From NCBI RefSeq assembly GCF_023016155.1, contig NZ_JALKBG010000009.1, positions 1 through 64,000 of the forward strand: a stretch of DNA of 64,000 nt. The letters run 5' to 3'. The notes under the pieces were generated by a model. The model saw nothing but the letters and a program-made list of their open reading frames with translations, searched no databases and had not been told where the DNA came from. Shown here piece after piece: positions 1 to 64,000 of this stretch (its first letter is position 1; each line of letters starts with the position of its first letter). The position numbers were made by a program, and so were the translations under genes. The stretch is from Aliiroseovarius sp. F20344. Its GTDB lineage: Bacteria; Pseudomonadota; Alphaproteobacteria; Rhodobacterales; Rhodobacteraceae.

Positions 1-13
1 TAGGAGGAATCCC

Positions 14-1126
14 ATGCGCACGCGAGCCGCCGTTGCCGTAGAGGCCGGAAAACCACTTGAGATTATGGAAGTGAACCTTGAAGGCCCGCGTGCCGGCGAG
101 GTTTTGGTTGAGATCAAGGCCACCGGCCTGTGTCACACCGACGAATTCACCCGTTCTGGCGACGATCCCGAGGGGATCTTCCCGGCCATTCTGGGCCACG
201 AAGGCGCAGGCGTCGTGATTGAAGTGGGCGAAGGTGTGACCTCACTCGAAGTCGGCGATCACGTGATCCCGCTCTACACCCCAGAATGTCGTGAATGCGA
301 CTATTGCCTGAACCCGAAAACCAACCTCTGCCAGTCGATCCGGTCAACGCAGGGTGCAGGCTTGCTGCCCGATGGCTCGACCCGTTTCTCGATGCTGGAT
401 GGCACGCCGATCCACCACTACATGGGCTGCTCGACCTTCGCCAATCACACCGTGGTGCCCGAGATTGCGCTGGCTAAGGTCCGCAAGGACGCACCGTTTG
501 ATAAGATCTGCTACATCGGCTGTGGCGTCACAACCGGCATTGGCGCGGTGATCAACACCGCCAAGGTTGAGATCGGGTCGACCGCTGTGGTCTTCGGTCT
601 GGGCGGCATTGGCCTGAACGTGATCCAGGGCCTGCGGATGGCCGGTGCGGATCAGATCGTGGGTGTGGACCTGAATGACAGCAAAGAAGAAATGGGGCGC
701 CACTTTGGCATGACCGATTTCGTGAACCCCTCGAAGGTGGATGGCGACATGGTGGCCCATCTGGTTGAACTGACGGGCGGTGGCGCGGATTACAGCTTTG
801 ATGCGACCGGCAATGTGAACGTGATGCGGCAAGCGCTGGAATGCGCCCACAAGGGCTGGGGGGAATCGATCATCATCGGCGTCGCGCCTGCAGGTGCCGA
901 GATCTCGACCCGCCCCTTCCAACTGGTCACCGGCCGCGTCTGGCGTGGCACGGCCTTTGGTGGCGCGTCGGGTCGGACGGACGTGCCCAAAATCGTCGAC
1001 TGGTACATGGACGGCAAAATCGAGATCGATCCGATGATCACTCACAAGCTGAGCCTTGATCAGATCAACGAAGGGTTTGACCTGATGCACAAAGGCGAAA
1101 GCATCCGCGCCGTGGTGGAATTCTAA
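14..1126 (+). CDS. adhI: S-(hydroxymethyl)glutathione dehydrogenase / class III alcohol dehydrogenase
   Basis: Oxidises S-hydroxymethylglutathione (the formaldehyde-glutathione adduct) to S-formylglutathione with NAD+ in the cytosol; the family also reduces S-nitrosoglutathione. The 370-residue protein has the full zinc-ADH layout: catalytic zinc ligands C40 (GLCHTDE) and H62/E63 (GHEGAG), four structural-zinc cysteines at 92, 95, 98 and 106, the second catalytic cysteine region near 170 (CYIGCGVTTG), and the NAD-binding GLGGIGLN just after. An AGGAGG-like ribosome site at 2-7 supports the ATG at 14. Its partner hydrolase fghA lies 7 kb downstream on the same strand, separated by an inserted mobile element and by mbfA, cupin, AEC and nnrS genes. 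The length is normal for the family. Confidence 0.95.
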   Translation: MRTRAAVAVEAGKPLEIMEVNLEGPRAGEVLVEIKATGLCHTDEFTRSGDDPEGIFPAILGHEGAGVVIEVGEGVTSLEVGDHVIPLYTPECRECDYCLNPKTNLCQSIRSTQGAGLLPDGSTRFSMLDGTPIHHYMGCSTFANHTVVPEIALAKVRKDAPFDKICYIGCGVTTGIGAVINTAKVEIGSTAVVFGLGGIGLNVIQGLRMAGADQIVGVDLNDSKEEMGRHFGMTDFVNPSKVDGDMVAHLVELTGGGADYSFDATGNVNVMRQALECAHKGWGESIIIGVAPAGAEISTRPFQLVTGRVWRGTAFGGASGRTDVPKIVDWYMDGKIEIDPMITHKLSLDQINEGFDLMHKGESIRAVVEF

Positions 1127-1150
1127 CCATCAACAAAGCAATCACAAAAG

Positions 1151-1164
1151 GGGGCCAAGGCCCC
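1151..1164. repeat. Left target-site duplication of the IS element (half of adhI terminator)
   Basis: The 14-base palindromic word GGGGCCAAGGCCCC occurs here and again at 4544-4557 in direct orientation, flanking the element's inverted repeats. Joining the two outer flanks at one copy rebuilds an A-tract, a perfect G5-CCAAGG-C5 hairpin and a T6 tract, which is a textbook rho-independent terminator just after adhI. The element therefore appears to have landed in that hairpin and duplicated 14 bp. The left copy now lacks the T tract. Confidence 0.75.
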
Positions 1165-1181
1165 CTCAGACCGCTGACAAA
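1165..1181 (+). repeat. Left terminal inverted repeat of IS element
   Basis: CTCAGACCGCTGACAAA; reverse complement of the right end at 4527-4543 except for one G/A difference. It directly abuts the left target duplication and is followed by a hairpin, mirroring the right end. Confidence 0.7.
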
Positions 1182-1219
1182 GGTCGGGCTTGCGTTTTCG
1201 CGGCCCGACCTTCTTTTTT
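1182..1219 (+). terminator. Rho-independent terminator inside left end of IS element
   Basis: GGTCGGG (1182-1188) pairs with CCCGACC (1204-1210), followed by TTCTTTTTT. It now serves as terminator for adhI, whose own terminator was split, and would stop outside transcription entering the element. Confidence 0.75.
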
Positions 1220-1346
1220 GCTGAAAATCAGATGTGCGCCTTATTCTTCAATTTTCATTCGGTTAGCTATGGGTAGCTTGTGCAAGTTTACCTTGCTAGC
1301 ATTTTTGCCCTAGGATCTTGATAACTAATTCAGGTTTGAGTTCCGA

Positions 1347-2966
1347 ATGCTTAAGATCACTCTCCGATATCTCCCTTCAATAATGGTGGCGGGAACGCTT
1401 CTAGTACTTTTTTTCCTGTTCAGTTTTTCAGACCGCGATGAATACAACAAATTTTCGACATGCAAGAACGAAACCTCTGCGCAATGTATAACAGATTTGG
1501 GGTTGGATCGCGTAGCGAGTGCTCGTTCTCTTCCGCCACATATGCGTGAAGTCGACATGTTGGCCCAGATGGATCGTATAGAAGATGCTTTCGCGCTGGA
1601 ACTGCGAATCCTGAGTGAAAAAGAGCGACCACCAAAGAACATAGAAGCATCCGCAAATCGCAGGCTTGCCAGTCACAGGATAGCCGCCCAAATTCGCAAG
1701 GGTAACAGCTTAGAGACCGCGATAGACCAAACACCATCTACAGACGCGGGTGTTCTTTGGATCAGCGCACTCGATTTGCTTGGGAGAAAGCCATACGGCC
1801 CGTTGATCAGCCCGACGTTGAAACCTGATAAGAGAACGCTTGAAATCGTTTCTGAGATTGCAGAACGCATTGCCAGGTTTGCTACAGAAGAAACAGAGCG
1901 CGCTCGAATAAGCCACCTTATCTATGCGGCGGAGTTGTACGCAGCACTCGGAAACCAGACTCGTGTGATCGAGTTATTAGGCAATCTCCCACAAGCTAAA
2001 AATCCTCACATAAACCTATCAGAAGACCTTTTGCGGCTCATTGGTCCACAGGAAGGGATGCATCTTTACCACAAGGCAGGCGGAAATAGGCCCCACATTC
2101 TTCTGACCGCGGCTTCGGCAGAAACAGATTTGATCCGCGCTGCCGACTACTTGGAAAGAGCGTTCAATGAGTATTCCACAGCAGATCGTCGCCCCGACTT
2201 GGATAGGATGGAACGCATCGTTTCCCTCGCTGCGGATCTTGGGCTGGAAGAGTTTGCGTTGCGATTGGCGCGCGCGGTTGCAGATCAAGCTCAAACAGCG
2301 CCTTCGAACTTTCCGGTGTTCCCACATCTCAATGCAGTGCGTGCACTTATGGCCGCCGGCGCTGATGAATCCGAAACTCGTGAGAGTCTGGTCCGTGCGG
2401 AAGAAGACTTCCCACAAAACGATCAAGAATACTTAGGTGTAGGCCTTGTAAGCGGCGCCATTTTTTGGGGAAGTTCGGGGCTTAAGGCGCAAGCGAGGCG
2501 CGAGTTCGCAACCCTGTCGGCGCGTCAGGGTGGGGTCGACGCAACGATCCAAATGATGGATGACATTGAACAACCCGTATTCGCTTGGAACGACATGCTA
2601 ACCCATGAAATTCCACTCGAAGCCTTGGATGAATTGTTTAATGCCGCAAGCGCTGTTCTTACGAGAGAAGAACTAGCTTATGTGAAGGCGCAGCATGCGC
2701 AGGACTTGCTGCTTTCTGGTGGGGCGGAAGAGCAGCTTTCTTGGGTAAAAGAAACCACAAAAGATGTTTTACGAGGTGAGCAGTTGGTTGGAGATAGGTC
2801 GGTTACGACTTATAGTACGCTGACGAGGATTGCAGCCAGGTTGGGCGATCAGGATAATCTGAAATTGGCGTTGAGGAGAATGGCTGATGCAGCTCTGGGT
2901 TCTAGAGAACCGAGTGATCTGATAACTGCCGGTTTCTATTGGTATCAAGCTGATAACATCCGCTAG
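1347..2966 (+). CDS. Membrane-anchored helical-repeat protein of unknown function (IS passenger)
   Basis: I do not recognise this 539-residue protein. It starts with a short basic segment and one hydrophobic helix (about residues 12-30, ending LVLFFLFSFSD), which is either an uncleaved signal anchor or a signal peptide. The rest is soluble, charged and almost entirely helix-forming, with Leu/Ala-rich amphipathic stretches such as LEEFALRLARAVADQ. That resembles an alpha-solenoid or TPR-like fold without a clean TPR consensus. The gene ends 112 bp before the transposase start, and both lie within the element's inverted repeats. It is visibly more A/T-rich and uses more A/T-ending codons than adhI or mbfA on either side, consistent with foreign origin. 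The start at 1347 is the first ATG of the frame; no strong ribosome site is seen, only TTGAG at 1336-1340. Whether it aids transposition, protects the host or is unrelated cargo cannot be told from sequence. Confidence 0.7.
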   Translation: MLKITLRYLPSIMVAGTLLVLFFLFSFSDRDEYNKFSTCKNETSAQCITDLGLDRVASARSLPPHMREVDMLAQMDRIEDAFALELRILSEKERPPKNIEASANRRLASHRIAAQIRKGNSLETAIDQTPSTDAGVLWISALDLLGRKPYGPLISPTLKPDKRTLEIVSEIAERIARFATEETERARISHLIYAAELYAALGNQTRVIELLGNLPQAKNPHINLSEDLLRLIGPQEGMHLYHKAGGNRPHILLTAASAETDLIRAADYLERAFNEYSTADRRPDLDRMERIVSLAADLGLEEFALRLARAVADQAQTAPSNFPVFPHLNAVRALMAAGADESETRESLVRAEEDFPQNDQEYLGVGLVSGAIFWGSSGLKAQARREFATLSARQGGVDATIQMMDDIEQPVFAWNDMLTHEIPLEALDELFNAASAVLTREELAYVKAQHAQDLLLSGGAEEQLSWVKETTKDVLRGEQLVGDRSVTTYSTLTRIAARLGDQDNLKLALRRMADAALGSREPSDLITAGFYWYQADNIR

Positions 2967-3078
2967 AGCGGACGTTGGGTTCTAACACATCTGTGCTCAC
3001 CTCATGCGGCCCCGCCACCCTTCAACGTTCTCTGAATCTCCCCTTGATCCGCCGCCTTTGTGCTGATTCAATCTTATA

Positions 3079-4446
3079 ATGTTGAAGAGACTAACAGCCC
3101 GCCAGACCGAGCTTGAGATGGTCACGCTTGAAAGCCTGGTGCCCGCCGATCACTTGTTGCGCAAAGTGGAAGCAGCGATTGATTATAGCTTCATCCGCGA
3201 ACTGACTGAGGGGCTTTACTGCCTCGACAATGGTAGGCCGCCGATCGCGCCGGAGACCTTGTTCAAGGCATTGTTCATCGGCTACCTGTTTGGCATCCGA
3301 TCAGAGCGCCAGTTGATGCGCGAGATCGAGGTGAATGTGGCCTATCGCTGGTTCCTAGGGTTGCGTCTGACGGACAAGGTGTTTGATGCCTCGACCTTCA
3401 GCCAGAACCGGCGTCGTCGCTTTGATGGCACAGACATCGCCCAGCAGATCTTCGATCACATTGTGGAACAGGCCATTGAGTTAGGTCTTGCAGATGGGAC
3501 AGTGCTCTATACGGACAGCACCCATCTCAAAGCCTCGGCCAACAAGAGCAAGTTCGATTCCGAGATGGTGGCGAAATCCAGAGCTGCCTATTGGGATGAT
3601 CTGGATGCGGCAATCTCGGCCGATCGGATAGCACATGGCAAGAAGCCGCTAAAGCCCAAGCCACGTGAGGCGGAGATCAAGGAAACGCGCGTGAGCCGCA
3701 CCGATCCCGATGCGGGCTATATGGTGAGGGACGGCAAGCCCAAGGGGTTCTTCTATCTCGATCACCGAACTGTAGACAGCAAGCACAGCATCATCACCGA
3801 CACCCATGTCAAAGCTGGCAATGTGCATGACAGCATCCCTTATATCGAGCGGCTGGATCGGCAGCGGCGTCGCTTCGATTTGGATGTGAAGGCGGTCGGA
3901 CTGGATGCGGGATATGCCAATGCACCCATTGCACAGGGTTTGGAGGAGCGCGGCATTCTGGGCGTCACAGCGTATCTCCGGCCTGCTGGTCCGAAGAACA
4001 CGTTGCGCAAACGACAGTTCGAATATGATCCGAAGGCAGACGTCTATCGCTGTCCAAATGGGCAAGAGCTGCCATACTCGACAACCGGTCGGGGTGGCTA
4101 TCGCTACTATCATTCGGATCCAGAGAAATGTCGCGAGTGCCCGCTCCTGTCTTCTTGCACCAAGAACGCCAAAGCACAGAAAACCCTCACCCGCCATGTC
4201 TGGGCCGATGCCCGAGAGCGTGTGGATGCTCACAGGAAAACAGACTGGGGCAAGCGCATCTACGACCGGCGAAAGGAAACCGTCGAGCGATCCTTCGCCG
4301 ATGCCAAACAACTCTTCGGACACCGATACGCCCGCTATCGAGGGCTCACCGGTGTCAAATGGCAATGCCTCCTCGCCGCAACCGCCCAGAACATCAAGAA
4401 AATCGCAATGGTCATGGACCAAACGACCACAACCAGCCCCGCATGA
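3079..4446 (+). CDS. IS1182-family transposase (DDE)
   Basis: 455 residues, full length. The N-terminal region (about 1-100) has the DUF772 signature of this family (LVPADHLLRKVEA, LFKALFIGYLFGIRSERQL). DDE residues can be placed at D146 (YTDSTHLKASANKSKF), D276 (GLDAGYANAP) and E403 (RKETVERSFADAK). A cysteine cluster in the insertion domain (CPNGQ, then KCRECPLLSSC, about residues 335-360) looks like the family's zinc-binding region. The frame is uninterrupted, so the enzyme may be active. It is followed by a terminator hairpin that overlaps the right inverted repeat. Confidence 0.93.
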   Translation: MLKRLTARQTELEMVTLESLVPADHLLRKVEAAIDYSFIRELTEGLYCLDNGRPPIAPETLFKALFIGYLFGIRSERQLMREIEVNVAYRWFLGLRLTDKVFDASTFSQNRRRRFDGTDIAQQIFDHIVEQAIELGLADGTVLYTDSTHLKASANKSKFDSEMVAKSRAAYWDDLDAAISADRIAHGKKPLKPKPREAEIKETRVSRTDPDAGYMVRDGKPKGFFYLDHRTVDSKHSIITDTHVKAGNVHDSIPYIERLDRQRRRFDLDVKAVGLDAGYANAPIAQGLEERGILGVTAYLRPAGPKNTLRKRQFEYDPKADVYRCPNGQELPYSTTGRGGYRYYHSDPEKCRECPLLSSCTKNAKAQKTLTRHVWADARERVDAHRKTDWGKRIYDRRKETVERSFADAKQLFGHRYARYRGLTGVKWQCLLAATAQNIKKIAMVMDQTTTTSPA

Positions 4447-4502
4447 GGGGCTGGGCAACCGTTTATCTCGCCAAATCAACTCCTGCCAGATCACCAAAAA
4501 AG

Positions 4503-4530
4503 AAAACCCCGCTCAAATGAGCGGGGTTTG
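4503..4530 (+). terminator. Transposase terminator at right end of IS element
   Basis: CCCCGCTC (4507-4514), loop AAAT, GAGCGGGG (4519-4526), preceded by AAAA and followed by TTTG. The terminal TTTG is also the inner part of the right inverted repeat. Confidence 0.75.
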
Positions 4531-4543
4531 TCAGTGGTCTGAG
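4527..4543 (-). repeat. Right terminal inverted repeat of IS element
   Basis: TTTGTCAGTGGTCTGAG; its reverse complement matches 1165-1181 at 16 of 17 positions. It abuts the right copy of the 14-bp target duplication. Confidence 0.7.
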
Positions 4544-4557
4544 GGGGCCAAGGCCCC
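4544..4557. repeat. Right target-site duplication of the IS element
   Basis: GGGGCCAAGGCCCC, a direct repeat of 1151-1164. Here it keeps the T6 tract (4559-4564), so the right flank is still a working terminator hairpin (4543-4564) reading toward mbfA. Confidence 0.75.
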
Positions 4558-4589
4558 CTTTTTTATTTCAGGCGCGACAGAATGTAAGC

Positions 4590-4617
4590 TTGCCTTCCCG
4601 TCCGAAAGCCATAAATT
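4590..4617 (+). promoter_or_regulatory. Predicted mbfA promoter
   Basis: TTGCCT (4590-4595) and TAAATT (4612-4617) are separated by 16 bp, and the Irr box overlaps the -10 element. The IS right end lies only 46 bp upstream, so the core promoter was left intact. Confidence 0.5.
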
Positions 4618-4630
4618 AGAACCATTCTAA
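4616..4630. promoter_or_regulatory. Irr box (iron control element) upstream of mbfA
   Basis: TTAGAACCATTCTAA is a perfect 15-bp palindrome, 14 bp before the mbfA ATG. It matches the known Irr/ICE core TTAGAA-N3-TTCTAA of alphaproteobacteria. Its overlap with the -10 region fits repression by Irr under iron limitation, as established for mbfA in rhizobia. Confidence 0.8.
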
Positions 4631-4644
4631 TTCAGGAGCTTTCA

Positions 4645-5622
4645 ATGCTGTCCGCCACTCTGCACCGCCGCCGTTTCTCGGACCTGTCGGAACAAGAAAT
4701 CCTCGCACTCGCGATCTCGAACGAAGAAGACGATGCGCGGATTTACCGGCAGTATGCTGAACACCTTCGTGAGGAGTTTCCCTCGTCCGCAAAGGTATTC
4801 GACGGCATGGCCGAGGAAGAGGACGAGCATCGCCGCCTTTTGATCGAAGCGCATCAGGCGCGGTTTGGGGATGTGATCCCCCTAATCCGGCGCGAACATG
4901 TGGCGGGGTTCTATGCGCGTCGCCCGGTCTGGCTTGTCGAAAATCTTGGCCTTGAAACCATTCGAGGTGAAGCGCGCGAGATGGAGCGTCAGGCCGAGCA
5001 GTTCTATCGCAAAGCTGCCGATCGTACGTCGGATGCAAACACCCGTAAGCTTTTGGGCGATCTGGCCGCCGCCGAAGCGGACCACGCTCATACGGCGGGC
5101 GATCTTGAAGCAAAGCATCTAGACGATGCCACGCGCGAAACAGAAGACGACGCTGCCCACCGTCAATTCATCCTGACATGGGTGCAGCCAGGGTTGGCGG
5201 GACTGATGGATGGATCAGTGTCCACACTCGCGCCGATCTTTGCGACCGCTTTCGCCACGCAAGACACGCACACCACTTTTCTGGTAGGCCTTGCTGCCAG
5301 CGTAGGCGCCGGGATTTCCATGGGATTCACGGAAGCGGCCTCGGATGACGGAGAGCTGTCAGGGCGCGGCAGCCCGGTCAAACGCGGCTTTGCCTCGGGC
5401 ATCATGACCACACTGGGCGGACTGGGGCACGCCCTGCCCTATCTGATCACCGATTTCTGGACCGCCACGACCATCGCGATCCTTGTTGTCTTCGTAGAGC
5501 TTTGGGCGATTGTCTGGATTCAAAACCGGTTTATGCAGACCCCGTTCATGCGCGCGACTCTTCAGGTCGTGGTCGGCGGCGCGCTGGTCTTTGCAGCTGG
5601 CGCCATTATCGGCGGTGGTTAG
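4645..5622 (+). CDS. mbfA: Membrane-bound ferritin / iron exporter MbfA
   Basis: Exports iron from the cytoplasm in related alphaproteobacteria and protects against iron plus peroxide stress. The 325-residue protein is a fusion. An N-terminal ferritin-like diiron domain (about 1-145) has candidate ligands in SNEEDD (27-28), EEEDEHRR (57-62) and a second EAREMERQAEQF / AEADHAHT pair. A C-terminal VIT1/CCC1-type transmembrane domain (about 170-325) contains MDGSVSTLAP and GISMGFTEAASDDGELSGRG. The AGGAG at 4634-4638 fixes the start at 4645. An Irr box lies directly upstream. The length is normal for the family. Confidence 0.92.
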   Translation: MLSATLHRRRFSDLSEQEILALAISNEEDDARIYRQYAEHLREEFPSSAKVFDGMAEEEDEHRRLLIEAHQARFGDVIPLIRREHVAGFYARRPVWLVENLGLETIRGEAREMERQAEQFYRKAADRTSDANTRKLLGDLAAAEADHAHTAGDLEAKHLDDATRETEDDAAHRQFILTWVQPGLAGLMDGSVSTLAPIFATAFATQDTHTTFLVGLAASVGAGISMGFTEAASDDGELSGRGSPVKRGFASGIMTTLGGLGHALPYLITDFWTATTIAILVVFVELWAIVWIQNRFMQTPFMRATLQVVVGGALVFAAGAIIGGG

Positions 5623-5703
5623 ACTGGGTCGATAGGTTCCCACCACTGGCGATATGGCTGGGCGACGCCTGCTTTCATGCTCTTTTGCAAGAAGGAGCCG
5701 AAC

Positions 5704-6018
5704 ATGTGCGAAGCCAACGGAACAGCTACGGGTAAAATTCTGCTAGAGAACAGCCGGATGCGTGTCACAGAGTGGCGCTTTGCCAAACGTGGCGACAACA
5801 CGGGGTGGCATAAGCACGCCTTCGACTATCTGGTGATCCCGATGTTCGATGGCGTTCTAGAGATCGATCAACCCGATGGTACGCGTGTCGAGGCAAAGCT
5901 TCAGAACGGTGTCCCGTATGATCGCAAGGCCGGTGTCGAACATGACGTGATCAACGGAAATGATTTTGAATGCGCCTTTATCGAAGTCGAACTTCTTGAG
6001 GATGCGCCGTCGGTCTAA
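5704..6018 (+). CDS. Small cupin-domain protein
   Basis: 104 residues from the ATG at 5704, which is preceded by AAGGAG at 5692-5697; an in-frame ATG at 5677 has no ribosome site. A single cupin barrel is indicated by GWHKHAFDYLVIPMFDG (metal-ligand type histidines) and GVEHDVINGN. Substrate unknown. It lies between mbfA and the AEC permease on the same strand and may be co-transcribed with the permease, 44 bp downstream. Confidence 0.8.
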   Translation: MCEANGTATGKILLENSRMRVTEWRFAKRGDNTGWHKHAFDYLVIPMFDGVLEIDQPDGTRVEAKLQNGVPYDRKAGVEHDVINGNDFECAFIEVELLEDAPSV

Positions 6019-6062
6019 CCGCCGCATAGCCAAGCGAAATCTTGCGTGCTAGGGCTTGGCAC

Positions 6063-6989
6063 ATGATCGACGTGCTGTTGCAAACTCTGCCCTTCTTTGC
6101 CCTGATCGGATTGGGCTATGGCGCTGCGGCGCGTGGTTTCTTTCCACCCGAGGCGACCGCCTATCTCACCCGATTTGTTTTTTACTTTGCGCTGTCGGCT
6201 ATGCTGTTCCGGTTCTCGGCCAGTCTGTCGCTGGCGGACGTGATCAATTGGCCTTTCATCTGGGCCTATGCGTTGGGTGGATTGGCAGTCTATATCCTTG
6301 CTACAGTCGTCGCTTTGATACGCAAACGCGGCGCCCAGGAAGCCGCGGTCGAGGCGCAATGCGCCGTGATCGGCAACACGGGTTTTCTGGGCGTGCCAAT
6401 GCTTGCCCTCTTGTTGGGCGAGGCCGCAATTCCCGCTGTCATGCTGGTCCTCGCCATCGACCTGTTTCTATTCAGCAGCCTTATCGTGATCATCATCACA
6501 GGCACCCGCGATGGACGGCTCAGCCCGGCGGTCTTGGGAACTGTTGGGAAAGGGCTGATCTCGAACCCGATGATCGTTTCGATGGCGCTTGGGTTCGCGT
6601 GGTCGGCAACCGGCGTGTCACTGGCCGAGCCGATCAGCCGCTTTCTTGATCTTCTAGCAGGTGCCTCAACCCCCTGCGCGCTGTTTGCCATTGGCGCGTC
6701 ACTTGCCACAAAATCAGCCGAACGGGTGTCAGTCGCAGGTTGGCTTAGCTTTGCCAAACTTGTCTTGCACCCGTTGGCGGTCGGCGTATTGGCCTTCATG
6801 GTCTTCGATGTTGAACCTTTCATGGCCGGCGTCATGATCGCCGCCGCAGGTCTGCCCGTCGCTGGGAATGTTTACATGCTTGCACAGCACTATGGTGTAG
6901 CACCGCAGCGTGTTTCGTCAGCAATCCTTCTTTCGACAAGCCTGTCGATTTTCACAGTGTCCGCCATCATCGCGTGGGTAACATCATGA
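6063..6989 (+). CDS. AEC-family permease (auxin efflux carrier-like)
   Basis: 308 residues with about ten hydrophobic segments in two halves. It carries the family's conserved motif in the middle of the first half (AVIGNTGFLGVPM) and a matching second-half segment (ASTPCALFAIGASL). Such carriers export or exchange organic acids and similar anions; the substrate cannot be read from sequence. The ATG at 6063 is preferred over an upstream TTG at 6042 because it begins the first membrane helix. The stop overlaps the nnrS start by ATGA (6986-6989), so the two are translationally coupled. Confidence 0.85.
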   Translation: MIDVLLQTLPFFALIGLGYGAAARGFFPPEATAYLTRFVFYFALSAMLFRFSASLSLADVINWPFIWAYALGGLAVYILATVVALIRKRGAQEAAVEAQCAVIGNTGFLGVPMLALLLGEAAIPAVMLVLAIDLFLFSSLIVIIITGTRDGRLSPAVLGTVGKGLISNPMIVSMALGFAWSATGVSLAEPISRFLDLLAGASTPCALFAIGASLATKSAERVSVAGWLSFAKLVLHPLAVGVLAFMVFDVEPFMAGVMIAAAGLPVAGNVYMLAQHYGVAPQRVSSAILLSTSLSIFTVSAIIAWVTS

Positions 6990-8098
6990 TTATTTTAACC
7001 GGAGCGTATCGTGTGTTTTTCCCAGCTGCGCTCTTGTTTGCTGGGGTCGCAATTCCGCTTTGGATCATGAGCTTTGCAGGGGCAACGTCGCCAAACAATG
7101 ACCCAATGCTCTGGCACCAGCACGAAATGCTTTGGGGCTATCTTCCCGCTGCATTGGCAGGGTTTCTGTTTACCGCGATCCCCAACTGGACCGGGCGCCC
7201 GACCCTGCCCCCAGCCGTACTGGCAACCCTGTTTGCACTTTGGCTGGCTGGCCGCGTCGGTATGTTCGTCGCCCCAGACGCCCTGCCTTCACAGCTGATC
7301 ACCATGGCCTTTCTGCCCCTCACAGCCGCCCTTGCCCTGCGCGAGCTGATCGCGGCTGGCAACAAGCGCAACTACGTGGTGGGGGCTGTGATCTTCGGCT
7401 TCGCCGTGTCGCAAGCGCTGTTCCTTTGGCACGACCGCGACATAGGCCTGAGCGCTGGCTTTGCCCTTGCGCTGATCCTGATTGTACATATCGGCGGTCG
7501 TGTGACCCCGGCCTTCAGCCGCAACTGGCTGAAGAAACGCGGGGCAACTCGCCTGCCCGCAGAATTCGGCCCGGTCGATAAGGCAGCCCTTGGCTTAACC
7601 GTAGCAACCGCCGTCATCTGGATCGTGACGGGAGACAGCTTGGTGACCGGTCTAAGCGCCGCCGCAGCCAGCCTATCCCTTGCCCTGCGCTTGTCACGCT
7701 GGTCAGGTTGGGCGGTTCGGGCAGAGCCCCTGCTTTTTGCACTTCATATGGCCTACCTCTGGCTGATCATTTCCACAGCTCTTCTTGCGGCAGCCTGCTT
7801 AAGCGCGTTTGCCACCATCGGGCAGGCACATCATGCATTGGGTGCAGGGGCAGTTGGGTCCATGACCGTGATCGTCATGCTGCGCGCGCTATTGGGCCAT
7901 TCGGGCCGCCCGATCGAGGCCACTCGTTTCGACACCCTGATCTTGATTGCCCTGCATCTGGGCGCCGCCCTACGCGTCATCGCCGATTGGACGGGCGACC
8001 CAGTACCCTTCTACCACGCAGGGGGAACGCTTTGGGCAGGGGCGATGATCGCGTTTGCCATCCGCGCTTTCCCCATTGCCATCTCGCCTCGGCTCTAG
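6986..8098 (+). CDS. nnrS: NnrS family haem-copper membrane protein
   Basis: NnrS proteins are polytopic haem/copper membrane proteins that relieve nitric-oxide stress on iron-sulfur enzymes. This 370-residue protein has about twelve hydrophobic segments and the family hallmarks WHQHEMLWGY (about 45), TAIPNWTGRP and HIGGRVTPAFSRNWL, with conserved histidines. The ATGA overlap with the AEC gene chooses the start at 6986; an in-frame GTG at 6974 would add four residues. Its place between adhI (an S-nitrosoglutathione reductase class) and fghA suggests a nitrosative-stress role for the locus. Confidence 0.9.
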   Translation: MIILTGAYRVFFPAALLFAGVAIPLWIMSFAGATSPNNDPMLWHQHEMLWGYLPAALAGFLFTAIPNWTGRPTLPPAVLATLFALWLAGRVGMFVAPDALPSQLITMAFLPLTAALALRELIAAGNKRNYVVGAVIFGFAVSQALFLWHDRDIGLSAGFALALILIVHIGGRVTPAFSRNWLKKRGATRLPAEFGPVDKAALGLTVATAVIWIVTGDSLVTGLSAAAASLSLALRLSRWSGWAVRAEPLLFALHMAYLWLIISTALLAAACLSAFATIGQAHHALGAGAVGSMTVIVMLRALLGHSGRPIEATRFDTLILIALHLGAALRVIADWTGDPVPFYHAGGTLWAGAMIAFAIRAFPIAISPRL

Positions 8099-8132
8099 TT
8101 AGGTCAGTTCAAACCTAACGAAGGAGACCACC

Positions 8133-8963
8133 ATGGAAGTGATTTCGGAAAACGCCTGTTTCGGCGGCACGCAGGGTGTTTACAAACATACCTCTGACGC
8201 GACTGGCACCGATATGACCTTTGGTCTTTTCCAGCCGAACGAGGCGCAAGATGGTCCGGTTCCGGTGTTGTGGTATCTGTCTGGCCTGACCTGCACGCAC
8301 GAGAACGCGATGACCAAAGCAGGGGCACAGGCTTGGGCCGCGGAACAGGGCATCGCGCTGATCTTCCCTGACACAAGCCCGCGTGGCGAAGGCGTTGCGG
8401 ATGACGAAGCCTATGACCTTGGTCAGGGGGCGGGTTTCTATGTAAACGCCACCCAAGACCCCTGGGCCCCACATTTCCAAATGTGGGACTACGTGACCGA
8501 GGACCTTCCAGACCTCGTCTTCAACCACTTCGCACTGGATGCAGAACGTCAGGGCATCACTGGCCATTCGATGGGGGGCCACGGCGCGCTGACAATCGCG
8601 ATGAGCCTGCCGGAACGCTTCCGCTCGGTCTCGGCTTTTTCACCCATTTGCAATCCAACTGGTTCGGACTGGGGTAAGAAACAGCTTAGCGCCTATCTTG
8701 GCGACGACACCTCGAAGTGGGAAGCCCATGACGCGTCTCTGCTGATGAAGACCACTGGGTTTGACGGACCGATGCTGATCGATACAGGAACCAAGGATCA
8801 ATTTGTGGACCTTTTGAAGCCCGAAACTCTGGCCGAAGCCATTGCCACGCGCCGTCAAGAAGCCACTTTCCGCATGCAGCCGGGCTATGACCACAGCTAT
8901 TTCTTCGTCTCGACCTTCATGGAAGACCACGTGAGCTTCCATGCCGAAGCGCTGTGGTCCTGA
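8133..8963 (+). CDS. fghA: S-formylglutathione hydrolase
   Basis: Hydrolyses S-formylglutathione to formate and glutathione, the step after AdhI. The 276 residues show the esterase D fold markers: the oxyanion-side region YLSGLTCTHENAMTKAG, the nucleophile serine in GHSMGGHGAL (about residue 147), and the C-terminal histidine in GYDHSYFF. AAGGAG at 8121-8126 supports the start. Length and motifs are normal for the family. Confidence 0.95.
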   Translation: MEVISENACFGGTQGVYKHTSDATGTDMTFGLFQPNEAQDGPVPVLWYLSGLTCTHENAMTKAGAQAWAAEQGIALIFPDTSPRGEGVADDEAYDLGQGAGFYVNATQDPWAPHFQMWDYVTEDLPDLVFNHFALDAERQGITGHSMGGHGALTIAMSLPERFRSVSAFSPICNPTGSDWGKKQLSAYLGDDTSKWEAHDASLLMKTTGFDGPMLIDTGTKDQFVDLLKPETLAEAIATRRQEATFRMQPGYDHSYFFVSTFMEDHVSFHAEALWS

Positions 8964-8969
8964 CCTTTC

Positions 8970-9422
8970 ATGGCTGTCTATATCGACGCAGACGCCTGCC
9001 CGGTGAAGGCCGAGGCTGAAGCGGTCGCCACCCGCCACAAGGCAACCATGTACGTGGTGTCAAATGGCGGGTTACGCCCATCGCCCAACCCATTGGTCGA
9101 GATGATCTATGTCCCTGACGGTCCCGACGCGGCCGATATGTGGATCGCTGATCGTGTAGGCCCCGACGACGTCGTGGTCACAGGAGATATCCCACTGGCC
9201 GCAAAATGCGTAGAATCCGGTGCCGAGGTGATCCGCCACAATGGCGAGCGGTTCACTCAGGCCAATGTGCGTGAACAGCTTGCTATGCGCGACCTGATGA
9301 CGGATTTGCGGGCGGCGGATCCCTTTCGCCAAGGTGGTGGGAAACCCTTCTCGAAAGCGGATCGTGCGCGGTTTCGGCAGGCTCTGGATACTGCCCTGCG
9401 CCGGGTCGGCACACCGCGTTAA
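8970..9422 (+). CDS. YaiI/YqxD (DUF188, UPF0178) family protein
   Basis: 150 residues with the family's N-terminal motif [14 protein letters not shown] and the central [13 protein letters not shown], a PIN-like acidic arrangement. The biochemical role is not established. It begins 7 bp after fghA and is probably in the same transcript. Confidence 0.88.
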
Positions 9423-9539
9423 GCAAAAGTTACCGGCACTTTCACACCGTTTTTCCCCTTAACTGGCCACGCCGGCTCATGGTTCCATTCGCCCAATGGA
9501 AAATTCGGGGCAACTGCCCTGAACTTGAAAGGGACGCAA

Positions 9540-9830
9540 ATGGAATCTCTTCTTATTAATCTCGTTTCGGGCGCAGTTGGCGGCAACGTTGCTGGTGGCC
9601 TTTTGAAAAACTTGAACCAAGGCACTCTGATCAACTCGATCGCAGGTATTGCTGGTGGTGGTATTGGCGGATCGCTTCTGTCGATGCTTGGTGCTGGCGG
9701 TGTTGCTGATGCAGCCGGTGCCGGTGGTTTGGACATTGCATCCATCTTGGGCCAAGTGGCTTCGGGTGGTGTAGGCGGAGGCGTGTTGCTTGCTGTGGTA
9801 GGCGTTGTGCGCAACATGCTGGCGAAATAA
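9540..9830 (+). CDS. Glycine-rich small protein of unknown function
   Basis: 96 residues with no charged core. Repeated glycine-zipper-like segments (SGAVGGNVAGGLL, GIAGGGIGGSLLSMLGAGG, SGGVGGGVLLAVVGVV) make it very likely membrane-associated or self-assembling. The ATG at 9540 follows AAAGGGA at 9528-9534; an upstream in-frame TTG at 9525 is less likely. It is a stand-alone gene with its own terminator downstream. No function is recognised. Confidence 0.7.
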   Translation: MESLLINLVSGAVGGNVAGGLLKNLNQGTLINSIAGIAGGGIGGSLLSMLGAGGVADAAGAGGLDIASILGQVASGGVGGGVLLAVVGVVRNMLAK

Positions 9831-9857
9831 GCACCAAAGACTTTTTTAGCGAGTGGC

Positions 9858-9884
9858 GGGGAAGGCTTAGGCCTTCCCCTTTTT
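9858..9884 (+). terminator. Rho-independent terminator
   Basis: GGGGAAGGC (9858-9866), loop TTAG, GCCTTCCCC (9871-9879), then TTTTT. Ends the glycine-rich gene. Confidence 0.85.
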
Positions 9885-9964
9885 CTTGGTTAAAACGACG
9901 CATTCCCTTGCCTATCCGACCATCGAGGACTAGTCAGTAAACGACACTGACCGGAGGGCAAGCC

Positions 9965-10819
9965 ATGCCGCATAGCGACCCGAAAACGCTGGTATCGACC
10001 GATTGGCTGGCGAAACATCTGAAAGACCCGGATCTGCGCATCCTTGATGCCAGTTGGTACATGCCGGACATGGGCCGGAACGCGAAGGCCGAATACGACG
10101 CGGCCCACATCCCCGGTGCACGCTATTTCGACATTGATGAAATCGCCGACCTGCGCTCGGACCTGCCGCATATGATGCCTCCGGTGGAAAAGTTCATGTC
10201 CCGCGTGCGCGCCATGGGCGTGGGCGATGGCCACCAAATCGTTGTCTACGATGGCATGGGGCTGTTTTCCGCTGCACGCGTTTGGTGGATGTTCCGCCTG
10301 ATGGGCCACAAAGATATCGCCGTATTGGATGGTGGGCTGCCGAAATGGCAGGCCGAAGGCCACCCAATCGAAGACATGCCGCCCGTCATCCGCGATCGCC
10401 ATATGACGGTCAGCCGTCAGGCCCAAATGATCAAAGACGTGACGCAGGTGGCTGCGGCCTCGAAACTTGGCGATTACGAGATCATTGATGCCCGCGGGGC
10501 CGAGCGTTTCCGGGGCGAGGTGGAAGAACCCCGCGAGGGACTGCGCTCTGGCCACATCCCGAACTCAAAAAATCTGCCATTCGGAAACCTTCTGAACGCA
10601 GATGGCACCATGAAATCACCAGACGAAATGCGCGCCTTATTCGAAGCCGCGAAAGTCGATCTGAAAAAGCCCGCGATCCTCAGCTGCGGCTCGGGCGTGA
10701 CAGCCGCCATCCTTGCCTTGGCGCTGGAGCGCATGGGCCATGACCGCCATGCGGTCTATGACGGCAGTTGGTCCGAATGGGGCATGTATTCCGACCTGAA
10801 AGTCGAAACCGGAGAGTAG
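9965..10819 (+). CDS. sseA: 3-mercaptopyruvate sulfurtransferase
   Basis: Transfers sulfur from 3-mercaptopyruvate to thiol or cyanide acceptors. Two rhodanese domains span 284 residues. The N-terminal one ends around LDGGLPKWQAEGHP; the C-terminal one carries the active-site cysteine C241 in CGSGVTA, the loop typical of mercaptopyruvate rather than thiosulfate enzymes. The ribosome site GGAGG precedes the ATG. The aminotransferase gene starts 3 bp after its stop, so the pair forms an operon linking cysteine transamination to sulfur transfer. Confidence 0.93.
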   Translation: MPHSDPKTLVSTDWLAKHLKDPDLRILDASWYMPDMGRNAKAEYDAAHIPGARYFDIDEIADLRSDLPHMMPPVEKFMSRVRAMGVGDGHQIVVYDGMGLFSAARVWWMFRLMGHKDIAVLDGGLPKWQAEGHPIEDMPPVIRDRHMTVSRQAQMIKDVTQVAAASKLGDYEIIDARGAERFRGEVEEPREGLRSGHIPNSKNLPFGNLLNADGTMKSPDEMRALFEAAKVDLKKPAILSCGSGVTAAILALALERMGHDRHAVYDGSWSEWGMYSDLKVETGE

Positions 10820-10822
10820 ACG

Positions 10823-12007
10823 ATGTTCACCAACCTGAAAGCCCAGCCCAAAGACAAAATCATGGCGCTGATGCAGCAGTATCGCGAAGACCCGCGCGAA
10901 GGCAAAATCGACCTTGGCGTTGGCGTTTATAAGAACGCCCAGGGCGTCACCCCAGTGATGCGCGCTGTGAAGGCCGCCGAAAAGGTTCTGTGGGACGTTG
11001 AAAGCACCAAATCCTATACCGGTCTGGCCGGCGATCCGGCCTATGGCAACGCATTGACCAAGCTTGTGCTGGGTGATGCTGTGCCTTCGGACCGCCTGTC
11101 GATGGCCGCCCAACCCGGCGGCACCGGTGCGATCCACCAAGCAGTCGAACTGATCAAGATGGCCTCGCCTGACGCCACGATCTGGCTGTCGGCGCCCACC
11201 TGGCCGAACCACCCCTCGATCATCAAACATCTTGAGATGAAGATGGCCGAATACCGCTATTTCGACAACGAAAGCCGCGCGGTTGATTTCGACGGGATGA
11301 TGGAAGATCTGAAGGGCATCAAGGCGGGCGACGCAGTGCTGCTGCACGGTTGCTGTCACAACCCGACCGGCGCCAACCTGACCCTGCCCCAGTGGAAAGA
11401 GGTCGCCGCGCTGATCGTCGAAAAAGGTGCGACCCCACTGATCGACATCGCCTATCAGGGCTTTGGCGACGGGCTTGAGGAAGACGCCGCGGGCGTGCGC
11501 CTGATCGCGCAAGCCGTGCCAGAAGCACTGATCGCGGCGAGCTGCTCGAAAAACTTCGGCATCTATCGCGAACGTACCGGGCTATTGGTTGGCATCTCGG
11601 AAAACGCTGAACAGGCAGGTATCACCCAGCAGAACCTGACCCACCTGAACCGTCAGAACTTCAGCTTCCCCCCCGATCACGGTGCCCGTTTGGTGACAAT
11701 GATCCTTGAGGACGAGGGCCTGAAAGCTGACTGGATGGCCGAACTGGAAGAGGTTCGCACCGGCATGCTGGGTCTGCGTGAAAAGCTGGCTGGCGAGTTG
11801 CGCGCCCGCACCGGATCCGACCGCTTCGGTTTCATCGCCGACCACCGCGGCATGTTCTCGCGCCTCGGCGCCACGCCCGAACAGGTCGAGGCCCTGCGCG
11901 TGGATCACGGCATCTATATGGTCGGAGACTCGCGCATGAACATCGCGGGCCTGAACGAAGAGACCGTGCCGATCTTAGCAGAAGCGATTGCGAAGGTTGG
12001 GGTGTAA
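10823..12007 (+). CDS. tyrB: Aromatic-amino-acid / aspartate aminotransferase (class I)
   Basis: PLP enzyme of 394 residues, of the aspartate/tyrosine aminotransferase (gamma-proteobacterial AspC/TyrB-like) type: PREGKIDLGVGVYKN near the N-terminus, HGCCHNPTGANLT, Schiff-base lysine K243 in CSKNFGIYRERTG, and the C-terminal R in SRMNIAGLNEE that binds the substrate carboxylate. It could supply mercaptopyruvate from cysteine for SseA, which it follows by 3 bp; its true substrate preference cannot be read from sequence. It converges on the unknown genes that follow. Confidence 0.9.
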   Translation: MFTNLKAQPKDKIMALMQQYREDPREGKIDLGVGVYKNAQGVTPVMRAVKAAEKVLWDVESTKSYTGLAGDPAYGNALTKLVLGDAVPSDRLSMAAQPGGTGAIHQAVELIKMASPDATIWLSAPTWPNHPSIIKHLEMKMAEYRYFDNESRAVDFDGMMEDLKGIKAGDAVLLHGCCHNPTGANLTLPQWKEVAALIVEKGATPLIDIAYQGFGDGLEEDAAGVRLIAQAVPEALIAASCSKNFGIYRERTGLLVGISENAEQAGITQQNLTHLNRQNFSFPPDHGARLVTMILEDEGLKADWMAELEEVRTGMLGLREKLAGELRARTGSDRFGFIADHRGMFSRLGATPEQVEALRVDHGIYMVGDSRMNIAGLNEETVPILAEAIAKVGV

Positions 12008-12015
12008 GCCCCGAC

Positions 12016-12381
12016 CTATTTGAAGCTGGCTTCATAGGCCGCATATCGACCCGGAAATAGAGTTTCATAGAGTGGATAGCTAATCGCAATTACATCTACC
12101 AGAAACTCCTTTTCTGATCCGTAGTCATACTCAAAAAGAACCACATCTAAACACTCAATTTGTTCGCCGCCCGGTGTGATCGCGGACAATCCAATCCATC
12201 GCTTCACGGCGGTGTCCTGATCGTTTTCAGGTAGTTTGTTAGATACAAACTGCTCAAAACCTGCGCTCGGAAAGAAATTGCCTTCGGCACACCCCATTGG
12301 AGGATCGCCATTCTCTAATTCGGAATGACCAATGAGCAGTCCGTCGATATAAATCTGAAACATCACCTCAGAATGGTTCAT
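12016..12381 (-). CDS. Conserved hypothetical protein, immunity-protein-like
   Basis: 121 residues from the ATG at 12381, which overlaps the stop of the upstream gene by ATGA (12378-12381), so the two are translationally coupled. The N-terminal pattern FQIYIDGLLIGHSELENGDPPMGCAEGNF belongs to a small acidic family I recall from toxin-immunity neighbourhoods, but no function can be asserted. It is acidic overall, with no signal peptide or membrane segment. It lies just after the aminotransferase on the opposite strand, in a patch more A/T-rich than its surroundings. Confidence 0.7.
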   Translation of the reverse strand: MNHSEVMFQIYIDGLLIGHSELENGDPPMGCAEGNFFPSAGFEQFVSNKLPENDQDTAVKRWIGLSAITPGGEQIECLDVVLFEYDYGSEKEFLVDVIAISYPLYETLFPGRYAAYEASFK

Positions 12382-12821
12382 GTGTCGCGGCACTTGCTGC
12401 AATCAGCCAATGTCACACCAAAGCTACCCATAAATTGACCGTTCCGATTTGTGTACGAGTGCTCAATATGGGCACCTTTTTTGATGTAAGGCCAGACACC
12501 CCCTTTGGGATTGCAATTTCCGCGGGTCGTAGCCTCGATATGCTCGTCCAGCAAAGGTCCTGTCCAATCGGTATCAACCACATAGTGATAGGTGAACACA
12601 TGCCCGCAGGCCTCGACCTTCACCACTGTGGTTATCCCATCCTTGTAGTGCTTGGGCAGGAGTGGCTGAAAATGGGCAACAATCTCCTGCAGCCCGTCTT
12701 CGATCGTTTGATTGCCTGCGACCGTGCGTGAAAAGGCGCTATCGGGTGCAGTGAAGAAAGCGGTCCCAGCCGACGAGATGGCATCCAAGCTTTTAGAAAC
12801 AAACTTCTTTAGTATCGACAT
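12378..12821 (-). CDS. Hypothetical protein coupled to the gene downstream
   Basis: 147 residues if started at the ATG at 12821 (MSILKKFVSK); the open frame extends 24 codons further upstream without a better start. The N-terminal third is amphipathic and the C-terminal half is rich in His/Tyr/Trp with several cysteines (EACGHVF, ATTRGNCNPKGG, ADCSKCRDT), the last forming a CxxC that could bind metal. No family is recognised. Its stop overlaps the next start by four bases. The immunity-like partner suggests a two-gene unit, but no toxin catalytic motif is visible here. Confidence 0.65.
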   Translation of the reverse strand: MSILKKFVSKSLDAISSAGTAFFTAPDSAFSRTVAGNQTIEDGLQEIVAHFQPLLPKHYKDGITTVVKVEACGHVFTYHYVVDTDWTGPLLDEHIEATTRGNCNPKGGVWPYIKKGAHIEHSYTNRNGQFMGSFGVTLADCSKCRDT

Positions 12822-13062
12822 CAGGTAAATAGATCTTCTGTGGTGAGAAAACAGGGTGCCCCCACTTATCACCACAGAGACGAAGCGGCACAACCTTTCG
12901 TTGACGTGATTTGGGGACCACTCAATGGTGCCGGAAGGGCGGCGGAGACCCGTCTACGCAGAAACGTCCCGGCTGATCCCCTTGAACAAACTTTCCCGCC
13001 GACTGTGCTAAGGGCAGCTATTCCGAGCTAGCATTTCACAGCAAAGAAACATCGAACTTAGA

Positions 13063-13515
13063 TCACGATTCCCACTCGGACCGGATCTTTCTGTTCGCTT
13101 GGTCAACAGATCCATCAACGTCATCGCAAGAAAAATACACAATGTTGAGCGCCGCAAAGTTGCCTTCGAAGCATGATATCTGATCCATCTGTATCAGTGC
13201 ATCCTCAACCGAGCAGAGTTTGTCATGCACCATTGCTCGTGCCACTTTAGCCATTGAAGAAACCAACGGGTGATTGGTCCGCTCTCTCCATTCTTGGATC
13301 AACTCTAACCTAGTCTCTTTGGAAACCTCTGCAGAAACTACAGGACGAGCTATCTCTTCGAGCACCATGAAGGCTGCGTTCGACGAGATTGCGTTTGCAT
13401 GATCCATCAGCGCAATAGACACGTCGTGATCATTGTAGGGAAATCTGCAATCGATCAAGCCTGCGAAATCTGCCTCGGTCATATTAGACAACCTCTTGTC
13501 AATTCCATGACGCAT
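13063..13515 (-). CDS. Hypothetical protein
   Basis: 150 residues from the ATG at 13515, which has a GAGGG ribosome site 4-8 bases upstream. The open frame reaches 13632, but that extension runs through the amtB terminator hairpin, so the shorter form is preferred. The protein is soluble and mainly helical, rich in acidic residues (MTEADFAGLIDCRFPYNDHDVS near the start). Unrecognised. It belongs with the two previous genes to a small accessory patch between the aminotransferase and amtB. The 241 bp before it (12822-13062) shows no gene. Confidence 0.6.
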   Translation of the reverse strand: MRHGIDKRLSNMTEADFAGLIDCRFPYNDHDVSIALMDHANAISSNAAFMVLEEIARPVVSAEVSKETRLELIQEWRERTNHPLVSSMAKVARAMVHDKLCSVEDALIQMDQISCFEGNFAALNIVYFSCDDVDGSVDQANRKIRSEWES

Positions 13516-13546
13516 CGCGCCCTCAATCAACCGAGTGTAGAAAAAG

Positions 13547-13572
13547 AAAAGGGGACCTTCCAGCCCCCTTTT
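13547..13572 (-). terminator. amtB terminator
   Basis: Read on the minus strand: AAAAGGGG paired with CCCCTTTT, then CTTTTTC. A second GC-rich hairpin, CGGGGG-TTTG-CCCCCCG (13611-13627), lies between it and the amtB stop. Confidence 0.75.
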
Positions 13573-13635
13573 CCACCCTGTTGGCCTTGGCATTTGCGCG
13601 GCCAGCGTGTCGGGGGTTTGCCCCCCGTTCACTTC

Positions 13636-14943
13636 TTACCCGTTGGTGAATTCCGGGTAGGCTTCCATGCCCAGCTCGGCCATGTCCAGCCCGTTCACCT
13701 CTTCCTCTTCGCTGACACGCAGGCCCATGGTGGCCTTGATGATCGCGAAGAAGATATAGCTTACGACGAAGACAAAGATACCGATTGCCAAGAAGCCCAT
13801 GATCTGGGTGCCAAAGCTGGCGTCCGCGTTCGTCCACGCCACGATGAACGTGCCCCAGAAGCCTGCAACCAGGTGAACCGGGATGGCACCAACCACGTCG
13901 TCGATCTTCAGGCGATCCAACAGCGGAACAACGAAGACCACGATCGCGCCGCCGATGCCACCGATGATCAGCGCTTGGAACAGCGAGGGTGCCAGAGGCT
14001 CGGCGGTGATCGAGACCAGACCAGCCAGTGCGCCGTTCAGGGTCATCGTAAGGTCGACCTTTTTGAACATCACTTGGGTCATGATCATCGCAACAACAGC
14101 ACCTGCGGCAGCGGCCATGTTGGTGTTGGCAAAGATACGTGCCACGTCCGAGACGTCGCTGATCGTGCCCATGGCCAGCTGCGAGCCGCCGTTGAAGCCG
14201 AACCAACCCAGCCACAGGATGAACGTACCCAGAGTTGCCAGCGGCAGGTTCGAACCCGGCATCGGGATCGTGCGGCCGTCTTTATACTTGCCGATACGCG
14301 GCCCCAAGATCAGGACACCAGCCAGTGCAGCGAAGCCACCCGCAGCGTGCACCAGTGTCGAACCAGCGAAATCCGAGAAGCCAGCTTCCGACAACCAGCC
14401 GCCGCCCCACTGCCAGCTTGCCTCAATGGGATAGATGAAGCCGGTCAGGACAACCACAAAGGCCAGGAATGGCCACAGTTTGATACGCTCAGCCAGCGTA
14501 CCAGATACGATCGAGGCAGTCGTGGCACAGAACATCAGCTGGAAGAAGAAGTCCGATGCGCCCGAGGCATAGCCCACGTCCACGGCTTCCGCGGCAACGC
14601 CAACTGGATCAAGCGAGGTTACGGCGAAGAACGGTCCCAGCCAGCCTTCGATCAGCCAGTCGCCGGGATACATAATGCCGTAACCAGCCAGCCAGTACAT
14701 GATCGCCGCGATGGAAAAGAGCGCGATGTTCTTGGTCAACTGCATGGTCACGTTCTTGGACCGCACAAGACCAGCTTCCAGCATGGCGAAACCAGCGGCC
14801 ATCCAGAAGACCAGAATACCGCCTAGAAGGAACAGGACCGAAGTCAGGATAAAGCCGGTATGTGCTGCAGCTTCGCCTTCCGCGAAGGCCAGCCCCGGCA
14901 GTGCGGCCAAAAGGGCCGTCGAAATCAGAAGTTTGCGTGTCAT
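13636..14943 (-). CDS. amtB: Ammonium transporter
   Basis: Trimeric inner-membrane ammonium channel regulated by GlnK. About 435 residues: a cleavable signal peptide (MTRKLLISTALLAALPGLAFA), eleven transmembrane helices, and the Amt signatures FWMAAGFAMLEAGLVRSKN and DFAGSTLVHAAGGFAAL containing the first pore histidine, with the second in PVHLVAGFWGTF. Start at 14943 or the adjacent ATG at 14946; AAAGGA precedes both. Located directly after glnK, the standard nitrogen-controlled pair. Confidence 0.95.
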   Translation of the reverse strand: MTRKLLISTALLAALPGLAFAEGEAAAHTGFILTSVLFLLGGILVFWMAAGFAMLEAGLVRSKNVTMQLTKNIALFSIAAIMYWLAGYGIMYPGDWLIEGWLGPFFAVTSLDPVGVAAEAVDVGYASGASDFFFQLMFCATTASIVSGTLAERIKLWPFLAFVVVLTGFIYPIEASWQWGGGWLSEAGFSDFAGSTLVHAAGGFAALAGVLILGPRIGKYKDGRTIPMPGSNLPLATLGTFILWLGWFGFNGGSQLAMGTISDVSDVARIFANTNMAAAAGAVVAMIMTQVMFKKVDLTMTLNGALAGLVSITAEPLAPSLFQALIIGGIGGAIVVFVVPLLDRLKIDDVVGAIPVHLVAGFWGTFIVAWTNADASFGTQIMGFLAIGIFVFVVSYIFFAIIKATMGLRVSEEEEVNGLDMAELGMEAYPEFTNG

Positions 14944-14960
14944 CATCTGTCCTTTCACGC

Positions 14961-15299
14961 TTATACGGCGTCTGCGCCGGTTTCGCCGGTGCGCACCCGC
15001 ATGGCGTCCGAAACGTCGAGAGTGAAGATCTTGCCGTCACCGATCTTTCCGGTGTGCGCGGCCTTCGAAATGGTCTCGACCACCTCGGCGGCAAGGTCGT
15101 CATTCACGACGATCTCAAGCTTGATTTTCGGCAAAAAGTTCACGGCGTACTCCGCGCCGCGATAGATCTCGGTGTGGCCCGATTGGGCGCCAAACCCCTT
15201 TACCTCAGATACCATCATGCCGGTGACACCCACGGCGGTCAGCGCCTCGCGTACGTCTTCCAACTTGAACGGTTTGATCGCTGCTATGATCAGTTTCAC
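14961..15299 (-). CDS. glnK: Nitrogen regulatory PII protein
   Basis: Senses 2-oxoglutarate/ATP and, through uridylylation, glutamine; it docks on AmtB. 112 residues from the GTG at 15299, with AAGGAAAGG upstream. The T-loop Tyr51 uridylylation site is intact (EIYRGAEYAVNF), as is the C-terminal GDGKIFTLDVSDAMRVRTGE. Gap to amtB is 17 bp. The 263 bp upstream (15300-15562), shared with the penicillin-binding protein gene, should hold the nitrogen-regulated promoter; I see no unambiguous NtrC or sigma-54 site in it. Confidence 0.95.
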   Translation of the reverse strand: MKLIIAAIKPFKLEDVREALTAVGVTGMMVSEVKGFGAQSGHTEIYRGAEYAVNFLPKIKLEIVVNDDLAAEVVETISKAAHTGKIGDGKIFTLDVSDAMRVRTGETGADAV

Positions 15300-15562
15300 G
15301 TTCTTTCCTTTCCTTCTTCGGCACGGCTCGTTGACCATGCGCCTGCAGAAAGTCAGTCGCCGCAGCGCAGAAATTGCACGTAAATGGACAGGAAAAAGGG
15401 CCTGAAAATCTGACCTGCGTAGAAATTGGTGCGGATGCCTAGAGCAGTGCTGAAAAAGCGGGCAGCGCGAAAAGTCGCGCCCCGCCGGGCTTCGGGCTAC
15501 ACTTGTCTGAAACGAATCGCTAAGTCATAGCGACAGGCCCCGAGCAGACCCGGACGAGTATC

Positions 15563-17788
15563 ATGAGCCAATCTGGCCAAAAGCGCCCCACTTTGGTGGC
15601 AGACAAGCGTTACCCGACAAAAAGGGCAGCGCCAAAAAAGCCTGCGCGCGCAACAAAGCGCAAAGCAGCTCCGAAACCACGCAAAGGCGGTGGCGGCGGT
15701 GGCCCACGCAAGCCGCGTTCAATTTTGGCGTGGCCATTTGTGGTGATCGGGTGGCTTCTGCGACTGTTCTGGCGGTTGATGTGGAAGGGGGCCGTGGTTG
15801 TCGCCTTGATCATCGGGGTGGCTGTTTTCTACTTCGCATCGACCATGCCCGAGCTAAATGCGATGCTGGATGGCCGGGCTAAGGGGTCGGTCACCATTCT
15901 GGATCGCTATGGCGAAGTCTACGCTTGGCGCGGGGATCAGCGTGGCCGCACCATCACCACCGAAACGGTCAGCCCGCATCTGAAAAACGCGGTCGTCGCG
16001 ACCGAAGACAAACGGTTCTATCGCCACTTCGGTCTTAGCCCACGCGGGATCGCGAGTGCGGTGAAAATCAACATGAGCGAGGGCCGCGGACCGCTTTCGG
16101 GTCACGGTGGCTCGACCCTTACGCAGCAGGTCGCCAAGCTTTTGTGCCTTGGCGTGCCGTATGATCCCGATGTTTGGAAGACCGAAGCAGCCTATGAGGC
16201 CGACTGCCGACAGGGGTCTTTGTGGCGCAAGATGAAGGAAGCCGTCTATGCGATGGCGCTGGAGACCAAGTTCACCAAAGATGAGATCCTGACGATATAT
16301 ATGAACCGCGCCTATTTGGGTGCCGGCTCGTTCGGGTTCGATGCAGCAGCCCAGCGCTATTTCGCGATCCCGGCATCCGAGCTGAACCCGGCACAGGCCG
16401 CGATGCTGTCGGGCATGCTGACGGCACCGTCCCGTTATGCCCCGACCAACAACTTGAAGCGTTCGCAAGACCGCGCCGCGACAGTGCTGCGCCTGATGAA
16501 CGAACAAGGGTACCTGTCAGACAAGGAGACGGCACAGAACCAAGACAATCCTGCAACTTTGTCAAAGGCGGCCAAGGCTCAGGCAGGCGGATATTTTGCG
16601 GATTGGATCATGGGCGATCTGCCAGCCTTCCTGACCCGGAAAACAACCGAAGACGTCATCATCAAGACCACGCTTGATCCGCGCATCCAAAAAGCCGCTG
16701 AAAATGCGGTCGAGAAGATCTTTGCGGAGAAGGTCTCGGCCGGGTCGAAAGCACAAGCCGCCGTTGTTGTGATGAGCGCCGATGGTGCGGTCCGCGGCTT
16801 GGTCGGCGGGCGGGAATCCCGCGTCACCGGCGCGTTCAACCGCGCCACACAGGCCAAGCGGCAGACCGGCTCGGCGTTCAAGCCGTTCGTCTATGCCGCA
16901 GCGCTGGACATGGGGTATCAGTGGGACGATTTCGTCGTCGATGAACCATATTGTTTGAACATCCCGGGATCGGGCGAATGGTGCCCTAAGAACTATACCA
17001 AAAAGTACTACGGCACTGTCAGCTTCACCGAAGCACTTGCCAAGTCGCTGAACATTCCAGCCGTAAAAGTCTCTGAAGAGGTTGGGCGCGAGGCCGTGCG
17101 CTCGGTCGCATCCATGTTTGGGATCGAAAGTGATCTGGCCGCTGGTCCCGCACTGGCTTTGGGCGCGTCCGATGGCACGCTGCTGGAAACCACTGGGGCC
17201 TATGCGGGCATCCTGAACGGCGGGTCGTCGGTCACACCATACGGCCTGACCGAACTGCGCCTAGTTGGCGACCGAGACCCCTTGATGACCCAGACAGGCG
17301 GGATCGGAGAACGCGTCATCTCGCGCGAGGCAGCCGCACAGTTGACCTTTATGATGAACCGAGTGGTGGAAGAAGGCACCGGCACCCGTGCGCGGATCGA
17401 CGGGCTTGAGATTGCAGGAAAGACCGGCACCAGCCAGTCCGCGCGTGACGCTTGGTTCATTGCCTTCACCGCAGACTACGTCATGGGCATCTGGATGGGC
17501 TATGACGACAACACCCCATTGAAGGGTGTGACCGGTGGCGGGCTTCCGGCCGAGATGTGGCGTGAAGCGATGGTCGAAATCCAGTCGCAACTTGTTCCGA
17601 CCCCATTGCCCATGATCCGCCCTCGGTCGACCCCTCAGTTCGATGGGCGGTTGATGTCTTCCGACGATCAGCAGGGATTTGGCGCTCAGCAAAAAGGCGG
17701 CGGCAACCAGGGCGGGCAATCCGTCGGTGAGGCTGTCGAGGATGCGTTGATTGGAGTGCTACGGTCGATCTTCGGTCAGGGCAACTGA
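15563..17788 (+). CDS. mrcA: Penicillin-binding protein 1A, bifunctional transglycosylase/transpeptidase
   Basis: Polymerises and cross-links peptidoglycan in the periplasm. 741 residues. A very basic, glycine-rich cytoplasmic tail (1-55) is followed by one membrane helix (about 57-95), then a GT51 transglycosylase domain with the catalytic glutamate in TEDKRFYRHFG (about 147) and GGSTLTQQ. The transpeptidase domain has SxxK in GSAFKP (about 436), SxN in AKSLN, and KTGT (about 620). The C-terminal tail is Gln/Gly-rich. It ends at a strong bidirectional terminator. Confidence 0.93.
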   Translation: MSQSGQKRPTLVADKRYPTKRAAPKKPARATKRKAAPKPRKGGGGGGPRKPRSILAWPFVVIGWLLRLFWRLMWKGAVVVALIIGVAVFYFASTMPELNAMLDGRAKGSVTILDRYGEVYAWRGDQRGRTITTETVSPHLKNAVVATEDKRFYRHFGLSPRGIASAVKINMSEGRGPLSGHGGSTLTQQVAKLLCLGVPYDPDVWKTEAAYEADCRQGSLWRKMKEAVYAMALETKFTKDEILTIYMNRAYLGAGSFGFDAAAQRYFAIPASELNPAQAAMLSGMLTAPSRYAPTNNLKRSQDRAATVLRLMNEQGYLSDKETAQNQDNPATLSKAAKAQAGGYFADWIMGDLPAFLTRKTTEDVIIKTTLDPRIQKAAENAVEKIFAEKVSAGSKAQAAVVVMSADGAVRGLVGGRESRVTGAFNRATQAKRQTGSAFKPFVYAAALDMGYQWDDFVVDEPYCLNIPGSGEWCPKNYTKKYYGTVSFTEALAKSLNIPAVKVSEEVGREAVRSVASMFGIESDLAAGPALALGASDGTLLETTGAYAGILNGGSSVTPYGLTELRLVGDRDPLMTQTGGIGERVISREAAAQLTFMMNRVVEEGTGTRARIDGLEIAGKTGTSQSARDAWFIAFTADYVMGIWMGYDDNTPLKGVTGGGLPAEMWREAMVEIQSQLVPTPLPMIRPRSTPQFDGRLMSSDDQQGFGAQQKGGGNQGGQSVGEAVEDALIGVLRSIFGQGN

Positions 17789-17811
17789 TCCAGTTCACTT
17801 GAACCTAAAAC

Positions 17812-17844
17812 AAGAAAGCCCCGGCAAACTGCCGGGGCTTTCTT
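17812..17844. terminator. Bidirectional terminator between mrcA and mlaC
   Basis: AAGAAAGCCCCGGC, loop AAACT, GCCGGGGCTTTCTT: fourteen paired bases with A and T tracts on either side, serving the two converging genes. Confidence 0.88.
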
Positions 17845-17862
17845 GTTTCCATTTGGTTGCGA

Positions 17863-18480
17863 TCAGCCTTTTTGCAAATCGGCAATCAGTTGGTTCAGGT
17901 CGCCCTTGCGGCGGTCAAGCATCGCACCGATCTCTTTCCGCTCGGATTTCACAATCGAGATACCTTCGACTTGCATGTCGATAAATTTTCCGTTTTTCGC
18001 GGACACAACGAACACAACATCAAAGGGGGAATGTCCTTTAAGTGTGGTCTTGGTCAGAACTTCGAAGCGGGTTTTCACTGGCTTCGAGCTGACAACGTCA
18101 ATTCGTCCACCCTCGAACTCGCGGAAACGGCTGCCATAGCGACGTGCGATGTAGGCGCGGAAGGCTTTGACAAAGGCACTTTTCTGCGAAGAGCTTGCCG
18201 AACGGCCATCAGGGCCCAACGCCGACAACGCAATAAAGTTCACATCAGCATATTTCGCGAACACGCCTTCGAACTTTTTGATCATCGATGCTTCAGACGC
18301 ACCCGAATTGATGATCGAGTTGATGTCTTTGACAACCTTGTTGATCAGGCTCTCTGCCTGTGCTGCCGAGATTGCTGCGATTGCGCGCCCTGGCATTGCG
18401 GCCAGAACACCCAATCCGGCCAGACCACCAACAAAGGCGCGGCGAGTCATAGAGGTCTCGTTACCCATCATACGCATCAT
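17863..18480 (-). CDS. mlaC: MlaC-type phospholipid-binding periplasmic protein
   Basis: Shuttles phospholipid between the outer-membrane MlaA complex and the inner-membrane importer. 205 residues from the ATG at 18480, chosen because GAGG lies six bases upstream; later ATGs at 18468 and 18450 are possible. A twin-arginine-like signal (MTRRAFVGGLAGLGVLAAMP) leads into the Ttg2D/MlaC domain (QAESLINKVVKDI, SFVKAFRAYIARRYGSRF-like helix, KFIDMQVEGISIV). It overlaps the end of mlaA by 20 bp. The mlaFED permease genes are not in this window. Confidence 0.88.
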   Translation of the reverse strand: MMRMMGNETSMTRRAFVGGLAGLGVLAAMPGRAIAAISAAQAESLINKVVKDINSIINSGASEASMIKKFEGVFAKYADVNFIALSALGPDGRSASSSQKSAFVKAFRAYIARRYGSRFREFEGGRIDVVSSKPVKTRFEVLTKTTLKGHSPFDVVFVVSAKNGKFIDMQVEGISIVKSERKEIGAMLDRRKGDLNQLIADLQKG

Positions 18481-19204
18481 AAATATCCTCAAGCTCATCA
18501 TCTTCTACTTCTACACCCAGCTCATAACGACGCGAGTCCAGATAGTAGAGCTGCATGAGGTCATAGCCCTCTTCGCTCTCATAGAACTCTTCAATCGTAT
18601 CGCTGAACTGATAGCGATCACCGAACTTAGACAGGACCCAAGCTGCCTTTGGAAGGTGTTTCACATCGGTCGGCAAAACCAAGCTTAGTGGGTTCAGCGC
18701 GAAATCGACCAGAATGCCGAAACCATCACGTTCCGTGGACGGGCCAAAGAACGGCAAAACCACATAATCACCTTCCGGCGCACCCCAAACATGTAGGGTT
18801 TCACCAAAGTCGCTGTCACGCTCTTCTAAACCAATATCGGTGGCCACGTCGAAAAGACCAAGAAGTCCTAACGTAGAATTGAACGCAAAACGCACAGTGT
18901 TGTGTACGGCGTCTTCGACGTTGCCTTGAAGCAGGTTGTTCACAACAACGCCCGGCAAGGATGCATTATCCGAGAAATACGAGACAGAGTTTCGCACCGG
19001 CTCAGGCAAAACGGTGCCATACGCATCTGATGCGGGCGACACCAAAGCACGGTCGAGCTTGATGTTGGCACCATGCGTGCGTCGGTTTTTTGCTTCATGC
19101 GGATCGTCATAGCCACTAGGCGCGGGCGCTGTTGCGCAGGCGCTAAGCCCCATAAGGGCCAAACCGGTCAATGCCGCTACAATTTTCGAATTTCTTTTCG
19201 TCAC
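18461..19204 (-). CDS. mlaA: MlaA (VacJ) outer-membrane lipoprotein
   Basis: Outer-membrane part of the retrograde phospholipid system. 247 residues from the GTG at 19204. A lipoprotein signal has the lipobox LSAC about 22 residues in, followed by the VacJ domain: DDPHEAKNRRTHGANIKLDRAL, PEPVRNSVSYFSDN, NTVRFAFNSTLGLLGLFDVA and DFGETLHVWGAPEGDYVVLPFFGPS are typical. The open frame extends upstream to 19576, but that part has no signal sequence and runs into the divergent secretion gene. The C-terminal acidic tail overlaps mlaC. Confidence 0.9.
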   Translation of the reverse strand: MTKRNSKIVAALTGLALMGLSACATAPAPSGYDDPHEAKNRRTHGANIKLDRALVSPASDAYGTVLPEPVRNSVSYFSDNASLPGVVVNNLLQGNVEDAVHNTVRFAFNSTLGLLGLFDVATDIGLEERDSDFGETLHVWGAPEGDYVVLPFFGPSTERDGFGILVDFALNPLSLVLPTDVKHLPKAAWVLSKFGDRYQFSDTIEEFYESEEGYDLMQLYYLDSRRYELGVEVEDDELEDIYDAYDG

Positions 19205-19398
19205 GTGAACAATCGCTGAATCTGGTGTTTTTTTGCCTATCTGCGCCACACATAATAGATGCAGTCGTGTTGCACAGATGTTAAGGCTTCTGCAGCTATT
19301 GAATGTGACTATTTGGCGACAGTTGCAAGCAGAAACCTGCCGAGCGTTCGCAACAGCAGGGGTTGCACGCAAGTGTCCAGCAGAGCAAGCAGGTAAGC

Positions 19399-21123
19399 AT
19401 GAAACAAAACCAGCTGATACAAGGGTTGGAAGAACTGCGCGACCAGCGCCGCAAATTGCGCGGGTTGATGTGGAGTGTCGCTCTTTTCTCGGTTTTCGTG
19501 AATTTGTTGATGCTGACCGCACCAATCTACATGCTGCAACTCTATGACAGGGTTCTGGGCAGCCGATCAGAAGCAACTCTGATTGCCCTTACGCTATTGA
19601 TGGCATTCTTGTTTCTGATGATGGGCGTCTTGGATTATGCACGTGCGCGTATCCTTGCGCGGGCTGGGGCACAGTTTCAGGCGGCACTTGATCAAAGGGT
19701 GTTCTCGGCCGTGATGCGCCAACCTAGCGGGGGTGGCACAACAGCCGGTTTGAAGGATTTGGAAGCAGTGCAAAAACTGCTATCCAGCCCGGTGATCACT
19801 GCAGCTTTTGACATTCCATGGACGCCTGTTTTCCTATTCGCCATCAGCGTTTTCCATCCGTGGCTTGGTATTCTTGCAGTCGTTGGCGGCGGTCTTCTGA
19901 TCGGTATCACGGTGCTGAACCAGATCTTCACCAAAGGGCCGCTAACTCAAGCCACAGTGGCAACCATTCGCGCGGATCAATTGGCCGAACAAATGCGCAC
20001 GGAATCCGAAATGGTGCGCGCATTGGGAATGTCCAGCGGCGCCTACCAACGCTGGCACCAATCGCGCGCGGTATCGCTTCTTGAAAACCTGCGCGCATCG
20101 GATCGCTTGGGCCAGTTTTCGGCCATGTCGAAAACGTTCCGCCAGTTCCTGCAATCTGCAATGCTTGGGCTCGGCGCATACCTGGCCTTGAAAGGCGAGA
20201 TCTCGCCCGGTGCCATGATTGCCGGGTCAATTTTGCTGGGCCGTGCGCTTGCGCCGGTCGATGCCGCAGTCAATCAATGGCAATTGGTGCAGCGCGCGCG
20301 ATCAGCTTGGCAAGCACTTGCCGAGCTTTTGGCCGAAACTCCGCCCGAACAGGACCGTACCACCCTGCCCCGGCCCGCAGCAAAACTTCGCGTCGACAAG
20401 CTGACCGTTATTCCACGTGGCGCGAACCGCGCGGTTTTGCGACAAGTCAGTTTTGACATGAACCCGGGCGAAGCGCTTGGCGTGATTGGACCATCTGGGG
20501 CTGGCAAGTCGACCCTTGCACGCGTTCTGACAGGGGTCGTGCCCCCGGATGGGGGAACCGTTCGCTTGGATGGCGCGTCGCTTGACAACTACTCGCCCGA
20601 GGCATTGGGGCGCTACATCGGATACCTGCCTCAACGCGTTCAGATGTTCGAAGGTACCATTGCCGAAAACATCGCAGGCCTTGATTTGCAGCCAGATTCC
20701 GCGGCCGTCGTGGCAGCGGCGCAAATGGCTGGAGCGCATGACCTGATCCTATCGCTTTCCGAAGGATATGACACGCACATCTCTCCAGGCGGAAACACCC
20801 TGTCCGGCGGCCAAATGCAACGCGTTGGGCTGGCACGCGCGATATACGGAGATCCCGTGATCCTTGTGCTGGATGAACCGAACTCAAACCTTGATAATGA
20901 CGGCACGAAAGCTCTGAACACCGCCATCCGCGCCGTGAAAGAACGCGGCGGGGCTGTGATGATCATGGCCCATCGTCCTGCTGCCATCAAAGAATGCGAG
21001 ATGCTTTTGATCATTGATGACGGGGTCACACGCAGTTTTGGTCCCCGTGATGAGGTGCTGCAAGCACATGTTCGCAACGCAGAGCAGATACAGTCTTCGC
21101 AAACAAACGGGGGCGCGCAGTGA
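19399..21123 (+). CDS. Type I secretion ABC transporter (PrtD/HlyB family)
   Basis: Inner-membrane ATPase of a type I secretion system. 574 residues with no N-terminal peptidase domain: six membrane helices in about 1-300, then a nucleotide-binding domain with Walker A GPSGAGKST (about 366), signature LSGGQMQRVGLARA, and Walker B VILVLDEPNSNLD. The ATG at 19399 follows AGGTAAGC; the frame is open 12 codons further upstream. The HlyD partner overlaps its stop (TGATG at 21121-21125). PrtD-type systems export RTX proteins, but no candidate substrate or TolC is nearby. Confidence 0.9.
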   Translation: MKQNQLIQGLEELRDQRRKLRGLMWSVALFSVFVNLLMLTAPIYMLQLYDRVLGSRSEATLIALTLLMAFLFLMMGVLDYARARILARAGAQFQAALDQRVFSAVMRQPSGGGTTAGLKDLEAVQKLLSSPVITAAFDIPWTPVFLFAISVFHPWLGILAVVGGGLLIGITVLNQIFTKGPLTQATVATIRADQLAEQMRTESEMVRALGMSSGAYQRWHQSRAVSLLENLRASDRLGQFSAMSKTFRQFLQSAMLGLGAYLALKGEISPGAMIAGSILLGRALAPVDAAVNQWQLVQRARSAWQALAELLAETPPEQDRTTLPRPAAKLRVDKLTVIPRGANRAVLRQVSFDMNPGEALGVIGPSGAGKSTLARVLTGVVPPDGGTVRLDGASLDNYSPEALGRYIGYLPQRVQMFEGTIAENIAGLDLQPDSAAVVAAAQMAGAHDLILSLSEGYDTHISPGGNTLSGGQMQRVGLARAIYGDPVILVLDEPNSNLDNDGTKALNTAIRAVKERGGAVMIMAHRPAAIKECEMLLIIDDGVTRSFGPRDEVLQAHVRNAEQIQSSQTNGGAQ

Positions 21124-22442
21124 TGCAGGATAATCCGGTTCAAACCACCCAGAACTTCTCAGCGCGGCGCCCGATGATCCTTGGCTTTATCGCCTTGCTA
21201 ATCTTGGTCGGCGGCTTCGGCACTTGGTCCGTGGCCAGCAAGCTTTCCGGCGCGGTCATTGCTGAAGGTCAGGTGCAGATCGAGCAAAACCGAAAAGTCG
21301 TCCAGCACCTTGATGGTGGCGTTGTCACAGAGATCCTGATCGACGAAGGGGATACGGTGCAAGCCGGAGACGTGTTGATACGGCTTGATGCGGCACAACT
21401 TGCATCGCAGCTCACGATTATCGAGGGACAGTATTTTGAGCTTCTCGCCCGTCAGGCAAGGTTCGAAGCTGAACGCGATGGCACAAGCGCACTGCAATTC
21501 AGTGAAGAGCTGATCAAAACGGCTGAGGAAAGCCCCGAAATTGACAGCCTGATGCAGGGGCAAACCCGCCTGTTCAACTCGCGCATGGATGGGATGGCAA
21601 CACAGCTGGAGCAGCTGGACAAACGCAAAACCCAAATCTCGCGCCAATTGGATGGATTGGCAGCGCAGATCACTGCTTTGAAAGAGCAGCTTGTTCTGAT
21701 CCGGGAAGAGCTTGCCAGTCAACAATCGCTTCTGGACAAAGGCCTTTCGCAGGCGTCACGGGTATTGGCGTTGAAGCGGGAAGAAGCCGCAATTCTTGGC
21801 CGGTTAGGGGAGCTGACCGCCGCGCAGGCCGAAGCAGAGCTGCGGATCACCGAGACCGAGCTGCAAAGCATTGCCCTGCAAACAGATTTGCGTGAGCGTG
21901 CCATTACCGAGCTGCGGGACGGCCGTGCCTCCACCCGCGATTTGGCTGAGCAGCGCAGAAGCACCTTAGAACAACTTGAACGGCTTGAAGTCCGTGCACC
22001 TGTATCGGGCGTTATCCACGGGCTGCAAGTCTTCGCGGAACAAGCCGTGATCCAGCCCGCACAGCCGGTTCTGTATGTCGTCCCACAAGACCGGGATCTT
22101 GTGATCATGTCGCGTGTCGATCCGTTGCACATTGACCAAATATTTGTGGGGCAAACGGTGTATTTGAAGTTCCCAGCCTTCAACAGCCGCGAAACCCCGG
22201 ATCTTCTGGGCCGCGTGACCCGAATGTCAGCGGATTCGTTTGTCGATGACGGGACGGGGCAGTCATTCTATCAGGCCGAAGTGCAACTGGAAGATGGCGA
22301 GATTGAACGCCTTCCCAAAGGTGCAGTCCTCATTCCCGGCATGCCTGTTTCCGCCTTCATTCGCACGACAGATCGCAGCCCGATGCTGTATCTTGTTGAA
22401 CCGCTGTGGGATTACTTCACCAAGGCCTTCCGTGAAACCTGA
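21123..22442 (+). CDS. Type I secretion membrane-fusion protein (HlyD/PrtE family)
   Basis: Periplasmic adaptor linking the ABC transporter to an outer-membrane channel. 439 residues: a short cytoplasmic tail, one membrane helix (about 18-38, LGFIALLILVGGFGTWSVAS), a lipoyl-like half (GQVQIEQNRKVVQHLDGGVV), a long coiled coil (about 95-290, LEQLDKRKTQISRQLDGL), then the second lipoyl half (EVRAPVSGVIHGL) and the beta-barrel end. Start overlaps the ABC gene's stop by one base. No terminator is obvious in the following 117 bp. Confidence 0.9.
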   Translation: MQDNPVQTTQNFSARRPMILGFIALLILVGGFGTWSVASKLSGAVIAEGQVQIEQNRKVVQHLDGGVVTEILIDEGDTVQAGDVLIRLDAAQLASQLTIIEGQYFELLARQARFEAERDGTSALQFSEELIKTAEESPEIDSLMQGQTRLFNSRMDGMATQLEQLDKRKTQISRQLDGLAAQITALKEQLVLIREELASQQSLLDKGLSQASRVLALKREEAAILGRLGELTAAQAEAELRITETELQSIALQTDLRERAITELRDGRASTRDLAEQRRSTLEQLERLEVRAPVSGVIHGLQVFAEQAVIQPAQPVLYVVPQDRDLVIMSRVDPLHIDQIFVGQTVYLKFPAFNSRETPDLLGRVTRMSADSFVDDGTGQSFYQAEVQLEDGEIERLPKGAVLIPGMPVSAFIRTTDRSPMLYLVEPLWDYFTKAFRET

Positions 22443-22559
22443 TCCCAGCGACGATAATTGTTGCAGCATGTCGGTTTCCATCTTTCCCTAATCCCAGACG
22501 CAAGATAGCGTCCGGGCAACGCCTGAAAATCAGGTATGAAATCTAGAAAGGACCGTCCG

Positions 22560-23021
22560 ATGAGTGCATTTGAAACCCGCCTTGCAGAACTGGGCATCAC
22601 ACTGCCTGACGCCCCCGCACCAGCTGCAAACTATGTACCCTACGTGCAGGTTGGTGATCTTGTACATGTATCAGGCCAAATCTCGACCAAAGACGGCGCG
22701 TTTTTGACCGGAAAGCTGGGCGACACCATGACCGCCGAAGAAGGTGCCGACGCAGCGCGAAGCTGTGCGATTGCCCTTCTGGCACAAGTGAAAGCCGCTT
22801 GTGGCGGTGATCTGGACCGCCTCCAACGCGTTGTAAAGCTGGTCGGCTTCGTAAACTCAACCGCAGAATTTGGTGACCAACCCAAAGTGATTAACGGCGC
22901 GTCGGACTTCATGGTCGAAGCGCTTGGGGATGCCGGGCGTCACGCGCGCTCAGCCGTCTCGGCAGCAAGCCTTCCCTTTGGTGTCGCCGTTGAGATCGAA
23001 GGCATCTTCCAGATCAAATGA
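22560..23021 (+). CDS. RidA family protein
   Basis: 153 residues of the YjgF/RidA fold, of the longer subgroup with an N-terminal helix (FETRLAELGITLPDAPAPAANYVP). Motifs VHVSGQIS and the C-terminal ASLPFGVAVEIEGIF fit the family. The conserved arginine of enamine-deaminating members would be in RHARSAVS. It probably protects against reactive enamine intermediates, but members vary. The ATGA overlap with the next gene (23018-23021) shows coupling. Confidence 0.85.
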   Translation: MSAFETRLAELGITLPDAPAPAANYVPYVQVGDLVHVSGQISTKDGAFLTGKLGDTMTAEEGADAARSCAIALLAQVKAACGGDLDRLQRVVKLVGFVNSTAEFGDQPKVINGASDFMVEALGDAGRHARSAVSAASLPFGVAVEIEGIFQIK

Positions 23022-23785
23022 CACGCCGCCCCGTCCCTTTGCCACAAAGCTTCTTTGACCGGCCTATCGCCCATCGTGCTTTGCACGATCTGGACGCGGG
23101 TCGGCCAGAAAACTCGCGCGCGGCCATTCTGGCGGCGGTCGAGGCAGGGTATGGGATCGAGATTGATCTACAGATGTCTCATGACGGGCAAGCGATGGTT
23201 TTCCACGACTATGACCTTGCCCGCCTAACCGCTGCGTCGGGTCCCGTTCGTCAGAGAAGCGCAGTCGAGCTGGGACAAATCAACCTAACCGGCGGCGAAG
23301 AGGGCATTCCCAGCTTTGCCGAGGTTCTGGACATCGTTGCAGGTCGCGTACCGCTTTTGGTCGAACTTAAGGACCAGCACGGCGCCATGGGTCCGCATGA
23401 AGGCGTGATGGAAAACGCGACCGCCGAGGCGCTTTTGGGTTACGACGGCGACGTGGCCGTCATGTCTTTCAACCCCCACTCGGTCAAAGAATTTGGCAAA
23501 CACAATTCCAACCTGCCGCTTGGCCTGACAACCGAAGCCTATAAACAAGAAGACACCCCGCTTCTGCCCGCAGCAACGCGCCGCTACTTGCGCGACATTC
23601 CTGACTACGACCGCGTTGGCGCAAGCTTCATCAGCCATGATGTTCGGGACTTGGACAACCCGGCGGTGACGCGCCTGAAAAAGCGCGGCGTGCCGGTCCT
23701 GTGTTGGACGGTTCGATCGCCACAGGTTGAAAACGAAGCCCGAAAGGTCGCGAACAACGTAACCTTTGAGGGATATCTGGCTTGA
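23018..23785 (+). CDS. ugpQ: Glycerophosphodiester phosphodiesterase, cytoplasmic
   Basis: Hydrolyses glycerophosphodiesters to glycerol-3-phosphate and an alcohol. 255 residues with the GDPD signature: AHRALHDL (first His), RPENSRAAI, and the metal site EIDLQMSHDGQAMVFHD (Glu, Asp, second His), then LVELK on a later strand. There is no signal peptide, so it is cytoplasmic. Coupled to the RidA gene by four bases, with the acyltransferase gene starting 31 bp after its stop. Confidence 0.88.
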   Translation: MTRRPVPLPQSFFDRPIAHRALHDLDAGRPENSRAAILAAVEAGYGIEIDLQMSHDGQAMVFHDYDLARLTAASGPVRQRSAVELGQINLTGGEEGIPSFAEVLDIVAGRVPLLVELKDQHGAMGPHEGVMENATAEALLGYDGDVAVMSFNPHSVKEFGKHNSNLPLGLTTEAYKQEDTPLLPAATRRYLRDIPDYDRVGASFISHDVRDLDNPAVTRLKKRGVPVLCWTVRSPQVENEARKVANNVTFEGYLA

Positions 23786-23816
23786 CCAGACCTCCCCGCT
23801 GCCCCTGAATAGGATC

Positions 23817-25004
23817 GTGAGCGAAACCCAGATCGACATCAGAACCCATGCATCCATCGACGCGATCCGCGCCGAGGATTGGGATGCATGTGCCTGTCCG
23901 GAACGTGCCGATGATGGGCGAGCGTTTGATCCGTTCACAACTCATGGCTTCTTGTCTGCGCTCGAAACCTCTGGCTCGGTTGGTGAAGGCACCGGATGGC
24001 ACCCCCAGCACCTGACCGTTCATCAAGGTGAACTGATCGTCGCGGTGATGCCGCTTTACGTTAAAACACACAGTCAGGGCGAATACGTGTTCGATCACGG
24101 CTGGGCGGATGCTTATGAGCGTGCAGGTGGACGTTACTATCCCAAACTGCAAGCCGCCGTTCCATTCTCGCCCGTGGCTGGACGTCGATTTCTGACGCGC
24201 CCGGATTGTGTGCAGATTGGGCAGGCGGCCCTGGTGCAAGGCATGGTGAAAATCGCAGCCGACAATCAGATAAGCTCGGCCCACGTTACCTTTTGCACTC
24301 AGGACGAAGCCGAAGCGGGCAACGCCATGGGGCTGCTGACACGGGAAGGGCTGCAGTATCACTGGCAAAACGACAACTATGCCGATTTCGATGCGTTTCT
24401 AGGTGCGCTCAGTTCCCGCAAACGTAAACAGATCCGCAAAGAGCGCCGTATAGCTCAAGGGTTCGGCGGCGAGATCCTCACTCTGACCGGCGACCAGATC
24501 CAACCCCAGCACTGGGATGCGTTCTGGCATTTCTATCAGGATACTGGCGCGCGAAAATGGGGGCGTCCCTATTTGACTCGCGCTTTCTTTGATCAATTGC
24601 ATGACACAATGGCAGACGACCTGCTTCTGGTGCTGGCCGAACGTGACGGTCATCCCGTTGCAGGCGCATTGAACGTGATTGGGCGTGACACATTGTTCGG
24701 CCGGTATTGGGGCTGCATCGAAGACCATCCCTATCTTCATTTCGAACTGTGTTATTATCAGGCCATCGACTATGCCATTCAGCACAGGCTGACACGGGTT
24801 GAAGCCGGCGCGCAGGGCGAACACAAGCTGGCGCGTGGCTACCTGCCCGTTACCACCCATTCGCTGCATTGGATCAATGACCCCGGCTTTCGCGAGGCCG
24901 TTGATCAGTTTTTACAATCCGAACGGAAAGCCTTGGCGCAGGACATTGATATCCTAACCTCCTATGGCCCGTTCAAATCCGTGGACGTGTCGGAACACGA
25001 CTGA
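23817..25004 (+). CDS. FemAB/GNAT-like acyltransferase (COG3146, DUF482 family)
   Basis: 395 residues. The C-terminal half has the double-GNAT look of this family (SSRKRKQIRKERR, AERDGHPVAGALNVIGRDTLFGRYWGC, HFELCYYQAIDYAI, VEAGAQGEHKLARGY), which is close to the published family signature. The substrate is unknown. The start is placed at the GTG at 23817, which has AGGA three bases upstream; an earlier TTG at 23766 would overlap the previous gene. Confidence 0.85.
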   Translation: MSETQIDIRTHASIDAIRAEDWDACACPERADDGRAFDPFTTHGFLSALETSGSVGEGTGWHPQHLTVHQGELIVAVMPLYVKTHSQGEYVFDHGWADAYERAGGRYYPKLQAAVPFSPVAGRRFLTRPDCVQIGQAALVQGMVKIAADNQISSAHVTFCTQDEAEAGNAMGLLTREGLQYHWQNDNYADFDAFLGALSSRKRKQIRKERRIAQGFGGEILTLTGDQIQPQHWDAFWHFYQDTGARKWGRPYLTRAFFDQLHDTMADDLLLVLAERDGHPVAGALNVIGRDTLFGRYWGCIEDHPYLHFELCYYQAIDYAIQHRLTRVEAGAQGEHKLARGYLPVTTHSLHWINDPGFREAVDQFLQSERKALAQDIDILTSYGPFKSVDVSEHD

Positions 25005-25008
25005 AGGA

Positions 25009-25503
25009 TCAGCCTTTGATAGCGTCCAGCATGGCTTCGCCTGCAGACGTCTCGCACATGCCGGGGTTCTCTTCGACATGTAGGATTTTCACCTCACCAT
25101 CCACGACATACGCGCCATAGCGTTGCGAGCGGTTAATCAAACCTGCAGGCGGGGCGGTGAAATCCATGCCGATGGCCTTCGTGAACTCAGCCTGCGAATC
25201 CCCAAGGAACTTCAGCCCAGCTTCCGCTGCGCCAGTGCTGTCAGCCCAAGCGCCCATCACGAAGGGGTCGTTGACCGAAATGCAGATCACATCGTCCGCA
25301 CCCGCATCATTCAGAGCCGCTTTGGTACGGATATAGCTGGGAACATGAGCCGTGGTGCAGGTGCCAGTATAAGCGCCGGGCAGTGCAAAGATCACAACTT
25401 TACGCCCATCCAAAAGGGATGACAGACTGACAGATTCCGGGCCTTCTGCACCCATCCGCAGCAGGTTTGCATCGGGAAGCTTATCTCCAACTTTCAGGGT
25501 CAT
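25009..25503 (-). CDS. Peroxiredoxin, Prx5/AhpC-TSA type
   Basis: Reduces hydroperoxides using thiol reductants. 164 residues; peroxidatic cysteine C49 in the Prx5 active site PGAYTGTCTTAH, with further cysteines at about 74 (VICISV) and 150 (NPGMCETSAG). It converges on the acyltransferase gene 4 bp away and is divergent from the ferredoxin reductase, sharing a 154-bp promoter region. Confidence 0.92.
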   Translation of the reverse strand: MTLKVGDKLPDANLLRMGAEGPESVSLSSLLDGRKVVIFALPGAYTGTCTTAHVPSYIRTKAALNDAGADDVICISVNDPFVMGAWADSTGAAEAGLKFLGDSQAEFTKAIGMDFTAPPAGLINRSQRYGAYVVDGEVKILHVEENPGMCETSAGEAMLDAIKG

Positions 25504-25657
25504 TCGCGCGTTCCTTGTAATTGCTTCAATCAGTTGAAACTCGCGCGCTTACGCGCCACTGTCCAGCCAACTTTCTTGTGATGTCATGAAATGCAGATCG
25601 TTGCCAAAGCAACCATTTCTGTCATAACGTGACGCGCAACCAAACGCGGAGCAAAAC

Positions 25658-26866
25658 ATGTCTCATATCGTCGTGATCGGGGCCGGACAGGCTGGGGCCT
25701 CGTTGGTCGCGAAACTGCGCAATTCTGGCTTTGACGGGGACGTTACACTGATCGGTGCAGAAAGCGCGCCTCCCTATCAGCGCCCACCGCTTTCCAAAGC
25801 ATACCTGCTGGGGGATATGGAGCTTGAGCGGCTCTATCTGCGACCAAAGGATTTCTATACCGACCAGAATATTTCGCTGCGCTTAGACACCCACGTGGAC
25901 GCGATTGATGCGGCTGCGAAAGAGGTTGTGATTGGCGACGAACGTATTGCTTATGATCAACTGGCGATCACAACAGGCTCGACCCCGCGTTATCTGCCCG
26001 CCGCCATCGGCGGAGATCTGGATGGTGTACATGTGGTCCGCACCTTGGCCGATGTCGACGGTATGGCACCTGAGTTTGCCGAGGGTCGCGGCGTGTTGAT
26101 CATTGGTGGCGGCTATATCGGCCTGGAGGCCGCGGCCGTGGCGGCCAAGAAGGGCTTGAAGGTCACTCTGGTCGAAATGGCCGACCGCATCCTGCAACGG
26201 GTCGCCGCGCCCGAGACCTCGGATTATTTCCGCGCATTGCATGCCTCGCACGGTGTCGATATTCGCGAAGGTGTTGGGCTGGATCGCTTGGACGGAGAGG
26301 GGCGTGTAAGCGGCGCGATCTTGTCGGACGGCACCAAGCTGGACATCGACTTCGCCATAGTCGGCGTGGGCATTGCCCCCGACAGCGCGCTTGCCGAAAG
26401 CGCAGGTCTCGCGCTGGACAACGGCATCAAAACCGACGCGCAAGGCCGCACCTCGGACTCGTCGATCTGGGCAGCAGGTGATTGCGCGTCCTTCCCCTAT
26501 CGTGGCGAACGCATCCGCCTGGAAAGCGTCCCCAATGCCATTGATCAGGCTGAGATCGTCGCCCGCAACATGCTGGGTGAAGACGTAGAGTACGTGGCCA
26601 AACCGTGGTTCTGGTCGGATCAGTATGACGTAAAACTGCAAATCGCAGGATTGAACACCGGCTATGACAACATCGTCACTCGGCCCGGCGATAAAGATGG
26701 CAGCGTCAGCTTTTGGTACTATCAAGGCGACACGCTTCTGGCCGTGGACGCGATGAACGATCCGCGCGCCTATATGGTCGGCAAGCGGCTTGTTGAAGGC
26801 GGAAAGTCGCCCGAAAAAGCCGCTGTGGCTGATCCGGAAACCGAGCTGAAGGCCCTACTGGCATGA
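25658..26866 (+). CDS. FAD-dependent ferredoxin reductase (putidaredoxin/rhodocoxin reductase type)
   Basis: NAD(P)H:ferredoxin oxidoreductase that would feed a [2Fe-2S] ferredoxin and, through it, a monooxygenase. 402 residues: FAD motif VVIGAGQAGASL at the N-terminus, PYQRPPLSKAYL, NAD motif IIGGGYIGLEAAA (about 148), the second FAD motif WAAGDCASF (about 270), and the C-terminal reductase domain with PWFWSDQYD. No ferredoxin or P450 gene is adjacent. Coupled to rsmD by ATGA at 26863-26866. Confidence 0.88.
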   Translation: MSHIVVIGAGQAGASLVAKLRNSGFDGDVTLIGAESAPPYQRPPLSKAYLLGDMELERLYLRPKDFYTDQNISLRLDTHVDAIDAAAKEVVIGDERIAYDQLAITTGSTPRYLPAAIGGDLDGVHVVRTLADVDGMAPEFAEGRGVLIIGGGYIGLEAAAVAAKKGLKVTLVEMADRILQRVAAPETSDYFRALHASHGVDIREGVGLDRLDGEGRVSGAILSDGTKLDIDFAIVGVGIAPDSALAESAGLALDNGIKTDAQGRTSDSSIWAAGDCASFPYRGERIRLESVPNAIDQAEIVARNMLGEDVEYVAKPWFWSDQYDVKLQIAGLNTGYDNIVTRPGDKDGSVSFWYYQGDTLLAVDAMNDPRAYMVGKRLVEGGKSPEKAAVADPETELKALLA

Positions 26867-27426
26867 GGATCATCGCAGGGCGGTTTCGCGGTCTGGCGCT
26901 GGCCAGTATCGGCAAAGGGGATGTGGGCGCACATCTGCGCCCAACAACCGACCGCGTGCGCGAAAGCTTGTTTTCTATGCTTACTGGCGGGCGCTTTGGC
27001 GACCCGATCGAAGACGCCCGAGTGCTGGACCTGTTCGCCGGCACGGGCGCGTTGGGTCTTGAGGCGCTGTCGCGCGGAGCAAAGCATGTCACCTTGGTCG
27101 ATGATGGCCGTAAGGCCTTGTCGCTAATTAAGGAAAACGTGACCAAATGCCGGTGTGCGGACGAAGCGACGGTCCTGAAACGAGATGCCACCCGCCTGCC
27201 TGAAGGCACTCCTCACGATCTGATCTTTCTGGACCCGCCCTATGGCAAAGGGCTGGGTGAAAAGGCTCTCGCTGCTGCACTGAAGGGCGGTTGGATCGCC
27301 GATGGTGCACTGATTGTGTGGGAAGACAACGTGCCCGTGATCCCACCCGAATGCATCACCCAACTGGACAGCCGCCGTTATGGTGACACGGTGATCACGA
27401 TTTGCGAGTTCTCTGAAGATGAGTGA
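26863..27426 (+). CDS. rsmD: 16S rRNA (guanine-966-N2) methyltransferase
   Basis: 187 residues: N-terminal MRIIAGRFRGLAL, RPTTDRVRESLFSML, SAM-binding DLFAGTGALGLEALSRGA, and the catalytic DPPYGKG (about 125). It overlaps the reductase stop and is in turn overlapped by the small gene that follows (27419). Confidence 0.93.
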   Translation: MRIIAGRFRGLALASIGKGDVGAHLRPTTDRVRESLFSMLTGGRFGDPIEDARVLDLFAGTGALGLEALSRGAKHVTLVDDGRKALSLIKENVTKCRCADEATVLKRDATRLPEGTPHDLIFLDPPYGKGLGEKALAAALKGGWIADGALIVWEDNVPVIPPECITQLDSRRYGDTVITICEFSEDE

Positions 27427-27652
27427 AATCGCACAGTTCAAATATGGTGACGTTGTGGAAGTCGTAGGCAACACAACTAAAAAGCCGACGTTTCCACAAA
27501 ATCAGGGAAGTATTTGCGGTATTCACCATATTACCTCAGTGAAACAGGCTCAGGAGTTTAGCGTTCCCTACGGATCCGCGATCTATCTTGTTGAGTTTTC
27601 TGATGGCACGGCAATTGAGGTTCCAGAGAGCTTACTGCGACTTTCGCGTTAA
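27419..27652 (+). CDS. Small protein resembling immunity protein 31
   Basis: 77 residues, starting inside the end of rsmD (8-base overlap). The pattern FKYGDVVEVVGNTTKKPTF, then QGSICGI, then YLVEFSDGTAIEVPESLLRL resembles the small SH3-like Imm31 / nitrile-hydratase-beta-type fold. The resemblance is weak and no toxin gene is present nearby, so the function is open. Confidence 0.6.
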   Translation: MSEIAQFKYGDVVEVVGNTTKKPTFPQNQGSICGIHHITSVKQAQEFSVPYGSAIYLVEFSDGTAIEVPESLLRLSR

Positions 27653-27691
27653 GCCGTGGCTATTGAAACCCTAAGCCGCGGCTTGTCTTTT
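27651..27691 (+). terminator. Terminator after the rsmD operon
   Basis: AAGCCGTGGC (27651-27660) pairs, with one G-T wobble, with GCCGCGGCTT (27675-27684), followed by GTCTTTT. Confidence 0.65.
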
Positions 27692-27699
27692 GGTCAGCT

Positions 27700-28758
27700 C
27701 TACTTTGCGCGGGTTACGGACACGGCAGCGCGGGCGTCGCGCACCATTGCATCCCCATCCAGACCCTTCGCATTCATATCCGCGATCCATTCTGCGATGA
27801 CGTCATCACCCAGATCGCGAATTTTTGCTGTCTCTTCTTCCGATAGTTCAGCCAGAGCGTTGCCGCTGGCCGCCATCTTCTCACGCCCGACCACGTCACC
27901 AGTGTCATGCGCGCGGCCCGCCCAACCCGAGGCATGGAAGCCCGAGTTCGCGTCGATCACAGCCTTCAGATCATCGGCCAAGCCGTCATAGACGTCTTTG
28001 TTCATCGCCCAGATGAAATAGAGGTTATAAAGCGACTTCTCGCCGGCCACATCGGTGTGGCTGTCGGTCAGTTCGTCCAGCTTCAGGGACGGGGACATTT
28101 CCCACGTGATCACTCCACCATCGACAACACCTTTCGACAGCGCCTCGGGGAAAGCCGGAACAGGCATACCGATCGGCGTCGCCCCCAGCTTGTCCAGAAG
28201 GCGGGTGGCCGTGCGCGATGGGCCACGCAGCTTCAGGCCGTCAAAATCCGCGACCGAGGCAATGGGCGCGCCTTTCTTGTGCACAATCCCACGGCCGTGC
28301 ATGTGTGCCGCGATAACCTTCACGTCAGCGAAGTCATCCATCAGGTATTTCTGAGTATAAACCCACGCGGCCTTCGATGCTTCTTCGCCCGACTTCGTCA
28401 CCATGAAGGGCAATTCCATCGCTTCCGCTTCCGGGAAACGGCCAGGTTGATAACCGGGGATCACCCAGCCACCATCAATGGCGCCATCGCGGATCAGGTC
28501 ATACTGGCTGGTCGCCTTTCCACCCAGCTGCATCGCCGGATAAAGCTCGACCTTGATGCGGCCACCTGAATCCTTCTCGATCTTCTCGGCCCACGGGGCC
28601 ATGAAATATGTGGGGTTCGCCGAAAGCGGCGATACGAAATGCTGGAAGCGCAGCGTGACTTCCTGCGCGGCGGCAGCACTGGCAGCCACAGCCAAGGCGG
28701 CGGCAGCGGTCAGGGTTGAGAAAGTGGATTTCAGGGTGAAAGTGCGGAAGCTGGTCAT
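27700..28758 (-). CDS. dctP: TRAP transporter solute-binding protein (DctP family)
   Basis: Periplasmic receptor of a tripartite ATP-independent transporter. 352 residues with a signal peptide cut near AAAAQEVTLRF and the DctP core: MQLGGKATSQYDLIRDGAIDGGWV, the carboxylate-binding arginine region LKLRGPSRTATRLLDKLGATPIGMP, and VVDGGVITWE. A strong GGAGGGG precedes the ATG. The membrane partners DctQ and DctM are absent on both sides, so this is an orphan receptor. Substrate unknown; the pattern suits mono- or dicarboxylates. Confidence 0.9.
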   Translation of the reverse strand: MTSFRTFTLKSTFSTLTAAAALAVAASAAAAQEVTLRFQHFVSPLSANPTYFMAPWAEKIEKDSGGRIKVELYPAMQLGGKATSQYDLIRDGAIDGGWVIPGYQPGRFPEAEAMELPFMVTKSGEEASKAAWVYTQKYLMDDFADVKVIAAHMHGRGIVHKKGAPIASVADFDGLKLRGPSRTATRLLDKLGATPIGMPVPAFPEALSKGVVDGGVITWEMSPSLKLDELTDSHTDVAGEKSLYNLYFIWAMNKDVYDGLADDLKAVIDANSGFHASGWAGRAHDTGDVVGREKMAASGNALAELSEEETAKIRDLGDDVIAEWIADMNAKGLDGDAMVRDARAAVSVTRAK

Positions 28759-28822
28759 TGGCCCCTCCGTATTTCTAATAGACAGCCGCGCGCGCGAAGT
28801 CGCGGAAGCCTAAGCACCTTTT

Positions 28823-28849
28823 GTGCCTAGGCAGGCAAAACCTAGGCAC
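28823..28849. promoter_or_regulatory. Inverted repeat upstream of dctP, candidate operator
   Basis: GTGCCTAGG (28823-28831) and CCTAGGCAC (28841-28849) are perfect 9-bp arms around a 9-bp spacer, 65 bp upstream of the dctP start. Only about 230 bp separate dctP from map, and this is the most conspicuous element there. It may be a regulator site or an RNA hairpin in the leader. Confidence 0.45.
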
Positions 28850-28947
28850 GAAATGCTGCACTTGCAAACGGTAAATGGCAAAATTCCTGACCTAAAGAAC
28901 ATCAGGCTGATTGAACGGCGAATTTAAAAGGAAATTTTGGTGACTAG

Positions 28948-28971
28948 GGGGAAACTTGAAAAAGTTTCCCC
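28948..28971 (-). terminator. Stem-loop after map
   Basis: GGGGAAACTT, loop GAAA, AAGTTTCCCC: ten perfect pairs, 17 bp past the map stop. There is no T tract on either side, so termination is only probable. Confidence 0.5.
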
Positions 28972-28987
28972 TAAGTAAGCTTTGGTG

Positions 28988-29836
28988 TCAGTCCCAGGTC
29001 GGATGGAACTTTCCGGCGGGCGACAAGGTAAAGATTTCGCATCCATCCGCCGTCACCCCAACCGAGTGTTCAAACTGCGCGGATAGGGATTTGTCGCGAG
29101 TGATCGCGGTCCAGTCATCTGACAGGATCTTTGTCTCTGGGCGACCAAGATTAATCATCGGTTCTATGGTGAAGAACATGCCCTCCTCCAGAACGGCACC
29201 GGTGCCGGGGCGGCCATAGTGCAGAACGTTGGGCGGCGAGTGGAATACACGACCCAAACCGTGGCCGCAGAAGTCACGCACGACTGACATGCGCTGTGCT
29301 TCGGCATATTTCTGGATGGCGTGGCCGATGTCCCCGAACGTGTTGCCTGGCTTCACAGCTGCAATGCCCTCCATCAATGCGTCATGGGTCACTTGGATCA
29401 GGCGATCGGCGAAGGACTTGATTTTGCCAACCTTGTACATGCGGCTGGTGTCACCATACCACCCATCGACAACGACGGTGACGTCGATGTTCAGGATATC
29501 GCCCTCGACCAGTTCGTCATGCTTACGACCCGTTTTGTCATTCTTCATCTTCGGCGTTTTCGAGCCGGGAATGCCATGGCAGACGACGTGGTTGAGCGAG
29601 ATGCACGAAGCGTGTTTGTAGCCCTTGTATCCAATCGTGGCCGATACAGCGCCGGCTTCGTCCACCATCGCCTCAATCGCGGCATCCAGTTCAGCTGTGG
29701 TAACGCCGGGCGCGATCATCGGGGCTACGCGGTCCAAAATTTCGGCGGCAAGCTTGCCAGCCGCATGCATTCCAGCGAAATCCGCTGAATCGTACAGGCG
29801 AATGCCTTCTTTGGTTACGCGCATCTTGTCGTCCAT
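28988..29836 (-). CDS. map: Methionine aminopeptidase, type I
   Basis: Removes initiator methionine. 282 residues with the pita-bread fold ligands visible: HVVCHGIPG (His), NIDVTVVVDGWYGDTSRMY (two Asp), FCGHGLGRVFHSPPNVLH (His), FTIEPMINLG (Glu), and a final Glu in FEHSVGVT. AAGGAAACC precedes the ATG at 29836. sfsA lies 36 bp upstream on the same strand. Confidence 0.94.
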   Translation of the reverse strand: MDDKMRVTKEGIRLYDSADFAGMHAAGKLAAEILDRVAPMIAPGVTTAELDAAIEAMVDEAGAVSATIGYKGYKHASCISLNHVVCHGIPGSKTPKMKNDKTGRKHDELVEGDILNIDVTVVVDGWYGDTSRMYKVGKIKSFADRLIQVTHDALMEGIAAVKPGNTFGDIGHAIQKYAEAQRMSVVRDFCGHGLGRVFHSPPNVLHYGRPGTGAVLEEGMFFTIEPMINLGRPETKILSDDWTAITRDKSLSAQFEHSVGVTADGCEIFTLSPAGKFHPTWD

Positions 29837-29871
29837 CTTGGTTTCCTTCTTCTGCCCCTTAGATAGGGCGT

Positions 29872-30570
29872 TCAGACCAAAGACGCCAGAGGGGCCGCGA
29901 CGTCTACACCGGTAGGCGAAATAGTCGTCCCCAAAACGATCACCTCAACCCCAGAGGAACGGGCCGCGTCGAAGGCCTGCCCATAGGTGGGATCAATATC
30001 GCGCGCCAAATCGAACCGGTCGCAATCGGTGCGCTGTACCAGATACAGCATCACGGCCCGGTGGCCATCGCCCACCATCTTTGCAAGCTCACCCAGATGC
30101 TTGGTGCCTCGGGCTGTTACGCTGTCTGGAAACTCGGCTAGACCGGGCTGGCGAGAAAGGGTCACAGACTTCACCTCGACATAGGTCAGACCATCACCTT
30201 CCAGCAGGAAATCAATGCGGCTCTTCTCGCCGTATTTCACCTCGGCCCGGACGGTGTGATAGTCGCCCAAACCCGGCACGTCCCGCGCCTCCAAAGCCGC
30301 CCGCAAAGCCCGATTGGGGACCGAGGTGTCCACACCGGTGAAATTCCCATCAGCATGCTCAACCAGCCGCCACCCAAATTTCAGCTTCTTTTTCGGGTCA
30401 TCGTTCGGTTCCAGCCAAATCTTCGATCCCGGCTCGGCCAGCCCCATCATGGATCCGGGGTTGGCGCAATGGGCAGTCACCTCGCGACCATCGCCCAACT
30501 GACAGTCTGCCAGAAAACGTTTGTAGCGACGAATAAGCACTGCGGGCACAAGAGGGCTGGGAAATTCCAT
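29872..30570 (-). CDS. sfsA: SfsA family DNA-binding/nuclease-like protein
   Basis: 232 residues: N-terminal OB-like part (LIRRYKRFLADC, THCANPGSMMGL with VTAHC before it), then a restriction-endonuclease-like core (KSRIDFLLEGDGLTYVEVKSVT, FPDSVTARGTKHLGEL). The family was first linked to sugar fermentation in E. coli; its true role is unsettled. Likely co-transcribed with map; divergent from the CinA-like gene, only 38 bp apart. Confidence 0.93.
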   Translation of the reverse strand: MEFPSPLVPAVLIRRYKRFLADCQLGDGREVTAHCANPGSMMGLAEPGSKIWLEPNDDPKKKLKFGWRLVEHADGNFTGVDTSVPNRALRAALEARDVPGLGDYHTVRAEVKYGEKSRIDFLLEGDGLTYVEVKSVTLSRQPGLAEFPDSVTARGTKHLGELAKMVGDGHRAVMLYLVQRTDCDRFDLARDIDPTYGQAFDAARSSGVEVIVLGTTISPTGVDVAAPLASLV

Positions 30571-30608
30571 ATCTCGGGCCTATACCGGAATAAGGAAAGG
30601 AACAAGCA

Positions 30609-31337
30609 ATGCCCAATCCTTCAGCCGCAATGTTGGTGATCGGAGATGAAATCCTGTCCGGACGGACACGGGATGCGAACATGCATCATCTTGCCGGAAA
30701 GCTGACCGAATATGGCATTGACCTGAAAGAGGTTCGGGTGGTCTCGGATGATGCTCAGGCCATTGTTGCTGCTGTGAAAGCTCTTGCAGGTAGCTACGAT
30801 CATGTCTTTACCTCGGGCGGCATCGGTCCGACCCATGATGATATCACTGCCGACTGCATTGCATGCGCCTTTGATGATCACATCGACATCCGCAAAGACG
30901 CCTATGATCTTCTGGCGGCGCACTACGCTGCATCGGGTCGAGAGTTCAATGACGCCCGCCAGCGCATGGCGCGCATCCCGGATCGCGCGACATTGATTGA
31001 TAACCCTGTGTCGATCGCCCCGGGTTTCACGCTTGAAAATGTACATGTGATGGCCGGTGTGCCTTCCGTTTTTCAGGCGATGGTGGACAGTGTTCTGCCG
31101 ACCCTGACCGGTGGTGCGCCGTTGATCTCGCGCTCAGTTAGGATCAATCGAGGGGAAGGCGATATTGCCGGCCCATTAGGCGAGCTTGCGCAGCAACACG
31201 ACACGCTTAGCTTCGGGTCCTATCCCTTTATCGAAAACGGCGCTTACGGTGCAAACATCGTTATTCGCGGCACAGATCCATCCCAACTGGATCAAGCCAC
31301 CCGCGCGCTTCAAGACCTGTTCAAGGAGGCAATATGA
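30609..31337 (+). CDS. Molybdopterin-binding / CinA N-terminal-like protein
   Basis: 242 residues, a single MoCF_biosynth-type domain with IGDEILSGRTRDAN and TSGGIGPTHDDIT, as in the N-terminal half of CinA, but lacking the C-terminal amidase domain. This stand-alone form is common in alphaproteobacteria; its reaction is uncertain. First gene of a four-gene run joined by ATGA overlaps or short gaps (30609-33576). Confidence 0.85.
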   Translation: MPNPSAAMLVIGDEILSGRTRDANMHHLAGKLTEYGIDLKEVRVVSDDAQAIVAAVKALAGSYDHVFTSGGIGPTHDDITADCIACAFDDHIDIRKDAYDLLAAHYAASGREFNDARQRMARIPDRATLIDNPVSIAPGFTLENVHVMAGVPSVFQAMVDSVLPTLTGGAPLISRSVRINRGEGDIAGPLGELAQQHDTLSFGSYPFIENGAYGANIVIRGTDPSQLDQATRALQDLFKEAI

Positions 31338-32065
31338 CAACGCCACACCTTCCCACTCCCGAACAACTGATCGAGGCCTGCGAAGCCACCTGGCCTCCGG
31401 CGGCCACTCATCGTGTCGGCGCTTGGGTGCTGCGAGATGGCGCTGGTGGGGGCAAACGCGTCTCAGCCGCGACCGAGAGCTGGCCCACAACCGAGGCCGA
31501 CCTGCCCGCTGCCGAAAAAGCAATGCGAGACATGGGTATGGAGCCCTTGTTTCAAATTCGTGCGGGCGACGAGCATCTGGATGAAATGCTGGAACAACAC
31601 GGCTATGACATCATCGACCCCGTGAATATCTGGGTTATCCCAGTGTCTGAGCTGACACGCGATCCGTTGCCGCCCGTTTCTGCCTTTGCCATTTGGCCCA
31701 TACTGTCGATCATGACTGAGCTGTGGGAGGCAGGCGACATCCATGAAAAGCGCCGTGCCGTAATGGAACGTGCGGACTGCCCAAAAACGGCACTCTTGGC
31801 ACGGACGGATGACAAACCAGCAGGTGTCGGATTTGTTGGCATTCATGATGGCATCGCCATGGCGCATGCGCTTCATGTCGATCCGGATCTACGCCGTATG
31901 GGAACTGGACAAAACCTGTTGAAACAGGCCGCAAAGTGGGCTGAAGAACAGGGTGCAGAATATCTGTCGCTGATCGTGACCCAAGGAAATCACGCGGCCA
32001 ATCCGCTATATGCAAATCTTGGTATGCATCTTGTCGGCCACTACCATTACCGCGTGAAACGATAG
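31334..32065 (+). CDS. GNAT family N-acetyltransferase
   Basis: 243 residues with an N-terminal extension and a C-terminal acetyl-CoA fold: ALHVDPDLRRMGTGQNLL contains the Q/RxxGxG-type binding loop, followed by NHAANPLYANLGM. Substrate unknown. Its start overlaps the CinA-like stop by ATGA. Confidence 0.85.
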   Translation: MTTPHLPTPEQLIEACEATWPPAATHRVGAWVLRDGAGGGKRVSAATESWPTTEADLPAAEKAMRDMGMEPLFQIRAGDEHLDEMLEQHGYDIIDPVNIWVIPVSELTRDPLPPVSAFAIWPILSIMTELWEAGDIHEKRRAVMERADCPKTALLARTDDKPAGVGFVGIHDGIAMAHALHVDPDLRRMGTGQNLLKQAAKWAEEQGAEYLSLIVTQGNHAANPLYANLGMHLVGHYHYRVKR

Positions 32066-32077
32066 GAAGGATATAGA

Positions 32078-32653
32078 ATGGCGCACAGCTCAAAGGGTGT
32101 CACCGCACTTGATCTGCCAATGGTCGACCCGCTGCCCGAAGACATCCAGAAGTATTTCGACATCTGCGACGACAAACTGGGACTCGTTCCTAATGTGCTG
32201 AAGGCCTACGCCTTCGACATGGCGAAACTGCGCCCCTTCATGGACATGTATAACGAGGTCATGCTGGACGACAGCGGCCTGTCCAAACTGGAGCGCGAGA
32301 TGATTGCGGTCGTCGTAAGCTCGATCAATCGCTGTTGGTACTGTCAGGTGGCGCATGGGGCTGCCGTTCGTCAGCTTTCGGGCAACCCGCAATTGGGCGA
32401 GGCTATGGTGATGAACTGGCGCATGGCTGATCTGGATGCGCGTCAAACGGCCATGCTGACATTCTCTGAAAAGATCACAAAAGCATCATCAGAGACATCG
32501 GAAGAAGACCGTCAGTCTTTGCGGGATGTTGGGTTCTCGGATCGGGATATTTGGGACATTGCTGCGACTGTTGGGTTCTTCTCGATGTCCAATCGCATGG
32601 CTTCCGCTGTAGGCATGAAACCAAACGATGAATATCACGCCCAAAGCCGATGA
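32078..32653 (+). CDS. AhpD-like / peroxidase-related protein
   Basis: 191 residues of the carboxymuconolactone decarboxylase/AhpD fold; the redox motif CWYCQVAHG (Cys-x2-Cys-x3-His, about residues 87-93) follows LEREMIAVVVSSINR. It probably acts as an alkylhydroperoxidase-like thiol enzyme. AGGAAGG lies upstream of the ATG, and its stop overlaps the OmpA start by ATGA. Confidence 0.87.
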   Translation: MAHSSKGVTALDLPMVDPLPEDIQKYFDICDDKLGLVPNVLKAYAFDMAKLRPFMDMYNEVMLDDSGLSKLEREMIAVVVSSINRCWYCQVAHGAAVRQLSGNPQLGEAMVMNWRMADLDARQTAMLTFSEKITKASSETSEEDRQSLRDVGFSDRDIWDIAATVGFFSMSNRMASAVGMKPNDEYHAQSR

Positions 32654-33576
32654 TCCCAATCCGACGCCTTCTGACCTCTGCATTACTTGTCTGCGCGCTT
32701 CCTGTTGCTGCGTGGTCTTTGGATCTACCCGCAGGAGCCGAGCTTCAAGCCACACATGCCGGAGAGGGCCAAGCCGAAATCGCCTTGGGGCGGTTTGACG
32801 GCGAGATAGTCCCATCTATCACTGCCGTGGGTTACATCGAACGTCAGGCGTGGCGATCTGAAGGCTTGGCGGCGCGAAGTTATCAAATCCTGACCACCAT
32901 TCGTGACCAACTTTTGCAGGATGGCTATCAGTTGGTTTTTCAGTGTCAGGCAGTATCATGTGGCGGGTTCGATTTCCGCTTTCAGACCGGACATTTTCAA
33001 GCGCCGGATATGTTTGTCGACTTGGGAAACTACCATTTCCTAAGTGCGCGCAAGGGGGAAAGCTTTGTGCAACTTCTTGTCAGCCAAAGCGCCAAAGATG
33101 CGTTCTTTGAACTGACCTTCGTTTCACCATCCAAAGATGATGTCCCAGAGCTGGCTACGGTTGCAACCGGGCCGACGACACCCCCCCCTCAATCGACAGA
33201 CCCTTTGGACCTGCAGCTTAAGACTGTTGGGCGTGTGGTCCTGTCAGGTCTTACCTTTGCAACCGGATCATCCCAGTTGGAAGAAGGTGAGGTACCTGCC
33301 CTGTCCGATTTGGCAGCGTTTCTTGCACAGTCCCCTGACCGACGCATTGTTCTTGTTGGGCACACTGACGCCGAAGGAAGCCTTGAGGGGAACGTGGCCC
33401 TTTCACGCAAACGGGCGACATCCGTGATGAAACGGTTGATCAATCAATATGGTGTCGATGCAAGCCAGCTGACCGCCGACGGGGTTGGTTTCCTGTCACC
33501 TTTGGCTGGGAACCTGACGGCAGAGGGACGTGAACTGAACCGTCGGGTTGAAGCGGTATTGTTGAACACGAACTGA
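32650..33576 (+). CDS. OmpA-family outer-membrane/peptidoglycan-binding protein
   Basis: 308 residues: signal peptide (MIPIRRLLTSALLVCALPVAAWS), a DUF4892-like middle region with a cysteine pair (QCQAVSCGGFDF), a proline-rich linker, and a C-terminal OmpA peptidoglycan-binding domain (VGHTDAEGS, LSRKRATSVMKRL, LNRRVE). Anchors envelope to cell wall. Last gene of the CinA-like/GNAT/AhpD run. Confidence 0.87.
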   Translation: MIPIRRLLTSALLVCALPVAAWSLDLPAGAELQATHAGEGQAEIALGRFDGEIVPSITAVGYIERQAWRSEGLAARSYQILTTIRDQLLQDGYQLVFQCQAVSCGGFDFRFQTGHFQAPDMFVDLGNYHFLSARKGESFVQLLVSQSAKDAFFELTFVSPSKDDVPELATVATGPTTPPPQSTDPLDLQLKTVGRVVLSGLTFATGSSQLEEGEVPALSDLAAFLAQSPDRRIVLVGHTDAEGSLEGNVALSRKRATSVMKRLINQYGVDASQLTADGVGFLSPLAGNLTAEGRELNRRVEAVLLNTN

Positions 33577-33583
33577 TACCCAC

Positions 33584-33612
33584 AAAAAAACGGCGGGGAT
33601 AACCCCGCCGTA
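33584..33612. terminator. Terminator between ompA-like gene and lysR
   Basis: CGGCGGGG (33591-33598), loop ATAA, CCCCGCCG (33603-33610), with seven A's on the left that read as a T tract for the minus-strand lysR gene. Confidence 0.8.
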
Positions 33613-33641
33613 AGTACTCTCCACTTTTTACTGCTCTGCCA

Positions 33642-34547
33642 TCACCACGTATCTGGCCCTTTGTTTGCAAAGGCATGTACCAGAAAATCAATGAACGCCC
33701 GCACTTTAGGCTGGGTAAATCTGCCGGGAGGATAGATGGCGTAAATTCCCTGCACATCAGGCGGCAAATCTGGAATGGCGTCGACGACCAGTCCTTGCTC
33801 AAGAGCATCAGCAAAAAGGAAGCTGGGCAGATAGGCAATGCCCAAACCCGAGATCGCCGCGTTCAGCAGAGATTGCCCGTCATTTACACTCAGCCAACCG
33901 GCCGAACGCACCTGTCGAACTTCACCGGACGGTGCCGGGATCTTCCACACGTTCCCGGAACTCTGGCTGGAATAGTGCAAAAGCTTGTGTTCGTTCAGAT
34001 CATCAATGCGTTTCGGACGGCCATATCGTTCGAAGTAAGCAGGGCTGCCAACCATACGGCGCGTCGTGTCGGCAATCTTACGCGCCCGAAGAGAGCTGTC
34101 TTCAAGCTCACCCACACGGATCGCCATATCGAATCCTTCGGAAATCAGCTCGACATAGCGGTTGGCCAGTTCCATCGTGACATTGACGTCTGGAAAATCT
34201 TTCAAAAACTCGCCCAGAACCGGGCTTAGGTGGTTCACACCGAAATCTGTCGCAACCGAGATACGAAGCATCCCGGCAGGCGCGGATTGCATAGACGTGA
34301 CCAAGGCGTCCGCTTCGCCTGCATCGTTCAGGACGCGGCGCGCGCGATCATAATAGGCCAATCCGATTTCGGTTGGGCTGACACGACGCGTCGTGCGGTT
34401 TAGAAGGCGTGCGCCCAAACGTGCCTCAAGACTTGAGACATGTTTTGATACAGCGGATTTCGAAATCCCCATTTTCTTCGCTGCATCAGTGAACCCACCT
34501 TGGTCCACAACGGTCGCAAATGCCTCCATTTCGGTCAAACGATCCAT
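33642..34547 (-). CDS. LysR-family transcriptional regulator
   Basis: 301 residues from the ATG at 34547 (MDRLTEMEAF). N-terminal winged helix (FVTVVDQGGFTDAAKKMG-like start, GISKSAVSKHVSSLEARLGARLL) and an effector domain ending near 301. It resembles the CrgA/DsdC-like group. No divergent partner: the next gene upstream is an AEC permease on the same strand, 237 bp away. That gap holds no gene I can support. Confidence 0.88.
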   Translation of the reverse strand: MDRLTEMEAFATVVDQGGFTDAAKKMGISKSAVSKHVSSLEARLGARLLNRTTRRVSPTEIGLAYYDRARRVLNDAGEADALVTSMQSAPAGMLRISVATDFGVNHLSPVLGEFLKDFPDVNVTMELANRYVELISEGFDMAIRVGELEDSSLRARKIADTTRRMVGSPAYFERYGRPKRIDDLNEHKLLHYSSQSSGNVWKIPAPSGEVRQVRSAGWLSVNDGQSLLNAAISGLGIAYLPSFLFADALEQGLVVDAIPDLPPDVQGIYAIYPPGRFTQPKVRAFIDFLVHAFANKGPDTW

Positions 34548-34784
34548 CAGAAACTCTCTACAATTATCCCCCGATCCCATTTGTATCGCCATGAATTGGG
34601 GCAAGACTGTGAAGACCTGCCGACATTACAGGGGTAATTCGGCTTATGTTCGCGAAATGGAAACACGAAAACTTGAATAAATACGGATACTTCTCAATCT
34701 TTGCGCGAGGCTTAACAGCTTTCAACTGCCAGAGATTTCACCGGATCCCTGTTTTTATTGCTCTTATTGGACAAGGCCAAAAAC

Positions 34785-35705
34785 CTAACGCACCGCAAAC
34801 ACAATCTCGGCGAGTGTTATCCAAATTGGCAGGGTGAGTGCGGATAGCAGTGTTGTTTGTGCAATTAATGTGGCGACCAACCGTCGATCAGCCCCAAATG
34901 CCGATGCAAGAACGTGTGCGGCAGACGCGGTGGGCAGTGCCGCGAAGACAACAAGCACCGAAGCGATTCCCGCTTCCAGCCCAAAAACCACCCCGCAAAG
35001 CAGCGCAAAGGCTGGCATCGCGACCAGCTTGATTGCAGAGATAGCGGCGTTGAAACGGTTCAGCCTTGCCAGTGCCTTCCAATCCATCGTCGCACCGATT
35101 GACAGCAATGCGATTGGAATGGCCGCCTTGGCCAGAAGCTCTAACGGAGCCATGATCGGGGATGGAATTTGCACCTGAAGCAGCCCGATGCATAGGCCGG
35201 ACAAGCTGGCCAGCAAGAAGGGGTTCAGCGCGATTTTCGCGAGCGTTGCCTTCCAACCGAAGGACCCACCGCGCGACAACACGCTGACTGCCATCAGATT
35301 TGCTACCGGCACCCCCATCCCGACGGCCACGGCCATTTCTCCAAGGCCACCATTTTGTAGAAGGGCAACCGCAACTAACCCCAGCGCAGTGTTGAACCGC
35401 CAAGCGACCTGCCAGGCCCCAGCAAAATCCAGAAAGCGATCTGGCCCGTGGCGGCGCGTAATCCATCCCAATCCCAAGCCAACACCCATAATCGCCCAGA
35501 CAAGGGGCGCCATGGCCGCGACTTGCGAAACTTCGATCGGGCGGCTGGCGGCTGCAACGAACAAAAGGGCTGGAAACAAGATCTCAAAATTCAGGCGGTC
35601 GAGACCCTGCCACGCATTTTCCGACAAGCGCCCACGCACCAGTCCACCCAGTCCGACCAGCAGAAAGCTGGGCAGAAGCCCCAGAAAGATCGAGCTGAAA
35701 AGCAT
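34785..35705 (-). CDS. AEC-family permease
   Basis: 306 residues with about ten membrane segments; second AEC carrier in the window, not closely similar to the one at 6063. Typical segments are AVGMGVPVANLMAVSVL and AIPIALLSIGATMDW. Substrate unknown. It follows fadH by 27 bp on the same strand. Confidence 0.83.
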   Translation of the reverse strand: MLFSSIFLGLLPSFLLVGLGGLVRGRLSENAWQGLDRLNFEILFPALLFVAAASRPIEVSQVAAMAPLVWAIMGVGLGLGWITRRHGPDRFLDFAGAWQVAWRFNTALGLVAVALLQNGGLGEMAVAVGMGVPVANLMAVSVLSRGGSFGWKATLAKIALNPFLLASLSGLCIGLLQVQIPSPIMAPLELLAKAAIPIALLSIGATMDWKALARLNRFNAAISAIKLVAMPAFALLCGVVFGLEAGIASVLVVFAALPTASAAHVLASAFGADRRLVATLIAQTTLLSALTLPIWITLAEIVFAVR

Positions 35706-35732
35706 CTGGCCTCCTTCAAGGCCTCATGCACA

Positions 35733-37799
<2,067 letters not shown>

Positions 37800-37847
37800 T
37801 CACGTAAAGCACTGTCACTTGAAACGCTGCGTAACCTTGCGTGGATG

Positions 37848-38330
37848 TCAATCTACCAAAGCGGCCAGTTCTTCGATCCGTTCGGACGAAAACACCTGTA
37901 CGCCAGCCTGTCGCAACGCCGCTGTTACGACCCCCATACCTGAACGCCGCGCACCATCATGATGACCACTATAGATCACGTAAGTACCGCACGAGGGGCT
38001 GGCTTCGGTCAACAAAGCGTATTGGCATGCATGCTTCTTGGCCACGGCCACAGCCTGTTCTGCACCAAGCAGATAGGCCTTGGTCACATCTTGCCCTGAC
38101 ACATCCAGAATTCGACCCTGTCCGGCAAAAACGGATACGCCGTCAAAATCAGGCTCGATCTCGGCAGGCAGGCGCGGAATTGGCAGGCCGCCCAGAAGCT
38201 CGGGACAAATGGGGTGCAGCCAACCCTTTTCACCCCAAGCACTTAGACGATCGTCGCGCAGTGTTTTTGCCGCCCCGTCATAGCGCACCTTCTGGCCAAG
38301 CAAGCAGGAGCTGACGAGGATACCTGTCAT
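37848..38330 (-). CDS. DUF523 family protein
   Basis: 160 residues with conserved cysteines in SSCLLGQKVRYDG, PICPELLGGLPIPR and SPSCGTYVIY, the family hallmark; a thiol or metal-cluster role is often supposed. Coupled by ATGA (38327-38330) to the gene upstream. Confidence 0.87.
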   Translation of the reverse strand: MTGILVSSCLLGQKVRYDGAAKTLRDDRLSAWGEKGWLHPICPELLGGLPIPRLPAEIEPDFDGVSVFAGQGRILDVSGQDVTKAYLLGAEQAVAVAKKHACQYALLTEASPSCGTYVIYSGHHDGARRSGMGVVTAALRQAGVQVFSSERIEELAALVD

Positions 38331-38707
38331 TCTTCAGCAATATCATGACAATGGCGCCGAAAGGCGCGCTTCAGCATGTCCAGTTCTGCTCGAAGAAGAT
38401 CCATTTCAGCGCGAAGATCGGCCTCCAACGGGTGACCGGCGACAATGACGAAACTGTCCAGGGATTCGCCACTGGATCTGTCTTGGACCAAAAAGGTTTG
38501 GACGCCATCACTTAGAAGCTCGGCCGGGATAGGAACGCGCACAATGTACTGGCCTTTGCCATCCGGCAGGGCAGTAACCTCAACCCCTGACACAGGTTCC
38601 GCCAAATGCGTCACCTCAATTTCAGGCGCAATTGTGCCCTTTGAGGTCAGAATGCCTTCCCAAACACCCGCGTGAATGCGAGCAGAACTAAGTGCCATGT
38701 CAGCCAT
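38327..38707 (-). CDS. Hypothetical protein
   Basis: 126 residues from the ATG at 38707, which has AGGAG upstream; the open frame runs to 38758 without a better start. Beta-rich (GVWEGILTSKGT, VEVTALPDGKGQYIVRVPIPAELLSDGVQTFLV) with a charged C-terminal coiled coil (ADLRAEMDLLRAELDMLKRAFRRH). Unrecognised. Lies between DUF523 and the DUF6478-like gene, apparently one transcript. Confidence 0.75.
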   Translation of the reverse strand: MADMALSSARIHAGVWEGILTSKGTIAPEIEVTHLAEPVSGVEVTALPDGKGQYIVRVPIPAELLSDGVQTFLVQDRSSGESLDSFVIVAGHPLEADLRAEMDLLRAELDMLKRAFRRHCHDIAEE

Positions 38708-38730
38708 GAGATCTCCTAAACATGTCGCCC

Positions 38731-39504
38731 TTACATCTTGGCGCGGGGATGGCGACACAGTGTCAAATCACGCAACACCATCTTGTTCATACTGGGATCT
38801 TCGAACACAAGATCTACCCACATTTTCTCGACCCGTTTTTCGTTCACTTTTGAATACGCCAAGTCAAATTCGATAACCTCTTCACCGGTGTTCAGCGCTT
38901 GTTGCTGGTGTAATTGTTCGGTGTTTGGGCCGTGTTGGATATTTAATCGCGCAAAAAGACCGACCGGTCTTTCAACTTCAGCTGTAATCGACAAACGAAT
39001 GATGTGATTTCGATGCAAACCTTCGGTCGCCAATGATGGGACATCCACAACCAATGACACGAACGTTCCGTTAAAGCCCAACACTTCTAGCGTCATCCCA
39101 AAAGGAGCAAGGTCGGTTTCACGCGAGTTCCGAACCTGTCGGAATGTCAGCTCTGCCAATGGGCAGTCGTGAAATAACTTAACCTCATCCCCGAAAGCTG
39201 TGCCACTTGGCACCGACGCAACGCCTGAAGGCTCAAGCGGGCCACGCCAAACCTCCGGACGATATGCCCAATCAGAATGAAGCGGCTTTTGAATGACGTT
39301 TGAACCCAAAGCGGGCAAGGCAAGACGGCTGTCTGCCTCGAACAAAACCTGATCGATATTTTGACGCAACTGACGCGCTTTCACCCGCAGCTGACGTAGC
39401 GCGGATTTATCCAACCCTTCCGCGCCATGTGCCAAACGCGCCCAACGGCGCAAGGCCCTGCGGTCATTCAAACGATCCGAAAGGGAAGTAATCCAGCTTT
39501 GCAT
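38731..39504 (-). CDS. Conserved Rhodobacteraceae protein (DUF6478-like)
   Basis: 257 residues: a basic helical N-terminus (DRRALRRWARLAHGAEGLD) then a beta-rich body with GFNGTFVSLVVDVPSLATEGL and a C-terminal EKMWVDLVFEDPSMNKMVLRDLTLCRHPRA. The pattern fits a family I recall as restricted to Rhodobacterales (DUF6478); its role is unknown. 23 bp separate it from the next gene downstream. Confidence 0.75.
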   Translation of the reverse strand: MQSWITSLSDRLNDRRALRRWARLAHGAEGLDKSALRQLRVKARQLRQNIDQVLFEADSRLALPALGSNVIQKPLHSDWAYRPEVWRGPLEPSGVASVPSGTAFGDEVKLFHDCPLAELTFRQVRNSRETDLAPFGMTLEVLGFNGTFVSLVVDVPSLATEGLHRNHIIRLSITAEVERPVGLFARLNIQHGPNTEQLHQQQALNTGEEVIEFDLAYSKVNEKRVEKMWVDLVFEDPSMNKMVLRDLTLCRHPRAKM

Positions 39505-39570
39505 AGTTGTTGCGGTGCCCGTTCCAGTGGTGATCAGGTGTCAGGATGGCTGCACTTAACCAGATATTCC

Positions 39571-40335
39571 CTAGTTTCGCAATTTGCCAAAAATCGATGC
39601 TATCCCGCCATTGCCTTTGTCGCCACTTGGATTTGCGGCAGCGATAGCATCCACAAAACCATTCAGCTGCGAAAGCCCATTACGCCGGTCAATTGGGTGA
39701 TCTGTGAACCCGGTTACACTGGCCACAACCAGCTTGTCCCCAAGGGGTAAAAAGGCGCGCCATGTCGTGTCTGACAGGGTTTTGGGTCGGTTCGGGGAAC
39801 TGTCACGCGTTAGAACTTTGACAACGCCGGAGGCTGTTTTCAGATCCAGAACCTCAACGGTGTCGGCTTTCCCCGATCGGCTAAGCGCCGCACGTCCAGA
39901 GGCGCTTTCCAGAAAAGCGCGCGCTTGTGCCATCAACGGCTCAGTTTCATCCACGCTTGAAGCCACACCTTTCGGTATGGGCGACACACTGGACACAAGG
40001 AAGGCTGGTTTCTTAGGACTGGGATCGGCTGGATTGCGCGTGAGCGCCGCACAAGCGCCAAAAGGCACAAACGCACCCGCTGCCTGATCACGAAGCGAGC
40101 TTACATCAACGCAGTAGCCCTCAGGCGCAGCGATTGTGACCGCGCCAGACATAACGGTCCGTTTCTGCACCAAATCGCTCGACGCAGACGGCGCTTGTTT
40201 TGAAAACAAGGGACTGTTGCGCACATCGTCAGGCTTCGCACCCCCGAAGCACCCGGCCAAAAGGCCCGTCATCAAACAGATCACACCCCATCGCGCAGCC
40301 CTTTGGGCCACTTTGGCTTCTCTTACTAAGTACAC
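39571..40335 (-). CDS. Putative lipoprotein
   Basis: 254 residues; the signal sequence ends in a lipobox LAGC about 29 residues from the start, followed by a low-complexity linker. The beta-rich remainder has two conserved cysteines (EGYCVDV, FGACAAL) and ends in Gly/Asn. No family recognised; probably anchored in the envelope. Divergent from the CPBP protease gene, sharing about 180 bp. Confidence 0.78.
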   Translation of the reverse strand: MYLVREAKVAQRAARWGVICLMTGLLAGCFGGAKPDDVRNSPLFSKQAPSASSDLVQKRTVMSGAVTIAAPEGYCVDVSSLRDQAAGAFVPFGACAALTRNPADPSPKKPAFLVSSVSPIPKGVASSVDETEPLMAQARAFLESASGRAALSRSGKADTVEVLDLKTASGVVKVLTRDSSPNRPKTLSDTTWRAFLPLGDKLVVASVTGFTDHPIDRRNGLSQLNGFVDAIAAANPSGDKGNGGIASIFGKLRN

Positions 40336-40514
40336 AAACTCACCTTACTCTGCACATGCGCGGGTCGTTGCCCAGCATCATCCCTTCCGTCTTATGTTCC
40401 GGATAGCAACTCAAGGGGGCATGACGCAAGTCGGCTAAAACCGGATTGTCCTTTGCATTCTTTCAGGACACAGTTGGGATAAATCACCAGTTCATGTGCT
40501 CTGGAGCGTTTATT

Positions 40515-41441
40515 GTGACATCTGCCCCCCAACTTTCCTTCTGGTCCCCCGCGCGGCCGTATTGCCAGATCTGGCGTTCAGTTCTTGGGTTTGTTCTGAT
40601 CCATGTTGCATTCTTTGCGGCGACTTTTGCGATCTTCATGACCGGGGGCTGGTTGATCGGAGAGCACCCAGCAAACATCCTGAATGCGACAACAGCCGTG
40701 CATGCAGGTATCTTCTTTCTGACTTTCCTTGGGTATCATTTGGGCCTCTGGATGGTGGTGCGTTTCCTGCACAAACGCAGCTTCTCAAGCCTGTTTGGCG
40801 CGCAGCACCGTGTTCTGTGGCGACATTTTCGGACTGGCATATTGATCGCGCTGGCGATCAGCTTGGCAGCAACCGTTCTGCAGATGCTGGAACCGCTGTT
40901 CGTTGCCCCGCAGGAACAAACAGAGCTTCAGCGTAACTTGCCCACCAGCGAATGGGCTTTGGTTCTTATTCCCGCTCTGACCCTGATTTTCATTCAGATC
41001 TTCGCAGAGGAATTGGTGTTCCGTGGGTACATGCTTCAACAATTGCGCGCGCGATTCAGGTCACCTTGGATCTGGGCCATCCTGCCTTCAGTGGCATTTG
41101 GATTGCTGCACGCCGACCCGGCATCTTGGGGGGTGAACGCAATTTTCTATGTCATCCACACCAGCGTCGTCGGCATCGTTCTAAGCATAGTAACCGTGCG
41201 CACGGGGAACATTGGCGCGGCCGCCGGGCTGCACTTTGGAAACAACGCGTCGATGGTTCTTGTTGGAAATGCGGGAAACTTGGATGGTTTTTCCCTTTTT
41301 ATTGCAGAGGTCGATCTGATGGGATCAACAATGACCGCTTCGATGATCCTGCAAACCACGCTGGTTCTGGTTGCGTTTGCGATTTGGTGGCGCCTGTCCC
41401 AACGTAACCGCCCAATTGCAAATGCCGTCGAGGCAGACTAA
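40515..41441 (+). CDS. CPBP-family intramembrane metalloprotease
   Basis: 308 residues, about eight membrane helices. The conserved glutamate pair and arginine EELVFRGYMLQQL (about residue 165), the first histidine in FGLLHAD and the third motif HFGNNAS are all present, as in CaaX-protease/bacteriocin-processing (Abi) enzymes. The GTG at 40515 is chosen because GGAG lies eight bases upstream; the frame is open to 40446. Natural substrate unknown. Confidence 0.82.
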   Translation: MTSAPQLSFWSPARPYCQIWRSVLGFVLIHVAFFAATFAIFMTGGWLIGEHPANILNATTAVHAGIFFLTFLGYHLGLWMVVRFLHKRSFSSLFGAQHRVLWRHFRTGILIALAISLAATVLQMLEPLFVAPQEQTELQRNLPTSEWALVLIPALTLIFIQIFAEELVFRGYMLQQLRARFRSPWIWAILPSVAFGLLHADPASWGVNAIFYVIHTSVVGIVLSIVTVRTGNIGAAAGLHFGNNASMVLVGNAGNLDGFSLFIAEVDLMGSTMTASMILQTTLVLVAFAIWWRLSQRNRPIANAVEAD

Positions 41442-41472
41442 CTAAGGCCAAACGCAACAAGGAAGTCTGGCG

Positions 41473-42426
41473 ATGAACTGGATCTCGAACTACGTCCGCC
41501 CCCGCATCAACTCGCTTTTCTCGCGCCGCGAGGTGCCCGAGAACCTGTGGACCAAGTGCGGCGAGTGCGGCACCATGCTGTTCCACCGTGAATTCACCGA
41601 GAACTATAACGTCTGCACCAACTGCGACCACCATATGGGCATCACACCACGTGATCGCTTTTCCCTAATGTTTGATGGCGGCATCTTCACCGAAGTCGAC
41701 GTCCCCGCACCGATCGATGATCCGCTTCACTTCAAGGATCAAAAGAAATACCCCGAGCGCATGAAATCCGCCCGCAAAGGCACAGGCGAACGCGAAGCGA
41801 TGCTTGTGGCGGAAGGCGAGATCGGTCGCACTCCGATCATTGCGGCTGCGCAGGATTTCAGCTTCATGGGTGGCTCTATGGGCATGTATGTTGGCAATGC
41901 CATCATTGCTGCCGCCGAACGTGCCGTTGCACTGAAACGCCCGCTGGTGCTGTTCTCGGCTGCAGGTGGCGCGCGTATGCAGGAAGGCATCCTGTCGCTG
42001 ATGCAGATGCCGCGTACAACCGTTGCCGTGCAGATGCTGAAAGAAGCCAACCTACCTTATATCGTCGTATTGACTCACCCGACCACCGGCGGCGTCACCG
42101 CGTCTTACGCCATGCTTGGGGATGTGCATATCGCCGAACCCAACGCACTGATCTGCTTTGCAGGGCCGCGCGTGATTGAACAAACAATTCGCGAAAAACT
42201 GCCCGAAGGTTTCCAGCGTGCGGAATACCTTCTGGATCACGGGATGCTGGACCGAGTCACGCACCGCAAGGATATGAAGGAAGAACTGGTGACGATCCTG
42301 CGCATGCTGACGGGCCAACCGCCAGCGGTCAAAGGTGACCTTCCCAAACCGGAGCCGGAAGCAGAAGCAGAAGCCGCACCGACCGAAGAAGCGTCCACTG
42401 ACGCCAGTAAGGTCGACGAAGCGTGA
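41473..42426 (+). CDS. accD: Acetyl-CoA carboxylase carboxyltransferase subunit beta
   Basis: Transfers the carboxyl group from biotin to acetyl-CoA, with AccA, in fatty-acid synthesis. 317 residues: zinc finger cysteines 29, 32, 48, 51; carboxyltransferase core with [19 protein letters not shown] and [15 protein letters not shown]. The C-terminal 35 residues are an Ala/Glu-rich tail beyond the family core. Overlaps folC by four bases. Confidence 0.96.
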
Positions 42427-43697
42427 GCGCCCAAGGCTCGGACGTCATCCTTGACCGGATGATGTCACTGCACCCGAAGATCATTGATCTGACACTAGAT
42501 CGGGTCTGGCGCTTGCTAGAAGCTGTGGACAATCCACAAGACCGGCTGCCAGCGGTCATTCACCTTGCCGGGACCAATGGTAAGGGATCGACCCAAGCGA
42601 TGATCCGCGCGGGGCTCGAGGGCGCTGGTAAGACTGTGCACGCCTATACCTCGCCTCACTTGGCACGGTTTCACGAACGTATTCGTCTGGCGGGTGCACT
42701 GATCAGCGAAGACGCCCTGACCGAGGTTCTGGACCGCTGCTATGCCGCCAACGGCGGTGAGAACATCACCTATTTCGAAATCACCACCGTCGCAGCGCTG
42801 ATGGCCTTCGCCGAGACACCAGCCGATTTCACTTTGCTAGAAACCGGGTTGGGCGGACGGCTGGATGCAACCAATGTGGTAAAAGAACCTGCGCTGACCG
42901 TGATCACCCCGATCTCGATCGACCACACTCAGTTCCTCGGTGAAACCCTGCCCGAGATCGCAGGCGAGAAAGCCGGCATTCTGAAACGCGGCGTCGCGTG
43001 CGTGGTGGGTCCGCAAAAAGACGAAGCACTGGATGTGATCGAAGCACGCGCAGCTAAGCTGGGCTGCCCCCTGTTTGTTCACGGCCAGTATTGGCATTTC
43101 TGGGAAGAACGCGGACGTCTGATCTTTCAAGATGAAAACGGGCTTCTGGATCTGCCCTTGCCCGCGCTTATCGGACCGCATCAGATCGAAAACGCAGCTG
43201 CCGCAATTGCCGCGCTGCGCGTGCTGGGCTTTGACGAAGCCGCCTGCGAGGCTGCGATGCGTGATGTGACATGGCCCGCACGGATGCAGCGTCTGCGCCA
43301 AGGTCCACTAATTGATGCGGCCGGTGAGGCCGAGCTATGGCTCGACGGTGGCCACAACCCCGCGGCAGGAGAGATGCTGGCAACGGTCCTGGCAGACCTC
43401 CCGAAACGCCCGACCCATCTGATCTGCGGAATGCTGAACACCAAAGACATCGCGGGTTACCTGCGGCCACTTGCAAGCGTGGCCGACACCCTGACCGCCG
43501 TGTCCATCCCGGATGAACCCAACACTTTGCCAGCAGACACTACTGCTGAAGTCGCCGAGGGCGTCGGTATGACTGCAAATACCGCTGAGAGTGTTGAGGC
43601 AGCAATTCTGTCGATCACAACGCGCGATCCTAAGGCTCGGATCCTGATTTGCGGTTCTCTTTATCTTGCGGGTGCGATTTTGCGTGAAAACGGCTAA
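42423..43697 (+). CDS. folC: Dihydrofolate synthase / folylpolyglutamate synthase
   Basis: 424 residues from the GTG at 42423, which overlaps the accD stop (GTGA). Mur-ligase-type ATP site GTNGKGST (about 48), [13 protein letters not shown], the second-domain DGGHNPAA, and a C-terminal CGSLYLAG. Adds glutamate to dihydropteroate and to folates. accD-folC is a conserved pair. Confidence 0.95.
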
Positions 43698-43767
43698 ATC
43701 GGCCACTTTCACAATCGTGATCACAAAATAAATTTCAATCGACACCGCGCACCCGCATCAACAACAC

Positions 43768-43825
43768 GATTCAAGCCACGGAAAAGAATCACTTTTTTGC
43801 CGGTTTCGCGAATCACCAGTGATTC
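43768..43825. promoter_or_regulatory. Cluster of GANTC methylation sites with a palindrome upstream of an orphan promoter
   Basis: Four GANTC sites (43768, 43786, 43810, 43821) fall within 58 bp. The last two form a perfect palindrome, GAATCAC-CA-GTGATTC (43810-43825), ending 11 bp before the -35 box. In alphaproteobacteria CcrM methylates GANTC, and GcrA-controlled promoters often carry such sites; that link is inference here. Confidence 0.5.
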
Positions 43826-43836
43826 TATGTAAAATG

Positions 43837-43866
43837 TTGACGGTTTAAGGGGTTAGCGCCTATAAA
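43837..43866 (+). promoter_or_regulatory. Near-consensus sigma-70 promoter with no following gene
   Basis: TTGACG (43837-43842), 18-bp spacer, TATAAA (43861-43866). It is the best promoter I can see in the window, yet no credible ORF follows on this strand before the zapE gene, which runs the other way. Confidence 0.6.
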
Positions 43867-43872
43867 TAGGAC

Positions 43873-44096
43873 ATTCTATAGGCAAAGTTCGCATCAAGTG
43901 GACGGCTTATCGAGCAGTACATTACGCCAGGGCGGCAAGGTGATTCGAAAGAGGCAGAATTTAATAGCCTCAATGTGATCACAAATTACATCGTGACCCT
44001 TTGCCTAACCCAGCGGCACTTCGGGGAGTTCAACTCCCCATATCCGAGTTAGGCAGGCAGGTGAAAACCTGAGGGGTCGCAGACGGCGGCCCCTCT
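43873..44096 (+). ncRNA. Candidate structured non-coding RNA between folC and zapE
   Basis: The only gene-free stretch longer than 300 bp (43698-44096). Downstream of the promoter, several perfect stems are visible: GAGGC/GCCTC (43951-43971); TGCCTAAC/GTTAGGCA (44002-44009 with 44048-44055) enclosing GGGGAG-TTCAA-CTCCCC (44023-44039); CAGGT-GAAA-ACCTG with a GNRA loop (44058-44071); and GAGGGGTCGC/GCGGCCCCTC (44071-44095). TAGGCAAAG at the 5' end (43879-43887) is complementary to CTTTGCCTA (43999-44007), which overlaps the second stem, so two folds exclude each other. It does not match 6S, 4.5S, RNase P or tmRNA cores that I know. The last hairpin also serves as zapE terminator. Transcription is inferred. 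Confidence 0.4.
44071..44095 (-). terminator. zapE terminator hairpin
   Basis: Read on the minus strand: GAGGGGCCGC, loop CGTCT, GCGACCCCTC, then AGGTTTTC, immediately after the zapE stop. It may also end the plus-strand RNA. Confidence 0.6.
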
Positions 44097-45185
44097 TCAA
44101 TCCTGCACGCTTCCCCAATCCTTGTCTTGCATTTCGCGCAGCCGGCTGGCGGTGCGTTCAAACTCGAATGATCCTTCACCCTCGACATAAAGCATCTCGG
44201 GCTGTGCGGCGGCGGAGGCAATCAAACGCACCTTTGCCTCGTACAGGGCATCAATCAGCGTCACAAAGCGTTTCGCTTCGTTGAAGTTAGAACGACCAAG
44301 GCGCGGAATATCTTCCAGCACCAAAAGCTTCACCGCGTTAGCCACGGCAAGATAATCGCCGGGCCCCAGCATCGCACCGCAAAGGTCATGAAACTGCGCC
44401 CGCGCAGCCCCGTTGCGATAGGCAGGCAGAACGACCTCGCGCCCCTTTACGGTCAGAGCCAGCGGGGCGGCATCCCCCCCGGTCAGGTCTTTCCACAAAG
44501 CGTCGATTGCACCGCGCGCTTCTGCGCCTGAAGGGGTGAAATAGACCTGCTCACCTGAAAGTCGATCCTGACGGTAGTCGTTTGGGCTGATCAGTTCATG
44601 CACGACCATCTGGTCCTTCAAAAGCGCGATGAACGGAAGGAATAGCTGGCGATTCAGACCGTCTTTATAAAGCTCATCAGGATGGCGGTTCGACGTGGTG
44701 ACAACCACAACGCCCGCGTCAAACAGCTTTTCAAACAAGCGCCCTACCAGCATCGCATCTGTGATGTCAGTGATTTGCATTTCATCGAAGGCAAACAGCT
44801 TCACATCCGCGGCGATCTTGGCCGCCACAGGCTCCAATGGGTCATCAACGCCAGTTTTGCGCGCGGCTGTCATGCCCTCATGCACCTCTTGCATGAACGC
44901 GTGGAAATGCACGCGGCGCTTAGCCGATGTTTCAAGGCTGTCGACGAAAAGGTCCATCAGCATCGACTTGCCGCGCCCGACCCCACCCCAAAGGTAAAGG
45001 CCCTGCGGAACCTCTTCGGGTTTGGAATGAAACAGCCCGCCCAGAATGCCGCGCTTGCGCACAGGGGCGGCGTCCAAATGGGCCCGGATGTCTTCCAGCG
45101 CGGGCAGACATGCCTCTTGCGCCGGGTCGCGGGTAATCTCGCCTCTTTCGGCCAGAGCGTCATAGATCTTTATCAAATTTGCCAT
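44097..45185 (-). CDS. zapE: ZapE (AFG1-like) cell-division ATPase
   Basis: 362 residues of the AFG1/ZapE AAA family: Walker A GGVGRGKSMLMD (about 67-78), Walker B LFAFDEMQITD (about 133), sensor TTSNRHPDELY. In E. coli it binds FtsZ and affects the Z ring during late division; the mitochondrial relative handles membrane proteins. Short gap to a divergent MFS gene. Confidence 0.92.
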   Translation of the reverse strand: MANLIKIYDALAERGEITRDPAQEACLPALEDIRAHLDAAPVRKRGILGGLFHSKPEEVPQGLYLWGGVGRGKSMLMDLFVDSLETSAKRRVHFHAFMQEVHEGMTAARKTGVDDPLEPVAAKIAADVKLFAFDEMQITDITDAMLVGRLFEKLFDAGVVVVTTSNRHPDELYKDGLNRQLFLPFIALLKDQMVVHELISPNDYRQDRLSGEQVYFTPSGAEARGAIDALWKDLTGGDAAPLALTVKGREVVLPAYRNGAARAQFHDLCGAMLGPGDYLAVANAVKLLVLEDIPRLGRSNFNEAKRFVTLIDALYEAKVRLIASAAAQPEMLYVEGEGSFEFERTASRLREMQDKDWGSVQD

Positions 45186-45282
45186 GAGGTCTGATAAAAC
45201 GACGCGTCACATAAGGAAAGGTGAACTGTCCCATCAAAAAGCAGGAATTGACGAGGCGTGATCCTTACCTGACAGTGCCGGA

Positions 45283-46524
45283 ATGACAGAGACACGCGCG
45301 CCCCTTATTACACCCGTCCTTGTGGCCGGGTGCCTTATCATCCTTGTAAGCTTTGCGATCCGCGCCAGCTTTGGCGTGTTCCAAATCCCGATTGCGACCG
45401 AATTCAACTGGCCACGGGCCGAGTTTTCGTTGGCGATTGCGATCCAGAACCTCGCTTGGGGGATCGGCCAGCCGATTTTTGGCGCAATTGCCGAGAAGAT
45501 GGGCGACCGCAAAGCCATCATCATGGGCGCGTTGATCTATGCGGTTGGACTGGTTGCCAGCTCGGCGGCCGTCACACCCGCCGCGCATCAGATGCTTGAA
45601 GTGCTGGTCGGCTTCGGCATCGCAGGCACCGGCTTTGGTGTCATTCTGGCCGTCGTGGGCCGTGCAGCGAGTGACGAGAACCGTTCGATGGCGTTGGCAA
45701 TTGCCACGGCGGCAGGGTCTGCCGGGCAGGTCTTTGGTGCGCCATTGGCGGAGTTTCTGCTGTCTATGATGAGCTGGCAGGATGTGTTCCTGATCTTTGC
45801 CGCTGCCATCGTCGCGACTCTCGCGTTGTTGCCCCTGATGAAGACCGAAAGCATGGCATCGAAGTCCGAGCTTGAGGAAAGCATGGGGCAAATCCTGATC
45901 AAGGCGTTCAAAGACCCAAGCTATACCCTGATCTTCCTAGGCTTCTTTTCCTGTGGCTATCAGTTGGCCTTCATCACCGCACACTTCCCCGCCTTCGTGA
46001 CCGAAATGTGCGGGGCGATTGACCCGTCAGGCACGCTGGCCGCCGTGGGTGTGTCGTCCACATCGGCGCTAGGGGCGATTTCCATTTCGCTTATCGGACT
46101 TGCGAACATCGCTGGCACGCTGTTTGCGGGCTATCTGGGCAAGACCTATTCCAAGAAATACCTGTTGGCGGCAATCTATACCGGGCGAACCATCGTAGCG
46201 GCGCTGTTTATCCTAATGCCAATCACGCCGACCTCGGTCATCGTGTTCTCGATTGCGATGGGATCTTTGTGGTTGGCCACGGTGCCCCTGACCTCGGGTC
46301 TGGTCGCGCATATCTACGGGCTGCGCTATATGGGCACGCTTTATGGCATCGTCTTCTTCTCGCACCAGCTTGGCAGCTTCCTGGGTGTCTGGTTGGGCGG
46401 CCGGATGTATGACGCCTTTGGCGACTACACCTTCGTTTGGTGGATCGGAGTGGGCGTCGGGGCGTTCTCGGCCATTGTGCACTTGCCGGTAAAGGAACAG
46501 CCTTTGAGCGCACGGACGGCGTAA
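45283..46524 (+). CDS. Major facilitator superfamily transporter
   Basis: 413 residues, twelve membrane helices. Between helices 2 and 3 is a loop of the MFS motif A type (GAIAEKMGDRKAIIMG). It resembles the monocarboxylate/oxalate-formate antiporter group (N-terminal RASFGVFQIPIATEFNW). Substrate unknown. Converges on the Lrp gene, whose end is 7 bp away. Confidence 0.87.
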   Translation: MTETRAPLITPVLVAGCLIILVSFAIRASFGVFQIPIATEFNWPRAEFSLAIAIQNLAWGIGQPIFGAIAEKMGDRKAIIMGALIYAVGLVASSAAVTPAAHQMLEVLVGFGIAGTGFGVILAVVGRAASDENRSMALAIATAAGSAGQVFGAPLAEFLLSMMSWQDVFLIFAAAIVATLALLPLMKTESMASKSELEESMGQILIKAFKDPSYTLIFLGFFSCGYQLAFITAHFPAFVTEMCGAIDPSGTLAAVGVSSTSALGAISISLIGLANIAGTLFAGYLGKTYSKKYLLAAIYTGRTIVAALFILMPITPTSVIVFSIAMGSLWLATVPLTSGLVAHIYGLRYMGTLYGIVFFSHQLGSFLGVWLGGRMYDAFGDYTFVWWIGVGVGAFSAIVHLPVKEQPLSARTA

Positions 46525-46531
46525 AAAAGCT

Positions 46532-46990
46532 TCAGACCGGTAAAGCGGTGGTTTTGAATACTGTGCGCAGTGCGAAGCTGGATTGCATGCCCTGTACGCC
46601 CGGCAAGCGCGCAAGATATTGGCGGTGAATACGGGCGAAATCCTCGGTGTCCTGCGCAACAACTTTCAGCAGATAGTCCGCCGTTCCCGCCATCAAGTGG
46701 CATTCTAGAACATCCGGCACACGGGAAACTTCACGCTCAAACGCATCAAGAACTTCGTCAGCCTGCCCCGAAAGCGTAATCTCGACAAACACGGTTGTTG
46801 GGCAGTTCAGCTTCCGCGCATCCAAAAGTGCCACGTAGTTCTTGATAAAACCCTCAGCCTCAAGCCTTTGCACGCGCCGATGGCAGGCAGATGGCGACAG
46901 GTTCACCTTTTCAGACAGTTCAGCGTTTGAGATGCGCCCGCTGCGCTGCAATGCCCGCAAGATGCGGCGATCTACACTATCAAGTTCCAA
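46532..46990 (-). CDS. Lrp/AsnC-family regulator, likely of alanine dehydrogenase
   Basis: 152 residues: winged helix (LDSVDRRILRALQRSGRISN, LSPSACHRRVQRLEAEGFI) and the RAM ligand-binding domain (CHLMAGTADYLLKV). Divergent from ald with a 159-bp shared control region, the common arrangement for an Lrp-type activator of ald. Confidence 0.9.
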   Translation of the reverse strand: MELDSVDRRILRALQRSGRISNAELSEKVNLSPSACHRRVQRLEAEGFIKNYVALLDARKLNCPTTVFVEITLSGQADEVLDAFEREVSRVPDVLECHLMAGTADYLLKVVAQDTEDFARIHRQYLARLPGVQGMQSSFALRTVFKTTALPV

Positions 46991-47030
46991 TTTCGATCAC
47001 ATTCCTTGCGTGTTTTTTACGGTAAGCGCT

Positions 47031-47046
47031 GTTTTCTTCGAAAAAC
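47031..47046. promoter_or_regulatory. Candidate Lrp operator between lrp and ald
   Basis: GTTTT-N6-AAAAC dyad in the Lrp/ald divergent region, the A/T-flanked symmetry usual for Lrp-type sites. It is 104 bp from the ald start and 41 bp from the lrp start. Confidence 0.45.
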
Positions 47047-47149
47047 TATACTCACTACGCCACATCTTTTCAAAGCAATTGCGTCAACCGCCCCCCAAGA
47101 TCAAGGCAGTAGATACAATTTCCCCTGCAACAGGGACAAGGAGGAACCC

Positions 47150-48268
47150 ATGCTGATCGGATGCCCAAAAGAGATCAAGCCCCAGGAATTTCGCGTCGGC
47201 CTGACGCCTGCCGCCGCCGGCGAAGCCATCGGTCGCGGCCATTCCGTGATTGTCGAAACCAATGCCGGTGCAGGCGCTGGATTTTCGGATGAAGACTATA
47301 CCGCTGTTGGCGCTAAGATCCTTGGCACCGCCGAAGAGGTGTTCGCCAAAGCCGACATGATCGTGAAGGTTAAGGAACCGCAGGCAGTTGAGCGTAAAAT
47401 GCTGCGTGAAGGCCAGCTTCTGTTCACCTACTTGCACCTTGCCCCCGATCCCGACCAGACGCATGACCTAATCGCCTCGGGCGCGACCTGCATCGCCTAT
47501 GAGACTGTGACCGACAATAGCGGCGGTCTGCCTTTGCTGGCCCCGATGTCGGAAGTTGCTGGCCGTCTGGCCCCGCAAGTTGGTTCGTGGACACTGCAAA
47601 AAGCCAATGGCGGTCGTGGCGTTCTGATGGGCGGCGTACCGGGCGTTGGTCCGGCCAAGGTTGTTGTGATCGGCGGCGGTGTCGTTGGAACACACGCAGC
47701 CAAGATCGCTGCTGGCATGGGCGCGGATGTAACTGTGCTGGATCGTTCGCTGCCGCGTCTTCGTTACCTTGACGACGTCTATGGCGGCATCTTCAAAAAC
47801 CAGTATTCGACCGCTGCAGCCACGGCAGAGCTTATCACCACCGCCGATATGGTGATTGGCGCAGTTCTGATCCCGGGTGCTGCGGCCCCGAAACTGGTTA
47901 GCCGTGCACAGCTGTCGACCATGAAGCCGGGTGCGGTGCTGGTAGACGTTGCCATTGACCAAGGTGGCTGCTTCGAGACCTCCAAAGCCACCACGCACGC
48001 CGATCCAATCTATGAAGTCGACAACGTGATGCACTACTGTGTGGCCAACATGCCGGGTGCTGTTGCCCGCACCTCGACCATCGCGCTTGGCAACGCCACC
48101 CTTCCCTTCATGCTGTCGCTTGCCGACAAGGGCTGGAAAGAGGCATGTGCGGCCGACCCGCACCTGCTGAACGGTCTGAACGTGCATGCTGGCAAGCTGA
48201 CCTATGCGGCTGTCGGCGAGGCACTTGGGCTCGACTACATTTCTGGACAAGATGCGCTAAAAATCTGA
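47150..48268 (+). CDS. ald: Alanine dehydrogenase
   Basis: NAD-dependent oxidative deamination of L-alanine to pyruvate and ammonia. 372 residues from the ATG at 47150, which has AAGGAGGAA upstream; the frame is open to 47006 through the control region. Motifs [20 protein letters not shown], the catalytic Lys/His region VKVKEPQ and FTYLHLA, and NAD-binding [15 protein letters not shown]. Confidence 0.95.
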
Positions 48269-48293
48269 ACCTCCCTTCAGAATTAATCGCAAC

Positions 48294-48324
48294 GAAAGCC
48301 CTGCCATCGTGCGGGGCTTTCATT
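48294..48324 (+). terminator. ald terminator
   Basis: GAAAGCCC (48294-48301) pairs with GGGCTTTC (48314-48321), followed by ATTTG. Confidence 0.65.
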
Positions 48325-48358
48325 TGACACCCTCCCCATCCACGGGTTGAGTAGGGTC

Positions 48359-48772
48359 ATGTCACCGCACCAAAACATCCCGGACACCCGCGTCCAGAAA
48401 GCCTTTCAGGACTTCCCCGACAATGTGCGAGCCAAACTGCATGAGCTTCGAGCGCTGATCCTAAGAACAGCCGCAGAGCTGCCAGAAATCGGTCCGTTAC
48501 AAGAAACCTTGAAATGGGGTCAGCCAGCCTATCTGACCCCGGAAACGGGTGCGGCGACCACGATACGGCTGGGTATCCCCAAAGCTGGTGGATACGCGCT
48601 CTATACCCATTGCCAGACCAGCGTGATCTCCGAGTTTCAGTTGCTCTTTCCTGACGAGCTGAAATTCGAAGGCAATCGCGCCGTTCTTTTCGCTGCTGGT
48701 GAAGATCTGCCCGAAGGTCCAATGATCGCCCTGATCACTCGTGCGCTGACCTATCACCTAAGGAAACGTTGA
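48359..48772 (+). CDS. DUF1801 family protein
   Basis: 137 residues from the ATG at 48359. Small single-domain protein with the family's patterns LHELRALILRTAAELPEIGPLQETLKWGQPAY and KAGGYALYTHCQ. Function not established. Ends at an imperfect hairpin (48776-48810) of the form AAGCCC...GGGCTT with a short T tract. Confidence 0.82.
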   Translation: MSPHQNIPDTRVQKAFQDFPDNVRAKLHELRALILRTAAELPEIGPLQETLKWGQPAYLTPETGAATTIRLGIPKAGGYALYTHCQTSVISEFQLLFPDELKFEGNRAVLFAAGEDLPEGPMIALITRALTYHLRKR

Positions 48773-48775
48773 AAT

Positions 48776-48810
48776 GAAAGAAGCCCCGCCGTTAGGCAGG
48801 GCTTTCTTCA
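48776..48810 (+). terminator. Terminator after the DUF1801 gene
   Basis: GAAAGAAGCCCCGCC, loop GTTA, GGCAGGGCTTTCTTC, with one mismatch. Also lies downstream of the tRNA gene on the opposite strand. Confidence 0.7.
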
Positions 48811-48825
48811 ATCTGGTGATTGAGA

Positions 48826-48902
48826 TGGTAGCGTGGGGCGGACTTGAACCGCCGACCCCAGCATTATGAGTGCTGTGCTCTAACCAGCTGAGCTACCACG
48901 CC
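48826..48902 (-). tRNA. tRNA-Met (anticodon CAU)
   Basis: 77 nt on the minus strand, CCA encoded. Acceptor GGCGTGG/CCACGCT (one G-U at the end), D-arm AGCTCAGCTGGTTAGAGC, anticodon stem CAGCA/TGCTG with loop CTCATAA, T-arm GGCGG-TTCAAGT-CCGCC. The body fits elongator methionine; a lysidine-modified isoleucine tRNA with the same CAU cannot be excluded by eye, nor is it an initiator because the acceptor starts with a G-U pair, not the unpaired C-A form. Confidence 0.93.
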
Positions 48903-48994
48903 ATCTCATATCGGAGGTTCGAATATTCTGGCGCGTCACAAGTGTCAAACGAAAAACACGCAGAATCCCGAAACAAGCCAAGAAAAACCAAACA

Positions 48995-49025
48995 AAAAGG
49001 GCGCTGAAAAACTCAGCGCCCTTTT
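48995..49025 (-). terminator. mscL terminator
   Basis: GGGCGCTGA (48999-49007) pairs with TCAGCGCCC (49013-49021); A tract on the left reads as T's for the minus strand. Confidence 0.8.
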
Positions 49026-49045
49026 CGAATTATTTCGGACCAGCC

Positions 49046-49474
49046 TTACTTTTTCAAAGCGTCGCGGATCTCGGTCAGAATATCCAGCTCGCTTGGGCCA
49101 GCCGGTGCTTCTTCTGCGGCTTCCTCTTCCTTGGCGGCTGCTTCTTTGGCTTTGTTCACATAGCGCACCAGCATGAACACAACCCATGCGATGATCAGGA
49201 AGTTGATGATGGCCATAATGAACGAACCATAGGCGAAGACAGCAGCGCCGCCTTCACGAGCGGCTTCAAGCGAAGCGCCGGCTGCAACGTCGCCAGACAG
49301 AACAGCGTACATATTGGTGAAATCGATACCGCCCATGAACAAGCCGATAATCGGATTGATCAGGTCAGCAACAAGTGAGCTTACAATCGCGGTGAAGGCT
49401 GCGCCGATTATGATACCAACAGCCATGTCCATGACATTGCCCTTGGCGATGAAATCTTTGAATTCTTGTAGCAT
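49046..49474 (-). CDS. mscL: Large-conductance mechanosensitive channel
   Basis: Inner-membrane osmotic safety valve, pentameric. 142 residues from the ATG at 49474 ([20 protein letters not shown]); the upstream open extension lacks a start with a ribosome site. Two membrane helices (about 15-45 and 80-105), and an Ala/Glu-rich C-terminal bundle. Confidence 0.94.
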
Positions 49475-49602
49475 ACTGTCCCCGTATGTTTGATGGTCTC
49501 GCACTATGCGCGACCCTGTTCGCATTGCGGACAATATACACGAAAATCATCTGTTTTTGGGGGGAAAAACATTTCCCCCGTCACCGCAGGTTGACGTGGG
49601 TG

Positions 49603-50052
49603 TCAACCTGGCAGAGTTCCGGTCAGAACATATTGAAGGATTTCCACGACCTGAGCTGGATCACGCGCGACCGCCAACGCTGCTGCATCAACCTCTTTAA
49701 GCGCGTGGTCGTGTTCGGGCATTTGAAGCACGATCAGGGATTTGCCCTTGGCAGCGGCATAGCCCGCATCAAAAGCCGCATTCCACTGGCGGTATTTCTC
49801 GCCAAATCGCACAACGACGACGTCTGCGTCTTCGATCCCCTTACGGGTGCGGATTGCGTTGATCATCGCACCTTTGTGGTCATGCCAATACTTGTTGGGC
49901 TCTTCGCCAAGGATCGCCACACCGCAATCGTCCGAGGCATCGTGATCCGTTACAGGGGCGCTGAAAACCACATCCAGCTCCTTCGCACCATCGATAATTT
50001 GCTCACGCCAATCGGTGTGGATTTCGCCGGAAAGATAAACGTTCAGGGTCAT
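49603..50052 (-). CDS. ytoQ: YtoQ family protein
   Basis: 149 residues with the family start LNVYLSGEIHTDWREQI and the nucleoside-deoxyribosyltransferase-like features VVVRFGEKYRQWNAAFDAGYA. Biochemical role not established. Stands between mscL and pheT, minus strand. Confidence 0.85.
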   Translation of the reverse strand: MTLNVYLSGEIHTDWREQIIDGAKELDVVFSAPVTDHDASDDCGVAILGEEPNKYWHDHKGAMINAIRTRKGIEDADVVVVRFGEKYRQWNAAFDAGYAAAKGKSLIVLQMPEHDHALKEVDAAALAVARDPAQVVEILQYVLTGTLPG

Positions 50053-50065
50053 GGCTGTTCTCCAA

Positions 50066-50099
50066 ATGAAAACGCGGCCCCGAGGGACCGCGCTTTTGA
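50066..50099 (-). terminator. pheT terminator
   Basis: CGCGG (50073-50077) pairs with CCGCG (50088-50092) inside A and T tracts; just after the pheT stop. Confidence 0.65.
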
Positions 50100-50100
50100 T

Positions 50101-52497
50101 TTATCCGCGTAGGCTACCGCCTGTCGCCTTCTCGACCTTCTGGACGATCTTCTGACTGACCGCCTCGATGTCCTTGTCGGTCAGCGTCGCGTCACGTGGT
50201 TGTAGGCGCACGGTGATGGCCAGAGACTTCTTGCCCTCGCCCAGCGATCCGCCGATGAATTCGTCAAAGACGTTCACGTCGGTGATCAGCGCTTTGTCGG
50301 CACCTGCGGCGGCATTCACCAGATTGATAGCTTCCACATCAGCGTCCACCACGAAGGCGAAGTCGCGTTCGACCGGTTGCAGATCCGAAGCACCCATCGC
50401 ACCGCGCCCCGTGCCCTTGGCTTTCGGGAACGGCACTTTCGCCAGATGCACGGCAAACGCCACAACCGGGCCTTTCACGTCCATCTCTTCAATGGTTTTC
50501 GGGTGCAACTCTCCAAACGCGCCAAGGATGTTCTTTGGTCCCAGTCCCAGCTTGGCCGAGCGTCCCGGATGCCACCACGCGTTCATGTCGCGCACGAAGG
50601 TCAGCTTGGCAGGTGCGCCGATGGCGTTTAACACAGCCTCGACATCCGCCTTGGCGTCATAGGTGTCGACCGGGCGACGAGCGCCGAAGCGATCACGCGG
50701 GCCGGTGTTGCCAACCAAGATACCCGTGACCATCTGCTCGTACTCTTCCGGCTCGCCGCCGCTGAACACGGGGCCAACTTCGAACAGCGCCAGGTCCATG
50801 AAACCACGCGATTGGTTGCGCGCTGCGGCTTGCAGTAGACCGGGCAGCAAAGATGGGCGCATGTGGCTCATTTCCGACGAGATCGGGTTGGCCAAAGCGA
50901 CGTTATCACTACCAGTGCCAAAACGCGCAGCGCTTGCCTGATCAATGAAGCTGTAGGTCACACATTCGTTGTAGCCCAACGCCGCGGTAGTGCGCCGCGC
51001 AATGCCTTCACGCTTTTGCATCGGCGACAGGATCGCCTTGGGCACGCCCACATGGGTGCGCGGCAGCGGTTTGCCAACCAGCTTGGTCAGGGAGGCCACA
51101 CGCGCGACTTCCTCGACCAGATCAGCGGACCCAAGGACATCAGGACGCCAAGACGGCACGTGGGCCATGTCGCCGTCGATGGTGAAGCCCAGCGCGGTCA
51201 GCGTCTTGCGCTGCTCATCCGCGGGAATGTCCATTCCGACCAGCGACTGAACGCGGTCAGTGTCGAGCTTATAGGCGCGGCTCACATCAGGCTCTGCACC
51301 CGCTGTCACAACGTCTGATGCCTCGCCACCGCAGAGATCAAGGATCATCTGGGTCGCGGATTCGATCGCTTGGGCGTTATAGGCCGGGTCGATGCCACGT
51401 TCGTTGCGATAACGCGCGTCCGAATTGACCTTTAGCGCGCGGCCCGTTTTGGCAATCTGGATGGTTTCCCAGAACGCCGCTTCAAGGAACACATTGGTGG
51501 TGTCGAAGGTCGCACCCGTGGGCAGACCGCCCATGATGCCACCGATGCTTTCAACACCTTCATCGTCCGAGATAATGACCATGCCAGCGTCGAACGTGTA
51601 TTCTTTCTCGTCCAACCCCATCAGCGTCTCGCCACCTTTGGCACGGTGCACGCGCAGGTCGCCTTTGACCTTGTCCGCATCAAACACATGCAGCGGGCGG
51701 TTCATGTCGTAGGTGAAGAAGTTGGTGATATCGACAAGCGCCGAGATCGGGCGCAACCCAACCGCCTTCAGACGGGCCTGCAACCACGCAGGCGACGGGC
51801 CGTTCTTCACGCCCTTGATCAGACGCCCCATGAACAAGGGGTTCGCGTCGCGCGTATCCTCGTCGATGGTCACGTTGATCGGGCTGGGACCGTTGCCGTC
51901 AACCTTGTGTTCTTTCATCGGCTTCAGCGTGCCCAAACCACGAGCGGCCAGATCACGAGCAACACCACGCACGCCCAGCGCATCGGGGCGGTTGGGCGTG
52001 ATTGCGATTTCAATCACCGGGTCGACTTTTTCGGGGTCATTGGCGGCAAGCCAATCGACGAAACGGTCGCCCACTTCACCCGATGGCAGCTCGATAATGC
52101 CGTCATGTTCTTCCGACAGCTCCAGCTCGCGCTCGGAGGCCATCATGCCGTGGCTTTCGACACCGCGGATTTTGCCCACGGACAGGGTCACGTCGATGCC
52201 GGGCACATAGTCACCGGGCTTGGCGAGGACCACTGTGATTCCTTCGCGCGCATTGGGCGCACCACAGACGATCTGCTTTTCGCCTTCGTTGGTTTCCACG
52301 GTGCACACGCGCAGACGGTCGGCGTCGGGGTGTTTCTCGGCCGATTTGACTTTGGCGATGGTGAAGGCACCCAGACGGTCCATCGGGTTGAAGATATCCT
52401 CAACCTCGAGCCCCAGATCGGTGCAGGCCTCGGCGATTTCGTCAACCGAGGCTTCGGTGTCGAGGTGGTCTTTCAGCCAGGAGATGGTGAATTTCAT
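50101..52497 (-). CDS. pheT: Phenylalanyl-tRNA synthetase beta subunit
   Basis: 798 residues from the ATG at 52497 (AGAGGA upstream; the frame is open seven codons further). N-terminal MKFTISWLKDHL, tRNA-binding EMAP-like domain (IVCGAPNAREG), B3/B4 editing domain, B5 (AYKLDTDRVQSLVGMDIP), the catalytic-like domain with NPISSEMSHMRPSLLPGLL, and the C-terminal ferredoxin-fold anticodon-binding domain. Separated from pheS by a single small gene. Confidence 0.96.
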   Translation of the reverse strand: MKFTISWLKDHLDTEASVDEIAEACTDLGLEVEDIFNPMDRLGAFTIAKVKSAEKHPDADRLRVCTVETNEGEKQIVCGAPNAREGITVVLAKPGDYVPGIDVTLSVGKIRGVESHGMMASERELELSEEHDGIIELPSGEVGDRFVDWLAANDPEKVDPVIEIAITPNRPDALGVRGVARDLAARGLGTLKPMKEHKVDGNGPSPINVTIDEDTRDANPLFMGRLIKGVKNGPSPAWLQARLKAVGLRPISALVDITNFFTYDMNRPLHVFDADKVKGDLRVHRAKGGETLMGLDEKEYTFDAGMVIISDDEGVESIGGIMGGLPTGATFDTTNVFLEAAFWETIQIAKTGRALKVNSDARYRNERGIDPAYNAQAIESATQMILDLCGGEASDVVTAGAEPDVSRAYKLDTDRVQSLVGMDIPADEQRKTLTALGFTIDGDMAHVPSWRPDVLGSADLVEEVARVASLTKLVGKPLPRTHVGVPKAILSPMQKREGIARRTTAALGYNECVTYSFIDQASAARFGTGSDNVALANPISSEMSHMRPSLLPGLLQAAARNQSRGFMDLALFEVGPVFSGGEPEEYEQMVTGILVGNTGPRDRFGARRPVDTYDAKADVEAVLNAIGAPAKLTFVRDMNAWWHPGRSAKLGLGPKNILGAFGELHPKTIEEMDVKGPVVAFAVHLAKVPFPKAKGTGRGAMGASDLQPVERDFAFVVDADVEAINLVNAAAGADKALITDVNVFDEFIGGSLGEGKKSLAITVRLQPRDATLTDKDIEAVSQKIVQKVEKATGGSLRG

Positions 52498-52521
52498 TTG
52501 CGTATCCTCTTTCGGCACCGC

Positions 52522-52944
52522 TTAGCGGTCTGCCAAATCCTCAATCAGGTCAAAATGCTCGAACACCAGCATCATTTCAGGGTCAAACCCGCCGTTCCTA
52601 GCAAAATAGGCCTCATGCCCTTTGCGCCAGCTAGCCAGCGTTTCATCTTCGCCCTCGGCCAGAGCCATCTCTTCGGTGACGTCGCAAAAACGGATCTCTT
52701 CGACCTTCACGGTCTTGATCACAAGGGCCGGTGTGCCATCCCAGTTCGCTGCAATGTCGGTGCGCCCTACAACGGGCATGGCTTCGGGTTCGTCTTTGAA
52801 ATCGGTCAACGCGCCACAGGTCGCGCGCTTCTTACCGGAGCGAACAAGACCGATCAGTCGTGCTGAAAGCTTGGCGCTATCACCGAACTTGAACGTGCCC
52901 GCGCCGGGGTATGTGACCTGAAGGTCTTCCATGTCGTCGCTCAT
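52522..52944 (-). CDS. ASCH-domain protein between pheS and pheT
   Basis: 140 residues with the ASCH pattern: [27 protein letters not shown] (the GKK-x-AT helix of the family) and [32 protein letters not shown] proteins are PUA-related, and several are RNA- or nucleoside-acting. It overlaps the pheS stop by ATGA (52941-52944) and ends 24 bp before pheT, so it sits inside the synthetase operon. Confidence 0.83.
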
Positions 52945-54014
52945 CGCGACAGCCCCCCACGCATGGTCGGCACGTCCAGCGAGCTGAAGCCATAGTGGCG
53001 CAGCCAGCGTAGGTCGCTGTCAAAGAAGGCGCGCAGGTCGGGGATGCCGTATTTCAGCATGGCCAGACGGTCGATGCCCAAACCGAAGGCAAAGCCCTGC
53101 CATTCGTCAGGGTTCACGCCCGCCGATTTCAGCACGTGCGGGTGCACCATGCCAGAGCCTAGGATTTCCATCCAGTCGTCGCCCTCGCCCAGTTTCAGGG
53201 TGCCGCCTTCCCATGAACAGCGAATGTCGACTTCGGCCGACGGCTCGGTGAAGGGGAAGTGCGAGGCGCGGAAGCGCAGTTCGATTTCGTCGATTTCGAA
53301 GAAGGCGCGGCAAAATTCCTCCAGCGTCCATTTCAGGTTCGCCATCGAGATATCTTTGTCGATCGCCAGACCTTCGACCTGATGGAACATCGGGGTGTGG
53401 GTCTGGTCATAATCTGAGCGGTACACGCGGCCCGGTGCAATCACGCGGATCGGCGCGCCGGTCTTCTCCATCGCGCGGATTTGCACGGGCGATGTGTGGG
53501 TGCGCAGCACGTGCGGCGGGCGGTTATCGCCTTCGTCGCGGTGCATATAGAACGTGTCGAACTCCTGCCGCGCGGGATGGTGCGGCGGGATGTTCAGGGC
53601 GTCGAAGTTGTACCAGTCGCTTTCAATCTGCGGGCCTTCCGCGACCGAAAATCCCATGTCACCAAAAATCGCCGAGATCTCTTCCGTGACTTGGCTGATC
53701 GGGTGAATGGTGCCTTGGCGCGCAGGGCGGCCCGGCAGGGTGACGTCCAGCCATTCGGTGCGCAGACGTTCGTCAAGTGCTGCATCAGCCAACCCGGATT
53801 TCTTGGCGGCGATGGCCGAGTTAATCTCGTCCTTCAGGGCGTTCAGCTTGGGGCCGGCAACTTGGCGTTCCTCGGGCGTCATTTTGCCCAGCTCGCGCAT
53901 TTTCAGGGCCACTTCGCCCTTTTTACCGACCGCTTGCACGCGGATATCTTCCAGAGCAGCCTCATCAGCGGCCCCACCGATTGCGTCCAGATATTTTGTT
54001 CTGAGCTCGTCCAT
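52941..54014 (-). CDS. pheS: Phenylalanyl-tRNA synthetase alpha subunit
   Basis: 357 residues from the ATG at 54014 (AAGGGA upstream; frame open to 54035). N-terminal coiled coil, then class II core with [61 protein letters not shown] and [18 protein letters not shown]. Charges tRNA-Phe with PheT. Confidence 0.96.
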
Positions 54015-54084
54015 CTCGGTCCCTTTACTTCGCACCGTTTCCAGCTAGCGAATGCAGGGCAAAATGGCAAGCCGGGGAAGGGTC

Positions 54085-55332
54085 TCAGGGCGCGTTCAAT
54101 TCGTGAAGGCGGCTTTCAAGAAACGCTGCTTGTTCGGGCGCTTGGGACAGGGCGATGGCCGCGCGATAGCTAGCAGCCGCATCTTCATGGCGCCCCAGAC
54201 GCGCCAGAAGGTCCGCACGACATGCGTGAAACGGCTGATACCGGGCGAGTTTGTCTTCGTCTTCGACGGATGCCAGCAATTGCAGACCAGCATCTGGGCT
54301 GTCCGCATAAGACAGGGCCACGGCCTGGTTGATCCGAAGGATGGGATTGGGATGGCGTTGGTAGAGCACGTCATACAGCGCAACGATCTGCGCCCAGTCG
54401 GTGTCCGCGAAAGTGGCGGCTTCCGCATGAACCGCGCTGATTGCGGCCTGAAGAGCATATGGCCCAGCCGGTCCATCGGTCAGCGCGGCTTTGGTCAAGG
54501 CGAGCCCTTCGTTGATCCGCCCGCGATCCCAACGCGCCCTGTTCTGGGCGTCCAGCGGTACAAAACTTCCGTCCTCGCCCCGCCGGGTCAGGCGGCGACT
54601 GTCAGAGAGCAACATAAGGGCAAGCAGCCCCTTTGCCTCGGCATGGTCTGGAAGAAGCGTGGTTAGGATGCGGCCAAGTCGAATGGCTTCCTGCACCAGC
54701 TCCTCGCGCATAAGCTGCCCGGACGAGGCGTGACAGCCTTCGGTGAAGATCAGGTAGATCACCCGCAGCACCGCATCGGTACGCTCGTGCAGGTCATCAG
54801 GCTCGGGCAGTTTGAAAGCGATCCCCGCATCGGCGAGTTTCTTTTTGGCGCGGGTCAGGCGGGCGGCCATGGCGTCGGTCTTATCCAGAAAGGCGTTGGC
54901 AATCTCGGCGGTGGTCAGCCCGCCCAGCGCCCGCAAGGTCAGGGCCACGCGGGATTTTTCCTCGAGCGCCGGGTGGCAGCAGGTGTAAATCAACTCTAAT
55001 CGGTGGTCGGGGATTACCATGTCGCGATCATCCGGGTCGTCGCGGTGCTGCTCCAGCCACAAAGCCAGCTCGTCCGATTTCCGTTTGGCTGTTTCGCCCT
55101 TACGTATCCGGTCCAGCGCTTTGCGGCGGGCCACAGTGATCAGCCATGCATCCGGATGTCGCGGCGCGCCCTTGCGCGGCCAAACCTCCAACGCCGAGAC
55201 AACAGAATCCTGCAAGCTGTCTTCGGCCAGTGCGTAGTTGCCAGTTGTGGACACCAGCGATGATAAAATGCGCCCCCAATCTTCGCGGATCAATCGCGTG
55301 ATAAGCGTTTGGGCTTCAATCGGGGGCAACAT
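54085..55332 (-). CDS. ECF42-type sigma factor with C-terminal TPR-like extension
   Basis: 415 residues. Sigma region 2 (LAEDSLQDSVVSALEVWPRKGAPRHPDAWL) and region 4 (LGGLTTAEIANAFLDKTDAMAARLTRAKKKL) lie in the first 180 residues, followed by a long helical, TPR-like part (DUF6596) that replaces an anti-sigma factor in this group. It starts 2 bp after the DGPF gene, and this pairing is the signature of ECF42. Its regulon usually includes DGPF-type genes. Confidence 0.9.
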   Translation of the reverse strand: MLPPIEAQTLITRLIREDWGRILSSLVSTTGNYALAEDSLQDSVVSALEVWPRKGAPRHPDAWLITVARRKALDRIRKGETAKRKSDELALWLEQHRDDPDDRDMVIPDHRLELIYTCCHPALEEKSRVALTLRALGGLTTAEIANAFLDKTDAMAARLTRAKKKLADAGIAFKLPEPDDLHERTDAVLRVIYLIFTEGCHASSGQLMREELVQEAIRLGRILTTLLPDHAEAKGLLALMLLSDSRRLTRRGEDGSFVPLDAQNRARWDRGRINEGLALTKAALTDGPAGPYALQAAISAVHAEAATFADTDWAQIVALYDVLYQRHPNPILRINQAVALSYADSPDAGLQLLASVEDEDKLARYQPFHACRADLLARLGRHEDAAASYRAAIALSQAPEQAAFLESRLHELNAP

Positions 55333-55334
55333 TG

Positions 55335-55685
55335 TTAGTCGAAGATCATCACGGGGCGCACTTCAACCCGGCCGTATTTGGCGTCAGGGATCTTGGCGGC
55401 ATAGTGCAGCGCTTCGTCCAGATCTTTGCAGTCCAGAATATAGTAGCCGCCAAGCTGTTCCTTGGTTTCCGCAAAGGGACCATCGACCAGCTCAGTTTTG
55501 CCGTTGCGTACGGATACGGTGGTCGAAGTTGCAATTGGCTCAAGCGCCTCTCCGCCAACCATTTTGCCCGCGTCCTGAACTTCCTTTGTGAAATCCATAT
55601 AAGACTGCATGTAAGGGCCAAACTCGTCCGTTCCGGGCTGCGGGCCATTGTCTTCGGCATTATAAATCAAACACATGTATTGCAT
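55335..55685 (-). CDS. YCII-related (DGPF-domain) protein
   Basis: 116 residues from the ATG at 55685, with AAAGGAA upstream. MQYMCLIYNAEDN at the start and the DGPF core VDGPFAETKEQLGGYYILD. Catalytic function unknown; in known systems it is the partner and target of ECF42 sigma factors. Upstream gene of the two-gene unit. Confidence 0.9.
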   Translation of the reverse strand: MQYMCLIYNAEDNGPQPGTDEFGPYMQSYMDFTKEVQDAGKMVGGEALEPIATSTTVSVRNGKTELVDGPFAETKEQLGGYYILDCKDLDEALHYAAKIPDAKYGRVEVRPVMIFD

Positions 55686-55794
55686 TGGTTTTCCTTTCAA
55701 CTGTTAGGAAAGGTCTATGCCTTTCTGTGTACCAGACGTTCGGGATTGGGCAAAATCGACAACTGATTGTCAATTTCTGCGCAAATTTTCTGAT

Positions 55795-56418
55795 TCAGCC
55801 CATTTCCTTTTTACTAAGCACAAGAAATGTCATCATTCCCAATGGCGGAATGGAGTTTTTCTGATCAACCTCCAATGAAGGCTCACCAAGCACTGTCTCA
55901 ATCTCGAAATCTGAATGCCATCCAATCACATTGGCAAGGGGTGCCGATATCTTCTCAATCACAGCCAGAACACCATCGGTGCGAGCGAAATGGTTGGTGA
56001 TAACCACCTTCCCTCCGGGTTTCAGTACGCGTGCGATCTCGGACATCACTTTTTCCGGTTCAGGTACAACAGACAACACATGCATCGCGGCGACGGTGTC
56101 GAAACTATCGTCCGGAAAATCGAGCGCGCGCGCATCCATTTGTTGAAGCGAGGCGACATGATCCAAACCCAAGCGCTGCACTTTGCTTTTCGCTTTGGCC
56201 AACATTTCATCGCTGAAGTCGATGCCGGTTACTTGTAGCTTTGGCTGATAGTGCTGCAACGAAAGTCCAGTGCCGACGCCAACCTCAAGCACAGATCCGG
56301 TCAGTTTGTTAATGTACCCAACGGCGCGGCGCCTGCCGGCGTTGGTTATACTGCCAAATGTTTTGTCATAAATTGGTGCCCAGCGGGCGTAGGAGGATCG
56401 AACAGCTTCGATTTCCAA
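55795..56418 (-). CDS. pmtA: Phosphatidylethanolamine N-methyltransferase
   Basis: Methylates phosphatidylethanolamine three times to phosphatidylcholine. 207 residues from a TTG at 56418, chosen because GGAG lies seven bases upstream and no ATG or GTG is available; the frame is open back into pssA. SAM motif I VLEVGVGTGLSLQHY (about 40), then SFDTVAAMHVLSVV and LKPGGKVVITNHFA. It resembles the Rhodobacter-type PmtA. Next to pssA and psd. Confidence 0.87.
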   Translation of the reverse strand: MEIEAVRSSYARWAPIYDKTFGSITNAGRRRAVGYINKLTGSVLEVGVGTGLSLQHYQPKLQVTGIDFSDEMLAKAKSKVQRLGLDHVASLQQMDARALDFPDDSFDTVAAMHVLSVVPEPEKVMSEIARVLKPGGKVVITNHFARTDGVLAVIEKISAPLANVIGWHSDFEIETVLGEPSLEVDQKNSIPPLGMMTFLVLSKKEMG

Positions 56419-56440
56419 CTTACTTCTCCCTTCAAAGGTT

Positions 56441-57193
56441 TTAGTGACGTTTAGCCGACCAATTGCCAAGTAAACTCCAAAGAACCATTCCAATGTAACC
56501 AACGCATAAAATGACCAGGGTGATCCATGCGTAGGTCAAAACTGCCGCCCCAATAACGGCAAAGGCGACAAGCGCAAATTTGACATTGCGGCGCGCGACA
56601 CGAACGGATTTAAGCGACCAAGTCGGAACGCGACTGATCATCAGATAGCCGACCAATACCATGTTTAGGCAGATTATCAGATCCGGCAGAAGCGGTGTGT
56701 CCGTGAATGCAAACGAAACAGACATCGGCAACAAAACCAGCATCCCCGCAGCCGGCGAGGGCACGCCAACAAAAAATGCGCCTTGGGGATCTACTTCATC
56801 CGGCTCTGTTTTATTGCTGACGTTGAACCGGGCCAAGCGCATAGCACAGCAAACCGAATAGAGCAGCACTGCAATCCATGCAGAACCGCGCATATCCTGC
56901 AGCGCCCAAAAATAGATGATCAACGGAGGGGCAACACCAAAATTCAGGAAATCCGCAAGCGAATCCAGTTCTGCTCCCATTTTGCTGTCACTGTTTAACA
57001 TTCGCGCCACGCGGCCGTCGAAGAAATCAAGAACACAAGCTGCGACGATCAGTTGGACCGCAAGCACATAGTTGCCCTGCACTCCAAACCGAATTGCCGA
57101 CAGGCCAGCGCAAATGGCTGCAACTGTCAGCATGTTCGGGATCAGCTGAACAAGCGCAAAATCAGTGATCGTCTTGTCAGAAGAGGAGGTCAT
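56441..57193 (-). CDS. pssA: CDP-diacylglycerol-serine O-phosphatidyltransferase
   Basis: Makes phosphatidylserine in the inner membrane. 250 residues, about eight hydrophobic segments, with the CDP-alcohol phosphotransferase signature spread over DGRVARMLNSDSKMGAELD and SLADFLNFG (D-G-x2-A-R ... G-x3-D-x3-D). Preceded by psd, followed by pmtA. Confidence 0.92.
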   Translation of the reverse strand: MTSSSDKTITDFALVQLIPNMLTVAAICAGLSAIRFGVQGNYVLAVQLIVAACVLDFFDGRVARMLNSDSKMGAELDSLADFLNFGVAPPLIIYFWALQDMRGSAWIAVLLYSVCCAMRLARFNVSNKTEPDEVDPQGAFFVGVPSPAAGMLVLLPMSVSFAFTDTPLLPDLIICLNMVLVGYLMISRVPTWSLKSVRVARRNVKFALVAFAVIGAAVLTYAWITLVILCVGYIGMVLWSLLGNWSAKRH

Positions 57194-57205
57194 ATTACGG
57201 CCAGT

Positions 57206-57880
57206 CTATCCATCATGTGAGGTAGGCAGTTCTGCAATGACGGTTTCGCCCGCCACCATGGTTTGGCCAATACTGACCAGCGGTTCCACGTTTGGGGGCA
57301 AGTAAACGTCCAGACGAGATCCAAACCGGATCAAGCCAAAACGCTCTCCTGTTTGCATTTGTGTGCCCGGCTTGATGAAGCAAACGATGCGGCGTGCAAC
57401 CAACCCTGCAATCTGGACAACTGCCAGGTCTTGGCCGTCTGGCAAGCGAATACATAGGCTGTTGCGTTCATTGTCGACGCTGGCTTTGTCCAGAGACGCG
57501 TTCAAGAATTTGCCAGGGCGATAGGCAATAGCTGTGACTTCGCCCGCAATCGGAGTGCGATTCACGTGGCAATTGAAAACGCTCATAAACACACTGACAC
57601 GCGTAAGCGGTGTATCCGCCATGCCAAGCTCTTTTGGGGGAACTGCTGGTTCTATCAGGGACACAATGCCATCAGCCGGGCTGACGATTAGCCCCGGACG
57701 TGATGGGGTTATCCGTTCGGGATCGCGGAAGAAGTAGTAGCACCAAATCGTGAGCCCCACGCCTATCCACCCTAGGAAGGGCCAGATCAGGAACAGAACG
57801 AACGTGACCGCAGCAAAGATCGCGACAAACTTAATGCCCTCACGGTGCATCGGCTTAATAAACGTACCCAGTAGATGCAT
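57206..57880 (-). CDS. psd: Phosphatidylserine decarboxylase
   Basis: Decarboxylates phosphatidylserine to phosphatidylethanolamine. 224 residues, the short alphaproteobacterial form: one or two N-terminal membrane segments, [28 protein letters not shown], and the self-processing Gly-Ser in [12 protein letters not shown] (about 186), which yields the pyruvoyl group. First gene of psd-pssA-pmtA. Confidence 0.92.
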
Positions 57881-58043
57881 GGCGGCCTTCCCCAGCGGTA
57901 ATTAAGAACCACTTTCAATAAGCCGGTTAGGCCAGAGTGCAAGGATATTCTCGGACACTGGCAGTATACCGCATCTTTACGGGCGGTTGTGGATCTTAAC
58001 GCCGGAACTGTGCGCATGCATAAAATGAAGCTCCAGAAACGAA

Positions 58044-58071
58044 GAAGCCGCAAGGTTTCCCTTGCGGCTTC
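58044..58071 (-). terminator. rplT terminator
   Basis: GAAGCCGCAAGG pairs with CCTTGCGGCTTC around a short loop, just after rplT on the minus strand; moderate T content follows. Confidence 0.75.
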
Positions 58072-58094
58072 CGAATTACGTGCTGTTGGCGGAC

Positions 58095-58460
58095 TTAAGC
58101 AGCCAGAGCAGCTTGTGCTTTTTCAACGATCGCGCCGAATGCATCAGGCTCGTGTACAGCCAGATCGGCCAGAACCTTACGGTCCACTTCAACACCAGCC
58201 AGGTTCAGGCCGTTGATGAAGCGCGAATATGTCAGGCTTTCGTCATGCGAGCGAACAGCAGCGTTGATACGCTGGATCCACAGCGCGCGGAACTGACGCT
58301 TGCGGTTCTTGCGGTCGCGGGTTGCATATTGGTTCGCCTTGTCGACGGCTTGGCGCGCTACCTTGAAGGTATTCTTGCGGCGACCGTAATAGCCTTTGGC
58401 GGCCTTGACGACTTTCTTGTGACGGGCGTGGGTTGTGGTTCCACCTTTAACGCGGGACAT
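58095..58460 (-). CDS. rplT: 50S ribosomal protein L20
   Basis: 121 residues; [28 protein letters not shown] and [20 protein letters not shown] are the L20 core. Follows rpmI by 14 bp. Confidence 0.97.
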
Positions 58461-58474
58461 ATCAGTATCTCCTC

Positions 58475-58675
58475 TTAGCGGTCGTAGGGCATGTAGCCCT
58501 TGACGATCTTAGCGTCGGGGGCGGACAGAGCGGACGTACCGCGTGCGTTACGGATGAATTTCTTCGTCCGTTTGATCATTCCGTGCTGTTTACCAGCCTG
58601 GGCTCCGATGACCTTGCCGGTCGCGGAAACCTTGAAGCGCTTCTTGGCGCTCGATTTGGTCTTCATCTTGGGCAT
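58475..58675 (-). CDS. rpmI: 50S ribosomal protein L35
   Basis: 66 residues from the ATG at 58675 ([17 protein letters not shown]); the frame extends 14 codons upstream without a usable start. Very basic, normal length. The infC gene is not seen in this window, so rpmI-rplT stands as its own unit here. Confidence 0.96.
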
Positions 58676-58807
58676 TTTCGTCTCCAAACAAAGGTTACGT
58701 TGATGCACGGTGGGCATGCCACATTAGCCCACGCGCACATGAAGTTGGCCGTATAGGGCCAGATTGCGCGACTCGCAAGCATTTTTTAGCTTCTGAAATC
58801 GTTTCGA

Positions 58808-59044
58808 TTAGGCTTGAAAATAAGCCATCCAGCGTGTGACGACCGTATCGATGACCTGCGGGATGGTTTCGATACTATAACCGTTCGGCTTGCCGCCTAG
58901 GGCGATGGCAATCAATCCACCACCAATCAGCAGCATAATCGCGGGAACACGCGGCGCATCGCCACGGCGAAAGGCGCCTACGATGGCTGGCAATGACAGA
59001 ACCAGTATTATTAGCCCGACAACAAAATATGTGTCATAGGTCAT
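58808..59044 (-). CDS. Small inner-membrane protein of unknown function
   Basis: 78 residues with two hydrophobic helices (about 6-23 and 34-50) and a soluble tail. Unrecognised; length and position between pyk and rpmI suggest a genuine small gene. Confidence 0.65.
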   Translation of the reverse strand: MTYDTYFVVGLIILVLSLPAIVGAFRRGDAPRVPAIMLLIGGGLIAIALGGKPNGYSIETIPQVIDTVVTRWMAYFQA

Positions 59045-59104
59045 GATCTTGCCTCCACCGAAAACTGAATTCGTGTTCTATGCAGACAGTATAACCCATT
59101 TGCT

Positions 59105-60544
59105 TCAGGTTGCGTAGATCAGACTTTCATCACAGGGCGCGACGCGCAGAATGTTGGTTGTTCCGGGTACGTTGAAGGGAACACCCGCCGTCACAACGAT
59201 CTGATCTGTCTCATCCGCAAAGCCAGAACTTCTGGCCGCGCGCGCAGCAGACACAACTGCTGCCTTAAACCGTTCCACCACAGAAGCCGTAACAAAACAG
59301 TTGGTGCCCCAAGACAAGCAAAGGCGGCGCGCAGTGCCGCGCAGAGGTGTCAGCGCGATGATGGGAACACGCGGGCGTTCACGCGCAGTCAAAAGCGCAG
59401 TTGTCCCGGATTGCGTAAAGCAACAGATCGCCTTGATGTCTGTGGTTTCCGCAATCTCACGCGCCGCAGCGACAATTGCATCATTCACACCACTTCGGCT
59501 GGCAACACGGGAGGCTTCGACTTGCTCGCGATAGGTGTCGTCATTTTCGACCTCAATTGCCACGGCGTTCATCGTGGAGACTGCCTCAACTGGATATTGC
59601 CCAGCAGCACTTTCAGCAGACAGCATAACCGCATCCGTGCCGTCGTAGATGGCATTCGCCACGTCAGAAACCTCAGCCCGCGTTGGCATGGGGCTTTCAA
59701 TCATGCTTTCCAACATTTGTGTCGCGACGATCACCGGCTTACCTGCCCTGCGGCAGGAATTGATCAAGCGCTTCTGGATCGGCGGAACTGCATGAACCGG
59801 CAGTTCTACACCAAGGTCACCCCGAGCCACCATGATACCGTCCGAAACCTTCAGGATTTCATCAAACGCATGTACAGCCGCAGGCTTCTCAATCTTTGAC
59901 AGAACCGCTGCTCGGCCATGCGCCAGCTCGCGCGCTTCCTCGACATCTTCGGCGCGCTGAACAAAGCTAAGCGCCAGCCAGTCCACTCCTAGTTGGCAAG
60001 CAAACTCAAGATCCGCACGGTCCTTGTCTGAAAGCGCTGCCAGCGGAAGCACAACATCAGGGACATTCACACCCTTTCGGTCTGAAATGGTGCCACCAAC
60101 TTCGACAACGCAATCTGCGAAATCTGGACCACAATCCTTAACTTTCAAGCGCAACTTGCCGTCGTTCACCAACAAAGTCGATCCGGGTTCCAGCGCAGCA
60201 AAAATCTCGGGGTGAGGAAGGCAAACGCGGTGCCCTTCGCCCGGCGCTTCATCCAGATCAAAGCGGAACTCGTGCCCTTCTTCGATGTCAGCGGCACCCG
60301 CCGCGAACACACCGCAGCGCAACTTCGGCCCCTGAAGGTCGGCCAAGATCGCAATCGGACGATCCAAATCCTTTTCCACCTTGCGCACCAAGGCATGGCG
60401 CGCACGCTGCTCGTCATGGGTGCCGTGGGACATATTCATCCGAAACACATCGGCGCCAGCCTCGAACAACGCTCTGATCATATCGTAGTCGTTTGACGAG
60501 GGTCCAAGGGTTGCGACGATCTTGACATTACGATGGCGTCTCAC
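59105..60544 (-). CDS. pyk: Pyruvate kinase
   Basis: Last ATP-yielding step of glycolysis. 479 residues from the GTG at 60544, preferred because GAGAGG lies upstream and the family starts with RHRNVKIVATLGPSS. Active-site stretch LSKIEKPAAV, MVARGDLGVELP and the DAVMLSAESAAGQYPVEAV block are intact. Divergent from the N-formylglutamate amidohydrolase. Confidence 0.95.
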   Translation of the reverse strand: MRRHRNVKIVATLGPSSNDYDMIRALFEAGADVFRMNMSHGTHDEQRARHALVRKVEKDLDRPIAILADLQGPKLRCGVFAAGAADIEEGHEFRFDLDEAPGEGHRVCLPHPEIFAALEPGSTLLVNDGKLRLKVKDCGPDFADCVVEVGGTISDRKGVNVPDVVLPLAALSDKDRADLEFACQLGVDWLALSFVQRAEDVEEARELAHGRAAVLSKIEKPAAVHAFDEILKVSDGIMVARGDLGVELPVHAVPPIQKRLINSCRRAGKPVIVATQMLESMIESPMPTRAEVSDVANAIYDGTDAVMLSAESAAGQYPVEAVSTMNAVAIEVENDDTYREQVEASRVASRSGVNDAIVAAAREIAETTDIKAICCFTQSGTTALLTARERPRVPIIALTPLRGTARRLCLSWGTNCFVTASVVERFKAAVVSAARAARSSGFADETDQIVVTAGVPFNVPGTTNILRVAPCDESLIYAT

Positions 60545-60674
60545 GGCGCACCTCTCTTTCATTTTGGTCTTATGCGGGGTCGAAAGACCTATGCCGCAAA
60601 ATGTTAGCGCTGACAACTGGCGCTTGCCTTCAACGTCGCATAAAGGAGAACTGAAACAGAAAAACAACGCCAAA

Positions 60675-61415
60675 ATGACATACACACCCTTTCACATATA
60701 TGGCCAAGAAAGGCCCGCACGCTGGTTGATCACATGCGACCATGCCGCCAATACCGTTCCTTCTTGCGTAGGCGGCGGCGATCTGGGCATTGCGCCCGAT
60801 GATATGAACCGGCACATCGCTTATGACGTCGGTGCGGCCGGCGTCTCTACCCATTTGGCCGATCTGCTGGATGCCCCCGCGATCCTGTCTAACTTCTCGC
60901 GTCTGGTGATCGACCCGAATCGCGGTGAAGACGACCCAACCTTGTTGATGAGGCTTTATGACGGAACAATCATCCCGGCAAACCGGCACGCCGACAAAGC
61001 AGAAAAAGCACGCAGGCTTGATGCCTTCCACCGCCCCTATCACGATGCGCTTGCCCAGCTAGCTGCCCGCCAAGACAACACAGTAATCGTTGCGATGCAT
61101 TCCTATACACCGCAACTGAACGGTCGCGACCCGCGCCCATGGCACATCGCAATCCTGCACGAGAAAGACAGCCGCATCGCGACGCCGCTGATCGAACGGC
61201 TCGAAGAAGAATCCGACCTTTGCGTTGGCGAGAACGAGCCCTATGGCGGCCATCTGGACGGCGATTCAATCGACCGCCATGCGGTCGTGCAGGAACGCCC
61301 GAATGTTCTGATCGAGATCCGCAATGACCTGATTGAGACCGAGGAACAGCAACGCGCATGGGCCGAACGGCTTGCGCCGATACTGACCGAGGTTCTGGCA
61401 AAAAGCGGGCTTTAG
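60675..61415 (+). CDS. N-formylglutamate amidohydrolase family
   Basis: 246 residues from the ATG at 60675, the first start in frame that gives the family's N-terminus (ITCDHAANTVPS). Zinc ligands are likely in the CDHAAN motif, and further family blocks are LVIDPNRGEDDPTL and VAMHSYTP. It hydrolyses N-formylglutamate in histidine degradation, but no hut genes are near, so substrate may differ. A GGAG at 60644 is too far from this ATG for an optimal ribosome site. Confidence 0.85.
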   Translation: MTYTPFHIYGQERPARWLITCDHAANTVPSCVGGGDLGIAPDDMNRHIAYDVGAAGVSTHLADLLDAPAILSNFSRLVIDPNRGEDDPTLLMRLYDGTIIPANRHADKAEKARRLDAFHRPYHDALAQLAARQDNTVIVAMHSYTPQLNGRDPRPWHIAILHEKDSRIATPLIERLEEESDLCVGENEPYGGHLDGDSIDRHAVVQERPNVLIEIRNDLIETEEQQRAWAERLAPILTEVLAKSGL

Positions 61416-61513
61416 AAAGCACCGCTTAGGCTGCAATTTCGCACGACCCTTCCTTGCCTCACTAAGCACCGATCCCCATATATCAGGTAGGTTTCTAGGA
61501 AAGGAGACCCGCT

Positions 61514-61753
61514 ATGACCATTGATCAACTGACTTCGTTTTTTGGCTGGATGTCTGTTCTAAGCATCGCGTTTCTGCTTGTCGCCACCATCGGACTTATC
61601 GTCCTGCGCCCCGTGGCCGTCCGGCTGCATTCTTCGCTGTTTTCGCTCAGCGAAGACGCACTGAACAGCGCGTATTTCAACTATCTGGCCAACCTGAAGA
61701 TACTCACGCTGATCTTCTGTGTGGCCCCATGGCTTGCGTTGAAATTAATGTAA
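61514..61753 (+). CDS. Small membrane protein, DUF6868-like
   Basis: 79 residues, two hydrophobic helices around an amphipathic middle (AVRLHSSLFSLSEDALNSAYFNYLANLKILTL), which fits a short membrane family (DUF6868). AAGGAGA at 61499 supports the start. Function unknown. Confidence 0.75.
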   Translation: MTIDQLTSFFGWMSVLSIAFLLVATIGLIVLRPVAVRLHSSLFSLSEDALNSAYFNYLANLKILTLIFCVAPWLALKLM

Positions 61754-61829
61754 CGCTCTCCGCGCCCGGTTGACCTTACCGGGCGCAACCGTTCCAATGC
61801 GCAGACCTGCCAACCAACCGGAGCCCATC

Positions 61830-62144
61830 ATGGACGACCAAACCCGCATCGAGATCGAAGCCGCCGCCTTTCGCCGCCTGCAAAAGCACCTGATGGAAGA
61901 CCGCACCGATGCACAGAACATCGACATGATGAATCTGGCGGGCTTTTGCCGCAACTGCCTTGCCCGCTGGTATCAAGAAGCCGCCAATGAACGCGGTATC
62001 GAGATGAGCAAAGACGAAGGCCGCGAGGCTTTCTATGGCATGACTATGGCCGAGTGGAAGGCGAACTATCAAACCGAAGCCAGCCCAGAAAAGCAGGCCG
62101 AGTTCGAGGTAGCATTCAAAGAAAACGTGACGGACAAGCAATAA
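61830..62144 (+). CDS. DUF1244 family protein
   Basis: 104 residues from the ATG at 61830; the frame is open to 61770. MMNLAGFCRNCLARWYQEAA with its Cys-x2-Cys is the hallmark. A small helical protein found across proteobacteria, role unknown. Its stop lies six bases before the hexanucleotide repeat. Confidence 0.88.
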   Translation: MDDQTRIEIEAAAFRRLQKHLMEDRTDAQNIDMMNLAGFCRNCLARWYQEAANERGIEMSKDEGREAFYGMTMAEWKANYQTEASPEKQAEFEVAFKENVTDKQ

Positions 62145-62150
62145 GCCTTT

Positions 62151-62243
<93 letters not shown>

Positions 62244-62293
62244 ATTTTCGACCAGAAGCTGCACCACAATAGCTCTATCGCCTTTCTCCTCTG

Positions 62294-62327
62294 CAAGTGC
62301 TATGCTGCACTGCAGAAAGAGCACTTG
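62294..62327 (+). promoter_or_regulatory. Inverted repeat abutting the parA ribosome site
   Basis: CAAGTGCT (62294-62301) and AGCACTTG (62320-62327) are perfect 8-bp arms. The second arm's last base is the first G of the GGAGG ribosome site (62327-62331). A rival pairing, CTGCAAGTGC with GCACTGCAG, shares the first arm. Could be a ParA operator or a leader hairpin that hides the ribosome site. Confidence 0.5.
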
Positions 62328-62339
62328 GAGGCTTTAAAC

Positions 62340-63005
62340 ATGGGCGGTCGGATCATCTGCGTGGCGCAGCAGAAAGGTGGCGCGGGCAAGACAACGCTCG
62401 TCTCCAACCTGGCAATCGCGTTCTTGTCACAGGGCAAAAGTGTTGCCCTTCTGGATACGGATCCCCAAGGCAGTCTTAGTAAGTGGCTGGATATTCGTGA
62501 AGAATCGCTGGGCGAAGATGAAAACCTCAGGTTCGCGACTGCGACCGCCTATGGGATTTCGCGTGCCATTCGGGGTCACATCAAGGACGCCGATGTCATC
62601 TTGATTGATACGCCGCCAAAAGCCGACAGCGATGTACGTTGGGTTCTGGCTGAGTCGGACCTGGTGCTGGTACCTGTTTCGGCCAGCAAGGCCGATGTCT
62701 GGGCAACCAATGATGTTTTGGACTTGGCAGACCGGGCTGGAAAACCAACGAATGTCGTCATGAATCGCACGCGCAATGGTACGCGTGTTGGTGAACAAGT
62801 GGCCAATGCGGTCGCCGAGCTTGGAACAAAGCCGCTGCAGTCATCCCTGACCAACAGGGTGATCTATGCCGAAGCGCTGGGTCGCGGCTTGGGTGTGATT
62901 GAGGCGAAACGGTCCGGCCCAGCAGCGGACGAAGTACGCGCGCTTGCTGACGAAGTGGCTACAGTCCTAAAGCTGGACTCCAGCGCCACACCTGAACTGG
63001 CTTAA
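62340..63005 (+). CDS. ParA-family ATPase, orphan
   Basis: 221 residues from the ATG at 62340, GGAGG eight bases upstream. Deviant Walker A KGGAGKTT with the first lysine near the N-terminus, LLDTDPQGSLSKW, and LIDTPPKADSDV. No ParB and no centromere-like repeat adjoin it, so it is more likely a position or segregation ATPase of the MinD/ParA type than the chromosome ParA. Regulated, if at all, through the leader just upstream. Confidence 0.87.
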   Translation: MGGRIICVAQQKGGAGKTTLVSNLAIAFLSQGKSVALLDTDPQGSLSKWLDIREESLGEDENLRFATATAYGISRAIRGHIKDADVILIDTPPKADSDVRWVLAESDLVLVPVSASKADVWATNDVLDLADRAGKPTNVVMNRTRNGTRVGEQVANAVAELGTKPLQSSLTNRVIYAEALGRGLGVIEAKRSGPAADEVRALADEVATVLKLDSSATPELA

Positions 63006-63027
63006 TACTGCGCCATTCCTCAACAAA

Positions 63028-63053
63028 AAAGGGGCCGCGACAGCAGCCCCTTT
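63028..63053. terminator. Bidirectional terminator between parA and dat
   Basis: AAAGGGGC (63028-63035) pairs with GCCCCTTT (63046-63053); A tract on the left, serving both converging genes. Confidence 0.75.
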
Positions 63054-63074
63054 CGGTGTTCATCACCTTCTGAC

Positions 63075-63929
63075 TTAGACAGCCTTCTTCAGGCTCTCAT
63101 CCAGATAAATCTCGCGCAGGCGCAAGGCCACCTTGCCTGGTGCGCCGTCGCCCAGCGCTTGGCCGTCGATTTCCACTACCGGCATCACGAAGGCCGAGGC
63201 TGAGGTGAAGAACGCCTCGTCCGCATTCTGCGCTTCTTCGATTGTGAAGTTGCGTTCTTCGATTTCCATCTGGGCTTCTTCGGCGAAACGCAGAACCGCA
63301 GCACGGGTGATCCCGTGCAGAATGTCGTTGGACAGACCGCGCGTGATGATCTTGCCGTCTTTCACGATGTAGACGTTGTTCGAGGTCCCCTCGGTCACGA
63401 AGCCATCTTCGATCAGCCACGCATCGTCGGCACCAGCCGCCTTGGCCATCATCTTGCCCATCGACGGATAGAGCAGCTGAACCGTTTTGATGTCGCGACG
63501 ACCCCAGCGGATGTCTTCGATCGAGATCACTTTCATCGGCTTCACAGTCGCGGCCAGGCCTGGTTTATTCTGAGTGAACAAAACAACAGTCGGCTTCACC
63601 TTGTCAGGATCCGGGAAGACAAAGTCACGGTCGCTATCCGCGCCGCGCGAGATCTGCAGATAGACCAGACCCTCGTCGATTTCGTTCACACGCACCAGTT
63701 CGCGGTGGACTTCCAGCAGATCCTCATTCGAGATCGGGTTCTCCATCCCCAGTTCGTTCAACGAACGCGCCAGACGCACGGCGTGACCTTCGAAATCAAT
63801 CAGCTTTCCGTCCAGCACGCTGGTCACCTCGTACACCGCATCCGCAAACAGGAAACCACGGTCAAAGATCGAGACGCTGGCTTCGGTCTCGGGCAGGTAT
63901 TCTCCGTTCACGTAAACGGTGCGGGTCAT
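63075..63929 (-). CDS. dat: D-amino-acid aminotransferase
   Basis: Class IV PLP enzyme of 284 residues. SIFDRGFLFADAVYEV at the start, the PLP lysine in RRDIKTVQLLYPSMGKMMAK (about 147), EGTSNNVYIV and ILHGITRAAVLRFAEE are typical of D-alanine transaminases, which make D-glutamate. The 71 bases after it to the window end show no gene. Confidence 0.9.
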   Translation of the reverse strand: MTRTVYVNGEYLPETEASVSIFDRGFLFADAVYEVTSVLDGKLIDFEGHAVRLARSLNELGMENPISNEDLLEVHRELVRVNEIDEGLVYLQISRGADSDRDFVFPDPDKVKPTVVLFTQNKPGLAATVKPMKVISIEDIRWGRRDIKTVQLLYPSMGKMMAKAAGADDAWLIEDGFVTEGTSNNVYIVKDGKIITRGLSNDILHGITRAAVLRFAEEAQMEIEERNFTIEEAQNADEAFFTSASAFVMPVVEIDGQALGDGAPGKVALRLREIYLDESLKKAV

Positions 63930-64000
63930 GTCAGGTCTCCTTCATGTGACGCTGCGAGCCATTTGACCCGCGCGGCATTTCCTGTTTGGGGTGTTGATAC

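Follow-up and report, generated by a model that had tools for sequence, protein, structure and literature searches.

The window, by which we mean the whole stretch of 64,000 nucleotides analysed, carries near its start adhI (14..1126, plus strand), which encodes a class III alcohol / S-(hydroxymethyl)glutathione dehydrogenase (TIGR02818, 605 bits), and further downstream the iron exporter gene mbfA (4645..5622, plus strand; NF045676, 561 bits). Between them, positions 1167-4541 form one IS1182-family element of 3,375 bp with two ORFs inside, namely a gene for a 539-residue protein (1347..2966, plus strand), which we call the cargo gene, and an IS1182-family DDE transposase of 455 residues (3079..4446, plus strand). 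The element is flanked by two copies of the adhI terminator palindrome, AGGGGGCCAAGGCCCCCT. The left copy (1149..1166) has a counterpart in the sister genomes and the right one (4542..4559), which keeps its own T tract, coincides with a match of the terminator scan (4541-4560). A sequence-only reading of the locus had noted a 14-bp flanking duplication of this palindrome; the duplication is there, but the exact direct repeat is 18 bp long.

The transposase matches DDE_Tnp_1_6 and DUF772 in Pfam and scores 492 bits against NF033551, well over the cut-off of 270, which bears out its assignment to IS1182. The ORF is intact. A search of its own genome revealed no second copy; at E <= 1e-100 this genome was the only match among 394 genomes of the family, and at E <= 1e-130 three of 385 class genomes, its own included, were matched.

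We set the termini of the element by the ends of its relatives (CAGAC...GTCTG), which sharpens the boundaries of the segment of about 3.38 kb already recognized as bounded by inverted repeats. The terminal inverted repeats, CAGACCGCTGACAAA on the left (1167..1181, plus strand) and CAGACCACTGACAAA on the right (4527..4541, minus strand), are 15 bp long with one mismatch and are common to the relatives in the left-end and right-end alignments; both were also recovered by repeat search and by the scan of the own genome. The left-end core is invariant across 32 aligned left ends, a set of chosen rows in which the longer hairpin of the window is itself poorly aligned; the right-end alignment has 13 rows. 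In a genome-wide scan, exact matches to the end consensus occurred only at the two termini of the element, and allowing one mismatch gave three further matches, against 2 for a reversed control pattern. Within 1151-4560, the two termini are the only end-like 15-mers with fewer than 4 mismatches. Between cargo gene and transposase (2960-3080) we found no end-like 15-mer at up to 5 mismatches, so the proposed absence of a second inverted repeat between the two genes holds.

Both ends carry an inward-facing terminator-like hairpin with a T tract. The left one (1182..1219, plus strand) folds at −23 kcal/mol (z −4.85) and is followed by UUCUUUUUU; the simple terminator scan did not report it, but relatives have a hairpin at the same place, with paired changes. 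The right one (4494..4529, minus strand) was found by the terminator scan and folds at −20.2 kcal/mol (z −5.47).

Sister genomes were inspected for empty sites, and the insert was absent from all seven sites examined (7 of 20 sister genomes). At five of these, the same kind of hairpin is kept between adhI and mbfA, and the hairpin and T tract at the adhI site are uninterrupted, which bears out insertion of the element into the adhI terminator. The genome of the window has a further adhI copy, but the region downstream of it is unrelated, which makes it uninformative as an empty site. Neither the transposase (E <= 1e-60) nor the cargo gene (E <= 0.001) was detected in any of the 20 sister genomes, two of which are less than 90% complete; a related strain with the 539-codon gene in place and no transposase was thus not found among them. 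That a host gene merely happens to lie beside an IS, with the outer left repeat and the palindrome copy unrelated to it, can be practically dismissed: the 18-bp duplication is exact at both outer ends, and the uninterrupted sister sites lack the cargo gene, which already refutes such a coincidence.

We compared the distance from left end to transposase start across 68 loci, comprising the window, 47 of 48 loci of one set, 8 others from the class-genome search, 1 more, and 11 of 41 plasmid records. In 65 of the 68 this leader measures 53-76 nt. The exceptions are the window (1,912 nt), locus L029 (498 nt) and the distant locus L016 (169 nt); the leaders of L119 and of L027, the latter measured separately and outside the count, are short as well. 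The cargo thus sits where relatives have just a leader of about 53 nt, and we delimit it as a segment (1225..3060) within the ancestral leader, of which the remnant TGCTGATTCAATCTTATA (3061..3078, plus strand) still adjoins the transposase start; in relatives, the leader usually has TGATTCAAT at its inner end. The left junction of the segment is marked by TGCTGA (1219..1224, plus strand), and the same letters recur at 3061-3066; at just 6 nt, this micro-repeat could be due to chance. Copies of the transposase with the same right end and a left end just before position 3079 had been named as evidence against a two-gene unit. None exists in the own genome, but the relatives, at up to 83% identity, are mostly built this way, which makes the cargo an addition of one lineage rather than a trait of the family.

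The gene lying between the left end and the transposase is present as originally described, and its GC3 of 48.7%, compared with 74.1% for adhI and 66.0% for mbfA, marks it as foreign in composition. Its product is predicted to be a membrane-anchored helical-repeat protein, with an N-terminal hydrophobic helix followed by an all-helical, repeat-like part, in a structure model with a pLDDT of 62.8. We found no match to it in Pfam, NCBIfam, PHROG or PADLOC; the relatives in our alignment have 36-41% identity. A fold search with the model returned many helical-repeat proteins (best E 6.3e-6), and as the query-normalised TM-scores were only 0.08-0.28 among the 50 matches listed, we assign no family. 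The gene had no match in 72,556 plasmid records and no confirmed one among viral contigs. In the loci checked, its relatives stand without IS ends nearby: there were none at up to 2 mismatches in L125-L129 or in L109-L112, the latter having 3-mismatch matches only. The promoter scan gave nothing upstream of the gene (2 matches in the region, 2.5 expected), leaving its expression unsupported.

These observations are probably best explained by a single IS1182-family element that became a transporter IS, its cargo having entered the leader past the left-end terminator and ahead of the transposase. The passenger between one pair of ends, the duplication and the empty sister sites all support this; that IS and cargo moved together we infer from the duplication at the outer ends. 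A further copy of the two-gene unit, which the sequence-only reading had suggested looking for, was not found in the own genome, in 394 family, 390 order and 21 genus genomes, or among plasmids and viral contigs. This leaves room for a history in two steps, in which the adhI terminator was first hit by a plain IS1182 element that acquired its cargo later, at this site, the unit never having moved; the TGCTGA on both sides of the segment would fit such a later insertion. We nevertheless regard this history as unlikely, as the plain IS was found in none of the 20 sister genomes and L029, from another organism, also has cargo in the same slot.

L029 is the closest relative that we found (83% identity) and the sister of the window locus in our tree (support 99/97; 19 rows, among them L019, a degraded outlier with 11 internal stops). 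It is flanked by an exact 26-bp duplication of a hairpin. The contents of the slot differ: the window has a gene for a putative helical-repeat membrane protein there, L029 a YCII-family gene that lies on the opposite strand. We detected no homology between the two cargo segments beyond the end repeat and a shared 10-mer, all other BLAST matches being of 9-10 nt. Both loci have CTTGATCCGC upstream of the CTGATTCAA remnant, in matching register and with a score that 8 of 2,000 shuffles reached; this is a weak hint that they descend from one interrupted ancestor, and so also speaks against two steps in place. One may go further and envisage an IS1182 lineage with a lasting cargo slot, whose cargo is exchanged and whose end terminators insulate it and replace the split host terminator, a minimal unit transposon that lands harmlessly in terminators; we consider this possible, if doubtful.

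An alternative is a collapsed composite: two IS copies would once have flanked the cargo, until a deletion took most of one copy and the other's inner end. In a variant of this history, an alternative outer end would have been taken over, as in TnSha1, before loss of the inner one. TnSha1 provides a precedent, being an IS1182-family element that can employ an alternative outer end ahead of a gene (PMC4923244, from the part available), and the similarity of the left and right ends of the window element extends past the repeat, over a 14-nt stretch that is 93% complementary. A third end between cargo and transposase is absent, though, and joining the left end to the remnant beside the transposase gives a single ordinary leader, for which a simple insertion requires fewer steps; we therefore think a collapsed composite improbable. 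A composite transposon in its standing form, with two IS copies flanking the cargo, was considered and ruled out, given one such transposase in the genome and only two ends.

Whether the relatives also duplicate palindromes can be judged at the 31 two-ended loci, which are non-independent, several coming from one genome, and which are so few because many of the 68 loci are contig ends. An exact palindrome duplication of 18-28 bp is present in 22 of them and one with a single mismatch in 2 more, so that 24 of 31 document duplication of a whole terminator-like hairpin as the target rule; the other 7 have no duplication. Among the 22 exact duplications, 18 have a T tract beyond (5 or more T within 10 nt, found in 3.8% of 4,400 random 10-mers) and 4 lack it; 20 have an A tract before (5 or more A within 10 nt). 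Further, a perfect stem of at least 6 lies in the left flank of 55 of the 68 loci, as against 3.2% of 3,400 random 30-mers. Judged by these sequence features, most duplicated palindromes among the two-ended relatives look like terminators. The rule is not family-wide, since the Paracoccus IS1182 element ISPse1 has the value 4 in what appears to be a target-duplication column (PMC3281130). According to the available part of PMC9208149, IS1182 elements are over-represented between convergent genes, the pattern that terminator targeting would give.

Returning to the transporter IS, we propose that the transposase recognizes a hairpin-forming palindrome and that the 3' ends of the element are joined at the hairpin's outer 5' feet, so that repair would leave a full copy of the hairpin at either end of the element (outcome 6b of the IS1272 model, as given in the part of PMC5678879 at hand). 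The upstream copy would lose its T tract but be followed, no more than about 55 nt further on, by the inward-facing terminator-like hairpin of the left end; the downstream copy would retain its T tract. Transcription should therefore continue to be terminated to the left and right of the element, which should make the insertion nearly harmless. A terminator on both sides afterwards is our suggested reason why such insertions are tolerated. On this view, an insertion would have placed the cargo within the leader, downstream of the left-end T tract and ahead of the transposase start, with TGCTGA left on either side. This would most likely have happened before the element reached adhI, the cargo having travelled with it since. 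The uninterrupted sister sites and the different cargo in L029 indicate that IS1182 elements outside staphylococci can acquire genes without a second IS copy or a retained inner end. This arrangement, known but uncommon, suggests a route to cargo uptake with little harm at the landing site.

The idea of a cargo-bearing IS1182 element is already known, with TnSha1 (PMC4923244) and TnCO-1 (PMC12056078) as precedents. Among PMC7371123, PMC11092175, PMC12056078 and PMC9484755, as far as their accessible sections go, IS1182 passengers are discussed in PMC12056078, citing the TnSha1 work, and PMC9484755 mentions Tn5405, flanked by two IS1182 copies. The transporter IS concept (excerpts of PMC3129680 and PMC9330008) likewise involves a passenger gene between IS ends, one unrelated to transposition, as the cargo gene in the window may be; ISDsp3 (PMC7986276, in part) belongs to the IS6 family. 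The sections of these three papers available to us describe no IS1182-family transporter IS with terminator duplication, and a search of the open-access literature yielded no paper linking IS1182 with an intrinsic terminator.

By the available text of PMC4923244, TnSha1 (IS1272 plus sh-fabI, in Staphylococcus) also has an IS1182-family transposase with one passenger ahead of it and inserts into hairpins, several of them confirmed gene terminators. It differs in having three end repeats, the outer IRL' and both IS ends (PMC4923244, PMC5678879), where the window has two, and in deleting part of the target hairpin without duplication, where the window duplicates the whole hairpin; that paper counts 133 TnSha1 elements, complete or partial, and one copy of the window unit is known. 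With no inner end, and an exact 18-bp duplication in place of a blunt hairpin deletion, a TnSha1-type element is ruled out. For TnCO-1 of Thermoanaerobacter kivui, a single IS1182-like transposase is also thought to have moved neighbouring genes, but as an extrachromosomal circle of 86 kb that stems from two loci and has a presumed alternative right end (PMC12056078, in part), rather than as a compact two-gene element in a terminator.

Palindromic targets are reported for some IS1182 members (Siguier et al., as cited in PMC4923244 and PMC5678879), and the window element shares this trait. IS1272 itself, a family member with palindromic targets, replaces the stem-loop and leaves no duplication, whereas most of the window's group duplicates it; the model in figure 13 of PMC5678879 lists stem-loop duplication as another outcome (these points from the accessible text). 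The locus bears on how a single IS becomes a transposon, and makes that outcome testable.

The first gene of the window, adhI (14-1126, recognized by TIGR02818), is followed by a terminator palindrome present in two exact copies, which form an 18-nt direct repeat (1149-1166 and 4542-4559), and a T tract is still present after the second copy. The sequence-only reading had described this exact duplication correctly but had put its length at 14 bp. The 3,375 bp between the copies have the ends CAGACCGCTGACAAA and its inverted partner CAGACCACTGACAAA and contain two intact plus-strand ORFs, a cargo ORF of 539 codons (1347-2966) and a transposase ORF of 455 codons (3079-4446). This combination of inverted ends with a 539-codon gene and an IS1182-type transposase gene had also been proposed and is borne out by the sequence. 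The product of the second ORF scores 492 bits as an IS1182-family transposase (cut-off 270), with DDE_Tnp_1_6 and DUF772 matches, and it is the sole such gene detected in its genome. In all 3.36 Mb of that genome, only the two element ends match the end consensus with zero mismatches.

adhI itself occurs in at least two copies in this genome: contig C6 terminates in a copy with 97% identity, and window 1-819 recurs with 100% identity at the ends of contigs C8 and C2 (compare loci L098, L099 and L100). The window contig probably starts at adhI due to this repeat, which leaves the DNA upstream of adhI uncertain.

adhI-like DNA is present in all 21 genomes of the genus that were searched, own genome counted, and the adhI site was fetched from 7 of the 20 sister genomes. 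The insert is absent from all seven. Five of these sites (L102-L106) have the order adhI, a GGGGGC..GCCCCC hairpin with T tract, and mbfA, an iron exporter gene; the other two (L107 and L108) have a different terminator-like hairpin after adhI. Searches of all 20 sister genomes, two of them less than 90% complete, recovered no match to the 539-codon gene (E ≤ 0.001) or to the transposase (E ≤ 1e-60). Given the insert-free sites and the lack of matches to both genes in the sisters, the terminator most likely predates the insertion, with the cargo and transposase genes both newcomers.

Relatives of the transposase were collected at 48 loci on genome contigs, at 8 loci in two genomes of the class-genome sample, at 1 locus on a viral contig and in 11 of 41 plasmid records. 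Leaders, the stretches from the left end to the transposase start, were surveyed at 68 loci, with the window counted in and L027 excluded; 65 of them are 53-76 nt long. L027 and L119, examined separately, likewise have short leaders. The next relatives after L029, an element of an uncultured Litoreibacter, are L119 and L011, and the leader of L011 is short as well. An ordinary leader consists of the 15-bp end and a hairpin, in most cases also of a short T tract and GATTCAAT directly before the start codon. Only three of the 68 are longer: the window (1,912 nt), L029 (498 nt) and L016 (169 nt), a distant relative with 56% identity. In the window all pieces of the leader are present but split, 1167-1224 carrying the end, the hairpin and TTCTTTTTTGCTGA, and 3061-3072 carrying TGCTGATTCAAT; the cargo lies between them, with TGCTGA on either side.

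The slot that the cargo occupies in the window holds a second cargo in the L029 element, namely a 118-codon gene with a YCII domain (4561-4917, minus strand, opposite to the transposase), of which one copy was detected in that genome. Its transposase is 83% identical to that of the window and is its sister in the tree (support 99/97); the element follows the L13 and S9 ribosomal protein genes, with an exact hairpin duplication of 26 bp. The two cargo segments are dissimilar except for the 10-mer CTTGATCCGC, which in both precedes the leader remnant in matching register. In 2,000 shuffles that score was reached 8 times, and identity farther upstream is near background; the match hints at a common interrupted ancestor, no more.

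Pfam, NCBIfam, PHROGs and PADLOC gave no match for the cargo protein of the window. Relatives are scattered in the same bacterial family (8 of 394 genomes, own included, several of them weak), and a profile recovered them in 6 of 390 genomes of the order, own included, two apparently broken. Two cysteines close to the N terminus are shared by all four full-length proteins that were aligned, the relatives among them being 36-41% identical. A single-sequence model is all helical (mean pLDDT 62.8), with an N-terminal helix within a low-confidence stretch; its structural matches were limited to generic helical-repeat proteins, and their TM-scores were low. Third-position GC is lower in the cargo gene (48.7%) than in adhI (74.1%), mbfA (66.0%) and the transposase gene (66.7%), and a promoter scan found no promoter-like site upstream of the cargo gene. 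We read the cargo as an acquired gene for a predicted membrane-anchored helical-repeat protein; it may simply be a passenger. Broken-looking homologues are L127 and L130 in genome G881 and L128 in genome G892, with two pieces in different frames and one internal stop, which suggests that the homologue is dispensable in these two genomes.

Exact duplications of 18-28 bp occur at 22 of 31 two-ended loci, which are partly non-independent, and 26-bp duplications with a single mismatch at a further two; none was found at seven (L011, L012, L018, L020, L021, L022, L059). At least five T occur in the 10 nt beyond the palindrome in 18 of the 22 exact cases, versus 3.8% of 4,400 random 10-mers, and at least five A in the 10 nt before it in 20 of the 22, an arrangement typical of bidirectional intrinsic terminators. 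At 55 of 68 loci, again partly non-independent, the 30 nt that adjoin the element on its left include a perfect stem of 6 bp or more, versus 3.2% of 3,400 random 30-mers. L020, L021 and L022 are three IS copies of Dechloromonas denitrificans with cyclically exchanged left and right flanking hairpins; this pattern points to a swap of their right flanks, by recombination between copies or by assembly joining, rather than to a different target.

On two Aminobacter plasmids (L074 and L075), the IS lies in apparently the same terminator (kynU/ABC transporter gene) in opposite orientations, so that either the IS entered this site twice or an inversion took place. The same palindrome, cacggcctatgaggccgtg, carries the IS in Nitrospirillum viridazoti (L013) and on a viral contig (L066); the T tract is absent after it in L013, which makes it a non-terminator palindrome serving as target, perhaps within a prophage.

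For IS1272, in contrast to these duplications, deletion of the target stem-loop is described in PMC4923244 and PMC5678879, although the model in the latter permits stem-loop duplication. PMC9208149 names IS1182 among the families over-represented between convergent genes. The value of 4 given for ISPse1 (IS1182 family) in PMC3281130, apparently in the duplication column, counts against a family-wide palindrome rule.

Both ends of the window element fold into strong hairpins with the T tract inward (left −23 kcal/mol, z −4.85; right −20.2 kcal/mol, z −5.47); a simple terminator scan listed the right one and lacked the left. In an alignment of 32 chosen rows with 31 distinct left ends, where the window row aligns poorly, 85.5% of cells conserve the left-end hairpin versus 78.2% in shuffles, and 21 cells are changed on both sides versus 6.7, by a shuffle control that ignores relatedness; sliding the partner by 1-3 columns gave 50-78%. 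The ends could thereby block transcription coming in from outside and would stand in for the host terminator, whose T tract has been displaced.

The structure in the window agrees with the definition of a transporter IS, joint movement of IS and cargo being putative. The nearest precedent is TnSha1 of Staphylococcus (IS1272 plus sh-fabI), from the same family (IS1182), which, unlike the window element, has retained three ends and deletes the target on insertion. TnCO-1, an IS1182-like case in Thermoanaerobacter kivui, is far larger as described in PMC12056078. We regard the window element as a variant of an already known arrangement.
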